Source of the DNA: an uncultured Anaerolineales bacterium
GTDB lineage: Bacteria; Chloroflexota; Anaerolineae; Aggregatilineales; Aggregatilineaceae
Assembly (NCBI GenBank): GCA_937135955.1
Contig: CAKZOB010000034.1
Coordinates: 1 to 45,841, forward strand
Direction: 5' to 3'
DNA: 45,841 bases
The notes beneath the pieces were generated by a model, which ran no database searches, was not told the origin of the DNA, and saw only the letters and a program-made list of their open reading frames with translations. Shown here piece after piece: positions 1-45,841 of this stretch (position 1 is its first letter; each line of letters begins with the position of its first letter). The position numbers and the translations under genes are program-made.

Positions 1-12
1 CCGTTTGAAAAG

Positions 13-127
13 CCCCCCTCAACCCCCGGCCCCTTCTCCCTCTGAGGGGCGAAGGGGAGACGGGCCAGGTTTTCCCCCTCGCTCCACATTGAGAGAGAGG
101 GGTAGCGCGCAGCGCCGGGGTGAGGGG
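13..127. repeat. GC-rich palindromic intergenic repeat
   Basis: The outer arms CCCCTCAACCCCCGGC (15-30) and GCCGGGGTGAGGGG (114-127) pair with a two-base bulge. An inner hairpin pairs CCCCTTC (30-36) with GAAGGGG (51-57). A similar palindrome with CCCCTCACCCC ends lies at 40326-40449, so this looks like a dispersed non-coding repeat. The rest of 1-250 shows no gene. The part from 128 to 250 is the leader of the following ABC gene, where I see no convincing promoter. Confidence 0.5.
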
Positions 128-250
128 TTATCAAATGGCCTCTCAGGATCGGTTTTCAGGGATCAGTAGGGGATGGTACGCTACGCTCCAGAGGACGTTC
201 TGACTGTCAACTGACTGCTGTTAACTGAAGACACATAAGGAGCAACCGCC

Positions 251-2071
251 ATGGGTTTCATCATGGACGGCCTGGACGCCGAAGACTACGACCGCCGCTA
301 TAGCGATCGGGAACTGGTCGGGCGTATCCTGGCCTACTTCCGCCCGCAGGCAGTGCGCATGATCGTGGTGGCAGTGATGGTGGTGCTAACCTCGCTGGCA
401 CAGACCGCCCTGCCAATCTACATCTCGGCCAGCCTCGACCGCCTACAGGAGGACACTTCCACGGCCACCCTGCTGCTCATCGCGGCGGTGACGGCGGCGC
501 TGGGCTGCCTGGGCTGGCTGTTCAACGCGGTGCGGCGGGCGCTCTCGGCGCAGGCCATCGGCAACGTGGTGCTGGCCATGCGCGAAGACGCCTTCGACGC
601 CGTGCTCCAGCGCGATCTGTCGTTCTACGACCAGTATGCGTCGGGCAAGATCGCCAGCCGCGTCACGTCGGATACGCAGGCGTTCTCGCAGGTCGTCTCG
701 CTGACGATAGAGTTGCTGAGCCAGGTGCTGCTCGTCGTCCTGCTGATCGGCTATCTGCTCAGCATAGACGCCCGCCTGACGCTGGTGCTGCTGACTGTTG
801 CGCCAGTAGTAGTAGGCGTGGCGCTGGGGTTCCGCAAGGTGGCGCGGCGCACGGTGACGCAGTCGCGGCGCATCCTGGCCGAAGTCAGCGCGCACATCCA
901 GGAGACGGTCAGCGGGATCGGCGTGGCCAAGGCATTCCGTCAGGAGCACACTATCTACGACGAGTTCCTGGCGGTCAATGCGCAGTCGTACCGGGTCAAC
1001 CTGCGCACTGGCTACGTCTTCAACTCGATCTTCCCGTTGTTGAATGTCGTGTCGGGCATCGGGACGGCAGCCATCGTCTACTTCGCCGGGACGGCGGCCA
1101 GAAATGGCGCGCTGAGCGCAGGTGACTTCTACCTGTTCGTGCAGGGGATGGCCATGTTCTGGTACCCGTTGACCAGCATTGCCTCCTTCTGGAGTCAGTT
1201 CCAGTTGGGGTTGGCGGCGGGGGAGCGCGTCTTCGCCCTCATTGACGCCGAACCGAAGGTGGTGCAGACGGGCAACGAGCCGCTGCCAACCGTCCAGGGG
1301 GAGATTCGCTTCGAGCATGTGGACTTCGCCTACAACGAGCGCGAGCGTGTGCTGGAAGACTTCTCGTTGACCATTCACGCCGGCGAGACCCTGGCGCTGG
1401 TAGGGCACACTGGCTCTGGCAAGACCAGCATCGTCCGCCTGATCGCCCGTTTCTACGAGTTCCAGGGCGGGCGCATTCTGATAGACGGGCACGACATCCG
1501 CCGCCTGAACCTGGACGATTACCGCGCGCACCTGGGCATCGTCACGCAGGTGCCTTTCCTCTTCGACGGCACGGTGATGGACAACATCCGCTACGGGCGG
1601 CAGGACGCTTCCGACGACGAGGTGCTCCATGCCGCCCAGCAGGTGGCGGGCGGCGACTGGATCGATCTGTTGCCCAACGGTTTGCACACACAGGTCGGCG
1701 AACGCGGCGCGAGTCTCTCGATGGGACAGCGGCAGTTGGTGGCGCTGGCGCGGGTGCTGCTGCAGAACCCGTCCATCTTCATCCTCGACGAGGCCACGGC
1801 CAGCGTAGACCCGCTGACCGAAGCGCTGATCCAGGAAGGGCTGGAGACGGTGCTGTCCGGGCGCACGTCCATCGTCATCGCGCACCGCCTCTCAACGGTC
1901 AGAAACGCCGACCGTATCATCGTGCTGCGCGAGGGCAAGATCATCGAAGAAGGCACGCACGATTCCTTGCTGGCGCAGGGCGGGCACTACGCCGAACTGT
2001 ACAACACCTACTTCCGGCATCAGAGCCTGGAGTACATCGAACGGGCGGGCGAGTTGCTCGCGGCCAAGTGA
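251..2071 (+). CDS. ABC exporter half-transporter, fused permease and ATPase
   Basis: This is a type IV (exporter-fold) ABC protein of 606 residues, the usual length for an MsbA/BmrA-like half-transporter that works as a homo- or heterodimer in the cytoplasmic membrane. Hydrophobic membrane segments fill about residues 35-325 and the ATPase domain about 350-590. Visible motifs are Walker A GHTGSGKT (385-392), signature LSMGQ (489-493, Met in place of the usual first Gly), Walker B ending in D513-E514, and the switch His545 in IAHRLS. The ATG start has AAGGAG eight bases upstream. It stands alone on the plus strand and is followed by a terminator, so it is monocistronic. The substrate cannot be told from sequence: lipid, drug or peptide export are all possible. 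No partner half-transporter lies in the window. Confidence 0.9.
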   Translation: MGFIMDGLDAEDYDRRYSDRELVGRILAYFRPQAVRMIVVAVMVVLTSLAQTALPIYISASLDRLQEDTSTATLLLIAAVTAALGCLGWLFNAVRRALSAQAIGNVVLAMREDAFDAVLQRDLSFYDQYASGKIASRVTSDTQAFSQVVSLTIELLSQVLLVVLLIGYLLSIDARLTLVLLTVAPVVVGVALGFRKVARRTVTQSRRILAEVSAHIQETVSGIGVAKAFRQEHTIYDEFLAVNAQSYRVNLRTGYVFNSIFPLLNVVSGIGTAAIVYFAGTAARNGALSAGDFYLFVQGMAMFWYPLTSIASFWSQFQLGLAAGERVFALIDAEPKVVQTGNEPLPTVQGEIRFEHVDFAYNERERVLEDFSLTIHAGETLALVGHTGSGKTSIVRLIARFYEFQGGRILIDGHDIRRLNLDDYRAHLGIVTQVPFLFDGTVMDNIRYGRQDASDDEVLHAAQQVAGGDWIDLLPNGLHTQVGERGASLSMGQRQLVALARVLLQNPSIFILDEATASVDPLTEALIQEGLETVLSGRTSIVIAHRLSTVRNADRIIVLREGKIIEEGTHDSLLAQGGHYAELYNTYFRHQSLEYIERAGELLAAK

Positions 2072-2118
2072 CAGGAACAGGCAGCGGCGAATCCTGAGCG
2101 CGCCGGGCGCAAGAAGAC

Positions 2119-2158
2119 AAAAGGCTTCGGGGTCTCGCAGACTTCCGAAGTCTTTTTT
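2119..2158 (+). terminator. Rho-independent terminator of the ABC exporter gene
   Basis: AAAAGGCTTCGG (2119-2130) pairs with CCGAAGTCTTTT (2145-2156) through 12 bp with one G-U wobble, and the 3' arm runs into T6. A nested GACTT/AAGTC palindrome lies in the 3' half. The hairpin sits 48 bases after the ABC stop codon. Confidence 0.75.
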
Positions 2159-2248
2159 GTGCGCAGGTCTGTCATCGTGCCAGTCCTGGCGAGCGCTTCA
2201 GCCCGGCGCTCGTCAGCTTGCGGGGCGGTGCTGTTCCTGTAGCTCCAG

Positions 2249-2436
2249 GCTCAAGACTCCAGGGGGATTGCATCAAACCGCTTGCCGCTTTACCTCACCC
2301 CCAGCCTCGCTACGCTCGGCTTGGAGGCGCGTCAGCACCGAGCGGGGGTGAGGTCAACCAGCAGATCACACCTGAGCTTACTTCTACCCATGGTTCTGCT
2401 GGCTGGTTTTGATGCGATTACCCTGCTCAAGACTCC
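2249..2436 (+). mobile_element. MITE-like non-autonomous element, copy 1, with 12-bp target duplication
   Basis: The element proper is 2261-2424 (164 bp). It begins AGGGGGATTGCATCAAACC and ends GGTTTTGATGCGATTACCCT, which are imperfect terminal inverted repeats. It is flanked by the perfect 12-bp direct repeat GCTCAAGACTCC (2249-2260 and 2425-2436). An internal inverted repeat CCTCACCCCC/GGGGGTGAGG would form a second stem. Apart from a 29-bp internal length difference and scattered substitutions, the same sequence occurs in reverse orientation at 32395-32587. There is no coding capacity for a transposase. The right-hand duplication abuts the lutC stop codon, so insertion was just past the end of that gene. 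The DNA from 2159 to 2248 shows nothing else. Confidence 0.75.
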
Positions 2437-3072
2437 CTACTCACCATACAGGATCGCAATCACGCGCTTAGGGCCGTGCATCCCCAGCGCTGTCGTCTGC
2501 TCGATGTCGGCAGTCCGGCTTGGCCCGGTGATGGCGACTACGTTAGCGGGCCATTCCCCCGCACGCGCTGCGGCCCAGGTGAGCAGATCGGTCGTCAGGC
2601 AACTGACTGGCACCAGGGCAATGTGCACCGGCGGCAGCAGCGACACCAGGCGGCTACGCCCCGGCCCGCTGCTGACGACGATCGAGCCCGTCTCGGCCAG
2701 CGCCGCGATCGCGCCGGTGACACCTGCATCCGCGTCCGCGCAGAACGACTTCAGGTCGCCCTCTGTCCGCCCGACGATATGCCAGGTGATGTCCGGCCAG
2801 CGGGCGGCCAGGTCTACGCCGGCCAGGGGCGGCTCGTCGTTGACGGCGACGCGCGTCGCGCCCAGGTTGGTCAGCACATTGCCCAGCCGGTTGAGCGCAT
2901 CGTCGGCGTTGGTGGCGCGGATGACCTCGCCATACAGGGAAGTCAGCGTATCGGCGAAGCGCGCTATCGGGTCGTCGAAGTGCTGGCGCGATTGCCAGGG
3001 GGCGGGGGGGCTTTCGCTCCGCCGCACACGACCTCGCAGCGCGTTCAGAATATCTTCGCGGGCGGTGTTCAT
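2437..3072 (-). CDS. lutC: LutC-like LUD-domain protein of lactate oxidation
   Basis: This 211-residue LUD-domain protein matches LutC/YkgG, the small subunit of the LutABC iron-sulfur L-lactate dehydrogenase that converts lactate to pyruvate in the cytoplasm. Visible family features are the N-terminal helix that starts NTAREDILNAL and the conserved core ETGSIVVSSGPG followed by LLPPVH, which is closely paralleled in the LUD domain of the neighbouring LutB. I chose the ATG at 3072 because it has GGGAGGG upstream and forms an ATGA overlap with the lutB stop; a longer upstream reading lacks these. It is the last gene of the lutA-lutB-lutC operon. The exact electron acceptor and substrate (lactate or another 2-hydroxy acid) are inferred from the family. 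Confidence 0.88.
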   Translation of the reverse strand: MNTAREDILNALRGRVRRSESPPAPWQSRQHFDDPIARFADTLTSLYGEVIRATNADDALNRLGNVLTNLGATRVAVNDEPPLAGVDLAARWPDITWHIVGRTEGDLKSFCADADAGVTGAIAALAETGSIVVSSGPGRSRLVSLLPPVHIALVPVSCLTTDLLTWAAARAGEWPANVVAITGPSRTADIEQTTALGMHGPKRVIAILYGE

Positions 3073-4607
3073 CGTCGTTTCCCTCCCTTGCGACGCAGCA
3101 AACGCCAGAGCAACGCCAGCGGCAGCAGACTCAGTCCGGCCAGGGTGACAGTCGTCCGGCGCGAAGGCAGCCGTCGTCGAGCAACCGGAGCAGGGGCCGC
3201 TTCCTCGGCGGCCAGTTCTTCCCACAGGTCATGAAACGAGCGCGGCGCGAGCGAGGGCAGTTGCCGCTCTTGTGCCGGATTCAGGCGGCGCGGCAGCCAC
3301 AATCCGCCATGCCGCACTAACGGGCGCTGGAACACGCGGCCCAGGTCGGTGAGCAGGTTGAACAGGCGACGATGTCTCAGCAACCAGGCCGCCGACTTCT
3401 CAATCGCCTGCTCCGGTGGAGCGATGATCCCGTGTGTCACTTCTTCGGCGCGCAGGTCGAGCAACATGCGCGGCAGGTCAATGCGCGCCGGGCAGACTTC
3501 CAGGCACGCCCCGCATAGCGAACTGGCGTGCGGCAGGGCTTCGTATTGCTCCAGGCCCAGCAATAGCGGCACCAGCACTGCACCGATCGGGCCGCTGTAG
3601 GCGTGCCCATAGGCGTGCCCGCCCGCTTCCTGGTAGACGGGGCAGTGATTCAGGCACGCACCGCAGCGAATGCACTGCAACACCTCTTCGTAGGACGTGC
3701 CGATCAGGCGGCTGCGCCCGCCGTCGTAGAGCACGATGTGCAGTTCACGCGGGCCGTCGGGGTCATCGGGGCGGGCCGGGCCGGTGAGCACCGTCGTATA
3801 GACCGAGAGCGGCTGCCCCGTCGAGCTGCGGGCCAGCAATTCCAGCCACACCGCCGCGTCGTCCCAGGTGGGGCAGAGCTTCTCGATGCCCATCACGGCC
3901 ACGTGTACCGGCGGCACACTGCTGACCATGCGCCCGTTGCCCTCGTTGGTCACCAGTACGATGCTGCCGGTTTCTGCCACGCCCAGGTTGGCCCCGCTGA
4001 TGCCGATCTGCGCGGCCAGGAACTTTTCGCGCAGGGCGCGGCGCGCCTCGGCGGTGAGGGTGGGGATGTCGTCGGCGGAGAGAGGTTTGCCCACCTCGCG
4101 GCTGAACAACTCGGCGACCTGCTGGCGCGTCTTGTGCAGGGCGGGCACGACGATGTGCGCGGGCGCTTCGGCGGCAAGTTGCACGATCCACTCGCCCAGG
4201 TCGGTTTCCACGGAGGTGATGCCCGCCTCGGCCAGCGCCGCGTTGAGGTGAATCTCTTCTGTAGTCATGGACTTGGCCTTGACGGCCAGTTGTGCCCCGT
4301 GCTGACGGGCAATGCCGATCACGATCTGTTGTGCTTCGGCGGCATCGCGCGCCCAGTGTACCTGCGCACCGGCAGCGCGTGCGTTGCACTCGAACTGTTC
4401 CAGGTAGTCGGTCAGGTGTGCCAGGGTGGCCGAGCGCATGGCCTTGAAGTGATCGCGCATGGCCTCGACATCGGGCAGGTCGGCCAGCATGGCCCGCCGC
4501 CCGTTGCGGAACTTGAGCGTTGCGCCGTCAATGGCGCTCTGCAGGTGCGCGTTGGCGATGGCCTGGGCGGCGCTGACCCGGAAGTTGTGGAAACTCACCT
4601 CGTTCAT
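3069..4607 (-). CDS. lutB: LutB-like LUD and [4Fe-4S] protein of lactate oxidation
   Basis: This 512-residue protein has a LUD domain over about residues 60-300 and a ferredoxin-type region with Cys312, 315, 318 and 322 (CIRCGACLNHCP) and Cys365, 368 and 372 (CGACLEVCP). This is the LutB/YkgF layout, the iron-sulfur core of the LutABC lactate-oxidising complex. The ATG at 4607 overlaps the lutA stop (ATGA) and the stop overlaps the lutC start in the same way, so the three genes are translationally coupled. The last 25 or so residues are odd: a hydrophobic stretch (about 486-501) followed by a Lys/Arg-rich end, which looks like a C-terminal membrane anchor and could put the complex on the cytoplasmic membrane. 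Confidence 0.9.
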   Translation of the reverse strand: MNEVSFHNFRVSAAQAIANAHLQSAIDGATLKFRNGRRAMLADLPDVEAMRDHFKAMRSATLAHLTDYLEQFECNARAAGAQVHWARDAAEAQQIVIGIARQHGAQLAVKAKSMTTEEIHLNAALAEAGITSVETDLGEWIVQLAAEAPAHIVVPALHKTRQQVAELFSREVGKPLSADDIPTLTAEARRALREKFLAAQIGISGANLGVAETGSIVLVTNEGNGRMVSSVPPVHVAVMGIEKLCPTWDDAAVWLELLARSSTGQPLSVYTTVLTGPARPDDPDGPRELHIVLYDGGRSRLIGTSYEEVLQCIRCGACLNHCPVYQEAGGHAYGHAYSGPIGAVLVPLLLGLEQYEALPHASSLCGACLEVCPARIDLPRMLLDLRAEEVTHGIIAPPEQAIEKSAAWLLRHRRLFNLLTDLGRVFQRPLVRHGGLWLPRRLNPAQERQLPSLAPRSFHDLWEELAAEEAAPAPVARRRLPSRRTTVTLAGLSLLPLALLWRLLRRKGGKRR

Positions 4608-5332
4608 CGCGTCAACTCCTCCAGCAACACGGCCAGATGCGCCAACCGCACACCAGTCTGTCGGGCGAAGCCGCGCATCTGCATCAGGCAGCCAGGATCG
4701 GCGCTCACCAGCACCTGCGCACCGGTGGCGTCGGCGCGGCGCAGTTTCTCCTGCGTCATGGCGTTGGAGACTTCGGGAATGCGGATCGAGAACAGGCCGC
4801 CGAAACCGCAGCAGCGGTCGGACTCGTGCATCTCGATGATCTCGCAGCCCGCCGCCCGCAGCAATTGCCGCGACTCCGCGCCCAGCCCCAACATACGGTT
4901 CATATGGCAGGAGTCGTGATAGGTGACGCGCGGAGCATTGGGGGCGGGGGTCGGCAACCAGCCGGCGACGTGCACCAGGAACTCGCTCAGTTCGTAGGTG
5001 CGCGCGGCCAGCGCTTCGGCGCGCGCTGTTTCGCCGGGCCAGCGTTCGAGCAGGTGCGGGTACTCTTTGCGGATCATCGCCGCGCACGATCCGCCGGGCA
5101 GCACCACCGCGTCGTAACGCTCGAACAGGCGCACCGTGCGTCGGGCCAGGTCGGCGGCCTGGGCGCGAAAGCCGCTGTTGAAGAAGGGCTGCCCGCAACA
5201 GGTCTGATCTACGGGGAACTCTACGGTATAGCCGGCGCGCCGCAGCAACTTCACCGCGGCGACGCCGACTTCCGGCATGACCTGGTCTACCATGCAGGTG
5301 ACCATGATGGCAACACGTTTCGCAGACGCCAT
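4604..5332 (-). CDS. lutA: LutA-like cysteine-rich CCG-domain protein
   Basis: This 242-residue protein belongs to the LutA/GlpC-C-terminal CCG family. It shows the two cysteine-rich CCG motifs, one at 45-47 (QTCCGQPF) and one at 174-176 (DRCCGFGG), each with a companion cysteine motif (GGSC near 82, DSCH near 142). Such domains bind a non-cubane iron-sulfur cluster and pass electrons, as in heterodisulfide reductase. As first gene of lutABC it is probably the redox partner in conversion of L-lactate to pyruvate. The ATG at 5332 has AAGGA ten bases upstream. A candidate promoter lies at 5410-5438. Confidence 0.9.
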   Translation of the reverse strand: MASAKRVAIMVTCMVDQVMPEVGVAAVKLLRRAGYTVEFPVDQTCCGQPFFNSGFRAQAADLARRTVRLFERYDAVVLPGGSCAAMIRKEYPHLLERWPGETARAEALAARTYELSEFLVHVAGWLPTPAPNAPRVTYHDSCHMNRMLGLGAESRQLLRAAGCEIIEMHESDRCCGFGGLFSIRIPEVSNAMTQEKLRRADATGAQVLVSADPGCLMQMRGFARQTGVRLAHLAVLLEELTR

Positions 5333-5409
5333 AAGCTTTTCCTTGCCGTACCTTCATCAAGTCACTTCAGCGAGCGGTGAACAGCGGTCGGTTGTCCGCA
5401 GTCTGTTCC

Positions 5410-5466
5410 ACTGTACGCCGGATGCAGCCGCACGGCAACTGCTGACTGACCTCTGTTCGCCGAACA
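5410..5466 (-). promoter_or_regulatory. Candidate lutABC promoter and palindromic operator
   Basis: On the minus strand TTGCCG (5433-5438) and TACAGT (5410-5415) are separated by exactly 17 bases, which gives a modest sigma-70 promoter 80 bases from lutA. The perfect palindrome TGTTCG-C-CGAACA (5454-5466) lies just upstream of the -35 box and could bind a regulator. The match is only 4/6 at each box, so this is tentative. Confidence 0.4.
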
Positions 5467-5473
5467 CTCCTCA

Positions 5474-6664
5474 TCAATCGCGCGGGATGAACCGCAACAG
5501 CGCTGCCAGCGCCAGCATGTTGCCCAGCGCCGCGACCGAGCAATTCGCCAGCAGCCCAATGCTGAACAAGGCCGGGCCGACCAGCGCGCCGAGCATACGC
5601 CCGGCGGAGAAAGCGGTCACGTTGGCGGCCATCAGGGTAGCGCGTGCGCCGGGCACCAGGTTGGTCATCAGTGGGATGGAGCTGACGATAGCGAATTCGA
5701 AAGAGAGATAGAACAGGAACAGCCCGGCCAGCGCTGTTTCGACGCGGAAGTCCAGCACAGGCAACAGCAGGCAGGCGATTATATTCATGGCGATACCCCC
5801 CACCGCCGCCCGCCGCTTGCCGATGCGGTCTACAAACCCGGCTACTGCCCCCTCACCGGTCAGTTCGGCCAGCCCTATGACGATGGCTGACGCGCCAAGC
5901 GCTGTCACCTTGAGGGCGAAGGCCTCTTCCATCCACGCGCCGTAGATGATGCCGATCAGTTCGTTGCTGGCGCTGATCAGCAGGCCCATGCTCAGCCCGG
6001 CCAGCGCGGCGTGATGGGCCAGGATCAGGCGCATTCCTTCGCGCAACGTGAGCCGGTAGCCGGTGCCCATGGAGTCCGCCGGAATGACGCGCCACAGCAC
6101 CAGCAACGCCAGCAACGCCGCCCCGCCCAACAGCGGATAGGGGGTCTGCCAGGCGTCGGTGCGCGCGATCAGCCAGCCGAGGGCGGGGATGCAGATCAGG
6201 AACGCGCCGGACCAGCTCACCTCGGTGGCGGCGATGGCCAGGCCGCGCTGCGCGTAACTGACGCGGTCGCCGATGTAAGCCTGCATGGCCGGATCGAAGA
6301 TTTGCTTGCTGACTCCGGCCAGCACCAGCGCGGCGAACAGGGCCGGATACGTCGGCCAGATAGTGACCAGCCACATGCTCGTCGCCAGGATCGCCAGCCC
6401 GGCCAGCATGGAGCGCCGCCGCCCGTGCCGGTCTGCCAGCGAGCCGAACACCGGACTGATCAGCCCCAGGCTGGCGCGTGCTGTCACGCCCAGAGCCACG
6501 GCTCCCAGGTCTACGCCCAGTCCACGGGCGAAAGTGGGCAGAAAGGGATAGACCATGCGGTGAGCGGTGTTGACGACCAATCGCGCCAGGGTGAACAACA
6601 CGATCTGATGGCGCAGGCGGATACCTGGCCTGGCTGACAGCGTGAGCGAAGCGCGATCCGTCAC
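5474..6664 (-). CDS. MFS transporter
   Basis: This 396-residue protein has about 12 hydrophobic segments and the MFS loop 2-3 motif in GSLADRHGRRRS (residues about 75-86), so it is a proton- or ion-driven transporter of the cytoplasmic membrane. I take the GTG at 6664: it has GGAGAG ten bases upstream and forms a GTGA overlap with the stop of the preceding NTPase gene, so the two are coupled. It precedes lutABC by 141 bases with a candidate promoter between. The substrate is unknown. Drug efflux and organic solute uptake are both possible, and nothing ties it specifically to lactate. Confidence 0.85.
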   Translation of the reverse strand: MTDRASLTLSARPGIRLRHQIVLFTLARLVVNTAHRMVYPFLPTFARGLGVDLGAVALGVTARASLGLISPVFGSLADRHGRRRSMLAGLAILATSMWLVTIWPTYPALFAALVLAGVSKQIFDPAMQAYIGDRVSYAQRGLAIAATEVSWSGAFLICIPALGWLIARTDAWQTPYPLLGGAALLALLVLWRVIPADSMGTGYRLTLREGMRLILAHHAALAGLSMGLLISASNELIGIIYGAWMEEAFALKVTALGASAIVIGLAELTGEGAVAGFVDRIGKRRAAVGGIAMNIIACLLLPVLDFRVETALAGLFLFYLSFEFAIVSSIPLMTNLVPGARATLMAANVTAFSAGRMLGALVGPALFSIGLLANCSVAALGNMLALAALLRFIPRD

Positions 6665-7218
6665 GACGTGATCTCTCCGGGGGGAAGGATGTTGCCGGTT
6701 AGCGCTGCCGTCACCAACGCCACGATATGATCCAGCAGGCGGTCGCGGTTGGCGGGCGTCACCTCGATCAGCGTGACGTCTGGCCGCGCTTTGACCGCGT
6801 CGGAGAAGGGTTTGGAGCGACGGACGATGGTGCCCAGCACCACGGTTGGGCTATCGAGCGCTTCCTGCACGGCAGCGCGGAAGGCCGGGGAGAACAGTTC
6901 CATCGGGCCGATCTCGTCAATGATCACCAGGGCGCAACTCGTCAGAGCGCGGCGGATGCTGGTCACGGCTACCGCGTCCAGGGCGGCCATGTCCACCCCA
7001 TAGCGACCTACACGTGGCGGACCGGCATAGTCGCGGTGTGCCAGCACTGCCCGTTCCCCATCGAGCGTCACCATACAAAACCCCTGACGCACGCCGCCGC
7101 TGCGCAGTTCTTCGGTGTAGAAACCACCGGCGGACTGGGGCAGGCGGGTCAATGCGCGCTGGATCAGCGTGGTCTTGCCGCAACCGGGTTCACCAGTCAA
7201 CAGAATGTTCTTGTTCAT
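6661..7218 (-). CDS. THEP1-family nucleoside-triphosphatase
   Basis: This 185-residue P-loop protein belongs to the THEP1/MTH538 family of small NTPases (cancer-related NTPase family in eukaryotes). It shows Walker A GEPGCGKTT (9-17), the family stretch GGFYTEELR (31-39) and a Walker B ending in D101-E102 within VIIDEIGPMELF. Family members hydrolyse ATP, GTP and other NTPs in vitro; the physiological role is unclear. I chose ATG 7218, 11 bases after the preceding stop, rather than the GTG at 7245 that would overlap it, because the family begins at this residue. Its stop overlaps the MFS start, so the two may act together, but no functional link is established. Confidence 0.85.
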   Translation of the reverse strand: MNKNILLTGEPGCGKTTLIQRALTRLPQSAGGFYTEELRSGGVRQGFCMVTLDGERAVLAHRDYAGPPRVGRYGVDMAALDAVAVTSIRRALTSCALVIIDEIGPMELFSPAFRAAVQEALDSPTVVLGTIVRRSKPFSDAVKARPDVTLIEVTPANRDRLLDHIVALVTAALTGNILPPGEITS

Positions 7219-7229
7219 GGGCACCGGCC

Positions 7230-7943
7230 CTACGGGATGGGCCACAGCGGGATCGTCGTGCCGCCCGGCGTGGGGTAGGGGTTGGGCTGCCCGCGCAGGT
7301 CGCCGAAGCCGCGCGCTACCATCCAGGCGCAGATGACCGGGCCGCCGTGCCGGTCGGGACGGGGCACGCCGTTGATCTGCGGCAGTCCGTCGTAACCGCG
7401 CAGATAGCCGAAGGTGCCGTCAATCTGCGCGCGCGCTGCCTCAGAAAGCTCGGCATCGCCGATGGCGATGGCGTGAATGTGAATGGGCGAGCCGCGATAG
7501 AGTTCGTCGGCGTCACGCAACCAGGCGGCAAAACCCGCCGTGCGCAGCGCCACGATCAGGAGCGGAATCTCGTCCCATAGCACACTCCAGTCCGCCCGGC
7601 TGCGCACCGACAGGTCAACCGCGCCACCGCCATCGTGCGTGCCGAAGCTGGCAGCGACCGCGCCAGCGTTGTAACTGCCCTGCACGATGGCCAGGCGCAG
7701 ATCAAGGGTGCCACCGCTCGCCGTGTAGAGCGCCTGCGCGTGATCGAGCATGGCCAATGTGCGCGCGTTGAGCAGCGCCCCGTTGACCCACAGACGGGTG
7801 TAATCGTCGGGCGGCTCCCAGCACCCCGCCGGCTCAACGAAGGGCGTGGGCGTGGGCGTGAACGCGCCCGCCCCCGCCGTCACCAGCCAGGTCGCGGTCA
7901 GCAGCGCACTCAGCAAGCCGCTCAGCAACGCGCGCGAGATCAT
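7230..7943 (-). CDS. Secreted protein with M15/Hedgehog-like metallopeptidase motif
   Basis: This 237-residue protein has an N-terminal signal peptide or anchor (hydrophobic 5-25) followed by a TPTPTP linker. Residues 99-110 fit the peptidase M15 zinc motif S-x(3)-H-x-x-G-x-A-V-D (His103, Asp110), and IHIH at 154-157 can supply the third zinc ligand. M15 enzymes are D,D- or L,D-carboxypeptidases of the cell wall, and the same fold occurs in Hedgehog-type domains. The rest of the protein does not resemble a named subfamily, so the activity is inferred from the motif alone. The start has AAAGGG about ten bases upstream. It sits between the cytosine-deaminase-like gene and the THEP1 NTPase, 11 bases from the latter. 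Confidence 0.6.
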   Translation of the reverse strand: MISRALLSGLLSALLTATWLVTAGAGAFTPTPTPFVEPAGCWEPPDDYTRLWVNGALLNARTLAMLDHAQALYTASGGTLDLRLAIVQGSYNAGAVAASFGTHDGGGAVDLSVRSRADWSVLWDEIPLLIVALRTAGFAAWLRDADELYRGSPIHIHAIAIGDAELSEAARAQIDGTFGYLRGYDGLPQINGVPRPDRHGGPVICAWMVARGFGDLRGQPNPYPTPGGTTIPLWPIP

Positions 7944-8042
7944 GGGCAGCGCCCTTTCGGTTCACAGTCAGTCACGCAGCGATATCGGTTTGTCTATGAT
8001 GCCACAGCCAGGGCGGGGATGGCAATGCCTGCGAACTGCGGA

Positions 8043-9269
8043 TCACGCCCACTCCGTCTCCACCCGCGTACGGGCCAGCACACGCCCACGCCGGATCACC
8101 GTGCGCCCCGGCGAATGGCGGCGCAGCGCGTCCACCGGCGAGTCCGCGTCGAGCAACACCAGGTCGGCGGGCGCGCCCGGCTCTACGCCATAGCGAGGCA
8201 GGCGCAACATACGCGCCGCGTGGTAACGGGGCATGTCGAATGCCGCCTGAATCTCATCCGGCGCGGCCAGGTGTGCCGCGTGCGCGGTGATCAACGCCAC
8301 TTCCAGCGGATCCATACGCCCGTAGGGGTAGAACATGTTCTGCACGTCGTCTTGCCCGCAGGTCACGTTGACGCCTGCCGCCAGCAGTTCCCTGACGCGG
8401 GCGATGCCGCGCCGTACCGGTTGCGGGTCGTGACGCCCTTCCAACAGCAGGTTGATCGGCGCATTGGTGATCACGTGCACGTCCGCATCCCTGACCTTCT
8501 GGATAATGCGCGCTGCCGTCACGTCGTCCCAGGCGGCCATGGCACAACAGTGCCCTGCTGCCACCCGCCCCTGATAGCCGTTAGCGAGGGTCTGCTCGGC
8601 CAGCGGCTCCAGCGATTGCCAGTACGGGTCGTCGGTCTCGTCAATGTGCATGTCTATATCGGCGTCGTAGTGCCGCGCGATCTCAAAGGCGATCTCAATC
8701 TGCCGGGCGGCGTCGTCCATGTCGCGCTCGCCGTGCGGCATCCCGCCCACCAGATCAGCCCCGCGCTCCATGGCCGCCCACATCAAGTCCACGACTTCGG
8801 GATCGCGAGCCATGCCGTGTTGCGGGAAGGCGATCACCTGCACGTCAATCAGGTCGCGGAAGCGCTCGCGCACGGCCAGGATGGCGTCCAGGATGCGCAG
8901 TTGGGCGACGCGATCAATATCCACATGGCAGCGCAGCCACAACACCCCATTGGCGACCGCCTCGCGCAGCACCGCCGATGCCCGCCGCATGATGTCGTCG
9001 GCGGGCATGTCGCGCTTGATGGCGGCGTAGAGGCGGATCGCTTCTTCCAGCGTGCCGCTGCGGTTGGGGACATCCCATAACAGGGCGTTTTCCAGGTGAA
9101 AGTGAGATTCGATCAGCGCGGGTGAGATCAGCGCGCCGCCGGCGTCCAATTCACGCGCGCCCGGCCCCACTCCCTCCGGCGCGACAGCGACGATGACGCC
9201 GTCGGCGATGCCCACGTCCACGCGCTGACCTGTGCGGTCGTGCCGGGCGTTGCGGATGACCAGGTCCAT
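8043..9269 (-). CDS. Cytosine-deaminase-like amidohydrolase
   Basis: This 408-residue amidohydrolase of the CodA group is a TIM-barrel metal enzyme that deaminates cytosine or related nucleobases in the cytoplasm. Metal and catalytic residues are visible: His56 and His58 (SHFHLE), His208 and Glu211 (MHIDETDD), His240 (AGHC) and the Asp pair at 307-308 (CGQDDV). The LLLEGRHD stretch before RRGI is typical of CodA. I chose ATG 9269, preceded by GTGAGG, over a GTG 12 bases further upstream. It follows the second nucleoside-type permease by 8 bases, so uptake and deamination are probably coupled. The exact base cannot be fixed: isocytosine, creatinine-like or other cyclic amides remain possible. 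Confidence 0.82.
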   Translation of the reverse strand: MDLVIRNARHDRTGQRVDVGIADGVIVAVAPEGVGPGARELDAGGALISPALIESHFHLENALLWDVPNRSGTLEEAIRLYAAIKRDMPADDIMRRASAVLREAVANGVLWLRCHVDIDRVAQLRILDAILAVRERFRDLIDVQVIAFPQHGMARDPEVVDLMWAAMERGADLVGGMPHGERDMDDAARQIEIAFEIARHYDADIDMHIDETDDPYWQSLEPLAEQTLANGYQGRVAAGHCCAMAAWDDVTAARIIQKVRDADVHVITNAPINLLLEGRHDPQPVRRGIARVRELLAAGVNVTCGQDDVQNMFYPYGRMDPLEVALITAHAAHLAAPDEIQAAFDMPRYHAARMLRLPRYGVEPGAPADLVLLDADSPVDALRRHSPGRTVIRRGRVLARTRVETEWA

Positions 9270-9277
9270 GGGCCGCC

Positions 9278-10222
9278 TCACTTCTCGCCGCGCGAATAGG
9301 GCACGGCAAACGCGCCGGGGAACTCCGCCCGCCGGGAAATGCCCACCAGGACGATGATGGTGACGATGTAGGGCAGCATCAGCAACAGCTCGGAGTCAAT
9401 GGGCGCTCGGAGCGTCTGCAGGGCGGTTTGCAGGGCCGCCGCCCCGCCGAAGACCAGCGCCCCCCACAGCGCGCGCACCGGATCCCAGCGCGAGAAGACC
9501 ACGACCGCCACGGCGATGAAACCGCGTCCGGCGGTCATCTGCGTCCAGAAGATGCCCAGGTCGGCCAGCGGCAGGTAGGCCCCGCCCAGGCCAGCCATGG
9601 CCCCGCCGATCATCAGGCTGATGTAGCGCAGGGCGGTCACGTTCAGGCCGCGCGTGTCGGCTGCCTCTGGGCGTTCGCCGACGGCGCGCAGCGCCAGCCC
9701 GAAGCGCGTGCGATAGAGCACCACCCAGGCCACGCCCACCAGAATAAAGACCAGGTAGACCATGACATTGTGCTCGAACAGCACCTCGCCGACGATGGGG
9801 AGGTCGCCCAGCAGGGGCAGTGAATGCACTTTGAAGGTCTTGATCGTCGGGGGGCGCGTGCGCAGGCCGAAGAACAGACGGAAGAGCAGCGTCGAGAGGC
9901 CGCCGCCCAGGATGGTGATGCCCAGCCCGGCGACCACCTGATTGGCCCTGGCCGTCACGCTGACGAAAGCCATCAGCAGGCCCATGGCCATGCCCACCAG
10001 CGCGGCGAGCAGCAACCCGATCCACAGGCTGCCGCTGTTGTACGCGCCGATGAACCCGCTCAGCGCGCCCATGAGCATGATGCCTTCCAGCCCCAGGTTG
10101 AGGATGCCCGCTCGCTCGGTGAAAACCTCTCCCAGCGCCGCATAGAGGATCGGCGCGGCCCAGCGCACAGCGGAGGCCAGCACTCCCACCACGAAGGATA
10201 CGGTGATCAGGTCCCAGTTCAT
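9278..10222 (-). CDS. BMP-type nucleoside ABC importer, permease 2
   Basis: This 314-residue permease resembles YufQ/NupQ and RnsD, the shorter of two permeases in nucleoside importers with a BmpA-type binding protein. The GEVFTERAGILNLGLEGIML region near the N-terminus (residues about 31-50) is highly characteristic of the family, and about 8-9 hydrophobic segments follow. The ATG at 10222 overlaps the stop of permease 1 (ATGA), and the stop lies 8 bases before the deaminase gene. A longer open frame running upstream to about 11011 is an artefact inside permease 1. Confidence 0.9.
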   Translation of the reverse strand: MNWDLITVSFVVGVLASAVRWAAPILYAALGEVFTERAGILNLGLEGIMLMGALSGFIGAYNSGSLWIGLLLAALVGMAMGLLMAFVSVTARANQVVAGLGITILGGGLSTLLFRLFFGLRTRPPTIKTFKVHSLPLLGDLPIVGEVLFEHNVMVYLVFILVGVAWVVLYRTRFGLALRAVGERPEAADTRGLNVTALRYISLMIGGAMAGLGGAYLPLADLGIFWTQMTAGRGFIAVAVVVFSRWDPVRALWGALVFGGAAALQTALQTLRAPIDSELLLMLPYIVTIIVLVGISRRAEFPGAFAVPYSRGEK

Positions 10223-11298
10223 GACGACGACCTCTTGAACAGGTAGGCCCGCGACAGCACCAGCAGGATGACGCAGCCCTGGATCACGTCTACCAGAGCG
10301 AAGGGCACGTTGGCGTTGCGCTCCATGGCGTTGCCGCCGACTACCAGCGCGGCGAAGAAGAAGGCGGCGATGGTCATGCCGATGGGGTTGAGGCCGCCCA
10401 GCAAGGCCACCACAATGCCCAGTGTGCCGAAGCCGCGGGTGATTTCCTCGATCAGGCGGAAGTGCAGCCCGAAAATCTCGCCCCAGCCAGCGATGCCGGT
10501 CAGCGCCCCGCTGAGCGCTGTCGCCAGCAGGATGGTGCGCGGGACGTTCAGCCCCACGTGCGCCGCCACGCGCCGGCTGGCCCCCACGATCTCCGTGCGA
10601 CGGCCCCAGGTGCTGCGCCAGAAGACCAGCGCCAGCAACACAGCCGCCAGCGCCACCAGGAAGGCCACGTTTAGGCGTGTGCGGGCGATCAGGCGCGGCA
10701 GCTCCAATTCTTCGGGGATCAGCGGCGATTGTGGGAAGTTGAAGCCCTGCGGGTCCATCATCGGGCCGCGCACCAGATAGGCCAGCAGATAGACGGCGAT
10801 GTAGTTGAGCATGGAGGTGGTGATCACCTCGTTGGCTTGCAGATAGGCTTTCAGCACGCCGGCGATCAGGCTCCACAACAGGCCGCCGAGCGCCCCCGCC
10901 AGGAAAGCCAGTACCAGGTGCAACAACGGCGGCAGTCCCTTGACGTGCAGGGCCACCCAGGTGGAGAAGATCGCCCCCAGGATCATCTGCCCCTCTGCGC
11001 CGATGTTCCACACCTGCGCGCGAAAACAGATGGACACCGAAACGGCCACCAGCAGCAGCGGCGTGGCCTTGACCAGCGTCTCGGTGAAGCGGTCGGTTGT
11101 GCCGAAGGCACCATAATACAGGCTGCGATACGCGGCGATCGGGTCACGCCCGCTGACCAGCAACAGCGCCCCGCCTACCACTAGCGCGAGCACCAGCGAC
11201 AGGGCGGCCTGCACCACGTTGTCCCATAGCGTCCGCCAGGGCAGTGGGGCGCGTTCGGCGGTGCCAGTGCCCGCTGTATCGGCTGTGGTGGTGCTCAT
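10219..11298 (-). CDS. BMP-type nucleoside ABC importer, permease 1
   Basis: This 359-residue permease resembles YufP/NupP and RnsC. It has a cytoplasmic N-terminus of about 25 polar residues, then 8-10 membrane segments. The family stretch FRAQVWNIGAEGQMILGA (residues about 91-108) aligns with the equivalent NLGLEG motif of permease 2. It forms the membrane channel with permease 2 and is energised by the double ATPase. ATGA overlaps on both sides (11295-11298 and 10219-10222) show tight coupling within the operon. Confidence 0.9.
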   Translation of the reverse strand: MSTTTADTAGTGTAERAPLPWRTLWDNVVQAALSLVLALVVGGALLLVSGRDPIAAYRSLYYGAFGTTDRFTETLVKATPLLLVAVSVSICFRAQVWNIGAEGQMILGAIFSTWVALHVKGLPPLLHLVLAFLAGALGGLLWSLIAGVLKAYLQANEVITTSMLNYIAVYLLAYLVRGPMMDPQGFNFPQSPLIPEELELPRLIARTRLNVAFLVALAAVLLALVFWRSTWGRRTEIVGASRRVAAHVGLNVPRTILLATALSGALTGIAGWGEIFGLHFRLIEEITRGFGTLGIVVALLGGLNPIGMTIAAFFFAALVVGGNAMERNANVPFALVDVIQGCVILLVLSRAYLFKRSSS

Positions 11299-12884
11299 GA
11301 TACTTTCTCCTGTACGCGCAAGGCAGTGAGCGGCGTGCCCGCCATCATCAACCCCAGCGTCTGCGGATCGGCCTCGCCGCGCCGCAGCACGCCCATAGAT
11401 TGCCCGTTGAACATCACCAGCACGCGATCGCTGAGCAGCAAGACCTCGTCCAGGTCGGACGATACCAGCAGGATAGCCACGCCACGCGCCCGCTCCTCCA
11501 ACAGTTTCTCGTGCACATAGGCCGCCGCGCCGATATCCAGACCGCGCGTGGGTTTATTGGCGACGATCACGCGCGGATTCTGGCTGAACTCGCGGGCCAC
11601 GACCAGTTTCTGTTGGTTGCCGCCGGAGAGCTTGCCCGCGGGGATATGCGGGCCAGGGGCGCGCACGTCGAAGCGGGCGATCAGGTCGCGGGCAAACCGC
11701 ACGATGGCCGGAAAATTGAGCAATCCTGCGCGGGCGAAAGGCTGCTGATCGAAGACTTTGAGCGTGACGTTGCGGCTGAGGTCGAAGTTGAAGATCAGGC
11801 CATCGCGGTGACGGTCGTCGCTGATGTAGGCGGCATTGTGCCGGATGAAGTCGCGCGCTTTCCAGTGCGTGGCGTCCTCGCCGGCGATGAACACCTGCCC
11901 GGACTGAATGGGGCGCACGCGGGTGATCGCCTCGACCAGCTCGCGCTGCCCGTTGCCGTCTACACCGGCAATGCCCAGAATCTCGCCGCCGTGCACCTGA
12001 AAGCTGATGCCGCGCACGGCGGGCAGGTCGCGGTCGTCGCGCACGTGCAGGTCGCGCACTTCGATCAGGTTGGGCGCGTTGTTGGTAGCCGCGCTCGCGC
12101 CCGTTGTACCGCTCAGGACGGCGTCTTCATCACCGGCCAGGGCCAGCACCTTTGCCCGCTCCAGGCTGGTCAGTTCGTGCCCGATCATCTCGCGGGCCAG
12201 CGTGGCCTTGTCGGTGTCGCGCGTCATGGAAGTGTAGACCACGCGCCCCGCCCGCAGCACGGTGACGCGATCGGTCACGCGCAGCACTTCTTCCAGCTTG
12301 TGACTGATGAAGACGATGGTCTTGTCCATCTCGGCCATGCGCCGCAGGGTGATGGCCAGGCTCTCCGCCTCCTGAGGGGTCAGCACCGCCGTCGGCTCGT
12401 CGAGGATGAGCACCTCCGCCCCGCGATAGAGGCTGCTGAGAATTTCCACACGCTGCTGCACCCCCACCGAAAGGGTCTGCACGCGCGCTGTCGGGTCTAC
12501 GTCCAGCCCATATTGCGCGGCCACCGCGGCGATCTCGCGTTGGGCGGCGGCCAGGTCAATGAAGCCCCAGCCCCCCAGGCCCAGGATAATATTTTCGGTG
12601 ACAGTGAAGGGGGGGACCAGTTTGAAATGTTGATGCACCATGCCGATGCCCAGGGCGATGGCGTCGGCGGGCGAGTGAATGGTCACCGGTTCGCCGCGCA
12701 CGCGGATTTCGCCCTCGTCCGGCTGATAAAGACCGAAGAGAATATTCATCAGCGTGGTCTTGCCCGCTCCGTTCTCTCCCAACAGGCCGTGCACCTCACC
12801 GGCGTACAGGTCCAGGTCCACGTGATCGTTGGCCAGCACGCCGGGGAAGCGCTTGGTGATACCACGCATTTCGACTGTGATCAT
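11295..12884 (-). CDS. BMP-type nucleoside ABC importer, double ATPase
   Basis: This 529-residue protein has two ABC ATPase domains in tandem, the YufO/NupO and RnsB layout. Domain 1 carries Walker A GENGAGKT (36-43), the variant signature LSVGVQQ (about 137) and Walker B LILDEPTAVLTP (about 160). Domain 2 (about 265-515) has a degenerate P-loop GVDGNGQRE, an intact signature LSGGNQQK and a degenerate Walker B VANKPTRGLD, so ATP hydrolysis probably occurs mainly at one composite site, as in related sugar ATPases. The gene lies 191 bases after the binding-protein gene, with a GC hairpin between, and overlaps permease 1. Confidence 0.92.
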   Translation of the reverse strand: MITVEMRGITKRFPGVLANDHVDLDLYAGEVHGLLGENGAGKTTLMNILFGLYQPDEGEIRVRGEPVTIHSPADAIALGIGMVHQHFKLVPPFTVTENIILGLGGWGFIDLAAAQREIAAVAAQYGLDVDPTARVQTLSVGVQQRVEILSSLYRGAEVLILDEPTAVLTPQEAESLAITLRRMAEMDKTIVFISHKLEEVLRVTDRVTVLRAGRVVYTSMTRDTDKATLAREMIGHELTSLERAKVLALAGDEDAVLSGTTGASAATNNAPNLIEVRDLHVRDDRDLPAVRGISFQVHGGEILGIAGVDGNGQRELVEAITRVRPIQSGQVFIAGEDATHWKARDFIRHNAAYISDDRHRDGLIFNFDLSRNVTLKVFDQQPFARAGLLNFPAIVRFARDLIARFDVRAPGPHIPAGKLSGGNQQKLVVAREFSQNPRVIVANKPTRGLDIGAAAYVHEKLLEERARGVAILLVSSDLDEVLLLSDRVLVMFNGQSMGVLRRGEADPQTLGLMMAGTPLTALRVQEKVS

Positions 12885-13034
12885 GCTGTCCCTCGTTCAG
12901 CGCTGAAGGGCAATTGTCAGTCAGCGAAGCCGCCGGAGCAGGTTTGAACCCTCCTTATGCCTGCCTCTCCTCGCCCTAGTCTACAGCAGGGCCAGGGACT
13001 TGCTCTACCGCCTCACCGACAATTGCCAGGCGTA

Positions 13035-13065
13035 GGGGGAGGGCGAATATGGCCCGCCCTCCCCC
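13035..13065 (-). terminator. Strong GC hairpin between binding-protein and ATPase genes
   Basis: GGGGGAGGGCG (13035-13045) pairs perfectly over 11 bp with CGCCCTCCCCC (13055-13065), with a nine-base loop. It lies about ten bases after the binding-protein stop on the minus strand and has no T-run. It probably acts as a partial terminator or 3'-end stabiliser, so that the binding protein is made in excess of the membrane parts. The rest of the 191-base gap shows nothing clear. Confidence 0.5.
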
Positions 13066-13075
13066 CGGTCAAAAC

Positions 13076-14089
13076 TCACTCCAGCTTGTAAGCGTCCAGG
13101 TCGCCCAGGTCGAGCGTACCCTCGATGAAGCCCTCGACAGCCTCGTCGAGCGCGGCCTGCAACTCTTCGTCAATGTACTGCTCGGCCAGTTCCTCGTTGT
13201 AGATGACCGATACACCCTCGTTGGCCAGCTCGATCCAGTAGTACTTGTTGCCGAAGGTGCCCTCGACCGTCTCCTCGATCATCTGCTGGTACACAGGACC
13301 CCAGTCGTAGACGAAGCTGGCCAGCGTGTTCTCCGGCGCGATCTCATTCTGGTTGGCGACGTTGCCCATGCACAGGATGCCCTCTTCCTCGCACGCGCCC
13401 AGCACAGCGATGCCGATCCCGTCGCCGCTCTGCCACAGTACATCAGCGCCCGCCTTAATCTGGCTGAGCGCGGCTTCTTTGGCTCCGGCTAGGTCGTTGA
13501 AGTCGCCCACGAAGTTGCTGAGCACCTTGACATCCTCGTTGATCGCCTGTGCGCCCAGGACGAAGGCCACATGGCCGCGGTGAATTTCCGACACATCCAC
13601 ACCGCCGACCACGCCGACGATGTTCGACTTGGTCAGATAGCCCGCGATCAGGCCCATCAGGTAGCCGCCCTGCTCCAGCTTGACGTCATAGACGCCCACA
13701 TTGGGGGCCATCTTGAAGCCTGTGCCGATGGCGAAGTTGACATCGGGATAGTCCTCGGCCACCTTGATGATCGGCTCCTGGAACTGGAACCCGTGCCCGA
13801 CGATCAGGTCGTAGCCCTGCTGCGCGTAGTCGAGTAGCGCCGGTTCAATGTCCACCGGATCGTAGACCTGCTCGACGACGGTCAGTTCGACCTCGATCTC
13901 GCCTTCCAGCGCCTCGACCGCGGCGTTCATGCCCTCGAACGAAGCCTGATTCCATGAGACGTCGTCGGCGCGGCCCGGCAGAATCAGCGCGACCTTGACC
14001 TTGGGCACTTCTTCCTGTGCCACGGCGGGCAGAGCGGTCATCAGCACCGCCAACACAACCAGCCCGGTAAGCAGTTTGCGAATGTTCAT
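13076..14089 (-). CDS. BMP-family (BmpA/Med) substrate-binding protein
   Basis: This 337-residue extracytoplasmic binding protein of the BMP family captures nucleosides or nucleobases for the adjacent importer. It has a signal peptide (hydrophobic 7-22) with a type I cleavage site at AVAQ-E and no lipobox cysteine. Family landmarks are VALILPGRADDVSWNQ near the mature start, DLIVGHGFQFQ (about 94-104) and VGGVDVSEIHRGH (about 161-173). AAAGGAG precedes the ATG. The adenine deaminase gene lies upstream and the ATPase and permeases downstream, which points to purine uptake and deamination. The missing lipobox raises the question of how the protein is kept at the cell surface. Confidence 0.92.
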   Translation of the reverse strand: MNIRKLLTGLVVLAVLMTALPAVAQEEVPKVKVALILPGRADDVSWNQASFEGMNAAVEALEGEIEVELTVVEQVYDPVDIEPALLDYAQQGYDLIVGHGFQFQEPIIKVAEDYPDVNFAIGTGFKMAPNVGVYDVKLEQGGYLMGLIAGYLTKSNIVGVVGGVDVSEIHRGHVAFVLGAQAINEDVKVLSNFVGDFNDLAGAKEAALSQIKAGADVLWQSGDGIGIAVLGACEEEGILCMGNVANQNEIAPENTLASFVYDWGPVYQQMIEETVEGTFGNKYYWIELANEGVSVIYNEELAEQYIDEELQAALDEAVEGFIEGTLDLGDLDAYKLE

Positions 14090-14133
14090 GGCTCACTCCT
14101 TTTGTATGTGAAAAAACCGTCGGACTACGCGCC

Positions 14134-14164
14134 CCTGGCTCGCCCATCAACCGGGCTGGCCAGG
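14134..14164 (-). other. Leader stem-loop upstream of the BMP binding-protein gene
   Basis: On the minus strand CCTGGC pairs with GCCAGG, and inside it GCCC pairs with GGGC. A symmetric CA/GA internal loop separates the two helices and a seven-base loop closes the structure. It lies 45 bases before the start codon, in the 134-base gap after the adenine deaminase gene. I do not recognise a purine riboswitch here; it may be an RNA stability or control element. Confidence 0.35.
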
Positions 14165-14223
14165 AAAACAAAATCCCCGCACAAGTGAGTTCTATGTCTG
14201 ATCTCGGCCTGCTCTCTCCTCCC

Positions 14224-15990
14224 TTAGCGCGCTGCCTGATCCACCAATGTGCTGATAAGGGCATGGTCGCGCACACTGACCAGCCCTCGATCCGTCAACC
14301 CCAGTTCGGGGACAGTCGGCAACGAGATGAACGAGATGGTCATGAACGGCGCGGGCAGGGTACAGCCCAGTTGGTGCGCGATGGCGGTGAGCCGCTCCAG
14401 GCTGCTGATCACTTCTTCGACGGGCGCTTCGCTGAGCAGACCGCCGATCGGTAGCGGCAACGTCCCCAGCACTTCTCCTCCCGCGGTGATGGCCAGCCCT
14501 CCCTGCATGTCTGCAATGGCGCGCACGCAGGCGGCCATATCCGCCTCGTCAACGCCAGCGACGATGATATTGTGATGATCGTGCGCCACCGACGACGCCA
14601 GCGCGCCCCGTTTGAGGCCGAAGCCGCGCACGAAGGCGATGCCGATGTTACCATTCTTGCCGTAGCGCTCCACAACGGCCAGTTTCAGCACGTCCTGAGC
14701 CGGGTCGGCGGCCACGTTGCCCGCCACGACGGGCAGCGTGACCTGCCCCGCCTGATTGATGATCTGATCGGGATACAGTTCGATCAGCCGCACGCGAGCC
14801 GATGGCCCCGGCGCTTCCAGCCGAAAGTCGGCTGCTGCAGTGCCGCGCTGCACAGTGACCGTCCGCCGAATCCAGTCGGGATAGGCAGCAGACGCAAGAG
14901 GAACGATCAATTCGCCCTCCTGCGCCACCAACTGCCCCTTGAAGAAAACATGGCTGGGCCGGATTTCGTCCAGGGCAGGGGCCAGGATGATATCGGCCCA
15001 GCGCCCCGGCGACAGGCTGCCCAGCAAATGGTCTACGCGGAAGTGCACCGCCGCGTTGAGACTGGCCATCTGGATCGCCTGCACTGGCGGCATTCCCAGG
15101 GCAATGGCCCGGTTGACCAGGTAGTCAATGTGCCCTTCGTCGCGGATGTCGTCCGGGTGTTTGTCGTCGGTGCAGAACATGAGATGGCGCGTGTCCAGCC
15201 CTTCGCGCAGTACGCCGGTCAGGATGGGTTCCAGGTTGCGCTCGGTGCTGCCGTCGCGCACCAGCACAGGCATCCCCAGGCGCAGCCGGGCCAACGCCTC
15301 GTCGTAGTTCACCGCCTCATGATCGTCGGCCAGCCCGCCGCAGGCATACCCCGCCAGGGCGTGCCCACTCAGACCGGCGGCATGTCCGTTGGCGATCTTG
15401 TTGCGGGCGTGCGCCGCCTCGATCTTCGCCAGGTATTCGTCGCGCAGACCCAGCACCTTCGACGGGTCGAGTTCGCCCAGGCTGATGCACTGCTCCCAGT
15501 CGAGCACCTGTTGCACGGCTTGCAAATCGAGTTCGCCGCCCGCTGTCTCCAGGCCCGGCGCGGTCGGCACGCGCGACGATACCTCGATCAGGATGTGATA
15601 GGGCAGGCGAGCCGTGCTCGCCAGCAACACTTCCATGCCCGCCAGCCCGGCGACGTTGGCGATCTCCATCGGGTCGGCGAAGAGGGCTGTCGTGCCGCGC
15701 GGGACGATCAACTGCGCCAGGTTTTCGGGGGTGAGCAGCGTGGAATCGACGTGAATGTGCGTATCAATGAAGCCAGGCAGGGCATACTGGCCGTCGGCGT
15801 CGAACACCTGCCGCGCCTGAAAACCGTCGGCGTCGAGCGAGACGATGCGGCCATGGCGAATGCCCAGTGCTGCCGGTTCGATGCGCCCGGTATAGACATT
15901 CACCAACCGTACCTGGCGGATGAGCAGATCGAGCGGTTGATGCCCCTGGGCTGCTGCGATCAGGTCTTTACGTTCGGTGACGGAGATCAT
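14224..15990 (-). CDS. ade: Adenine deaminase
   Basis: This 588-residue protein matches Ade, the metal-dependent amidohydrolase that converts adenine to hypoxanthine and ammonia. Visible motifs are the metal site FIDTHIHVDST with His78 and His80, GHAAGLSGHALAGY in the barrel, FCTDDKHPDD (about 312-321) and the C-terminal half with SVAHDHHNI that is specific to Ade. I chose ATG 15990, which has AAGGA at good spacing; a GTG at 16059 overlapping the regulator stop would add 23 unlike residues. The gene lies between the GntR regulator and the nucleoside importer, so it probably processes purine brought in by that importer. Confidence 0.93.
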   Translation of the reverse strand: MISVTERKDLIAAAQGHQPLDLLIRQVRLVNVYTGRIEPAALGIRHGRIVSLDADGFQARQVFDADGQYALPGFIDTHIHVDSTLLTPENLAQLIVPRGTTALFADPMEIANVAGLAGMEVLLASTARLPYHILIEVSSRVPTAPGLETAGGELDLQAVQQVLDWEQCISLGELDPSKVLGLRDEYLAKIEAAHARNKIANGHAAGLSGHALAGYACGGLADDHEAVNYDEALARLRLGMPVLVRDGSTERNLEPILTGVLREGLDTRHLMFCTDDKHPDDIRDEGHIDYLVNRAIALGMPPVQAIQMASLNAAVHFRVDHLLGSLSPGRWADIILAPALDEIRPSHVFFKGQLVAQEGELIVPLASAAYPDWIRRTVTVQRGTAAADFRLEAPGPSARVRLIELYPDQIINQAGQVTLPVVAGNVAADPAQDVLKLAVVERYGKNGNIGIAFVRGFGLKRGALASSVAHDHHNIIVAGVDEADMAACVRAIADMQGGLAITAGGEVLGTLPLPIGGLLSEAPVEEVISSLERLTAIAHQLGCTLPAPFMTISFISLPTVPELGLTDRGLVSVRDHALISTLVDQAAR

Positions 15991-16055
15991 GGGGCGGTCC
16001 TTGTTGGAACAGAGCGAGTATTTGCCGGCGGTTCCCGTTGCGCTGGCACAGCTCT

Positions 16056-16784
16056 TCACATTTTCTTGCGCAGCACGGAAAAGCGCACATACCCATCTCG
16101 ATAGTACACGCGCGAGAACAAAACCGGTTTGTTCAAGGTGTTGAAACTGACCTCGTCAAATTGCAACAAAGCCTGTCCCAGCGGGCTTTGCAGCAGCTCC
16201 GCCAGTTGTCCCTCTGTCACCTGGGGGATGATGTCGGCCAGTACCAGCGACACTGTCTGATAGCAGCGCTGACGCATGAAGTCGAAGATCGGCGCGTGCA
16301 GTTCTTCGGGCTGATACGGTTCGCGCACCAGGTCAGTGGGGAGGACATCCAGGCAGTAGATGGCCGGCTCGCCGTCGGCCAGGAAGAGCTTGCGCACGAA
16401 CAGGGCGTCTGAGTCGGGGGGGCGTTCTAACCGTGCGGCGATGTCGGCGGGCAGCGGTTGACGTTCGACGCTCAGGGGGCGAATCTCGGCCTGGTAGCCA
16501 GCCTGACGGATCAGGTCGGTGAATTCATAGGCGCTCTCAATGCTGGCCTGAATATTGAGCGCATACTGGTTGACGTAGGTGCCCGACCCCTGACGGCGGA
16601 AGATCACCCCTTCGCGTTCCAGGATGGCCAGGGCGTCGCGGATGGTGCCCCGGCTGACCCCGTATTCCTGGGCGATCTCCAGTTCAGAAGGCAGACGCCC
16701 GCCACTCTGGTACTCGCGCCGCAGGCGTTGCCGGAGCGCGCGGGCTACATTCTTTGATAGTAAAGAGTGTCTCCGTAACGTCAT
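16056..16784 (-). CDS. GntR/HutC-family transcriptional regulator
   Basis: This 242-residue regulator has an N-terminal winged helix (about 10-70) with GRLPSELEIAQEYGVSRGTI and REGVIFRRQGSGTYV, followed by a UTRA effector domain (about 85-235) of the HutC type, which binds small cytoplasmic ligands. It is the first gene of the purine cluster: 65 bases separate it from adenine deaminase. ATG 16784 has GGGGGAGA upstream; a TTG 18 bases earlier is less likely. It probably represses its own operon through palindromes just upstream (16840-16884). The ligand is not evident, but a purine intermediate is the natural guess. Confidence 0.88.
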   Translation of the reverse strand: MTLRRHSLLSKNVARALRQRLRREYQSGGRLPSELEIAQEYGVSRGTIRDALAILEREGVIFRRQGSGTYVNQYALNIQASIESAYEFTDLIRQAGYQAEIRPLSVERQPLPADIAARLERPPDSDALFVRKLFLADGEPAIYCLDVLPTDLVREPYQPEELHAPIFDFMRQRCYQTVSLVLADIIPQVTEGQLAELLQSPLGQALLQFDEVSFNTLNKPVLFSRVYYRDGYVRFSVLRKKM

Positions 16785-16839
16785 CTTCTCTCCCCCTACC
16801 AATAACTCTAAATTTCCACACTCGAAAGGTTTAACAACT

Positions 16840-16884
16840 TTATCTTAGTGACAAATTGATTGCAAGATAAGTGATGATCATCAC
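16840..16884 (-). promoter_or_regulatory. Candidate promoter and operators of the purine operon
   Basis: This AT-rich block upstream of the GntR gene holds two inverted repeats: TTATCTT (16840-16846) with AAGATAA (16864-16870), and the perfect 14-bp palindrome GTGATGATCATCAC (16871-16884). On the minus strand a weak TTGCAA...TAAAGT pair with 17-base spacing lies inside the first repeat, so a bound regulator would block it. The boxes match the consensus at only 4/6 each. Confidence 0.4.
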
Positions 16885-16901
16885 ATAATTCTCCCCTGGG
16901 C

Positions 16902-16935
16902 AGAAAGAAAGCAGCCAACCGTCACGGTCGGCTGC
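16902..16935 (-). terminator. Rho-independent terminator after the FAM151-like gene
   Basis: GCAGCC...GGCTGC arms (16911-16935) form an 11-bp stem with one mismatch and a three-base loop. On the minus strand it is followed by the T-rich run TTTCTTTCT (16902-16910). It lies 37 bases after the FAM151-like stop. Confidence 0.75.
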
Positions 16936-16971
16936 CCAGGGCAAACGCGCAAGGACGGCGAAAAGCGTCTG

Positions 16972-17754
16972 TCAGCCAGGAGGTGCGTTGCTTTCCTGAT
17001 CGTCGTACGTATAGTAGTGCCCACCCTCGCCAGAGCCGCGCCCATAGTAGCCCCATTGCGGGAAGTTGAAATCCGCCGTGACCGAGCGCGGCAAGAGCAA
17101 CACCGCCTGTAGGAACGTCTCCAGATCGATCACGCCGTATAAGTTGACTTCCAGGCCCCAGCGCAGCAACAGATCGTAGAAAAGGGGGCGATACTCGCTC
17201 AGGAAGTTGACGGAGAAACGGTTCATGCCCCAGCCGCGCAGCGTGTCGAGGACGGCTTTGAGGTGATCGGACAGGTTATAGGCCAGCGGCCCCAGAAAAT
17301 CCACCGGCGCTTGCAGGATTGCGCCTGGATGTGCTTCTGCAAGCCGCCGAAACCCACTCGCAGACAGGCGATGCAGGTAGGCGTTGAACCAGAGCTGATC
17401 GTCGCTGAAGCCGTATCGCTCTACCAGGGCCAGCGTTGGTTCTATCAATTCGTCGCCGCCCTTGAGATCGAGCTTGGCCGCTTTGCCATGCTCGCGCATC
17501 CGTGCCAGCAGACTGTCGAGGGTCAGCAGGGCGTCGGTGTCGGCGCTGGTGATCTCGTCGTGATGCAGCACCAGCCGGTCGCGGCGCGGGTCCCTGTGAA
17601 TGTCGCACTCGCCCCAGAGGATGTCGGAAGCCAGGAAGTGCTGCACGTTCAGTTCGTCGTTCAGGCCATGCCAGACCAACTGCACCTGCGGCGGCAGATC
17701 GCGGCGGGTCATTGTGTCGGACAGGCGTGTCGGCGATGGTTGAGAGTCGGTCAT
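16972..17754 (-). CDS. FAM151/Menorin-like (DUF2181) TIM-barrel protein
   Basis: This 260-residue protein resembles the FAM151/Menorin family, a divergent relative of glycerophosphodiester phosphodiesterases and PLC-like barrels. Visible features are the opening LVWHGLND, the acidic GECDIHRD (about 49-56) where a metal site is expected, LVLHHDE, and AAKLDLKGG (about 91-99), which matches the family KLDFK motif. There is no signal peptide, so it should be cytoplasmic. I chose ATG 17754 because GAGGG lies nine bases upstream; the ATG at 17763 directly abuts GAGGG. Function is unknown in bacteria. It follows the UPF0316 gene by 124 bases. The family call rests on motif memory and should be checked. 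Confidence 0.55.
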   Translation of the reverse strand: MTDSQPSPTRLSDTMTRRDLPPQVQLVWHGLNDELNVQHFLASDILWGECDIHRDPRRDRLVLHHDEITSADTDALLTLDSLLARMREHGKAAKLDLKGGDELIEPTLALVERYGFSDDQLWFNAYLHRLSASGFRRLAEAHPGAILQAPVDFLGPLAYNLSDHLKAVLDTLRGWGMNRFSVNFLSEYRPLFYDLLLRWGLEVNLYGVIDLETFLQAVLLLPRSVTADFNFPQWGYYGRGSGEGGHYYTYDDQESNAPPG

Positions 17755-17878
17755 CAATGGCATCCCTCAGCGGACTAAGCCTTTGTTTTGGCTTTTAGCA
17801 GTCGGGCGCGGTGCGTTGCCCGGCTGCGATCGTCGAAAGCCACCCCAAGCATAGCGCAGGACAACCTGGGGGCAACTT

Positions 17879-18409
17879 CTATCGCGCCGGGCGCGCCGCC
17901 CGCAGCCAGCCGCGTTGCACGGCGCGCGCTTCCTCTACGGTGATGAAGGCGTTGGGGTTGTCCTGGCGGACGAAGTGCAGCAGCTCGCTCACGTCCTGTC
18001 GTTTGACCACGCTGCGCAGCATGGTCACCACGCCGCTGGCCCCTTCGCCCACCGTCTCGGTGACGCCGAAACCAAGCTGACGCAAGTGCTCGGCGATCTC
18101 GTGCGCGCGCCCCGGCACGATCACATTGACTGTCATGAACGCGGTGACGAAACGCGCTTCGATCACCTGACCCAGATAGCCGCCCAGCGCGTAGCCGCCG
18201 CAGTAGGCCGACAGGTTGAGCAGGTTGCCCAGGTCGGCCAGCACCGGCCCCAGCGACACGGCGAAGATCAGCGATTCCAGCACGGCCAGCACAGTGGCCA
18301 GCACCCGCTGATCGCGGTTGAGCACCACCAGGCGTATCGTGCTGACGGCGTTGTTGACCAAACGCAAGACAAAAATGCCCAGCGCCAGGGCAATGACCTC
18401 CAGAGACAT
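17879..18409 (-). CDS. UPF0316/DUF2179 membrane protein
   Basis: This 176-residue protein has three N-terminal membrane segments (about 4-23, 37-60 and 66-88) and a soluble C-terminal DUF2179-like domain (about 90-165) with GFGVTETVGEGASG and NAFITVEEARAV. This is the YebE/UPF0316 layout, related to the ligand-binding tail of YitT proteins. Function is unknown; a role as a small-molecule sensor or transporter has been suggested for relatives. ATG 18409 has AGGAGGG upstream, which decides against a TTG two codons earlier. A terminator separates it from the receiver-domain gene, so it starts its own unit with the FAM151-like gene. Confidence 0.8.
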   Translation of the reverse strand: MSLEVIALALGIFVLRLVNNAVSTIRLVVLNRDQRVLATVLAVLESLIFAVSLGPVLADLGNLLNLSAYCGGYALGGYLGQVIEARFVTAFMTVNVIVPGRAHEIAEHLRQLGFGVTETVGEGASGVVTMLRSVVKRQDVSELLHFVRQDNPNAFITVEEARAVQRGWLRAARPAR

Positions 18410-18440
18410 GGCCAACCCTCCTGAAACTGATGGGATGCAT

Positions 18441-18473
18441 AAGAAACCGGCGCTCTCGAACTCAGAACGCCGG
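18441..18473 (-). terminator. Rho-independent terminator after the lone receiver gene
   Basis: CCGGCGCTCT (18447-18456) pairs with AGAACGCCGG (18464-18473) in a 10-bp stem with one wobble. On the minus strand it is followed by TTTCTT (18441-18446). It ends the KamA/ATP-grasp/receiver transcription unit. Confidence 0.7.
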
Positions 18474-18506
18474 GAAACCAGTGGCCGTATTCAGTGCGCG
18501 TAACCT

Positions 18507-18863
18507 TCAGGTGAGAGCCACCAATGCCTGTAGCAGCCTTTCGGCGCAGTCGCTCTTGCTGACAAAGGCATCAGCGCCCGTGTTGAGCGCCTGCTGACGC
18601 ATTTCGGGCCGCACACCCAGCGCCACAATGGCCACCCCCGGCAGCAAGGCGCGTATCGCGCCGATCACTGCCCGGTGCGCAGCGGCCAGTTCCCAGTCTA
18701 ACAGCACCAGGTCGGGCTGTAAACGGTCAATCGTATCGGGCAGGCTATCGAGCGATTCCAGCGCCCCCACCACTTCCAGCGGGGCCTGATGCTGCCGCTG
18801 CAGCAGCACGCGCAGGGCATGGCGCACTTCGGGATGGGGTTCGATGACAAGTACGCGAGACAT
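18507..18863 (-). CDS. Stand-alone receiver-domain protein
   Basis: This 118-residue protein is a single CheY-like receiver domain with the phosphoacceptor candidate Asp56 (VLLDWE) and Lys103 (FVSKSD). The usual acidic pair after strand 1 is reduced to Glu8 (VIEPHP), and the Thr/Ser after strand 4 is replaced in ALGVRP, so phosphorylation may be weak or absent. No output domain is attached. ATG 18863 has GAGGC about eight bases upstream; the longer upstream reading is low-complexity shadow. It lies 101 bases after the ATP-grasp gene. The partner kinase is not identifiable here; the NarL-type kinase at 22.5-24.1 kb has its own regulator. Confidence 0.75.
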   Translation of the reverse strand: MSRVLVIEPHPEVRHALRVLLQRQHQAPLEVVGALESLDSLPDTIDRLQPDLVLLDWELAAAHRAVIGAIRALLPGVAIVALGVRPEMRQQALNTGADAFVSKSDCAERLLQALVALT

Positions 18864-18914
18864 CTGTATCGCCTCGGTGCAAAGGGAGCGCGATGGCGTT
18901 CTCCTTTGCTGTGT

Positions 18915-18957
18915 GGTGCGCACCCCCGCCGCCTGAAGCAGCCTGGAGGTGCGCACC
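18915..18957. repeat. Paired self-palindromes GGTGCGCACC
   Basis: The self-complementary decamer GGTGCGCACC occurs at 18915-18924 and 18948-18957, just after the ATP-grasp stop. The two copies can pair with each other to form a 10-bp stem with a 23-base loop, or each can fold or bind a dimeric protein alone. There is no T-run, so termination is uncertain. Confidence 0.4.
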
Positions 18958-18964
18958 GCTTGCG

Positions 18965-20083
18965 TCAGCGGGTGAGGCGCGCCGCCGCACTCTCGACGAG
19001 GCCATGGCGGGCGGCGGCCAGTTCAGCAATGGTGTTGATCAGGCGCTCGTAGCTCCACCCCGCCGCGCGCGCCTGCAACCACAGGTCGCTCAGGTCGGGG
19101 TTGAGGCCAGGTAGGGGGTTGATCTCCAGGATATAGGGCTGATTGCCGTCCTGGACATCAACGCGGAAGTCCACGCGCGAGACATCCTTGCAGTCCAACG
19201 CGCGGAAGACATTGCCCGCCAGCACCTTCAGGCGGTGTTCCAGGTCTGGCTCGATGGGGGCCGGGCACAGATAGATGTCCATCGTCTCGGCCCACTCCGT
19301 CTTGATACGGTTGGTGTAGAGGCGATCTTCCGAGTGGGCGAAGTGATCGAGATCGATCTCCATCGGCGGCAGGAAGGTCAGGCCGCTGGGCAGTTCATCG
19401 GAGACCATGCCTTCGCCCACTTGGTAATCGCGCTGCGGGTCGAGATTGCCCACCATGCCCACGGTGATCTCGCGGCCCTGGATGTAGCGCTCGACCAGGA
19501 TCGGCTGGCGATAGGCCGCGATCTGCCGGGCGACCTGTGTCCGCAGTTCGTCCACCGTGCGCACGATCGAGTCGGCGCTGATGCCCATGCTGGTGCCTTC
19601 GCGGCTGGGCTTGACGAACATAGGGAAGCGCAGTTCGCCGTGCTCGTCCAGCAGGTCGGGGGCCAGCGGTGCGTCGGCGCGCTCCATCACCTGGAATTCG
19701 GGCGTGGGCAGGCCGTAATATTTGAGCAGGCGCTTGGTCATGGGCTTGTCCAGCGCCAGCGCCAGCGTCAGCAGCTTACTGCCGGTATAGGGAATGCGCA
19801 GCATTTCCAGCAACGCCGGCACCTGCGACTCGCGGCTGTCACCGAAGTGACTTTCGGCGATGTTGAAGCACAGGTCGGGCTGGAAGCGCTGCAGCGCTTC
19901 GATCAGGCTATAGGGCGGGTGAATGCTCGCCTCGATGAACTCCGCCTCGTGCCCGCCGCTGCGCAGCGCCGCGACGATGGCTTCGACGGTGCGCGGACTA
20001 TCGAGATCGTCCCACTGATCGGCGGGCATTCCCTCCCAGCGGGGGGCGTTTTTCTTCAGATTGGCCAGGACAGCGATCCGCAT
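18965..20083 (-). CDS. D-Ala-D-Ala-ligase-like ATP-grasp enzyme
   Basis: This 372-residue ATP-grasp protein has the Ddl architecture: an N-terminal pre-ATP domain (1-110), the nucleotide-binding core with MFVKPSREGTSMGI (about 156-169) and the metal-binding end DFRVDVQDG...YILEINPLPGLNP (about 308-333). Ddl-like enzymes join a carboxylate to an amine through an acyl phosphate. The insertion between about residues 210 and 300 is longer than in classical Ddl, so the substrates may differ from D-alanine. ATG 20083 lies four bases after the kamA stop. That tight pairing suggests it acts on a beta-amino acid made by KamA, for example by ligating beta-lysine, but this is inference. Confidence 0.8.
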   Translation of the reverse strand: MRIAVLANLKKNAPRWEGMPADQWDDLDSPRTVEAIVAALRSGGHEAEFIEASIHPPYSLIEALQRFQPDLCFNIAESHFGDSRESQVPALLEMLRIPYTGSKLLTLALALDKPMTKRLLKYYGLPTPEFQVMERADAPLAPDLLDEHGELRFPMFVKPSREGTSMGISADSIVRTVDELRTQVARQIAAYRQPILVERYIQGREITVGMVGNLDPQRDYQVGEGMVSDELPSGLTFLPPMEIDLDHFAHSEDRLYTNRIKTEWAETMDIYLCPAPIEPDLEHRLKVLAGNVFRALDCKDVSRVDFRVDVQDGNQPYILEINPLPGLNPDLSDLWLQARAAGWSYERLINTIAELAAARHGLVESAAARLTR

Positions 20084-20087
20084 CGGA

Positions 20088-21626
20088 CTAGGCTTCTCCC
20101 TGCGAGCGTGCATGACCGTTACGGCGGCGAATGGTATGACGCCTGCCGTTGCCATTGCCGTTGGTTTTGGCTGCGCCGTTGCCGTTGTCCTGGGGTTGTG
20201 TGCGCAGGGCATCGCCCATGTGGAAGCGCCGCCATTTCTGCTCGTCCGCGTTCAGGCGGTGCTGAATGCCGTCGCGCCGGTGAATCTCGTCGAAGCCTTC
20301 CGGCTTGATGGCGCTGATCCGCCCGTCCAGCAGGCCGACCACGCCCGCCTGTCCGGGTTCGGGGCGATGCGCCGCCTGACGATCCAGGTGATCAATGGCG
20401 TGCGGGTCGTAGTCGAGCGGCTCGTCGTAGACAGTGATGTAGCCTTCGTAGTTGCGCAGCACAACCTTGCCCGGAGCCTGACTGATCAGGTAGTTGGGCA
20501 TGACGGGAATCTTGCCGCCGCCGCCGGGCGCATCAATCACATAGGTAGGGACGGCGTAGCCGCTGGTATGCCCGCGCAGCCCTTCGATGATCTCGATGCC
20601 CTTGGCGACCGTGGTGCGGAAGTGCCCTGCGCCCTTGACCAGATCGCACTGATAGAGGTAGTAGGGGCGCACGCGGTTGCGCACCAGTTTGTGCACCAGC
20701 TCGCGCTGAATATTGACACTGTCGTTGATGCCCGCCAGCAGTACGCTCTGGTTGCCCAGGGGGATGCCCGCGCGGGACAGTTTGTCGAGCGCCCGGCTGA
20801 GTTCGGGCGTGATCTCCTTGGGATGGTTGACGTGAATGTTCATCCACAAGGGGTGATAGCGGCCCAGCATCTCGGCGAAGTCGTCGGTGATGCGCTGTGG
20901 CAGGAAGACCGGCACGCGACTGCCGATGCGGATCACTTCGATGTGCTCGATGGCGCGCAGGCTGGAGAGGATATACTCCAGCACCTTGGGCGAGAGCGTG
21001 AGCGGGTCGCCGCCGCTGATCAGCACGTCGCGCACCTGCGGCGTGCGGCGCAGATAGTCGAGCTGCAATTCGAACTCGGCGCGGCTGAAGTTCGCGCCGG
21101 GGTTGCCCACAATGCGGCTGCGCGTGCAGTAGCGACAGTAGCTGGCACACTGCGTGGTGACCAGCATCAACACGCGATCGGGGTAGCGGTGTACCAGGCC
21201 GGGCACCGGGCTGTGCCGGTCTTCGGCCAGGCTGTCTTCCATCATGCCCTCGAAGGCGGCCAGTTCGCGCCCCAGCGGGATCACCTGCCGGCGGATCGGG
21301 CAGTGCGGATCGTCCGGATCGATCAGGCTGGCGAAATAGGGCGTGATGTCCACCCGAAAGCGGTTTTCGGCGGTCAGACCTTCAATTTCTTCGGGGGTGA
21401 GGTGAATCAGTTGGGCTAGGTCTTCGACGCTGTTCAGGCGGTGCGCCAGTTGCCAGCGCCAGTCGTTCCACAGTTCGTCGGGGACATCGGCCCACAGCGC
21501 CGGTCGAGGAGTCACGGCCAGGACCGGCGCGTTGGCGGGGGGTTCTTCAGCAACGCGCTCCGTATCCGGGCCAGGAGGCTCCTCAAGCTCAGCGGTTTGA
21601 GCATTGTCTAGGGGTTTGATTTCCAT
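20088..21626 (-). CDS. kamA: Lysine 2,3-aminomutase
   Basis: This 512-residue radical SAM, PLP-dependent enzyme interconverts L-alpha-lysine and L-beta-lysine. The cluster motif CASYCRYC gives Cys160, 164 and 167; the PLP lysine is Lys372 in APGGGGKIP; the acidic residues expected to bind the lysine side-chain amine are Asp328 (YQCDL) and Asp365 (VIDAPG). Both aspartates favour lysine over glutamate as substrate, and the full C-terminal region argues against the shorter EpmB type. The C-terminal 45 or so residues are low-complexity (NGNG and RRR runs). The GGGAGGA site is 16 bases from the ATG, unusually far. A TATAAT box and a 5' hairpin lie just upstream. Confidence 0.92.
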   Translation of the reverse strand: MEIKPLDNAQTAELEEPPGPDTERVAEEPPANAPVLAVTPRPALWADVPDELWNDWRWQLAHRLNSVEDLAQLIHLTPEEIEGLTAENRFRVDITPYFASLIDPDDPHCPIRRQVIPLGRELAAFEGMMEDSLAEDRHSPVPGLVHRYPDRVLMLVTTQCASYCRYCTRSRIVGNPGANFSRAEFELQLDYLRRTPQVRDVLISGGDPLTLSPKVLEYILSSLRAIEHIEVIRIGSRVPVFLPQRITDDFAEMLGRYHPLWMNIHVNHPKEITPELSRALDKLSRAGIPLGNQSVLLAGINDSVNIQRELVHKLVRNRVRPYYLYQCDLVKGAGHFRTTVAKGIEIIEGLRGHTSGYAVPTYVIDAPGGGGKIPVMPNYLISQAPGKVVLRNYEGYITVYDEPLDYDPHAIDHLDRQAAHRPEPGQAGVVGLLDGRISAIKPEGFDEIHRRDGIQHRLNADEQKWRRFHMGDALRTQPQDNGNGAAKTNGNGNGRRHTIRRRNGHARSQGEA

Positions 21627-21670
21627 GGCGCGTTTGTTTTATCCTCCCAGGTGGCCAGATTCGCGTACAA

Positions 21671-21720
21671 AGGCTTCGGAAGCCTCAAGGCATTTCCGAA
21701 GCCTGACCAATGCGATTATA
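21671..21720 (-). promoter_or_regulatory. kamA promoter -10 box with a perfect 5'-end hairpin
   Basis: On the minus strand a consensus TATAAT (21715-21720) is followed within about ten bases by the perfect 11-bp inverted repeat AGGCTTCGGAA (21671-21681) and TTCCGAAGCCT (21694-21704). The -35 box is poor. The hairpin would sit at the very 5' end of the kamA mRNA, or it may terminate the upstream two-component operon. Confidence 0.5.
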
Positions 21721-21802
21721 GGGGAAGAGAAACCCAGGTGCTATAGTCCACTCGCCCGATTTGCCCCTGGCCAGATGGCCAATATGCGGGGCGCGTCTTT
21801 TG

Positions 21803-21887
21803 GAACCACAGAGGACACAGAGAGCGCAGAGAAGAACGCAGAGTTTGGTCGGGTCGCTTCTCCGCGCTCTCTGCGTCTTGGCGGTTC
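21803..21887. repeat. 85-bp intergenic palindromic repeat
   Basis: The arms from 21803 (starting GAACCACAGAGG) and to 21887 (ending TTGGCGGTTC) form a hairpin of about 31 bp with several mismatches and one indel, built on CAGAGAGCGC pairing with GCGCTCTCTG. Sequences with ACCACAGAG ends are common dispersed repeats in environmental bacterial genomes. It lies just past the stop of the NarL-type regulator and has no coding capacity. Confidence 0.55.
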
Positions 21888-21899
21888 AAATCCCGAAAA

Positions 21900-22544
21900 T
21901 CAGGGCGAGACGAGCTTGTGCTCGACGGCTAGCGCCACGGCCTCGGTGCGGCTGCTGACGCCCAGCTTGGCCAGGATGTTGCTCACGTGCACCTTCACCG
22001 TCGAGCGACTGACCACCAGCCGGTCGGCGATCTCGACGTTGTTCAGGCCCTTGACCATCAGCGCCAGCACTTCGCGCTCGCGCTCAGTCAGGTCGTGGCC
22101 CAGGCGTGCCGGTTGGGCGTGCGTGCGGATGAGCGCCTGCAGGGCTTCCGGGGCCATCGTCGGCTGACCGGCGGCGGCGGCGCGGATGGCGCGGATCAAC
22201 TCGTCCGACGACACATTCTTGTACAGGAAACCCAACGCGCCCGCCTGAATGGCTTTTTGTACCAGTTCCTGCTCCTTGAAGCTGGTCAGGGCGATGATCT
22301 GCGCCGCTGGGCATAGCTGACGGATGGCGCGGATGGCCGTCGGGCCATCCATGCCAGGCATGACCATGTCCATCAACACCACATCTGGGCATAGCTGCTG
22401 GCACAGGCGAATCGCCTCCTCGCCGCTATCGGCCTCTCCGACATTCTCCAAGTCTTTGTGCACCATCAGAAACGTGGACAGACCGGTGCGCACCATCTCG
22501 TGATCGTCCACGATCAGCACGCGAATCTTGCGCGCTTCGCTCAT
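21900..22544 (-). CDS. NarL/FixJ-type response regulator
   Basis: This 214-residue regulator has a receiver domain (about 6-122) with Asp13-Asp14, phosphoacceptor Asp59 (VVLMDMVMPG) and the conserved Lys in FLYKNV, followed by a LuxR-type helix-turn-helix (about 148-210) with LTEREREVLALMVKGLNNVEIA and VSRSTVKVHVSNI. It binds DNA as a dimer after phosphorylation. ATG 22544 has a strong AGGAGGA and overlaps the kinase stop (ATGA), so the kinase and regulator form a cognate pair. The target genes are not evident. Confidence 0.93.
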   Translation of the reverse strand: MSEARKIRVLIVDDHEMVRTGLSTFLMVHKDLENVGEADSGEEAIRLCQQLCPDVVLMDMVMPGMDGPTAIRAIRQLCPAAQIIALTSFKEQELVQKAIQAGALGFLYKNVSSDELIRAIRAAAAGQPTMAPEALQALIRTHAQPARLGHDLTEREREVLALMVKGLNNVEIADRLVVSRSTVKVHVSNILAKLGVSSRTEAVALAVEHKLVSP

Positions 22545-24085
22545 GATTCCTCCTGGACGGGGTTGTACCACTGTACTGCCACGCAGGTACCCTCACCGAT
22601 CTGCGTGCTGAGTGTGAGCGCCGCGCCGATGGCCGCCGCCCGCTCGCGCATGATGCGCAGCCCGAAATGATCGGCGGGCACGTTCTGAGGATCGAAGCCC
22701 TGACCGTCGTCGCGGATGATCAGCGAGACCTGCGTCGGGGTCGTGCTCAATTCCACCCCCAAGGTGTGAGCGCGGGCGTGTTTGACCACATTGCGCAGCG
22801 CTTCCTGCGCAATGCGATAGAGGGCCAACTGAATTTCGGGGGGATAGACATGCTGCCCGCCATTGGCGGTGAACTGCACATCGAGCCGCGTGCGCCCGGT
22901 GATCGCCTCGACAAGCTGACGTACCAGGTCGCGCAGCGGTGTTTCGACCAGAGCGGCGGGGCGCAGTTCGAGCAGCAGGGTGCGCATTTCGGCCAGCGCG
23001 CCGCGCGTCAGCCGACGCAGATCGGCCACGCGCTGATGAAACTCGTTCTGATCCTCTTCCCACAGTTGCGGCAGCACCTCGGCGATCAGGTTGGCGGAGA
23101 AAAGGGTCTGTGTGACAGCGTCGTGCAGTTCGCGGGCCAGGCGTTGCCGTTCTGCCATGGTTGCGGCCTGCTCCGACTGAATGCGCAGGCGGGCGTTGGC
23201 AATGGCCAGGGCCACCTGATCGCCAAAGGCGGCGGCCAGTTCGATGTCTTCGGGGGTCAGTTCGCGCGGCTCGGCATAGTAGAGCACCAGGCTGCCGTAC
23301 ACCTCGTCGCGCATCCATAGCGGCACGGCCAGCACCGCGCGGTAGCGTTCCATCAACTGCATCAGCAGCGCTTCGCGGTGAGGATCGTGCAGGCGCTGAT
23401 AATCGGGCAGCGCAGCCCGCATGTCGGGCAGATACACAGGGCGGTGCTCGGAGACAGCCCTGCCAATCGCCCCCACGCCCGGCGGCACCTGCATCCCGGA
23501 GACATAGTCAGCGGGCAGGTCGCGCGCGGCCTCCAGTTCGAGCACCTGCTGCCCGCCCTCGTCGCGCAGGCGGAAGATGGCCACGGCCCCCGCCTTGAGC
23601 AGACGCTGCGCCTCCACCATGATGTATTCCAGGACTTCGTCTGCCGGGCGCTCGGAATTAAGCACGTCCAGGATGCCGCGCAGTCCCTCGGCGATCAGGC
23701 GTTTCTCGTGCTCGTTGCGGATCAGGCGCTCGTATTTCTGCACCTGCTCGGTGACATCGCGCAGTGTAATCAGGAAGTACGACTGTCCCTCGTGCACAAA
23801 GATCGTTCGGCGCATCTCTACGGAGAGCTTGCCGCCGTCGTGTTGCCGGAGGGTCAGTTCCAGAGCGGGCGTTTCCTGAATGGCACGCCATACGTCGTCC
23901 TCGCCATGGGGCAGGGTCAATAGCGCTGTCAGGGCCTGTCCGGTCAGACGATCGGGCGCGCAACCAGCCAGCCGACCCAGGGCCGGGTTGGCGGCGAGCA
24001 CGCGCCCGTTTTCATCGGCAACCAGGATGCCGTCGGGCAGCTCGTCAAAGAGGAACTGATACAGTTCGGCGGTCGTAACAGTCAT
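22541..24085 (-). CDS. Soluble PAS-GAF sensor histidine kinase, NarL type
   Basis: This 514-residue kinase has a PAS domain (about 8-113), a GAF domain (about 138-298), a HisKA_3 dimerisation domain with the phosphorylated His321 in ARELHDAVTQTL, and a HATPase_c domain (about 405-505) with the N-box near NVVKHARAH and the G1 box DDGQGFD. No membrane segment or signal peptide is seen, so it senses a cytoplasmic cue such as a ligand, haem or redox state in PAS or GAF. It phosphorylates the overlapping downstream regulator. An extended -10 promoter lies at 24136-24144. Confidence 0.92.
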   Translation of the reverse strand: MTVTTAELYQFLFDELPDGILVADENGRVLAANPALGRLAGCAPDRLTGQALTALLTLPHGEDDVWRAIQETPALELTLRQHDGGKLSVEMRRTIFVHEGQSYFLITLRDVTEQVQKYERLIRNEHEKRLIAEGLRGILDVLNSERPADEVLEYIMVEAQRLLKAGAVAIFRLRDEGGQQVLELEAARDLPADYVSGMQVPPGVGAIGRAVSEHRPVYLPDMRAALPDYQRLHDPHREALLMQLMERYRAVLAVPLWMRDEVYGSLVLYYAEPRELTPEDIELAAAFGDQVALAIANARLRIQSEQAATMAERQRLARELHDAVTQTLFSANLIAEVLPQLWEEDQNEFHQRVADLRRLTRGALAEMRTLLLELRPAALVETPLRDLVRQLVEAITGRTRLDVQFTANGGQHVYPPEIQLALYRIAQEALRNVVKHARAHTLGVELSTTPTQVSLIIRDDGQGFDPQNVPADHFGLRIMRERAAAIGAALTLSTQIGEGTCVAVQWYNPVQEES

Positions 24086-24135
24086 GGGGAGGGCACCTGC
24101 GCAAAGTGCGCGGTGATGCAGGCGATACGCCCCTG

Positions 24136-24144
24136 ATCATAGCA
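24136..24144 (-). promoter_or_regulatory. Candidate extended -10 promoter of the two-component operon
   Basis: On the minus strand TGC-TATGAT (24136-24144) forms an extended -10 element about 50 bases before the kinase start. No good -35 box lies at 16-18 bases, which is tolerated by extended -10 promoters. Confidence 0.4.
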
Positions 24145-24197
24145 CATTCGTCGGGCAGGGGGGATGGGCGAGGGCGCGTCGTGCCAGGGGGATGTGT

Positions 24198-24234
24198 CAG
24201 GCGGGGCGGAGAGCCAGACCTCCGCCCCTGCCTG
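24198..24234 (-). terminator. Hairpin after the UgpE-like permease gene
   Basis: CAGGCGGGGCGGAG (24198-24211) pairs with CTCCGCCCCTGCCTG (24220-24234) over 14 bp with one bulged base and an eight-base loop. It lies 24 bases after the permease stop on the minus strand. There is no T-run, so termination efficiency is uncertain. Confidence 0.5.
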
Positions 24235-24257
24235 TCCGTTACCAGATGTGGGGACGA

Positions 24258-25130
24258 TCACTTGTCGCGGGTGAGCGTGAAGCCGCTCATGAATTGCTTT
24301 TGCAGCAAGATGAAGATGATCACTGGCGGCAGGCTGACGATCACCGTGCCCAGCATCAGCGGCCCGAAGCGCAACGCGCCGCCGCCCAGGCGCAACGCCC
24401 CGATGCCGGTCTGCACTGTCTGCATGTCTGGGTCGGACATGACCAGGTTCGGCCACAGGTACATGTTCCAGGCATAGATGGTCTGCACGACGGCCAGCGC
24501 CCCAATGGTGTTCCAGCTCATGGGCACCAGCACACGGAACAGAAATTGCAACGGGTTGGCCCCGTCGAGCTGCGCGGCTTCGGATAGCTCCGCCGGTATG
24601 CTGGAGAAATGTTGGCGGAACAGGAAGGTGCCCGTGGCGCTGGCGGTGAAGGGCACGATCAGCGCCCAATAGGTGTTCTGCCAGTGCAGCTTGTTGATGA
24701 AGCGGAACAGGGCGATGATCAGCACCTCGGTGGGCATCATCAGCGTGATGAGCACAAAGCCGAAGACCAGCCATTTGCCCGGAAACCGAAAATAGACGAA
24801 CGCCAGGCCGGAGAGCAGCGAGAAGATCGTCTTGCCCAGGGTGATGCCCAGGGTCATGATCACGCTGTTGATCATGTAGGTGTGCAGATGGCGTTCGTAG
24901 AAGACCACGTGCCAGTTCTCGTGCAGCCCGCTGCCCGGCGTGAACTGATAGCGGAAGACTTCCGCGTTGGTCTGCGTGCTGACGATGAGCGCGTAGAACA
25001 GGGGAATGCCCGACATGAAGCAGGCCAGGATCAGAATGAGGTGCGCGTACCAGCGCTTGGGCCACCACCTGCGCACCTTCTGCCAGATGGCCGGTGTGAC
25101 GCGAGCGCTTTCTCGTGAAACGACTGTCAT
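24258..25130 (-). CDS. Carbohydrate-type ABC importer permease, UgpE/MalG-like
   Basis: This 290-residue permease has six hydrophobic segments and the EAA loop EAAQLDGANPLQFLFRVLVP (about 184-203) that contacts the ATPase. It belongs to the CUT1 group with MalG and UgpE. It starts four bases after the stop of the MalF-type permease, so the two form a heterodimeric channel, fed by the UgpB-like binding protein upstream. No ATPase gene follows. An MsmX/UgpC-like ATPase encoded elsewhere is presumably shared. Confidence 0.9.
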   Translation of the reverse strand: MTVVSRESARVTPAIWQKVRRWWPKRWYAHLILILACFMSGIPLFYALIVSTQTNAEVFRYQFTPGSGLHENWHVVFYERHLHTYMINSVIMTLGITLGKTIFSLLSGLAFVYFRFPGKWLVFGFVLITLMMPTEVLIIALFRFINKLHWQNTYWALIVPFTASATGTFLFRQHFSSIPAELSEAAQLDGANPLQFLFRVLVPMSWNTIGALAVVQTIYAWNMYLWPNLVMSDPDMQTVQTGIGALRLGGGALRFGPLMLGTVIVSLPPVIIFILLQKQFMSGFTLTRDK

Positions 25131-25134
25131 GGCC

Positions 25135-26331
25135 TCATACTCCGTAGGTGACCTGCCGCCCGCCCGTCCGGAACAGCACCACCGTGATGCCGATCACCGT
25201 CAGGAACAGCACGATCGATTCGGCGGCAGCCTTGCCCATGTCATTGTTCTGCACGCCTAGCTGAATCACGCGGTACATCATGGTCGTCGTCGAGCGTAGC
25301 GGGCCGCCGCCGGGCGTCAGGTAGTCAATGGTGGCATACGTCTCGAAGAAAGCATAAGTCAGGTTGGTGACGAGCAGGAAAAAGGTGATGGGCGACAGCA
25401 TCGGCCAGACGATATGCCAGAACCGCCGCAACACCCCCGCGCCGTCAATCGCGCCCGCCTCGATCAGGTCTTTGGGCACGTTCTGCAGGCCAGCGATGTA
25501 GAACAGGATATTGAACCCCATGGACTTCCACACGCTGGCCATGATGATCGTCCAGGGGGCGACTTTGGGGTCGTTCAACCAGCCCAGCTTGATGCCCAAC
25601 CATTTTCCCAAAAGATAGTTGATCAGGCCGCCCGACGGGTTGAACATCAGCAAGAAGATAATCCCCGCCACGGCTGGAGACATGGCATAGGGCCAGACCA
25701 GCAGAATCCGATAGATAGACGCACCGCGGATGGGCAGATAGGCCATGGTGGCAACCAACAGCGACAGCCCCATGCTCAGCACGACGATGAAAAAGGACAT
25801 ATACATCGTGCGCACCACGGTTTCGAAGTAAGTCTTGTCTTCCACCAGGCGGGTGAAGTTGTCCACACAGACAAAAACCTCGCGCCGCGCGCCCAGCCGC
25901 GAGAGCATGGTCGAAAGGCGCAACGTTTCCAGCGAGGGGTAATACAGGAACAGCAGCAGGATGGTGAGGGTCGGTGCGAGCAGGGGGATGGCAATCCACC
26001 AATGCCGAAACGCCCCCTGGCTTTGCTGCCCTTCTATCAGACTTTCGTGACGCAGCAGTTTGCCGCTGAGCCAGCCCAGCGGAGCCACCACGATAGCTGT
26101 GCCCGCAGCAGCCAGGATCAGCCCGAACGCCCGATCCAGTGACTCGCGCCCTGCCTCGAAGGTGCAGTAGTCCAGCGGGGCCAGGAAGAGGGCCGAACCG
26201 AACGCCCCGGCGATGGCCCCCAGGCCCAGACCCAGCAGCCAGAGTCCGCCAGCGCGTTTGAAGATGTAGGCCACCACAGCGGCCCCGATCGCTGCGCCCG
26301 CCAGCATCAGAATCACAGGAGAAACGACCAT
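25135..26331 (-). CDS. Carbohydrate-type ABC importer permease, UgpA/MalF-like, with N-terminal extension
   Basis: This 398-residue CUT1 permease has a canonical six-helix core from about residue 108 and an EAA loop EAGAIDGAGVLRRFWHIVWP (about 291-310). The first 105 or so residues are an addition: three more hydrophobic segments (about 4-24, 29-51 and 68-88) joined by a short loop. UgpA is near 295 residues, so this protein is about 100 longer. The ribosome site before the ATG is weak. A strong hairpin lies between it and the binding-protein gene. Confidence 0.88.
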   Translation of the reverse strand: MVVSPVILMLAGAAIGAAVVAYIFKRAGGLWLLGLGLGAIAGAFGSALFLAPLDYCTFEAGRESLDRAFGLILAAAGTAIVVAPLGWLSGKLLRHESLIEGQQSQGAFRHWWIAIPLLAPTLTILLLFLYYPSLETLRLSTMLSRLGARREVFVCVDNFTRLVEDKTYFETVVRTMYMSFFIVVLSMGLSLLVATMAYLPIRGASIYRILLVWPYAMSPAVAGIIFLLMFNPSGGLINYLLGKWLGIKLGWLNDPKVAPWTIIMASVWKSMGFNILFYIAGLQNVPKDLIEAGAIDGAGVLRRFWHIVWPMLSPITFFLLVTNLTYAFFETYATIDYLTPGGGPLRSTTTMMYRVIQLGVQNNDMGKAAAESIVLFLTVIGITVVLFRTGGRQVTYGV

Positions 26332-26383
26332 GATGATTTTTCTCTCTAGGCTTCCTGATTAGAATTTTTGAGAAAACCCGATT

Positions 26384-26409
26384 GGGGGGCGACTCCCCTG
26401 TCGCCCCCC
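26384..26409 (-). terminator. GC hairpin between UgpB-like and permease genes
   Basis: GGGGGGCGAC (26384-26393) and GTCGCCCCCC (26400-26409) form a perfect 10-bp stem with a six-base loop, 28 bases after the binding-protein stop. The arrangement mirrors the hairpin at 13035-13065 in the nucleoside importer operon. It probably reduces transcription into the permease genes or protects the 3' end of the binding-protein message. Confidence 0.55.
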
Positions 26410-26437
26410 AGATGAAGGAATCGCTTGTGCCCTAGGT

Positions 26438-27790
26438 TTACGGCGCGTTCAGCAGGTTGTACTCCTCGATGATGCGGTTGGCTTCGGCCACCGCCTCGTC
26501 GAGCACCGCCTTGGGGTCGTCGTCGCTCAGCAGGACGCGGTCAATGGCCGCTGTGACCACATTGCGGATGGCCGGAAAGCCGCCCACCAGCGCGCCGCTG
26601 GTCGCCGGAGTGACCTTGCTCTGGGCGAGCTGCTGCACCGCCACCGTCTGGTTGGGCCACTGCTCGAACCAGCCCTCGCTCTCCAACAGGTCGTAGGCGC
26701 TGTAGCGGATCGGGATGTAGCCGGTGATCTTGTGCCAGTCGGCAGCGTTCTCGGTGTTGGTCAGGTAGACCAGGAAGGCCAGCGCGCCCTCTTCCACTGC
26801 CGGATCAAGGCCATCGGCCAGCCATAGGGTCGCGCCGCCGATCAGGTTGCCCGTCCAGCCGGTGTCGTCGTTGTAGGGCAGGAACGAGGCGACCGTCTCG
26901 AAGCCACCCTCGATGCCCATCTGCGTGTAGAGGGTGGTGTCGGAGCTGCTGTAGGCAGCCATGGCCACCTGCTGCGTCGAGTAGGCCTGGTCTACGGTAG
27001 ACCAGGAGTCGCCGCCCTGCGCGCCACTGTAGTACAGATAGCCCTTGTTGTAGAGATCATCCAGCCACTGCAGGATGGCCACGCCCGCCTCGCTGTTGAA
27101 GACCGCCTCGGTCGCGCGAGCCTCGCGCCCATTGCCATTGTTGACATACAGCGCGTCCTGCTGCGCCAGCCACTGCTCGAAGAACCAGCCGTGATTCGGC
27201 CAGGTGAAGCAGTATTCAGGCGCATTCTCCAGGGCCATGATCGCCTCGCAGGCTTGCTCGACCTCGTTCCAGGTCGCCGGCGGCTTTTCCCAACCAGCGG
27301 CCCGCAGGTAGTTCATGTTGGAGAACATGATCGCCGAGGAGGTATTCCAGGGCATCGAAGTCCACTTGCCGTCCAGGGTGTAGTAGGCGCGCACCGGCTC
27401 GACGAAGTCATCGAAGTCAACCGGCAGGCCGAGGATTTCGGTGCGGTCGCCCAGCGCGTCGGCGATCGGCTTGAACAGGCCGCTGTCGCGGGCGTCCTGC
27501 GTGCCAGCCTCGAAGAACTGCACCACAGCAGGCAGTTGGCCTTGCTCTGCCGCGACGGCCACCTGCGCGAACACCGTCTCGTAGCTATAGCCGCCGGTGA
27601 CGACGACTTCATACTGCGGGAACATCTCGTTGAAACGGGCGGCTACTTCCTTGGTCCAGTCCCAGCGATAATCCTGGAAGGCGATCCAGACGTCAACCTT
27701 GATCTTTTCCTGTGCGACAGCAGTCGCTCCCGGCGCAACCAACGCCAGCATCATGACCAGCACAACGGACAGAAATACGAGTTTTTTCAT
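26438..27790 (-). CDS. UgpB-like extracellular solute-binding protein
   Basis: This 450-residue family 1 solute-binding protein is closest in pattern to UgpB (glycerol-3-phosphate and glycerophosphodiesters): the C-terminal GYIPIRYSAYDL...EGWF and the ending AIRNVVTAAIDRV...AVLDEAVAEANRIIEEY are typical. It has a signal peptide (hydrophobic 5-24) cleaved near AVAQ-E and no lipobox cysteine. GAGGTGAGGAG precedes the ATG. It heads an operon with two permeases. Its promoter lies far upstream, overlapped by operator-like repeats also found at the DeoR gene, so control by that regulator is likely. Sugar, polyol phosphate or an amino-alcohol phosphate are all possible ligands. Confidence 0.9.
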   Translation of the reverse strand: MKKLVFLSVVLVMMLALVAPGATAVAQEKIKVDVWIAFQDYRWDWTKEVAARFNEMFPQYEVVVTGGYSYETVFAQVAVAAEQGQLPAVVQFFEAGTQDARDSGLFKPIADALGDRTEILGLPVDFDDFVEPVRAYYTLDGKWTSMPWNTSSAIMFSNMNYLRAAGWEKPPATWNEVEQACEAIMALENAPEYCFTWPNHGWFFEQWLAQQDALYVNNGNGREARATEAVFNSEAGVAILQWLDDLYNKGYLYYSGAQGGDSWSTVDQAYSTQQVAMAAYSSSDTTLYTQMGIEGGFETVASFLPYNDDTGWTGNLIGGATLWLADGLDPAVEEGALAFLVYLTNTENAADWHKITGYIPIRYSAYDLLESEGWFEQWPNQTVAVQQLAQSKVTPATSGALVGGFPAIRNVVTAAIDRVLLSDDDPKAVLDEAVAEANRIIEEYNLLNAP

Positions 27791-28045
27791 CTCCTCACCT
27801 CAAACAGGCTAAATGATGCGGATGGACAGCAGTGCCGAAGCACCGAGCAGAACTTTACTCTCTGCACACTAAATCCATCCTAACTGTGGGTAAAAAGAAC
27901 CTGACGATCTGGAGAACCGGGTGAAGCCCCTTTAACTTCCTCGTGTGACGCCTCCTTTCGTGCAAAATGTGTCGCCGAGGGGGTGCGCACTATGCCTGTG
28001 CAGAGAAGCAGTGCGGCGGGTACTTGTTATCCCCGACTTACCCTC
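27791..28045 (-). other. Long untranslated leader of the UgpB-like gene
   Basis: If the promoter at 28046-28074 is used, the transcript carries about 250 untranslated bases. I see a small hairpin with a TTCG loop (GTGC-TTCG-GCAC on the minus strand) and an AAAGGAGG site without a usable start codon near 27950. I recognise no known riboswitch. No other feature is visible in this stretch. Confidence 0.35.
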
Positions 28046-28099
28046 ATTGTATGCTAAAAAAGTCTCTGTGCCAACACAAGCCAACACAAAGGATGTTGG
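28046..28099 (-). promoter_or_regulatory. Sigma-70 promoter of the UgpB-like operon with overlapping DeoR-type operator
   Basis: On the minus strand TTGGCA (28069-28074) and TACAAT (28046-28051) are separated by exactly 17 bases, a good sigma-70 promoter. The plus strand at 28071-28090 is a tandem 10-bp repeat, CCAACACAAG then CCAACACAAA, that overlaps the -35 box. CCAACA (28081-28086) also pairs with TGTTGG (28094-28099). Tandem repeats at helical spacing suit a DeoR-family repressor. The same repeat occurs upstream of the DeoR gene at 33591-33610. Confidence 0.6.
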
Positions 28100-28137
28100 A
28101 TTCCGCACACGGAACGCACACCCCCTTCACGCGCTGC

Positions 28138-28902
28138 TTAGAAGTAGTTGACAGTGATGCCGCCGTCTACTACCAGGCTTGCCCCATTGACCCACGACGC
28201 CTCATCCGACGCCAGATAGAGCGCGGCATAGGCTACGTCCGGCGGCTGCCCAAAACGTCCCATGGGGATACGGCGCAGGCGCAGCATCTTGGCTTCTTCG
28301 GTGGCGAAGAGCGTCTCCATCAGCGGCGTGATGATCGGGCCGGGGCAGATGGCGTTGGAGCGCACCTTCTGCGGGCCAAATTGCACGGCCAGCGAGTGCG
28401 TCAGGGCGATCACCGCGCCCTTGCTGGCGGTATAGGCATCTTGCGGCACGGTGCAGCCCACCAGGGCCACGAACGAGGCGATATTGACCACTGCGCCGCC
28501 GCCCGCCTTGATGATCTCCGGAATGCCGTACTTGCAGCACAGGGCCACGCCCTGCACGTTGACATCAAACACGCGCCGCCAGACATCCGGCTCCATGGTC
28601 AGCACGGAGATGTCTTCGTCGGGCATGATGCCGGCGTTGTTGACCAGCGTGTCCACCTTGCCGAATTGCGCCACGCCCGCCTTGATCACCTTCTCAACAT
28701 CGGCTTCGTCGGCCACGTTGCCCGCGACAGCGATAGCCTGGCCGCCTGTCTCGGCGATCATCTGCGCCGTCTGCTCGACAGTCTGCGCGTTGATGTCGTT
28801 GAGCACCAGCCGCGCGCCCTCTCTGGCGAAGAGAAGCGCTGTCTCGCGGCCCAGGCCGCTACCCGCGCCGGTGATGAAGGCCACTTTATTTTCGAGTCGC
28901 AT
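28138..28902 (-). CDS. Short-chain dehydrogenase/reductase
   Basis: This 254-residue classical SDR oxidises or reduces an alcohol/carbonyl with NAD(P). It shows the cofactor motif TGAGSGLG (11-18), NNAG (about 88-91), the catalytic Ser in NIASF and the YTASK motif (Tyr157, Lys161). Asp36 after strand 2 (VLNDIN) favours NAD over NADP. An AAGGAG lies 13 bases before the ATG. It follows the glutamine-synthetase-like gene by 79 bases in the same direction and precedes the importer genes, so it is probably part of the same catabolic unit. The substrate is not evident. Confidence 0.88.
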
Positions 28903-28981
28903 GGTATTGTCAGCTCCTTATGGGGTAGTCCTCAGAAAGTCCAACATGAATGTTCAGGTCCCTTCATGGGCTTTGCGCCAT

Positions 28982-30379
28982 TCAAATCTGCTCGAAAAAG
29001 CGCGCGCGCTCCCAGCAGGTGACCGCTTCGTCGAATTTGCGTTGCTCGGTGCGCGCGAAGTGTAGATAGTGCTCGACCACCTCCTCACCAAAAGCCGCGC
29101 GGGCCAGCTCGCTGCGCTCGAAGGCGGCGATCGCTTCGGGCAGAGAACGGGGCACGCGCGGCAGGTCTGTCGCCAGATAAGCATTGCCTGCGAACATAGG
29201 CGGCGGCTCGGTCTTGCGCTCGATGCCGTCCAGCGCTGCCGCCAGCAACGCGGCAAACGCCAGGTAAGGGTTGGCGTCCGCGCCGGGGATGCGGCACTCG
29301 ACGCGCAGCGCATCGCCGCGCCCCACCACGCGGAAACCGGTGGTGCGGTTGTCGTAGGCCCAGGCCACCGCCGTCGGGGCGAAGGACTCGGCCTGATAGC
29401 GCTTATACGAGTTGACGTTGGGGGCGAAGAACAGCGTCAGATCGCGGGCGTGCGCCAGCATCCCGCCGACCGCCCAGCGGAACGTGTCGCTGCCCGTCAC
29501 TGGCAGGCCGTCGGCCAGGGGTCGATCCCCGGCAAAGACGTTGTGCGCGCCGTCGGCGCTCCACAGGCTGAAGTGCAGATGCATACTGCTGCCCGCGTGC
29601 CGCTCGTCCCACTTGGCCATGAAGGTGACTGCCAGCCCCTGTTGCCAGGCGACCTCGCGGGCCATCTGCTTGAAGATGACGGTGCGGTCGGCCATGGTGA
29701 GCAAATCGCAGTAGCGGATGTTGATCTCTTCCTGCCCTGCGCCCCACTCCCCTTTGCTGAACTCGACCGGCACGCCAGATAAATGCAGGTGTCGGCGGAT
29801 CGCGCCGAGCAAACCCTCGACCTTCGCGCCCTGGAACAGGTGATAGTCCTCGATGTACGCCCCGAAGGTGCGCAGGTCATGATAGTATTTGGCGCGGGCG
29901 GACTCGTAAGTCTCCTGGAAGACGAAGAACTCCAGTTCGCTGGCGCCCATGGGCAACAGGCCCGCCGCGCGCGCCCGCTCGATCTGCTGGCGCAACACCG
30001 CGCGCGGGGCGATGCTCACCAGGTCGCCGGTGTGCTCGTCACGCACGTCGCACAGTGCCAGCGCCGACCGCTCCAGCCACGACGCGCGCCGCAACGTCGC
30101 CCAGTCCACCGTCGCCCAGGCGTCGCGATACCCCTGCTCCCAACTGGCGTAGCGATAGCCCGGCACGGGGTCCATGGCCAAGTCGCAGGCCAGCAGGTAG
30201 TCGCAGAAGTGCAGGCCGTGTTCCGCCGCCTCCAGGAAGTAGCGGGCATCGTAGCGCTTGCCCAGCAATCGCCCGTAGAGATCGGGGAAAGCCACCAATA
30301 CGGTCTCGATCTCCCCGCGCTCCACAGCGTCGGCCAGTTCCGCGCGGCTCAGGGGGCTGGTCTGATGTACCTCAGTCAC
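28982..30379 (-). CDS. Glutamine-synthetase-family gamma-glutamyl ligase, PuuA-like
   Basis: This 465-residue GS-family enzyme uses ATP to join the gamma-carboxyl of glutamate to an amine. Catalytic landmarks are ELEFF (Glu148, Glu150), GEWGAGQEEIN (Glu211, Glu218), SSMHLHFSL (His267), NSYKRY (Arg327) and RTTGFRVVGRG...VECRIPGADANPY (Arg345 to about 371). The HLH and NSYKRY forms and the lack of a GlnA-type adenylylation loop fit gamma-glutamylpolyamine or gamma-glutamylethanolamide synthetases rather than housekeeping GlnA. The start is GTG 30379, preceded by AGGAG, and overlaps the AOR stop (GTGA), so the two proteins are coupled. The amine substrate is unknown. Confidence 0.85.
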   Translation of the reverse strand: MTEVHQTSPLSRAELADAVERGEIETVLVAFPDLYGRLLGKRYDARYFLEAAEHGLHFCDYLLACDLAMDPVPGYRYASWEQGYRDAWATVDWATLRRASWLERSALALCDVRDEHTGDLVSIAPRAVLRQQIERARAAGLLPMGASELEFFVFQETYESARAKYYHDLRTFGAYIEDYHLFQGAKVEGLLGAIRRHLHLSGVPVEFSKGEWGAGQEEINIRYCDLLTMADRTVIFKQMAREVAWQQGLAVTFMAKWDERHAGSSMHLHFSLWSADGAHNVFAGDRPLADGLPVTGSDTFRWAVGGMLAHARDLTLFFAPNVNSYKRYQAESFAPTAVAWAYDNRTTGFRVVGRGDALRVECRIPGADANPYLAFAALLAAALDGIERKTEPPPMFAGNAYLATDLPRVPRSLPEAIAAFERSELARAAFGEEVVEHYLHFARTEQRKFDEAVTCWERARFFEQI

Positions 30380-32289
30380 CGTTTATCTCCTGGGGCGCAG
30401 GGCGCGCGCTCTAGTTCGTCGGCCACCCAGCCGAGGCCCAGCTCTTCCAGTTTGACGCGGCTGGGGGTGCCGGTCATCACGTCCCAGCCGGCCATGGCAT
30501 AGTAAATGTCTTTAGCGCGCTCGAATTCCTCGACGGTCACGTACAGGCCATCGCTGGCCCCGCCGCGCAGCGGTTTGGTGAGCTTCTTGGGCAGGGTGTC
30601 TTGGTCGCGCCCGAAGCCCTCGCGGGCGTTGAAGGCGCGTAGCATATTCAGGCGACGCTCGCCCAACTTCTGCAACTCGAAGACCGTCACCGACCAGCCC
30701 GTCACCGCGCGCACCAACTCGGCCATCTGCCGCAGGCTGAACAGTTGCCAGTCTGGCCCCCACACGAACTGACACAGGCTGAGCGTATCGAGGGCGCTGT
30801 AGGTGCACTGTGTGTAGAAGGCATAGCGCACTTTTTCGGCATTGAGGACAGTAGACGGCTGCGGATTGAGCAGCCCCAGTTCGGCAATGCGCGGGTTGAA
30901 CTCGGTATAGCTGCCGTCGTGCTCGCTGGACATGTGATCCGCGCCGAAGGGGTTGACGCCGTAGATGAGCGCCAGACTGCGCTTGAGTTGCGGCATATGC
31001 GCGGGCATTTCCGACCCCTTGACGGTAATCAGCAGGTCTTCTGCCGCCGGGCCAAAGCGCCGCGCGGCGATGGCCGAGCCGTCGGCCAGCACATCGCCGA
31101 AACCCTCGCGGCGGGCGATCATTTCGGTCAGGCGCACCATGGCTTCGGCGTTGCCGAAACGCAGATCGAGGCCGCCGGTGTCGGCCTGCGTGATGATGCC
31201 CTGCTCGTAGCAGTCCATGGCCCAGGCGATCGTCGCGCCACAGGAGATGGTGTCCATGCCATACATGTTGCAAAGCTGATTGGCGTAAGCGACGGCCTTG
31301 AGGTCGGCGACGCCACAGTAGGTGCCGAACGTGCTCAGCGTCTCATACTCCGGCCCGCCGTAGATGGGATCGAGCGGGTAGGGGCCGTCGTGACTTTCGA
31401 CCACGCGCTTGCAGCGCACCGTACACGCATAGCACGTGTCGGTTTCCTTGAGGATCGTCTGGCGCATCGTCTCGCCACTGAGGGCATCGTAGCCCTCAAA
31501 GACGCCGCTGGCGTAGTTGAAAGAGGGCAGGCCGCCGCGATGTTGCTGCTTGCGGATGAGCGCCGTCGTGCCCAGCAGGGTCATGCTGCCCATGATGTCC
31601 TCGGTGTTGTCTGCGCCCCAGCGAGCCAACGCCTTGAACGCTTCCTGATCGAAGACCTGCGGGCGTTGCCGGCCACGCACCACGATCGCCTTGAGGTTCT
31701 TGCTGCCCATCACCGCGCCCATGCCGGTGCGCCCGTTGGCGCGGTTGGACATGTTGATCATCGCCGCAAAACGCACGCCGCGCTCGCCCGCCGGGCCGCA
31801 TTGCAACACCTGCACGCGCCGGTCGCCCAACTCGTCTTCGATGGCGCGCTGTACGTCGTGTGTCACCCGCCCCCACAAGTGCGAGGCATCGCGCAGTTCG
31901 GCTTCGCCGTCGTGAATCCACAGATAGACTGGCTTGTCGGCACGCCCCCAGATGACGATGCCATCGAAACCGGCGAATTTGAGTTCGGCGGGCCAGAAGC
32001 CGCCGCACTGCGAGTCGCCGACCATGCCGGTGAGGGGCGAACGTGCCGTAGCGCTCATACGGCTCTGGCCGGAGATGGGCACACCAGTCACCACGCTGTC
32101 CATCAGCGCTAGGGTGTTTTCTGGAGCGAGCGGATCGGTGCCGGGAGGCGTGTTTTTCAGCAGGTAATACAGCCCCATGGCGCTGCCGCCCATGTAGGTG
32201 CGGTAGAAGATTTCGTCCGGCTCTTCGACAGTCAGGCTGCCAGTGCTCAGGTTGACGTGTAAGATTTTGCCGTGATAGCCGTAAGGCAT
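30376..32289 (-). CDS. Tungsten-type aldehyde:ferredoxin oxidoreductase
   Basis: This 637-residue AOR-family enzyme carries a W/Mo bis-pterin and a [4Fe-4S] cluster and oxidises aldehydes to carboxylates with ferredoxin. Cluster ligands are Cys286, 289 and 293 (CYACTVRC) plus Cys506 (DTLSLCQF), in the same places as in Pyrococcus AOR. The N-terminal domain with GGSAMGLYYLL (34-44), RSPLTG (83-88) and NRANGRTGMGAVMGSKNLKAI (182-202) is typical pterin-binding sequence. The enzyme is oxygen-sensitive in known cases, which suggests anaerobic metabolism. AAGGAAGG precedes the ATG. The gene heads an operon with the GS-like ligase and the SDR. Confidence 0.93.
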   Translation of the reverse strand: MPYGYHGKILHVNLSTGSLTVEEPDEIFYRTYMGGSAMGLYYLLKNTPPGTDPLAPENTLALMDSVVTGVPISGQSRMSATARSPLTGMVGDSQCGGFWPAELKFAGFDGIVIWGRADKPVYLWIHDGEAELRDASHLWGRVTHDVQRAIEDELGDRRVQVLQCGPAGERGVRFAAMINMSNRANGRTGMGAVMGSKNLKAIVVRGRQRPQVFDQEAFKALARWGADNTEDIMGSMTLLGTTALIRKQQHRGGLPSFNYASGVFEGYDALSGETMRQTILKETDTCYACTVRCKRVVESHDGPYPLDPIYGGPEYETLSTFGTYCGVADLKAVAYANQLCNMYGMDTISCGATIAWAMDCYEQGIITQADTGGLDLRFGNAEAMVRLTEMIARREGFGDVLADGSAIAARRFGPAAEDLLITVKGSEMPAHMPQLKRSLALIYGVNPFGADHMSSEHDGSYTEFNPRIAELGLLNPQPSTVLNAEKVRYAFYTQCTYSALDTLSLCQFVWGPDWQLFSLRQMAELVRAVTGWSVTVFELQKLGERRLNMLRAFNAREGFGRDQDTLPKKLTKPLRGGASDGLYVTVEEFERAKDIYYAMAGWDVMTGTPSRVKLEELGLGWVADELERAPCAPGDKR

Positions 32290-32351
32290 GACTTATCCTT
32301 CCTTAAATGAAAAAGGCAAGCGATACGGGGAGAGCGCGTGCTTTGCGATTT

Positions 32352-32371
32352 CCGAAGTCTCGTAGACTTTG
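32352..32371. repeat. Short palindrome of the ACTTCCGAAGT type
   Basis: CCGAAGTCT (32352-32360) pairs with AGACTTTGG (near 32363-32371) over nine pairs with one wobble and a short loop. The sequence is related to the terminators at 2119-2158 and 21671-21704. It lies upstream of the AOR gene, next to the second MITE-like copy. Confidence 0.4.
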
Positions 32372-32382
32372 GGCGTTTGACC

Positions 32383-32599
32383 AGCCAGAGCAGCAGGGTC
32401 ATCGCATCAAAACCAGCCAGCAGAACCATGGGCAGAAGTAAGCGCAGGTGTGATCTGCTGGTTGACCTCACCCCCACTCGGCGCTGGCGCGCCTCGTTGC
32501 CCCCTCCCCGCGTCGGGGAGGGGGCTAGCCGAGCGAAGCGAGGCTGGGGGTGAGGTAAAGCGGCAAGCGGTTTGATGCAATCCTCCTGGCCAGAGCAGT
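32383..32599 (-). mobile_element. MITE-like non-autonomous element, copy 2, with 12-bp flanking repeat
   Basis: The element is 32395-32587 (193 bp), inverted relative to copy 1. Read on the minus strand it starts AGGAGGATTGCATCAAACC and ends GGTTTTGATGCGATGACCCT. The flanks AGCCAGAGCAGC (32383-32394) and GGCCAGAGCAGT (32588-32599) match at the inner ten of 12 bases, at exactly the same offset as the perfect 12-bp duplication of copy 1. It is longer by about 29 bp of CCCTCCCCG...CGGGGAGGGGG hairpin in the middle. It sits between the divergent AOR and amidotransferase genes. Beyond it, 32290-32382 and 32600-32680 show no gene and only weak promoter-like sequence. Confidence 0.75.
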
Positions 32600-32680
32600 G
32601 AGTAGTATTTTTGGCGCACATGATGTATTTTCGAATCCACACAAATCTTGTTCGATGCTGTTTGAAAGGTAACAAGCCTT

Positions 32681-33547
32681 ATGTACAAAGACCTGCCCCT
32701 CGCCATCGCCATTCTCAACGGCTATCCCAGAGCCAGCCGCGAGCGCTTCGACGCTGCTGACGTCGGGCACCCGCACGACATGTACGCCCGCTTCGTGCGC
32801 TCCTACGTCCCGCAGGCCACCATTGACGTGCTCTTCATCGCCGACCTGGATAGTGCCCTGCCCAGCGGGGCCAACCTGCGCTCCTACGACGCTTATATCT
32901 GGACTGGCTCCGACCTGACCATCTATCACACCGACGATCCCCGGGTCACCCGCCAGGTGGAGCTGGCCCGCGCTATCTACGAAGCGGGTGTACCTTGCTA
33001 CGGCAGTTGCTGGGGTATTCAGATGGCCGCCTATGCCGCCGGTGGAGAAGTGCGCAAGAACCCCAAAGGCCGCGAATGGGCCATCGCCCGCCGCATCACG
33101 CGCACCGAGGCCGGTCGCACACACGCCTTGCTGCGCGGCAAGCCGGACGTTTACGACGGCTTCATCATGCACCTGGACGAAGTCGTCACTCTGCCGCCCG
33201 GCGCTACCCTGCTGGCCACCAACGAACATACCCATGTGCAGGCGTTGGAAGTCAAACACAAGAACGGTGTCTTTTGGGCCACGCAATACCATCCGGAGTA
33301 CAATTTCTATGAGATGGCCCGCCTGATCCGCGCCCGCGCCGAACCACTTGTTAAAGAAGGTTTCTTCGCCACCACCGCTGACGTACTGGCCTACGCCGAA
33401 GCCATGTTTGCCCTGCACGAGCGCCCCGACGATCCGGCGCTGCGCGCGCGCTTCGCCGTCGGGCCGGATATCCTCGACCCGCTCTATCGGGAGGCCGAGC
33501 TACGCAACTGGTTCGATCATCTGGTAATCCCGTCGCGGCGACATTAG
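32681..33547 (+). CDS. Class I glutamine amidotransferase-like hydrolase
   Basis: This 288-residue protein has a GATase1 fold with the catalytic triad visible: Cys110 in YGSCWGIQM, His204 and Glu206 in QYHPEY. It is a stand-alone glutaminase-type domain like those annotated GMP-synthase-like, and it could hydrolyse a gamma-glutamyl amide, as PuuD does with gamma-glutamyl-GABA. It has about 60 extra C-terminal residues. AAAGG lies 11 bases before the ATG. It is divergent from the AOR-GS-SDR operon and followed by the DeoR gene. The role in gamma-glutamyl removal is inferred from this context. Confidence 0.8.
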   Translation: MYKDLPLAIAILNGYPRASRERFDAADVGHPHDMYARFVRSYVPQATIDVLFIADLDSALPSGANLRSYDAYIWTGSDLTIYHTDDPRVTRQVELARAIYEAGVPCYGSCWGIQMAAYAAGGEVRKNPKGREWAIARRITRTEAGRTHALLRGKPDVYDGFIMHLDEVVTLPPGATLLATNEHTHVQALEVKHKNGVFWATQYHPEYNFYEMARLIRARAEPLVKEGFFATTADVLAYAEAMFALHERPDDPALRARFAVGPDILDPLYREAELRNWFDHLVIPSRRH

Positions 33548-33578
33548 GACGATCGCCGTGCAGCACAGGTGATGACGC

Positions 33579-33650
33579 TTTGTGTCTATTTCAACACAAA
33601 TCAACATAAAATGCAACACGCTCGTGTTGGTAAATTGACACGAAGTGTCA
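33579..33650 (+). promoter_or_regulatory. Operator cluster upstream of the DeoR gene
   Basis: Four repeats are packed here: TTTGTGT (33579-33585) inverted with ACACAAA (33594-33600); the tandem decamers TCAACACAAA and TCAACATAAA (33591-33610); the perfect inverted repeat CAACACG-CT-CGTGTTG (33614-33629); and TGACAC-GAA-GTGTCA (33636-33650). TAAAAT at 33607-33612 could be a -10 box, but no good -35 fits. The tandem decamer repeats that at 28071-28090, so autoregulation by the DeoR protein and shared control of the importer are likely. Confidence 0.6.
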
Positions 33651-33669
33651 GTGCCGAAAGGCAAATGAT

Positions 33670-34452
33670 ATGAACGCAATCGAACGCCAGAAGATCATCT
33701 TGCAGATCATCTCCGAACAGGGCGCGGTGACCGTCGCCGAACTCTGTGAGCGTTTCGGCGTCTCCGACATGACCATCCGGCGCGACCTCTCGACGCTGGA
33801 ACGCGCCAGCCTGCTGCGGCGTATTCACGGTGGAGCGGTCAGTGCGCGCGGGCGCAGCTACGAGCCGCCCGTCCTGACGCGCGTGCACGAAGCCCCTGAG
33901 GCCAAACGTGCCATCGGCAAGCTGGCGGCGACACTGGTACACGAGGGCGACAGCATCGCCCTGGACATCGGCACTACCACGCTCGAACTGGCCCGCAACC
34001 TGACCCGCCTGCAAGACATCACTGTGTTGACCAATAGCCTGCCCATCGCCAACCTGCTCACCGATCAGCCGGGCATCCGGCTGATGTTGTGCGGCGGCAT
34101 TGTCCGCCCCGGTGAACGCTCGCTCATCGGGCCGGTCGCCGAGTATACTTTCAGTCAGTTCTATGTGGACAAAGCCTTCATCGGCATTGGCGGGGTAGAC
34201 CTGGAAGCGGGCCTGACCGAGTACAACACGGACGACGCCGAAGTCAAACGTACCATGATCCGCAATGCGCAGCGCTGTATCTTGCTGAGCGATAGCCGCA
34301 AGTTCGGATTGAAGACTTTTGCCAGCGTTGCGCCGCTATCCGTGGTGGACGACATCGTCACCGACGACGGTCTTAAGCCAGAATTCCGCGAAGCCCTGGA
34401 ACGGGAAGGCATCGTCGTGCACATCGCCCATGTGACCCATCATTCACCCTGA
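33670..34452 (+). CDS. DeoR-family transcriptional regulator
   Basis: This 260-residue DeoR regulator has an N-terminal helix-turn-helix (about 5-57) with VTVAELCERFGVSDMTIRRDL and RRIHGGA, and a DeoRC sensor domain (about 75-235) with the sugar-phosphate site DIGTTT (about 99-104), TNSLPIA and GGIVRPGERSLIGP. Family members respond to phosphorylated sugars or polyols such as glycerol-3-phosphate. This fits control of the UgpB-like importer, whose promoter carries the same tandem CAACACAA repeats as this gene's own upstream region. The ATG is preceded by GAAAGG. Confidence 0.92.
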   Translation: MNAIERQKIILQIISEQGAVTVAELCERFGVSDMTIRRDLSTLERASLLRRIHGGAVSARGRSYEPPVLTRVHEAPEAKRAIGKLAATLVHEGDSIALDIGTTTLELARNLTRLQDITVLTNSLPIANLLTDQPGIRLMLCGGIVRPGERSLIGPVAEYTFSQFYVDKAFIGIGGVDLEAGLTEYNTDDAEVKRTMIRNAQRCILLSDSRKFGLKTFASVAPLSVVDDIVTDDGLKPEFREALEREGIVVHIAHVTHHSP

Positions 34453-34494
34453 GAAAGCTTGCCTCGCGCGCACCGGAGAGACCCATACACACCC

Positions 34495-35301
34495 ATGATC
34501 AGCAAAACACTCCTGGTTATTTTCGATGGCTGCCGGCCCGATGCTCTGGCTCAGGCCCATACCCCACACGTTGATCGGCTGTGGCAGAACGGAGCCTATA
34601 CCTGGGGAGCGCAATCGGTAGTGCCCAGCTACACCCTGCCCGCCCATATGTCCATGTTTCGCGGCGTGACACCCGAACGGCACGGCGTCACTGATAACGT
34701 CTTCCAGCCGTCGGCGGTGGCCTACCCCAGCTTCGTGGACATTGCGCATCAGCACCGGCGGCATACGGCCATGTTCTATAGCTGGGAACAACTGCGCGAC
34801 CTATCCGCGCACGGCAGCCTGACTGTCAGCTATTGCCGCGACGGGGCAGTGACGCCCGATGCCGATCAGATCGTCGCGGCGCAGGCTGCCGACCTGCTCG
34901 CCCGCGAGCGCCCCGACCTGCTGGTGGTCTACCTGGCCGAATCCGACCTGGTGGGGCACGCGGCGGGATGGATGTCCGCCGCCTATCTGCAGGCCATCGA
35001 GCGCATGGATGAGGCGCTGGGGCTGCTGCTGGCGACGCTGGACGAAGCAGGTCTGCGCGAGGAGTACACGGTGCTCTTTCTCTCCGATCACGGCGGGCAC
35101 GAGCACACGCACGGCACAGGATCGCCGGAAGACCTGACCATTCCCTGGATACTCTGCGGGCCGGGGATCAAAACCGGGCACACCCTGACGACGCCGGTGC
35201 GCATTTACGATACCGCCGCCACGATTGCCCATCTGCTGGGCATTCCCCGCCCTGACGTATGGGAAGGGCAGCCGATCTGGGAGGCATTCGACCGTGCCTG
35301 A
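34495..35301 (+). CDS. Type I phosphodiesterase / alkaline-phosphatase-superfamily enzyme
   Basis: This 268-residue protein belongs to the nucleotide pyrophosphatase/phosphodiesterase branch of the alkaline phosphatase superfamily. Two-metal residues are visible: Asp11 (IFDGCRPD), the nucleophile Thr47 (PSYTLPAH), Asp151 and His155 (ESDLVGHAAG), Asp198 and His199 (LSDHGGHEH), with a further His near 204-206. No signal peptide is seen, so it acts in the cytoplasm. ATG 34495 is chosen because the family starts here, although its GGAGAG is about 14 bases away; a TTG at 34459 is less likely. It follows the DeoR gene by 42 bases and overlaps the MFS gene by eight. A phosphodiester or phosphonate linked to the DeoR pathway is possible. 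Confidence 0.85.
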   Translation: MISKTLLVIFDGCRPDALAQAHTPHVDRLWQNGAYTWGAQSVVPSYTLPAHMSMFRGVTPERHGVTDNVFQPSAVAYPSFVDIAHQHRRHTAMFYSWEQLRDLSAHGSLTVSYCRDGAVTPDADQIVAAQAADLLARERPDLLVVYLAESDLVGHAAGWMSAAYLQAIERMDEALGLLLATLDEAGLREEYTVLFLSDHGGHEHTHGTGSPEDLTIPWILCGPGIKTGHTLTTPVRIYDTAATIAHLLGIPRPDVWEGQPIWEAFDRA

Positions 35302-36559
35302 TTTCCTGGCGTGGCGGCAACGGCTGCCCGCCGAACAGGCCCTGCACATCATCGGCCTGGGGGTGGCTGTCTCACTGTTGGGCGATCTGACGCTATATGT
35401 GGTGTTGCCCACGCACACCACAGACGCTGGCATTGCCCTGGCCAACGTCGGGCTGATGCTCTCCGCCAACCGGCTGATCCGCATTGTCCTCAACGGGCCG
35501 CTGGGCGTGCTGATCGAGCGCATCCCCCGGCGGCGCATTGCCGTGCCAGCGCTGTTCTGCGGCGGGCTGTCCTCGCTGCTCTATACGATCCCCGGCTTCT
35601 GGCCCCTGTTGATCGGGCGGCTGCTGTGGGGCATCTCGTGGGCGGGCATCTGGCTCAGCGCCAGCACGATGGCGCTCGATCTCTCTACTTTCGCCAATCG
35701 CGGGCGTTTTGTGGGCCGCCTGCAGATGTGGTTTTTCATTGGATCGGGGGGCGCGTCGCTAGTTGGCGGGGCGCTGACCGACTGGCTGGGCTATTTGCAG
35801 GCGCTGCGCGTCTGCTCGTTGATCACGCTGGCGGCGGCGGTGGGCTGGTGGCTGGCTCTGCCGGAAACGCAACCGACGCGCGCGGCAGTCGCCAGGGGCG
35901 CGCCCTCCACGGTGCCGGGCACGCCCGTTCCGCCACCCCGCAACCGCCTGCCGCTGGCCATGGCCATTGCCCTGCTGGGCGTCAACTGGCTGATCTTCAT
36001 CGGCATCCTCAGCGCGGTCTTGCCGCTGTTGTTGCAGGAGCGCGTCGGCGAGACGGTGCACCTGGCGGGGACGGTCATCTATCTATCTACCTTCACCGGC
36101 GCGATGGCAGCGGGCAGTCAGGCGCTCAGCCTGGTTGCGTCGCCGCTGGCGGGCTGGCTCTCCGACCTCAGCGGGGAGCGCTGGCGGCTGGTGATCGGCG
36201 CGCTGGCCCTGGGCGTGATCGCCATGGCCCTCACGGCGGGCGGGCGGGGCGTGGTGGTGGTGACAGCGATTATGCTCGGAGCGATCGCCACCAGCGTCCT
36301 GCAGACACAGGTGATGACGCTGGTGGGCGATTATGAGGGCGAAAACAATCGCGGGCGCATCCTGGGCATCATCAACACCGTGGGCGATGTGGGCAGCGCC
36401 GCCGGCCCGTTGATCGCCTATGCGCTACTGCCCCTGGTAAGCATCGGCGGGCTGTTCTGGCTGGCGACGGCCATGCTGGGCGCGGCTTTGCCCGGCGCGT
36501 GGTGGGTCGCCCGCCAGGAAGCGCAACGTCTGCGGCTGGCCCATACGCCGCCCGTGTAG
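35294..36559 (+). CDS. MFS transporter
   Basis: This 421-residue protein has about 12 hydrophobic segments with a central hydrophilic loop (about 195-220), typical of MFS carriers. The loop 2-3 motif is weak (IERIPRRRIAV). I chose GTG 35294, which has GGGAGG nine bases upstream and overlaps the phosphodiesterase stop by eight bases; the in-frame extension upstream is shadow of that gene. The overlap suggests a shared pathway, for example import of a phosphodiesterase substrate or export of its product. The substrate is unknown. Confidence 0.85.
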   Translation: MPDFLAWRQRLPAEQALHIIGLGVAVSLLGDLTLYVVLPTHTTDAGIALANVGLMLSANRLIRIVLNGPLGVLIERIPRRRIAVPALFCGGLSSLLYTIPGFWPLLIGRLLWGISWAGIWLSASTMALDLSTFANRGRFVGRLQMWFFIGSGGASLVGGALTDWLGYLQALRVCSLITLAAAVGWWLALPETQPTRAAVARGAPSTVPGTPVPPPRNRLPLAMAIALLGVNWLIFIGILSAVLPLLLQERVGETVHLAGTVIYLSTFTGAMAAGSQALSLVASPLAGWLSDLSGERWRLVIGALALGVIAMALTAGGRGVVVVTAIMLGAIATSVLQTQVMTLVGDYEGENNRGRILGIINTVGDVGSAAGPLIAYALLPLVSIGGLFWLATAMLGAALPGAWWVARQEAQRLRLAHTPPV

Positions 36560-36595
36560 GGCGCAAAAGGCGCGCACAGCGAAAACCGAAAAACT

Positions 36596-36612
36596 CCGCG
36601 TCTGCGCGGTTT
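36596..36612 (+). terminator. Weak terminator between convergent genes
   Basis: CCGCG (36596-36600) pairs with CGCGG (36605-36609) around TCTG and is followed by TTT, with an A-run before it. It lies in the 58-base gap between the convergent MFS and FmdE-like genes. Confidence 0.4.
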
Positions 36613-36617
36613 GTGCT

Positions 36618-37235
36618 TCACGGCAGCGGATCGTAGTAGCGCTCCCCGGCACAGGCCCGGCATAGTACCATGCCCTCGTGCACGATCTCGCGCTCATTGA
36701 TGATTTCCTCGCCGCACACTTCGCAGGTCACGCGCCGCCCCGGTTTGCTCAACAGCGCCTCCAGCGAGACGCGCAGCGTCACCGGACGGGCGATCAACAG
36801 TTCGTCGTCCGGCATGATCTGATAGGCGGCGAGCTGCGCGTGCCAGCGACTGCGCGCATCCGGCGCATAGTGCGCGGCCAGCGTCCGGCTGTGCGGGCTG
36901 GGGGTCACGCGCACGGCGCGTTGGGTTTCCACGTCCACCAGCGTCACCGCCACCTTGCCGAAGTCAATCACGCGCAGGGTGCGGTGTCCCACCGAGCAAC
37001 CGGTCGCCACGGAGACACCATCCGCCGCGCAGCCGTCCGTCTCCACGAAGGCCAGCAGCCGCTTGCCGGTCTGCGGCACGTCCAGCCCCAGTAGACGCCC
37101 TCCCAGCAACCCCATGCGCACGCCGAGTACCTGGCGCGGGCACAGGTGCGCGTGCAGCGCGGCGCACTGCTCCAGCAGGGCGGCCAGGCGCGCGTCGGCC
37201 AGAACGGGGCGGGGGGGCGGTGTCGGGCGGGCCAT
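36618..37235 (-). CDS. FmdE-like protein with C-terminal zinc ribbon
   Basis: This 205-residue protein resembles FmdE (formylmethanofuran dehydrogenase subunit E), a family known from molybdenum/tungsten enzyme operons in archaea and found in many bacteria without methanogenesis. It shows HAHLCPRQVLGVRMG (28-42), ETDGCAADGVSVATGCSVGH (65-84) and a C-terminal CEVCGE...VLCRAC zinc ribbon. ATG 37235 has AAGGAG nine bases upstream. It is the last gene after cytochrome b, multihaem cytochrome c and Rieske genes, 13 bases after the Rieske stop. Its role there is unclear; metal or cofactor delivery is a guess. Confidence 0.8.
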   Translation of the reverse strand: MARPTPPPRPVLADARLAALLEQCAALHAHLCPRQVLGVRMGLLGGRLLGLDVPQTGKRLLAFVETDGCAADGVSVATGCSVGHRTLRVIDFGKVAVTLVDVETQRAVRVTPSPHSRTLAAHYAPDARSRWHAQLAAYQIMPDDELLIARPVTLRVSLEALLSKPGRRVTCEVCGEEIINEREIVHEGMVLCRACAGERYYDPLP

Positions 37236-37248
37236 GATGTGTTCTCCT

Positions 37249-37767
37249 TCAGGCAATCAGACGGTCGTCGGGGTGAGTTTCGCGATCGCGGTGAATGATC
37301 AGGTTGCCCGTGCTGTCGAGTTCCACCGCCAGGTAACGCAGGCCGCGCGGCGCTGGCCCGCTGATCCGCTCGCCCTGAGCGTCGTAATGACTGTTGTGGC
37401 AGGGGCATTCGAAGCCGAGCAACGGCGAGTTCTGGCCATCTCCGACGGCGCGCACCAGGCAGCCCAGATGTGAACATACCGCATCCAGCGCGTAGAAACC
37501 CAGCGCGTCGCGCACCAGATAGGCGCGCACATCGCGCACGAAAGTCAGGCTGGGCGCGGCATAGTCTTCGGGTTTGCCGGCGGTCGCGCTTTCGGGCGGC
37601 TCTGGCTGAGACGAATGCGCCATCATCTGCGCCGCCTCGCCCGCGGCCAGCGCGCCCGTCGCGGCCAGCAACGCTTTGCGCAGTCCGGTGAACAGTTTGC
37701 GGCGGCTCAGCGGCTCCACGTCTTCTTCTCCTGGCCACTCATTCTCGTTCGTAGGCATGGCACACAT
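37249..37767 (-). CDS. Rieske [2Fe-2S] protein with Tat signal
   Basis: This 172-residue Rieske protein transfers electrons from quinol oxidised at cytochrome b. The Tat-type leader SRRKLFTGL (21-29) precedes a hydrophobic segment (about 31-45), which would serve as membrane anchor. Cluster ligands are Cys98 and His100 (CSHLGC) and Cys121 and His124 (CPCHNSH), with Cys103-Cys123 as the stabilising disulfide. ATG 37767 lies inside the cytochrome c gene, overlapping its last haem codons; an ATG three codons later is also possible. It forms a quinol-oxidising unit with the cytochromes upstream. Confidence 0.92.
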   Translation of the reverse strand: MCAMPTNENEWPGEEDVEPLSRRKLFTGLRKALLAATGALAAGEAAQMMAHSSQPEPPESATAGKPEDYAAPSLTFVRDVRAYLVRDALGFYALDAVCSHLGCLVRAVGDGQNSPLLGFECPCHNSHYDAQGERISGPAPRGLRYLAVELDSTGNLIIHRDRETHPDDRLIA

Positions 37768-39091
37768 GGCAATAATGGCTCTCCTGCTGATCGGGGCGCT
37801 GCTGGCAACCCGATCCCAACACCAGCGGCACGTCGTAACGCTGTCCGGTCGCTTTCATGGTTAGTTCCAGCCGGTCACCGCGCCAGACGACGTGCGGCAG
37901 CGGCTCGCCCAGGTCGGTCATCAGGATGGTGTCGCCGACCTGCAGTTCGAGGTTGGGGTTCAGGAACGCCAGGCGCAGCGCCAGATCATCGGGATCGGTG
38001 ATGGTGTAGCTGAGCGGCGGGGCATCGAGCGTGCCGTGACAGGTGCGGCATTCGGTGTAGCGGGCGTCGCGCTGACTGCTGTACAGATAGCCATCGCCCA
38101 TCACTTCACGGCGGGTGTGGCAGTCCACGCAATCCAGTTCCCACTCGCACAGGGTGAACTGCCCGATCGGCTGATAATACTCGTGCACGCGCCGCTCGAT
38201 GGCGTTCAGATAGTCCGGCGCGGGGATGTCCGCCCGCGGCACGAAGGTCATGGTCGGTAGCTCGTAGTTGCCGCGGTTGTGGCAGTGATTGCACTGCGTA
38301 TAGGGGATGGCCGTGGTCAGTTCGTGACGGCGCATGTGCCCCGGCTCGTCGCGCGGCAGGGTGGGGTCGCCCCCCTTGTACAACCCGTCATTGTCGTAGA
38401 GCACATGGCAGGCCGAGCAGCCCGTCGCGCGGTAGAAATAGGGGGCCTGGATCGCTTCAGCGCTCAGGTGACAGGTCAGACAATTCCCGGCGAATTGCTG
38501 CACCAACGGCGGCGCATCTGGCGCGGGCTGAAAGGCGGCCAACGCCTCCACCACCGGGCGACCGCCGTTGTCTGGCGGACCCTCGTAGCTCTGCACCGCG
38601 TATATCCCAAAACGGGCCACGCTGTCGGGCTGTACGCCGAAAGCCCGCAGCACATAGGCAATGGCTCCCGCGTAGGTCGCCTGGATGCTGCGCTCAACGC
38701 GCGGCAGATGATCGCGGTGATCGGCAGGCGCGCCGCTGTGACAGGCGCTGCCACCGCAGGTCTGCGCGGCCACTGACAGATCGCCGGGGTTGCGGATCAG
38801 GCCAGTGTGTGCCAGGTCTTCGTCCAGGGCGATGCCTACCCCGCCATGACAGGCCACGCAGCCGACTACCTCCACGGGATGCGAGGGGCTGATCTCCTCG
38901 ATGCTCCAGTGACAGGTCAGGCATAGCTCGCGCTGACCGGTCAGGCTGGGCACGACGGCGCGCACCTGCGGATCGTCCTGGTAGCGCCGCCAGGGGGCGG
39001 TGCGCTCGCGCAGCCACGCCCCCACGACGACCAGCAGCAGCCCCGCTGTCGCCAACAGCGGCCACAGCCCTGCCAGTGCTACTCGTCTCAT
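37739..39091 (-). CDS. Nine-haem cytochrome c, membrane-anchored
   Basis: This 450-residue protein has an N-terminal membrane anchor (about 8-26) and eight CxxCH haem c motifs (two CLTCH, CVACH, CSACH, CNHCH, CVDCH, CRTCH and CHVCH) plus one CGGSACH, a C-x4-CH variant, for nine possible haems. It faces outside the cytoplasmic membrane and should accept electrons from the Rieske/cytochrome b pair. The last haem motif, CHVCH, sits only nine residues from the C-terminus and its codons overlap the start of the Rieske gene. The ATG overlaps the cytochrome b stop (ATGA). It is not similar to cytochrome c1 or f; multihaem partners are known in other alternative bc complexes. Confidence 0.88.
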   Translation of the reverse strand: MRRVALAGLWPLLATAGLLLVVVGAWLRERTAPWRRYQDDPQVRAVVPSLTGQRELCLTCHWSIEEISPSHPVEVVGCVACHGGVGIALDEDLAHTGLIRNPGDLSVAAQTCGGSACHSGAPADHRDHLPRVERSIQATYAGAIAYVLRAFGVQPDSVARFGIYAVQSYEGPPDNGGRPVVEALAAFQPAPDAPPLVQQFAGNCLTCHLSAEAIQAPYFYRATGCSACHVLYDNDGLYKGGDPTLPRDEPGHMRRHELTTAIPYTQCNHCHNRGNYELPTMTFVPRADIPAPDYLNAIERRVHEYYQPIGQFTLCEWELDCVDCHTRREVMGDGYLYSSQRDARYTECRTCHGTLDAPPLSYTITDPDDLALRLAFLNPNLELQVGDTILMTDLGEPLPHVVWRGDRLELTMKATGQRYDVPLVLGSGCQQRPDQQESHYCHVCHAYERE

Positions 39092-40104
39092 CGCAGCGCC
39101 CCCCGGACCGTCAGGGCGATCACCAGCAGCAACGCCGCCGCGAAGACGATCTGCGCCCGCCGCCCCGCAGCGTTGAACCAGTGTCCTTCGCCCTCTGCCG
39201 AGCGATCCAGCGCGTAGGGCAGGGCAGCCAGCACGCCCAGCACGAGCAGCGGCGCGATCACACCGGCCAGCAGCGGACTGGCGAAGCGCAGCGCCTCTTG
39301 CACGCCCAGGAAGAACCACGGGGCAGCGCTTTCGTGCGCGGCGGGCGTGTTGAGGTCGGCAGGCGGGGCCAGGGGGGCGTCCCACAGCAGGCTGACGACG
39401 CCCAGCATCGTCAGGACGACCAGCGTCGCCAGCCCTTCGGTTCGTACCAGCGCCCGGCGCGACAGGCGCGGCGTGCGCGCAGCATGGCTGATCCCGCCGT
39501 CGCGCCGTACGCGCCAGATGTGCCACACGCCCAGGAAAAGCAGCGCGATCGTCAGGCCGGCGATGTGCCAGCCGTAGAAGCGCACTGGCGTCGCCGCGCC
39601 GACTGTCTCGCCGCCCACGGCCAGGCGGTAGAGCGTCTCGCCGAGCAAGGGCACCTCGCGCAGCAGGTTGGTGCCCACCAGCAACGCCCAGCTCACGTCG
39701 GCGTCCCAGCGCAGCACCAGGCCGGTGAAGTCCAGCAGGATCACCAGGACGAGCAGTCCCAGGCCGATCAGCCAGTTGAGGCGGCGGCGTTTGTAGCCGC
39801 CGGTGAAGACCACGCGGGCCATGTGCAGCGTTGCAGTGACCACCAACCATTGCCCGGCCCAGTAGTGCAGGTTGCGCACGAACCAGCCGTAGGGTGCTTC
39901 GTAGGTGATCGCGGCGACGGAGCTATAGGCGCGCGCCAGAGATGGCTCGTAGAAGAACATCAGCAGCACGCCTGTCACCAACAACACCAGCACCAGCAAG
40001 ACACTGATCCCCCCCAGACCGAAAGTATAGGTGAAAGCTGCCGAGCGGGCGGGGATCGTCGCCGGGTGCAGGTGTTCGAAGAAGCTGGCGCGAGAGTCAC
40101 CCAT
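39088..40104 (-). CDS. b6-type cytochrome b with fused subunit-IV-like region
   Basis: This 338-residue cytochrome b has four haem ligands, His80 and His94 (NLHYWAGQW...TLHM) and His180 and His195 (GWHIAGL...VWHIWR). The 14- and 15-residue separations match cytochrome b6 rather than mitochondrial cytochrome b. The C-terminal part (about 220-335) adds three segments with APWFFLGVQE, which replaces the PEW motif of subunit IV. It oxidises quinol in the membrane together with the Rieske and multihaem proteins. It heads the operon; an extended -10 box lies 140 bases upstream. The ribosome site is weak. Confidence 0.92.
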   Translation of the reverse strand: MGDSRASFFEHLHPATIPARSAAFTYTFGLGGISVLLVLVLLVTGVLLMFFYEPSLARAYSSVAAITYEAPYGWFVRNLHYWAGQWLVVTATLHMARVVFTGGYKRRRLNWLIGLGLLVLVILLDFTGLVLRWDADVSWALLVGTNLLREVPLLGETLYRLAVGGETVGAATPVRFYGWHIAGLTIALLFLGVWHIWRVRRDGGISHAARTPRLSRRALVRTEGLATLVVLTMLGVVSLLWDAPLAPPADLNTPAAHESAAPWFFLGVQEALRFASPLLAGVIAPLLVLGVLAALPYALDRSAEGEGHWFNAAGRRAQIVFAAALLLVIALTVRGALR

Positions 40105-40244
40105 TGGCTCTTGCGGTGCTCAGGATTGGCGATCAGCGTGTGAGCAGCTTTTGCTCCGTTTTCCGGGCAGATTGGCCTTCGCCGGTTCGGCGCTGTCTGG
40201 CACGGCAAGCCTGAGATAGCGCGCAGACGAAAGCAGACAGGAAG

Positions 40245-40253
40245 ATTGTAGCA
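40245..40253 (-). promoter_or_regulatory. Candidate extended -10 promoter of the cytochrome bc operon
   Basis: On the minus strand TGC-TACAAT (40245-40253) forms an extended -10 box about 140 bases before cytochrome b. The -35 region is poor. The intergenic stretch 40105-40468 otherwise holds only the palindromic repeat at 40326-40449. Confidence 0.35.
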
Positions 40254-40325
40254 GACTTGGGGACAACTGGTGAAACACAAAAAGGGTGCGTGCAAAATGT
40301 GACAGGCAATCTGCAGCAGTCTGCT

Positions 40326-40449
40326 GCCCCTCACCCCTAAAATCCCCTCGCCCTCGCGACTGCGTCGCGGGGCAAGGGGACTTACTTTCTCTCGCCCAAA
40401 TGCTCCCCTTCGCCCGCAGCGCGAGAGAAGAGGCCGGGGGATGAGGGGC
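40326..40449. repeat. GC-rich palindromic intergenic repeat
   Basis: GCCCCTCACCCC at 40326 pairs with the end GATGAGGGGC (to 40449) with a few mismatches, and inner arms form further hairpins (CGCGACTGCGTCGCG near 40355-40370, CTCTCGC with GCGAGAG). It resembles the palindrome at 13-127 in its CCCCTCAnCCCC ends. It lies just past the DUF4012 stop codon. Confidence 0.5.
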
Positions 40450-40468
40450 GAAAAGCGCGTAACACCCT

Positions 40469-42499
40469 CTAGCGCGTATAGACGACCTCGATCGTCCGGT
40501 CGGAGGTCAGCGTCAGGCGGAACTCCAGCACCGGCTGATCCAGGCTGTAACTGGCGGCGGGCTGCGGGTCGCTGTAGACCGTGCGCGCGCCCGCGGGCAG
40601 GGTGATCTGCACGTTGAGCGGTTCGGCCAGGGTGCCCGCCTGTTTCTGCGCGACCAGCCTGTAGCGATAATAAGGGCCTTCCTGGGCCACCAGCGGAGGC
40701 GTGCGATAGAGGAACTGATAGCGCTCGCTGTGATTGTAGTCCACGGCAGCGCGCGCCACGAAGGCGGTGTGCGCTTCCCATGGCACGACGACGGGCTGCT
40801 GAGGCAGGTTGCTGGTCTCGGTGAGTGTGCTCTGGGCGGGCACAAAGACCTGGATCAGGCTGCGATAGTCCAGATCGCCGTGCGCCGGAGCGACAGCGGG
40901 GTCTTTTTCGGCCACCCGTTCTGAGTAGTCGTAGGCGACGGCCAGGCGGCTGCTCAGCGAGCCATCGTCCTGGATGGTTACGTCGTAGGTGAACTGCCGC
41001 AGCACCGAACGGTTGGCTTTGTTGCCCAGGTTGGCTTCGGCTACCAGCAGGTAGTCGTTATCCTGGGCGGGTTTCTGATCGCCCAACCAGCCCAGCACGC
41101 GCATCGCCTCGTTGAGGCCGTCATCGGTGAAATAGAGCATGATGTGCTTTTCCAGCAGCGCTTTGAGCAATGCGCCGCGCAGTTGCACGCTCTTTTCCTG
41201 ATCTACCCGCTGCCAGTCGTTGAAAATCTGGCGATAGACGGCGGCCACGAATTCCTTGTGTTCGCCTTCGCTGGCCGCGCGGATGGTATAGACAGTCTCG
41301 CGGAAGTTATCGCTATTGACGGTGATACCGTAGTCGGGCACATAGACGCTGCCCAGTTCGGACAGGATGTACTCGAACGCCACCAGGTCAATGCCGATCA
41401 CGCCGTCTACCGGGCTGTGCGGATTGCCGCCGTTGTCGTAGAACCACGCGGCCATGCGCGCCGTGGTGGGGAAGTCTGGCGACCAGCTCGAATCCCAGGC
41501 GGCATAGATCGGCTGCTGATAGGGAATCCACCACTCCGGAATCTGTATCTGATTGGCCAGGGTCAGCGGCGGCGGGTTGGGGCTGTTGGGCGTGGTGGCG
41601 CGATAGTCGTAGTCCAGTACGCGCCCATTGCGCACGGTCATCCAGCCATAGGTACTCAGATAACCACCCGCGGGGCGCAGCTCGTCGTTGTTCTGGGCCA
41701 GGATCAGGTATGTCTGTGTTTCGTCCAGGCCCAGCGCGGCGGTGAGCAGTTCGGGCGATTGGAGCAACACGCGGTCTATATCCGCCAGCAATTGGTAGGT
41801 GCTTTCCAGGCCATCTACTGTAACCAGCAGGCCGGGCGAGACTCTGGTGGGGTCGAGGCGCTCGATGATGGCTTTGGCCGCGTCCAGATGTTGCCCGGCG
41901 CGGGTGAAACGTCCGCGTCCCAGGTTCAGTAGCTCCACCACGCGCTCGCCTGACGAGAACTGCGTGGCGACACGCTCTTCTTCTTCCCCCTCCGTCAGGA
42001 AGAACAGCACTGGTTGCAGGCCAGTGAGCACGTTATCGGCGGCCAGGGAGAGTTCCTGGGCTGCGTCGAGCATGTTGAAGGTCGTTTGCAGGTCGCCGTT
42101 CAGAGGGGTGAAGGGGCGCAGGAACAGCGTCTGACGGCGGGCGCTGCTCAGGCTGGCGTTCAGGTCGCGCACACCCGCCTGCAGATGCTCGAAGTCGGAG
42201 AGCGTCAGGTCCGCGCCGGACTTGCGGCCCACGGTCGTCCAGATGCGATCCAGACTCTCCCACGAGTTTTCGACCTGCGTGCGAGCGTTCATGGCGAGGA
42301 TGAGCGCCCCCATGACGAACGCCGCCGGAATGGTGATCGCCATCAGCAGCAGCACGCGCCAGTTGTAATGCCCCAGCCGCCGCGTCAGCTTGCGATACCA
42401 GCGCCGCTTGGAGCGCCGCCGCCGGCGCCGTTTTTCGCGAAAGAGTTCTTCGGGCGCATCCAGCGGCTTGGGCAACGTGGGAGTCTCCAGATCGGACAT
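40469..42499 (-). CDS. DUF4012 membrane-anchored protein
   Basis: This 676-residue protein has a very basic cytoplasmic N-terminus (RRRRRRSKRRWYRK, 24-37), one membrane helix (about 48-70) and a large extracytoplasmic region. The motif NNDELRPAGGYLSTYG (about 270-285) and the following WSPDFPTTARMAAWFY and GVIGIDLVAFEYIL are typical of DUF4012, found mainly in Actinobacteria, Chloroflexi and Firmicutes, often near surface polysaccharide genes. The function is not known; a link to cell-wall glycan transfer resembling LytR-CpsA-Psr proteins has been suggested. The ATG has GAGGG ten bases upstream. A small membrane ORF ends 17 bases before it. Confidence 0.85.
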   Translation of the reverse strand: MSDLETPTLPKPLDAPEELFREKRRRRRRSKRRWYRKLTRRLGHYNWRVLLLMAITIPAAFVMGALILAMNARTQVENSWESLDRIWTTVGRKSGADLTLSDFEHLQAGVRDLNASLSSARRQTLFLRPFTPLNGDLQTTFNMLDAAQELSLAADNVLTGLQPVLFFLTEGEEEERVATQFSSGERVVELLNLGRGRFTRAGQHLDAAKAIIERLDPTRVSPGLLVTVDGLESTYQLLADIDRVLLQSPELLTAALGLDETQTYLILAQNNDELRPAGGYLSTYGWMTVRNGRVLDYDYRATTPNSPNPPPLTLANQIQIPEWWIPYQQPIYAAWDSSWSPDFPTTARMAAWFYDNGGNPHSPVDGVIGIDLVAFEYILSELGSVYVPDYGITVNSDNFRETVYTIRAASEGEHKEFVAAVYRQIFNDWQRVDQEKSVQLRGALLKALLEKHIMLYFTDDGLNEAMRVLGWLGDQKPAQDNDYLLVAEANLGNKANRSVLRQFTYDVTIQDDGSLSSRLAVAYDYSERVAEKDPAVAPAHGDLDYRSLIQVFVPAQSTLTETSNLPQQPVVVPWEAHTAFVARAAVDYNHSERYQFLYRTPPLVAQEGPYYRYRLVAQKQAGTLAEPLNVQITLPAGARTVYSDPQPAASYSLDQPVLEFRLTLTSDRTIEVVYTR

Positions 42500-42516
42500 C
42501 GAGCCAGTCCCTCAAT

Positions 42517-42654
42517 TCACAGCAAATTACACCAGAGCGCCATCGCGCCCAGCGACGCAGCTACAATAACCGGAATCGGCGCAAAAGCAAAATAGGGCGG
42601 GCGGCGTGCAGGGAAAACAGCCTTGTTCATCTGTGAAGGTTTTGTGAAAGACAT
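42517..42654 (-). CDS. Possible small membrane protein, 45 residues
   Basis: This short reading frame starts at ATG 42654 with GGAG seven bases upstream and ends 17 bases before the DUF4012 start. It encodes 45 residues with a basic middle (FPARRPPYF) and one C-terminal membrane helix (about 23-44). A TATAGT box at 42710-42715 could be its -10. I do not recognise the sequence. Size, ribosome site and position favour a real gene co-transcribed with DUF4012, but an overlapping frame is also open here, so this is uncertain. Confidence 0.4.
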   Translation of the reverse strand: MSFTKPSQMNKAVFPARRPPYFAFAPIPVIVAASLGAMALWCNLL

Positions 42655-43053
42655 ATAAGGGCTCCAGTATGTTGACAAAAGATAGTTGCCTGTAGGCGAC
42701 AAACCTTGTACTATAAGAATGTAGTGTGCGTATCATACCGCGTTGACGATTTCTGCGAGAATAGGTGACGCACCGTGTGGGACGCAGAAGGTGTGTTTTG
42801 CCGTCTCGCGATTTAGAATGTCTGGTGGGGTAAGGGGGTGTTCAATAGACAGTCTCCTTTAAGACGGCCCAAAAGCGCATCGCTGTGAGCATTTTATCGC
42901 GCGAGTGCCTCGTTGTGGCCTGGCCGTTTCCCACAGGGCATCTTCTGGCCGGTATGCGGGTGGTGACTCTCCGTAACAGAGGAGAGGGTTCAATACAATC
43001 TCGGCTCGCCGTGACGCTTAACGCTCCAGAGGGTTGAGATAGAGGGGGTACTT
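42655..43053. other. Non-coding divergent intergenic region
   Basis: About 400 bases between the divergent DUF4012 and PD40 units. It contains TACAAT at 42994-42999 (a possible plus-strand -10 with a poor -35) and the weak TATAGT noted for the minus strand. I see no gene, tRNA, known riboswitch or repeat. Confidence 0.4.
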
Positions 43054-43158
43054 ATGATGGGGGAAGATGCCGTTCTACCGGGCAGTCCACTCAAAGTTCT
43101 CATCTTGACTGTGTTCACATCGCGTGGGCAAAGGCTGCCATCATCGGCTCAGGCATGA
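43054..43158 (+). CDS. Possible leader peptide, 34 residues
   Basis: ATG 43054 is preceded by GAGGGGG at good spacing and opens a 34-residue frame that ends 23 bases before the PD40 gene start. The peptide is not clearly hydrophobic and resembles nothing I know. It could be a leader peptide or chance. Confidence 0.2.
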   Translation: MMGEDAVLPGSPLKVLILTVFTSRGQRLPSSAQA

Positions 43159-43181
43159 CAGGGCTGGCAAGGAGTTATCTT

Positions 43182-45437
43182 ATGAAGCGCCTATCTCTTA
43201 TAGCTATCATCGTTGTGCTGGTTGCCGCTCTACCTGTGCCGCAGTCGAGCCGGGCGCAGGTAGGCTACGAACAGCTCGTACGTCGTGCGCTATCCGAACT
43301 GGATACCAACTGCGCCAACCTGGAAGCGAACAGCGTCTGCTACGGCTTCGCCGAAGTGAGCGCTACGTTCTCGGCGGCAGTGCCAGACGCAGACCTGACT
43401 GAACCGGGCGATCGCGCTGCATTGACTGGCCTGCTCAGCCTGCGCACTTCCCCGATCAACCTGAGTGCTGGCACCTGGGGCGTAGCCGTGATGAACGTGC
43501 AGGCCAACGTGCCCGCGGGCCTCACGGGTGAGTCGGCGGTTTTCCTGTTGCTGGGCGACGTGCAGGTGACCAACGAGGTCGATCCGGCGCAAGCCGTGGT
43601 GCCGTCAACTGTGGTGCCGGTAACCCTGACTGCCTTGACTAACGCCCTGCGTACGCCGGGCAGTGGTGCTCAGGTGCTGGGCAGCCTGGCCACAGGCACC
43701 CTGTTGCAGGCCGACGGCATCAGCCCCGATGGACTCTGGCTGCGGGTAATGTTCGACCGGCAGGTCGCGTGGATTCCGCGGGCGAACGTCAACAGCGACG
43801 CGCCAGTCGGCGGGTTGCCGGTGATCACGCGCGACAGCCTGACGCCTATGCAGGCGTTCATCTTCCGCACGGGTGGGGGCACACCGCCTTCACTGGTGGT
43901 GCCGCCGGATGTGCTGGTGGTGCAGAGTCCGCGCGGCGTGCCGGTGGACATCATCGCCAATGAAGTGCCCATCCGCGTAGATGGCGTGATCTTCCTGCGC
44001 ACGTTGCCCGATGGACGCTTCCAGTTGCTGGCCAGCGACGGCGAGTCGTGGGCCTATCCGGAGGCGCCCAATCAGGTGCGCGTACAGGCGGGCACCGCGG
44101 TGATCCTGGGCGACGGCACCTGGACGGGGTGGCGCACGCTCGAACAGCCGGAGTGGGACGCTTTCGGCTCGGTGGAACTGATCACCAACGTGGTGGTGTA
44201 TCAGCTAGTGCTCCCCAACGTGATCAGGCCCTCCGGCATCGGCGTGCCGCCGGTGATCGTCGAAATCCCCGGTGGGACGATCATCCCCATCCCGCCGCGT
44301 CCGCCAGTCTTCCCGGTGGTGCCGGTGACCTTTGGCGAGCCGGGTACCGAGTTGGAGCGCCTGGCCTGGGAACCGATCGAGATCGGTTGCGGCGTGTGTC
44401 GTCCGCAGGACGCCTTCTATCATAGCGACAGCGACGGCGACTGGGACATCTACCGCCTGGCCGAAGATGGTCTCAATTCCCTGGTCAACAACATCACCCG
44501 CGGCAACGGCAGCCAGGACGTGCAGCCGTCCTACTCCGCCGATGGCGAATGGGTGGCCTTCACCACCAACCGCGATATTTTGGGCGGCTGGGAGATTTAC
44601 CTGGCCCGCGTGGATGGTTCGCAGCAGGCCCGCCTGACCTACAACACGGCCAACGACGTGAACCCCGTATGGGGGCCGGCAAACCTGATCGCCTGGGAGA
44701 GCAACCGCGACGGCAACTGGGAACTGTACATGGCCGACGTGTCCAGCGATGGCCTGCCCGTCCGCCTGACCGACGATGCGGCCAACGATATCAATCCGTT
44801 CTGGTTCCCGGACGGCGGCTGCGGTCAGCCGGAGGGCGCGCGCCTGGTCTTCCAGAGCGACCGCGACGGTGACTGGGAAATCTATCTGCTGGATGTGATC
44901 TCCGGCGAATTGACGCAGTTGACCGACAACGACACCGAGGATGTGGTGCCGGTGCTCTCGCGCGACGGCAGCACGCTGGCGTGGCTGCAACTCAACAACT
45001 TCGGCGTCTACGATCTGTGGGTGATGGATATGGGTACGCTGCAGGCGCGCCGTCTGGTAGACCTGGGCACCGACGTGGCCGGTCAGACGTTCGCGCCGGA
45101 CGGAGCATCTGTTGCCTTCTTCGCCAACGTGGACGGCGACTCCGATGTCTTCACGGTGGAGGTGGCGACAGGGTTGGTGACGCTGCTGACGACCAACTCT
45201 TTCGAAGACCGTGCGCCAAGCTTCACCTGCGACGGCACGGCGGTCGTTTTCCACAGCGACGCGGCTGCCAGCGAAGACAGCCCCGGTCAGCGCGATCTGT
45301 TTTCGGTGCGCCTGAGCAGGCCGGTTGGGCCAGCCGTTCGCCTGACCCAGGATGCGCGGGCTGACGATCTGTACCCGATCGCCGACCCCCATGAGGAGAT
45401 CAACAGCAAGGAAGGGCGAATGCCACCGCATCCCTAG
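43182..45437 (+). CDS. Secreted SH3b and PD40 beta-propeller protein
   Basis: This 751-residue exported protein has a signal peptide (1-26, cleaved near RAQ-V), an SH3b-like module (about 143-206, with TGTLLQADGISPDGLWLRV), a Pro-rich linker (about 370-385) and a C-terminal six- or seven-blade propeller of TolB/PD40 repeats (about 405-745). The repeats carry S-x-R-D-G-D/N-W-E-I-Y motifs: DSDGDWDIYRL, TNRDILGGWEIYL, SNRDGNWELYM, SDRDGDWEIYL, FGVYDLWVM, DGDSDVFTV and QRDLFSV. Such proteins are probable surface binding or sensing proteins. ATG 43182 has AAGGAG eight bases upstream and is preferred to ATG 43155. It is monocistronic, with a terminator after it. Confidence 0.88.
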   Translation: MKRLSLIAIIVVLVAALPVPQSSRAQVGYEQLVRRALSELDTNCANLEANSVCYGFAEVSATFSAAVPDADLTEPGDRAALTGLLSLRTSPINLSAGTWGVAVMNVQANVPAGLTGESAVFLLLGDVQVTNEVDPAQAVVPSTVVPVTLTALTNALRTPGSGAQVLGSLATGTLLQADGISPDGLWLRVMFDRQVAWIPRANVNSDAPVGGLPVITRDSLTPMQAFIFRTGGGTPPSLVVPPDVLVVQSPRGVPVDIIANEVPIRVDGVIFLRTLPDGRFQLLASDGESWAYPEAPNQVRVQAGTAVILGDGTWTGWRTLEQPEWDAFGSVELITNVVVYQLVLPNVIRPSGIGVPPVIVEIPGGTIIPIPPRPPVFPVVPVTFGEPGTELERLAWEPIEIGCGVCRPQDAFYHSDSDGDWDIYRLAEDGLNSLVNNITRGNGSQDVQPSYSADGEWVAFTTNRDILGGWEIYLARVDGSQQARLTYNTANDVNPVWGPANLIAWESNRDGNWELYMADVSSDGLPVRLTDDAANDINPFWFPDGGCGQPEGARLVFQSDRDGDWEIYLLDVISGELTQLTDNDTEDVVPVLSRDGSTLAWLQLNNFGVYDLWVMDMGTLQARRLVDLGTDVAGQTFAPDGASVAFFANVDGDSDVFTVEVATGLVTLLTTNSFEDRAPSFTCDGTAVVFHSDAAASEDSPGQRDLFSVRLSRPVGPAVRLTQDARADDLYPIADPHEEINSKEGRMPPHP

Positions 45438-45458
45438 GTGAGTGGCTCTGAGAACGGC

Positions 45459-45490
45459 ACAGGGGCTTCCGAAATGGAGGCCCCTGTTTG
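45459..45490 (+). terminator. Rho-independent terminator of the PD40 gene
   Basis: ACAGGGGCTTCC (45459-45470) pairs with GGAGGCCCCTGT (45476-45487) over 12 bp with one wobble, with a five-base loop and TTT after it. Confidence 0.75.
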
Positions 45491-45520
45491 ATTCAGCTGT
45501 GCTCAGTTATGGGCAGAGAG

Positions 45521-45593
45521 TGGGCCTGGCAGGATTCGAACCTGCGGCCGACCGGTTATGAGCCGGCTGCTCTAACCGCTGAGCTACAGGCCC
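45521..45593 (-). tRNA. tRNA-Ile (CAT anticodon, lysidine type)
   Basis: A complete 73-base cloverleaf: the acceptor stem GGGCCTG pairs with CAGGCCC, the D-arm contains AGCTCAGCGGTTAGAGCA, the anticodon loop is CTCATAA with CAT, and the T-arm contains GGTTCGAATCC. The body AGCTCAG-GGTTAGAGCA and GACTCATAA-like anticodon region resemble tRNA-Ile2, whose C34 becomes lysidine so that it reads AUA, rather than tRNA-Met. The CCA end is not encoded. Confidence 0.85.
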
Positions 45594-45594
45594 T

Positions 45595-45626
45595 TGAAGA
45601 AAGCGCCCAGCCGGTCGCCGGGCGCT
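45595..45626 (-). terminator. Hairpin between the two tRNA genes
   Basis: AGCGCCC (45602-45608) pairs with GGGCGCT (45620-45626) and has further inner pairs CCGG. On the minus strand it follows tRNA-Gly and runs into TTTCTTC. It may terminate or mark processing between tRNA-Gly and tRNA-Ile. Confidence 0.5.
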
Positions 45627-45632
45627 GCTGAG

Positions 45633-45703
45633 AGCGGGCAACGGGACTCGAACCCGTGACGACAGCTTGGAAGGCTGTAGTGTTACCGCTACACCATGCC
45701 CGC
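45633..45703 (-). tRNA. tRNA-Gly (TCC anticodon)
   Basis: A complete 71-base cloverleaf: the acceptor GCGGGCA pairs with TGCCCGC, the D-arm contains GGTGTAGCGGTAACAC, the anticodon loop is CTTCCAA (TCC) and the T-arm contains GGGTTCGAGTCCC. The discriminator base is T, as expected for tRNA-Gly. The CCA end is not encoded. Confidence 0.93.
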
Positions 45704-45721
45704 ATAGTGCTGCTGCCCATT

Positions 45722-45750
45722 ATCTTATCGAAAGGACAGCGGTAGTGCAA
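45722..45750 (-). promoter_or_regulatory. Promoter of the tRNA-Gly/tRNA-Ile unit
   Basis: On the minus strand TTGCAC (45745-45750) and TAAGAT (45722-45727) are separated by exactly 17 bases, and tRNA-Gly begins 18 bases downstream of the -10 box. This fits a strong sigma-70 tRNA promoter. From 45751 to the end I see no gene. Confidence 0.65.
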
Positions 45751-45841
45751 GGGTTTGCTCTGGGGGGGAGTGGATAAAGTCAAGGATACGCGAAATCTCG
45801 GACATGAGCCGGATAGGTTGGGCACTGGCGTTTGTAGAGTT

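Follow-up and report, generated by a model that had tools for sequence, protein, structure and literature searches.

We consider it probable that the gene cluster described here, carried by an uncultured Chloroflexota bacterium, is an ethanolamine catabolic module, likely fed with glycerophosphoethanolamine (GPE), in which an aldehyde oxidoreductase (AOR) replaces aldehyde dehydrogenase (ALDH) and reduced ferredoxin is formed. An earlier note on this DNA, which had proposed a ferredoxin-linked gamma-glutamyl amine pathway, was largely right. Its derivation from the putrescine (Puu) route was not borne out, and the locus is instead a probable variant of the ethanolamine gamma-glutamyl route of Chromohalobacter salexigens, Streptomyces and Phaeobacter. 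As for the substrate, previously given as an amino-alcohol or polyol amine, the amino-alcohol was retained and narrowed to ethanolamine because of the relatives of the ligase and the glycerophosphodiester genes.

Gene layout and predicted route

The window, that is, the whole stretch of 45,841 nucleotides analyzed, was compared with related genomes, and it is by comparison that the gene content, the conservation, the residue patterns and the AOR/ALDH exclusivity at glutamine synthetase (GS) loci were observed. Open reading frames and Pfam matches confirmed the positions of the AOR, GS-like ligase, SDR and UgpB-type importer genes and of the divergent GATase and DeoR genes named in the earlier note (Table 1). 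As it had also described, AOR and GS overlap by four bases reading GTGA (30376-30379 on the minus strand), where the GTG start of GS lies over the AOR stop, and the GATase carries a Cys-His-Glu triad, which is invariant in 12 aligned sequences. A PF01663 phosphodiesterase gene, absent from the earlier list, adjoins DeoR and stays next to it in relatives. This gene is overlapped by an MFS-like gene, homologues of which lie beside the cluster in five genomes (G002, G003, G004, G005 and G014).

Table 1. Genes of the cluster, with coordinates in the window and the matches or predictions for each.
Feature	Coordinates	Strand	Matches and predicted role
UgpE-like permease	24258..25130	-	NCBIfam best UgpE 198 bits, below cut-off 297
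UgpA-like permease	25135..26331	-	NCBIfam best UgpA 238 bits, below cut-off 335
UgpB-type substrate-binding protein	26438..27790	-	best PDB match E. coli UgpB
SDR	28138..28902	-	adh_short_C2 227 bits; predicted gamma-glutamyl-ethanolamide (alcohol) dehydrogenase
GS-like ligase	28982..30379	-	Gln-synt_C 319 bits; GTG start; predicted gamma-glutamyl-ethanolamide synthetase
AOR	30376..32289	-	both AFOR domains (Pfam AFOR_N/AFOR_C, 396 + 245 bits)
Class I GATase fold hydrolase	32681..33547	+	PF00117; triad C110/H204/E206; predicted gamma-glutamyl-glycine hydrolase
DeoR-family regulator (AgaR/SrlR/GlpR-like)	33670..34452	+	DeoRC + HTH_DeoR; predicted local repressor
PF01663 alkaline-phosphatase-superfamily protein	34459..35301	+	Phosphodiest 119 bits; predicted head-group release
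MFS transporter (putative, labeled by eye)	35225..36559	+	ORF directly after the phosphodiesterase gene

We infer every reaction, substrate and metal of the route, as well as the use of ferredoxin. A UgpB/A/E-type importer would bring in a glycerophosphodiester, probably GPE from membrane lipids, and a phosphodiesterase, which is of the PF01663 type in this cluster and of the GDPD type in some of the relatives, would free ethanolamine or phosphoethanolamine. The GS-like ligase would join ethanolamine and glutamate at the expense of ATP to give gamma-glutamyl-ethanolamide, the alcohol of which would be oxidized to the aldehyde by the SDR with NAD(P). The AOR would then convert the aldehyde into gamma-glutamyl-glycine and deliver two electrons to ferredoxin, replacing the NAD-linked ALDH used elsewhere, and the GATase-fold hydrolase would split the product into glycine and glutamate, which would be recycled. 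The DeoR regulator is likely the local repressor of the module.

The alcohol-oxidation step is part of the known ethanolamine gamma-glutamyl route, and an alcohol dehydrogenase gene is present beside the window ligase in the form of the SDR, whose dehydrogenase role is predicted. SDR matches (E ≤ 1e-20) were found within 5 kb of GS at 89 of 115 distinct loci. The model of the GATase (pLDDT 92.5) retrieved gamma-glutamyl peptidase 1 in rows 1-7 of the Foldseek results, and it is by fold and triad that we assign it as the gamma-glutamyl hydrolase. The best NCBIfam match of the DeoR regulator was AgaR (209 bits, below the cut-off of 260). Alignment of the divergent region revealed a CGAAAATAC-type repeat in the five genomes of the genus; a shared DeoR operator was rejected, as no palindrome was common to all aligned divergent regions.

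The ligase, the importer and the substrate

The PDB entries most similar to the window GS were 11zs (466 bits) and 5dm3 (403 bits), the latter of which we take to be Csal_0679 of C. salexigens, and the next match scored 159 bits. In a quick tree, built without four distant GS rows, the window GS fell into one group (SH-aLRT 98) with 5dm3 and with Streptomyces loci whose gene order is GlnA4-like, and E. coli GlnA and PuuA fell outside this group. The window GS retains six metal residues and five Arg residues, and the position of the ammonium-site Glu327 (E327) is occupied by Phe, as it is in the aligned 5dm3. A Phe at that position, F331, has been reported for GlnA4 (PMC6529630). The D50/S53 columns of the alignment were poorly aligned, so the active-site argument rests on E327.

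The binding protein matched E. coli UgpB (161 bits), Phaeobacter UgpB (149 bits) and Mycobacterium UspB/UgpB (48-49 bits) in the PDB, and UgpB, UgpA and UgpE were the best family matches of the importer subunits, although none of the three reached its equivalog cut-off in NCBIfam. With the UgpB ligand residues taken from PMC12718374, eight of the nine were identical throughout the 12 aligned rows, which represent 11 distinct proteins. The remaining one, the clamp Trp W188, is lost in the GS-linked binding proteins, but both Bipolaricaulota clusters have a second binding protein that retains it; at the Y64 position, the pairwise alignment gave Ser and the multiple alignment placed a neighboring Tyr. 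These site residues fit a glycerophosphodiester ligand, and its binding is predicted. The best PDB match of the PF01663 protein by sequence was ENPP1 (62 bits), and its model (pLDDT 80.8) revealed an AlkP superfamily fold with sulfatase, NPP and ENPP6 rows, sulfatases at the top; family membership and fold search are compatible with a sulfatase, a diesterase or a monoesterase alike. Of 12 such clusters, 11 contain or adjoin a phosphodiesterase-type gene, and the contig of the twelfth ends early.

The GS fold and catalytic residues would also suit an ordinary glutamine synthetase that happens to stand beside unrelated sugar and aldehyde genes, but the chance of this is close to nil, given that E327 is lost, that two further GS genes elsewhere in the window's genome both have E327 and that the module occurs in two phyla. 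By tree and active site (E327 to Phe), the finding that would have refuted the earlier note, a plain glutamine synthetase, was not obtained. A variant of the Puu pathway for putrescine would share its chemical logic of ligase, aldehyde oxidation and GATase hydrolase with the cluster; we regard it as highly improbable, since the window GS lies outside the PuuA group, an SDR stands beside the ligase, no amine oxidase was found among the scanned proteins and the importer is Ugp-like. The label PuuA-like does not hold in the strict sense, as the NCBIfam profile GGputSyn scored 185 bits where its cut-off is 650, and NCBIfam scores, tree and active site together rule out PuuA and GlnA alike. It is unlikely, though well worth weighing, that the same ferredoxin-linked gamma-glutamyl route serves another amino-alcohol, such as serinol, aminopropanol or another glycerophospho-linked amine. 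GS-family ligases vary in amine substrate; a sister GS group from the same taxonomic order carries Trp in place of E327, and one of its members (L132) lies near TPP-enzyme, GFO/IDH/MocA, AMP-binding and MR_MLE genes; in a genome of the same genus (G003), the importer genes are followed by PfkB and KduI/IolB genes. However, the window GS shares its Phe with the ethanolamine enzymes, the ligand residues of the binding protein suit a glycerophosphodiester, and ethanolamine is common among amine head-groups. We therefore favor a relative of the ethanolamine gamma-glutamylases, with ethanolamine as the predicted substrate.

The aldehyde oxidoreductase and its distribution

The AOR was most similar to PDB entries 9mqx (383 bits) and 1aor (378 bits). 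Its AFOR domains, which carry the ligands for W-pterin and [4Fe-4S], place it in the AOR (WOR) family; T243, E313, H448 and the four cluster Cys are kept, and Y427 is replaced by His, as in the 42 subfamily rows examined. By family membership, the enzyme would use tungsten or molybdenum together with ferredoxin, and it is predicted to oxidize gamma-glutamyl-aminoacetaldehyde. An in-frame TGA (selenocysteine) was rejected for the AOR homologues of G358 and G425, where only the terminal stop was found. The window's genome holds two more AORs, and the subfamily is also present in many Chloroflexota without adjacent GS, three such loci having class-III aminotransferase genes.

We compared 123 GS loci (the window, L034-L153, L260 and L261), 115 of them distinct, which are the nearest GS matches rather than a random sample and include many short contigs. 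Within 5 kb, nine of the 115 had an AOR, 71 an ALDH, none both and 35 neither, so that ALDH occurred at 0 of 9 AOR loci versus 71 of 106 others (Fisher p 1e-4, uncorrected for kinship). Of the 115, 71 loci extend 5 kb on both sides (5 AOR, 49 ALDH, 0 both and 17 neither). The ALDH queries were one BLAST cluster of 56 proteins, one of which (L043) was Pfam-checked. Among AOR loci without GS and with wide flanks, 3 of 12 have ALDH within 5 kb, and the exclusivity is thus not due to the two never meeting. No NAD-linked ALDH was found beside the window ligase, where the AOR stands instead; at GS loci, the AOR fills the ALDH slot. The proposal that the AOR performs the aldehyde step is strengthened because the two were found together at 0 of 115 GS loci, although the activity itself is predicted.

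It is decidedly unlikely that the AOR is a passenger or a general aldehyde detoxifier and that an ALDH encoded elsewhere does the aldehyde step, as may hold in G003. This genome keeps GAT, GS, SDR, importer and phosphodiesterase with neither AOR nor ALDH near GS, which makes the AOR dispensable there, and it has three ALDH-like genes elsewhere; the window's own genome (G000) has five, with 34-42% identity to the query. Against this stand the four-base overlap with GS, the ALDH counts at AOR loci and the separate joining in Bipolaricaulota, where the two AOR-bearing genomes gave no match to the L043 ALDH at E 1e-30. The AOR is accordingly our preferred candidate for the aldehyde step.

GS matches were found in 63 genomes, and wide flanks were taken for 40 of these plus G043; of 93 relatives, the contig search retained the best 80. 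The GATase (E ≤ 1e-40) was present in 9 of 151 genomes, the window's own included, namely eight family genomes with a close GS and G043. Eight of these nine have a close AOR (74-100% identity), and hence the grouping is not chance. The AOR/GS pair, whose conservation the earlier note had proposed to check, was retained in 7 of 8 GS-bearing family genomes and in 2 of 3 Bipolaricaulota with GS; in G043, the pair is present on split contigs, and G550 (Bipolaricaulota) had neither AOR nor ALDH on its 4.8 kb contig. The module is thus present in two phyla. Two Bipolaricaulota genomes have the order DeoR-UgpB-UgpA-UgpE-GDPD-GS-AOR-GAT-SDR-HAD, with GlpQ further on, and the Streptomyces loci compared have GS-ALDH-SDR; flank L228 gave no match to the cluster genes. 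The GS-linked AORs occupy two places in the AOR tree (AU p 0.04, a generous value because the clade was named after the first tree was seen), the first tree having 59 of 67 rows and the second 39 of those plus L260. The AOR probably joined the module twice, in Chloroflexota and in Bipolaricaulota.

Significance and comparison with known systems

Among the 92 clades of tungsten oxidoreductases, only five include an enzyme whose physiological role has been defined (PMC13328260), and a word-start search of the main text of that paper returned no glutamine synthetase, gamma-glutamyl or Chloroflex. In the published literature searched, we found no physiological role for this AOR subfamily and, in agreement with the earlier note, no pathway that couples an AOR to a gamma-glutamyl ligase. 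The locus assigns to one AOR subfamily a predicted role that is specific enough to be tested. It also shows ALDH exchanged for AOR at a single step of an established pathway, a change that apparently happened twice, and suggests how anaerobes may draw on the head-groups of phospholipids while conserving, in reduced ferredoxin, the energy released when the aldehyde is oxidized. We see an even chance that anaerobic Chloroflexota and Bipolaricaulota consume GPE from dead cells, turning ethanolamine carbon into low-potential electrons, in the form of reduced ferredoxin, by a soluble, microcompartment-free gamma-glutamyl route that shields the toxic aldehyde and for which the AOR was recruited twice independently. 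If true, this twofold recruitment would give a physiological role to the subfamily.

The Eut (ethanolamine ammonia-lyase) pathway has the same predicted substrate and was rejected, as the window's genome has no EutB match. The E. coli Puu pathway shares gamma-glutamylation, oxidation of an aldehyde to an acid and a GATase-fold hydrolase, whereas here the ligase lies outside the PuuA group, no ALDH stands beside GS, the importer differs and no FAD-dependent gamma-glutamylputrescine oxidase was found among 10 window proteins scanned against Pfam. Pyrococcus AOR (1aor), of the tungsten AOR (WOR) family, has both AFOR domains, T243, E313, H448 and the four Cys in common with the window AOR, which differs in the His at Y427 and in its operon partner, a gamma-glutamyl ligase. 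UgpBAEC/GlpQ scavenging is matched by the importer subunits here and by GDPD, GlpQ-like and HAD genes in the Bipolaricaulota clusters, although here these are clustered with an ethanolamine route and the binding protein is without one clamp Trp. The published ethanolamine route comprises a ligase, an alcohol dehydrogenase, an ALDH and an amidohydrolase (PMC10132767; PMC6529630) and is known from C. salexigens, Agrobacterium and Phaeobacter MED193 (PMC10132767) and from Streptomyces coelicolor (GlnA4, SCO1611-1615; PMC6529630). It shares with our cluster a GS-like ligase with Phe at E327, an alcohol dehydrogenase (an SDR in Streptomyces), aldehyde oxidation and a gamma-glutamyl hydrolase; in contrast, an AOR stands here in place of the ALDH, and a UgpABE-like importer with a phosphodiesterase in place of the TRAP ethanolamine transporter of Phaeobacter.

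Organization of the cluster and its flanking elements

The gene set described in the earlier note (AOR, GS, SDR, GATase and DeoR) was borne out by the ORFs and domain matches, as was the GTGA overlap of the AOR and GS genes. No second-subunit gene was noticed adjoining the AOR.

Features of the window cluster
Feature	Position	Strand
UgpB-type binding protein and two permeases		minus
SDR	28138-28902	minus
GS-family ligase	28982-30379	minus
AOR	30376-32289	minus
Class I GATase	32681-33547	plus
DeoR regulator	33670-34452	plus
PF01663 phosphodiesterase	34459-35301	plus
ORF, called MFS by eye	35225-36559	plus

Upstream of the GATase gene, at about 32602-32635 by hand count, we found a CGAAAATAC-N-CGAAAAATAC repeat on the minus strand; it is imperfect in the window, is kept in the five genus genomes and is a candidate DeoR operator. 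The AOR/GATase divergent region (32290-32680) also contained a CTCACCCCC...GGGGGTGAGG element that looks like a small dispersed repeat; it was present in genomes G001 and G002, partial in G003 and absent from G004 and G005. At 36618-37256 lies a protein that has an FmdE domain and, at its C terminus, a weak match to a dksA/traR-type zinc finger.

The ligase and the hydrolase

The top solved relatives of the window GS by sequence were 11zs (466 bits) and 5dm3 (403 bits), and the next match scored 159 bits. We take 5dm3 to be Csal_0679; the structure entry itself is labeled just 'L-glutamine synthetase'. Upon alignment with E. coli GlnA and PuuA, the six metal residues (E129, E131, E212, E220, H269 and E357) and R321, R339, R344, R355 and R359 were found to be kept in the window GS. 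E327, essential for glutamine synthesis according to PMC6529630, corresponds to Phe in the window GS, 5dm3, Streptomyces locus L093 and Bipolaricaulota locus L041 and to Tyr in PuuA, and the window genome's two other GS genes have Glu there; the same source gives F331 at this position in GlnA4. In a quick tree of 113 rows, some on long branches, the window GS grouped with 5dm3 and the Streptomyces rows (SH-aLRT 98), which we infer from gene order to be GlnA4. Both GlnA and PuuA fell outside this group, which, with the residue at the E327 position, argues against a plain glutamine synthetase and also against the PuuA-like label of the earlier note. For C. salexigens, PMC10132767 and PMC6529630 describe an ethanolamine route via glutamylation. 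Taken together, the relatives, the Phe and the tree indicate that the window GS most likely joins a gamma-glutamyl group to an organic amine, for which ethanolamine is the best candidate.

A sister group from order-level relatives (L132, L133, L118 and L125) carried Trp at the E327 position and an adjoining SDR. L132 was also near TPP-enzyme, GFO/IDH/MocA, AMP-binding and MR_MLE genes, which are inositol-like, and L125 had a PhyH gene. Perhaps this group serves a different gamma-glutamyl amine route, possibly of an aminocyclitol. The inositol-like genes near L132 indicate that substrates vary within the GS family, a point against the ethanolamine reading.

The GATase residues C110, H204 and E206 were invariant in 12 aligned sequences. 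When its model (pLDDT 92.5) was searched with Foldseek, rows 1-7 were all Arabidopsis gamma-glutamyl peptidase 1, with 18-20% identity. The triad and fold fit the predicted hydrolysis of gamma-Glu-Gly by this protein.

The importer and its putative substrate

The binding protein and two permeases best matched UgpB, UgpA and UgpE, all under the equivalog cut-offs. Of the nine UgpB ligand residues defined in PMC12718374, eight were identical across 12 alignment rows (11 distinct proteins, the window's own appearing twice); a pairwise alignment had put Ser at UgpB Tyr64, one residue off. In the GS-linked binding proteins, Trp188, part of the UgpB clamp for the glycerol of small ligands, is replaced by Asn, Met or Leu, and the two Bipolaricaulota clusters each have a second binding protein that retains this Trp. 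That paper also describes a shrinking of the pocket and the rise of the Trp pair from glycerophosphocholine-binding relatives to UgpB. The second UgpB/UgpA set, with a GlpQ-like gene, adjoins the GS-AOR cluster in L041 (12259-16522) and L260 (16077-19495), and the Trp clamp is complete in the binding protein of this set. GlpQ and a HAD glycerol-3-phosphate phosphatase are a known pair for head-group recycling.

A PF01663 gene adjoined DeoR in G000 (the window's own genome), G002, G003, G004, G005 and G014 and followed the importer in G043. A GDPD match lay by the cluster in G010, G014 and three Bipolaricaulota (Pfam-checked in G014 and G549), and the G001 contig was too short for a phosphodiesterase call. 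The importer residues and the PF01663 or GDPD genes beside the cluster lead us to predict that glycerophosphoethanolamine would be the imported substrate.

Conservation of the cluster and the position of the AOR

A close GS (71-100%) was found in 8 of 18 family genomes, the GATase (75-100%) in the same eight and the AOR (79-100%) in seven of them, with the pair split between two contigs in G010. In G043, which belongs to another family, the three genes are present but split over contigs; at E 1e-40, no GATase was found in the rest of the 151 genomes. G003 kept the remainder of the cluster, but its GS has no AOR or ALDH nearby; at its locus L137 (1524-3434), PfkB and KduI/IolB family genes come after those of the importer.

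Among 100 Bipolaricaulota genomes, three had the GS. L041 (G549) and L260 (G635) share the order DeoR-UgpB-UgpA-UgpE-GDPD-GS-AOR-GAT-SDR-HAD; a GlpQ-like gene comes later, and L041 has one extra ORF in between; neither genome had a match to the ALDH of Leptolyngbya locus L043 at E 1e-30. In the third, G550, a 4.8 kb contig carries GDPD-GS-GAT-SDR and lacks AOR; the other AORs of this genome stood at 37-39%. The AOR/GS pair is largely conserved in relatives; its absence from G003 and from the G550 contig counts against a role of the AOR in the pathway. The GS-linked AORs of Chloroflexota and Bipolaricaulota occupied separate places in AOR trees, and a single clade was weakly rejected (AU p 0.04).

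The AOR keeps four cluster cysteines and T243, E313 and H448 (Pyrococcus numbering), residues named as conserved in PMC13328260; its metal and ferredoxin use would be those of the family. Each of the 42 subfamily rows examined (8 GS-linked, 34 unlinked) has His in place of Y427. The same subfamily (54-67% identity) occurs in many Chloroflexota, and no GS match was found at these loci, most with about 1.5 kb of flank, or at 12 loci with wider flanks. At L184, L230 and L234, it lies alongside genes for class-III aminotransferases and ALDHs, or matches to such genes (the L234 ALDH is truncated where the locus ends and lies more than 5 kb away). The subfamily is therefore not tied to one pathway. 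Saccharopine-dehydrogenase-like genes were also observed at these three loci, which perhaps mark another AOR-linked amine or amino-acid route.

Among the matches listed from open-access full texts, outside which most subscription journals lie, no paper coupled AOR with gamma-glutamylation; four contained both 'aldehyde ferredoxin oxidoreductase' and 'ethanolamine', and none of these looked relevant judging by its listing entry and the opening of its abstract. Glutamine synthetase, gamma-glutamyl, amine, Chloroflex and Anaerolinea gave no word-start match in the main text of PMC13328260; PMC5023235, with AOR and gamma-glutamyl terms, concerns methanol and methylamine.

Within 5 kb of the GS at 115 distinct loci, we found AOR at 9, ALDH at 71, both at none and neither at 35 (Fisher p 1e-4, uncorrected for kinship, and the nine AOR loci effectively represent two lineages). 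At 89 of the 115, an SDR match was as close. Among 12 AOR loci without GS, 3 had an ALDH at this distance or less, so AOR and ALDH can be neighbors elsewhere. Against the AOR reading, ALDH-like genes lying elsewhere, five of them in the window genome and three in G003, could perform the aldehyde step. As outlined in PMC10132767 and PMC6529630, the known route uses a ligase, an alcohol dehydrogenase, an aldehyde dehydrogenase and an amidohydrolase. The Streptomyces loci have the order GS-ALDH-SDR, and L043 has amino-acid permease-ALDH-GS-SDR-GATase. The window shares GS and SDR with both, and the GATase with L043, whereas an AOR is found where the ALDH stands in those loci.
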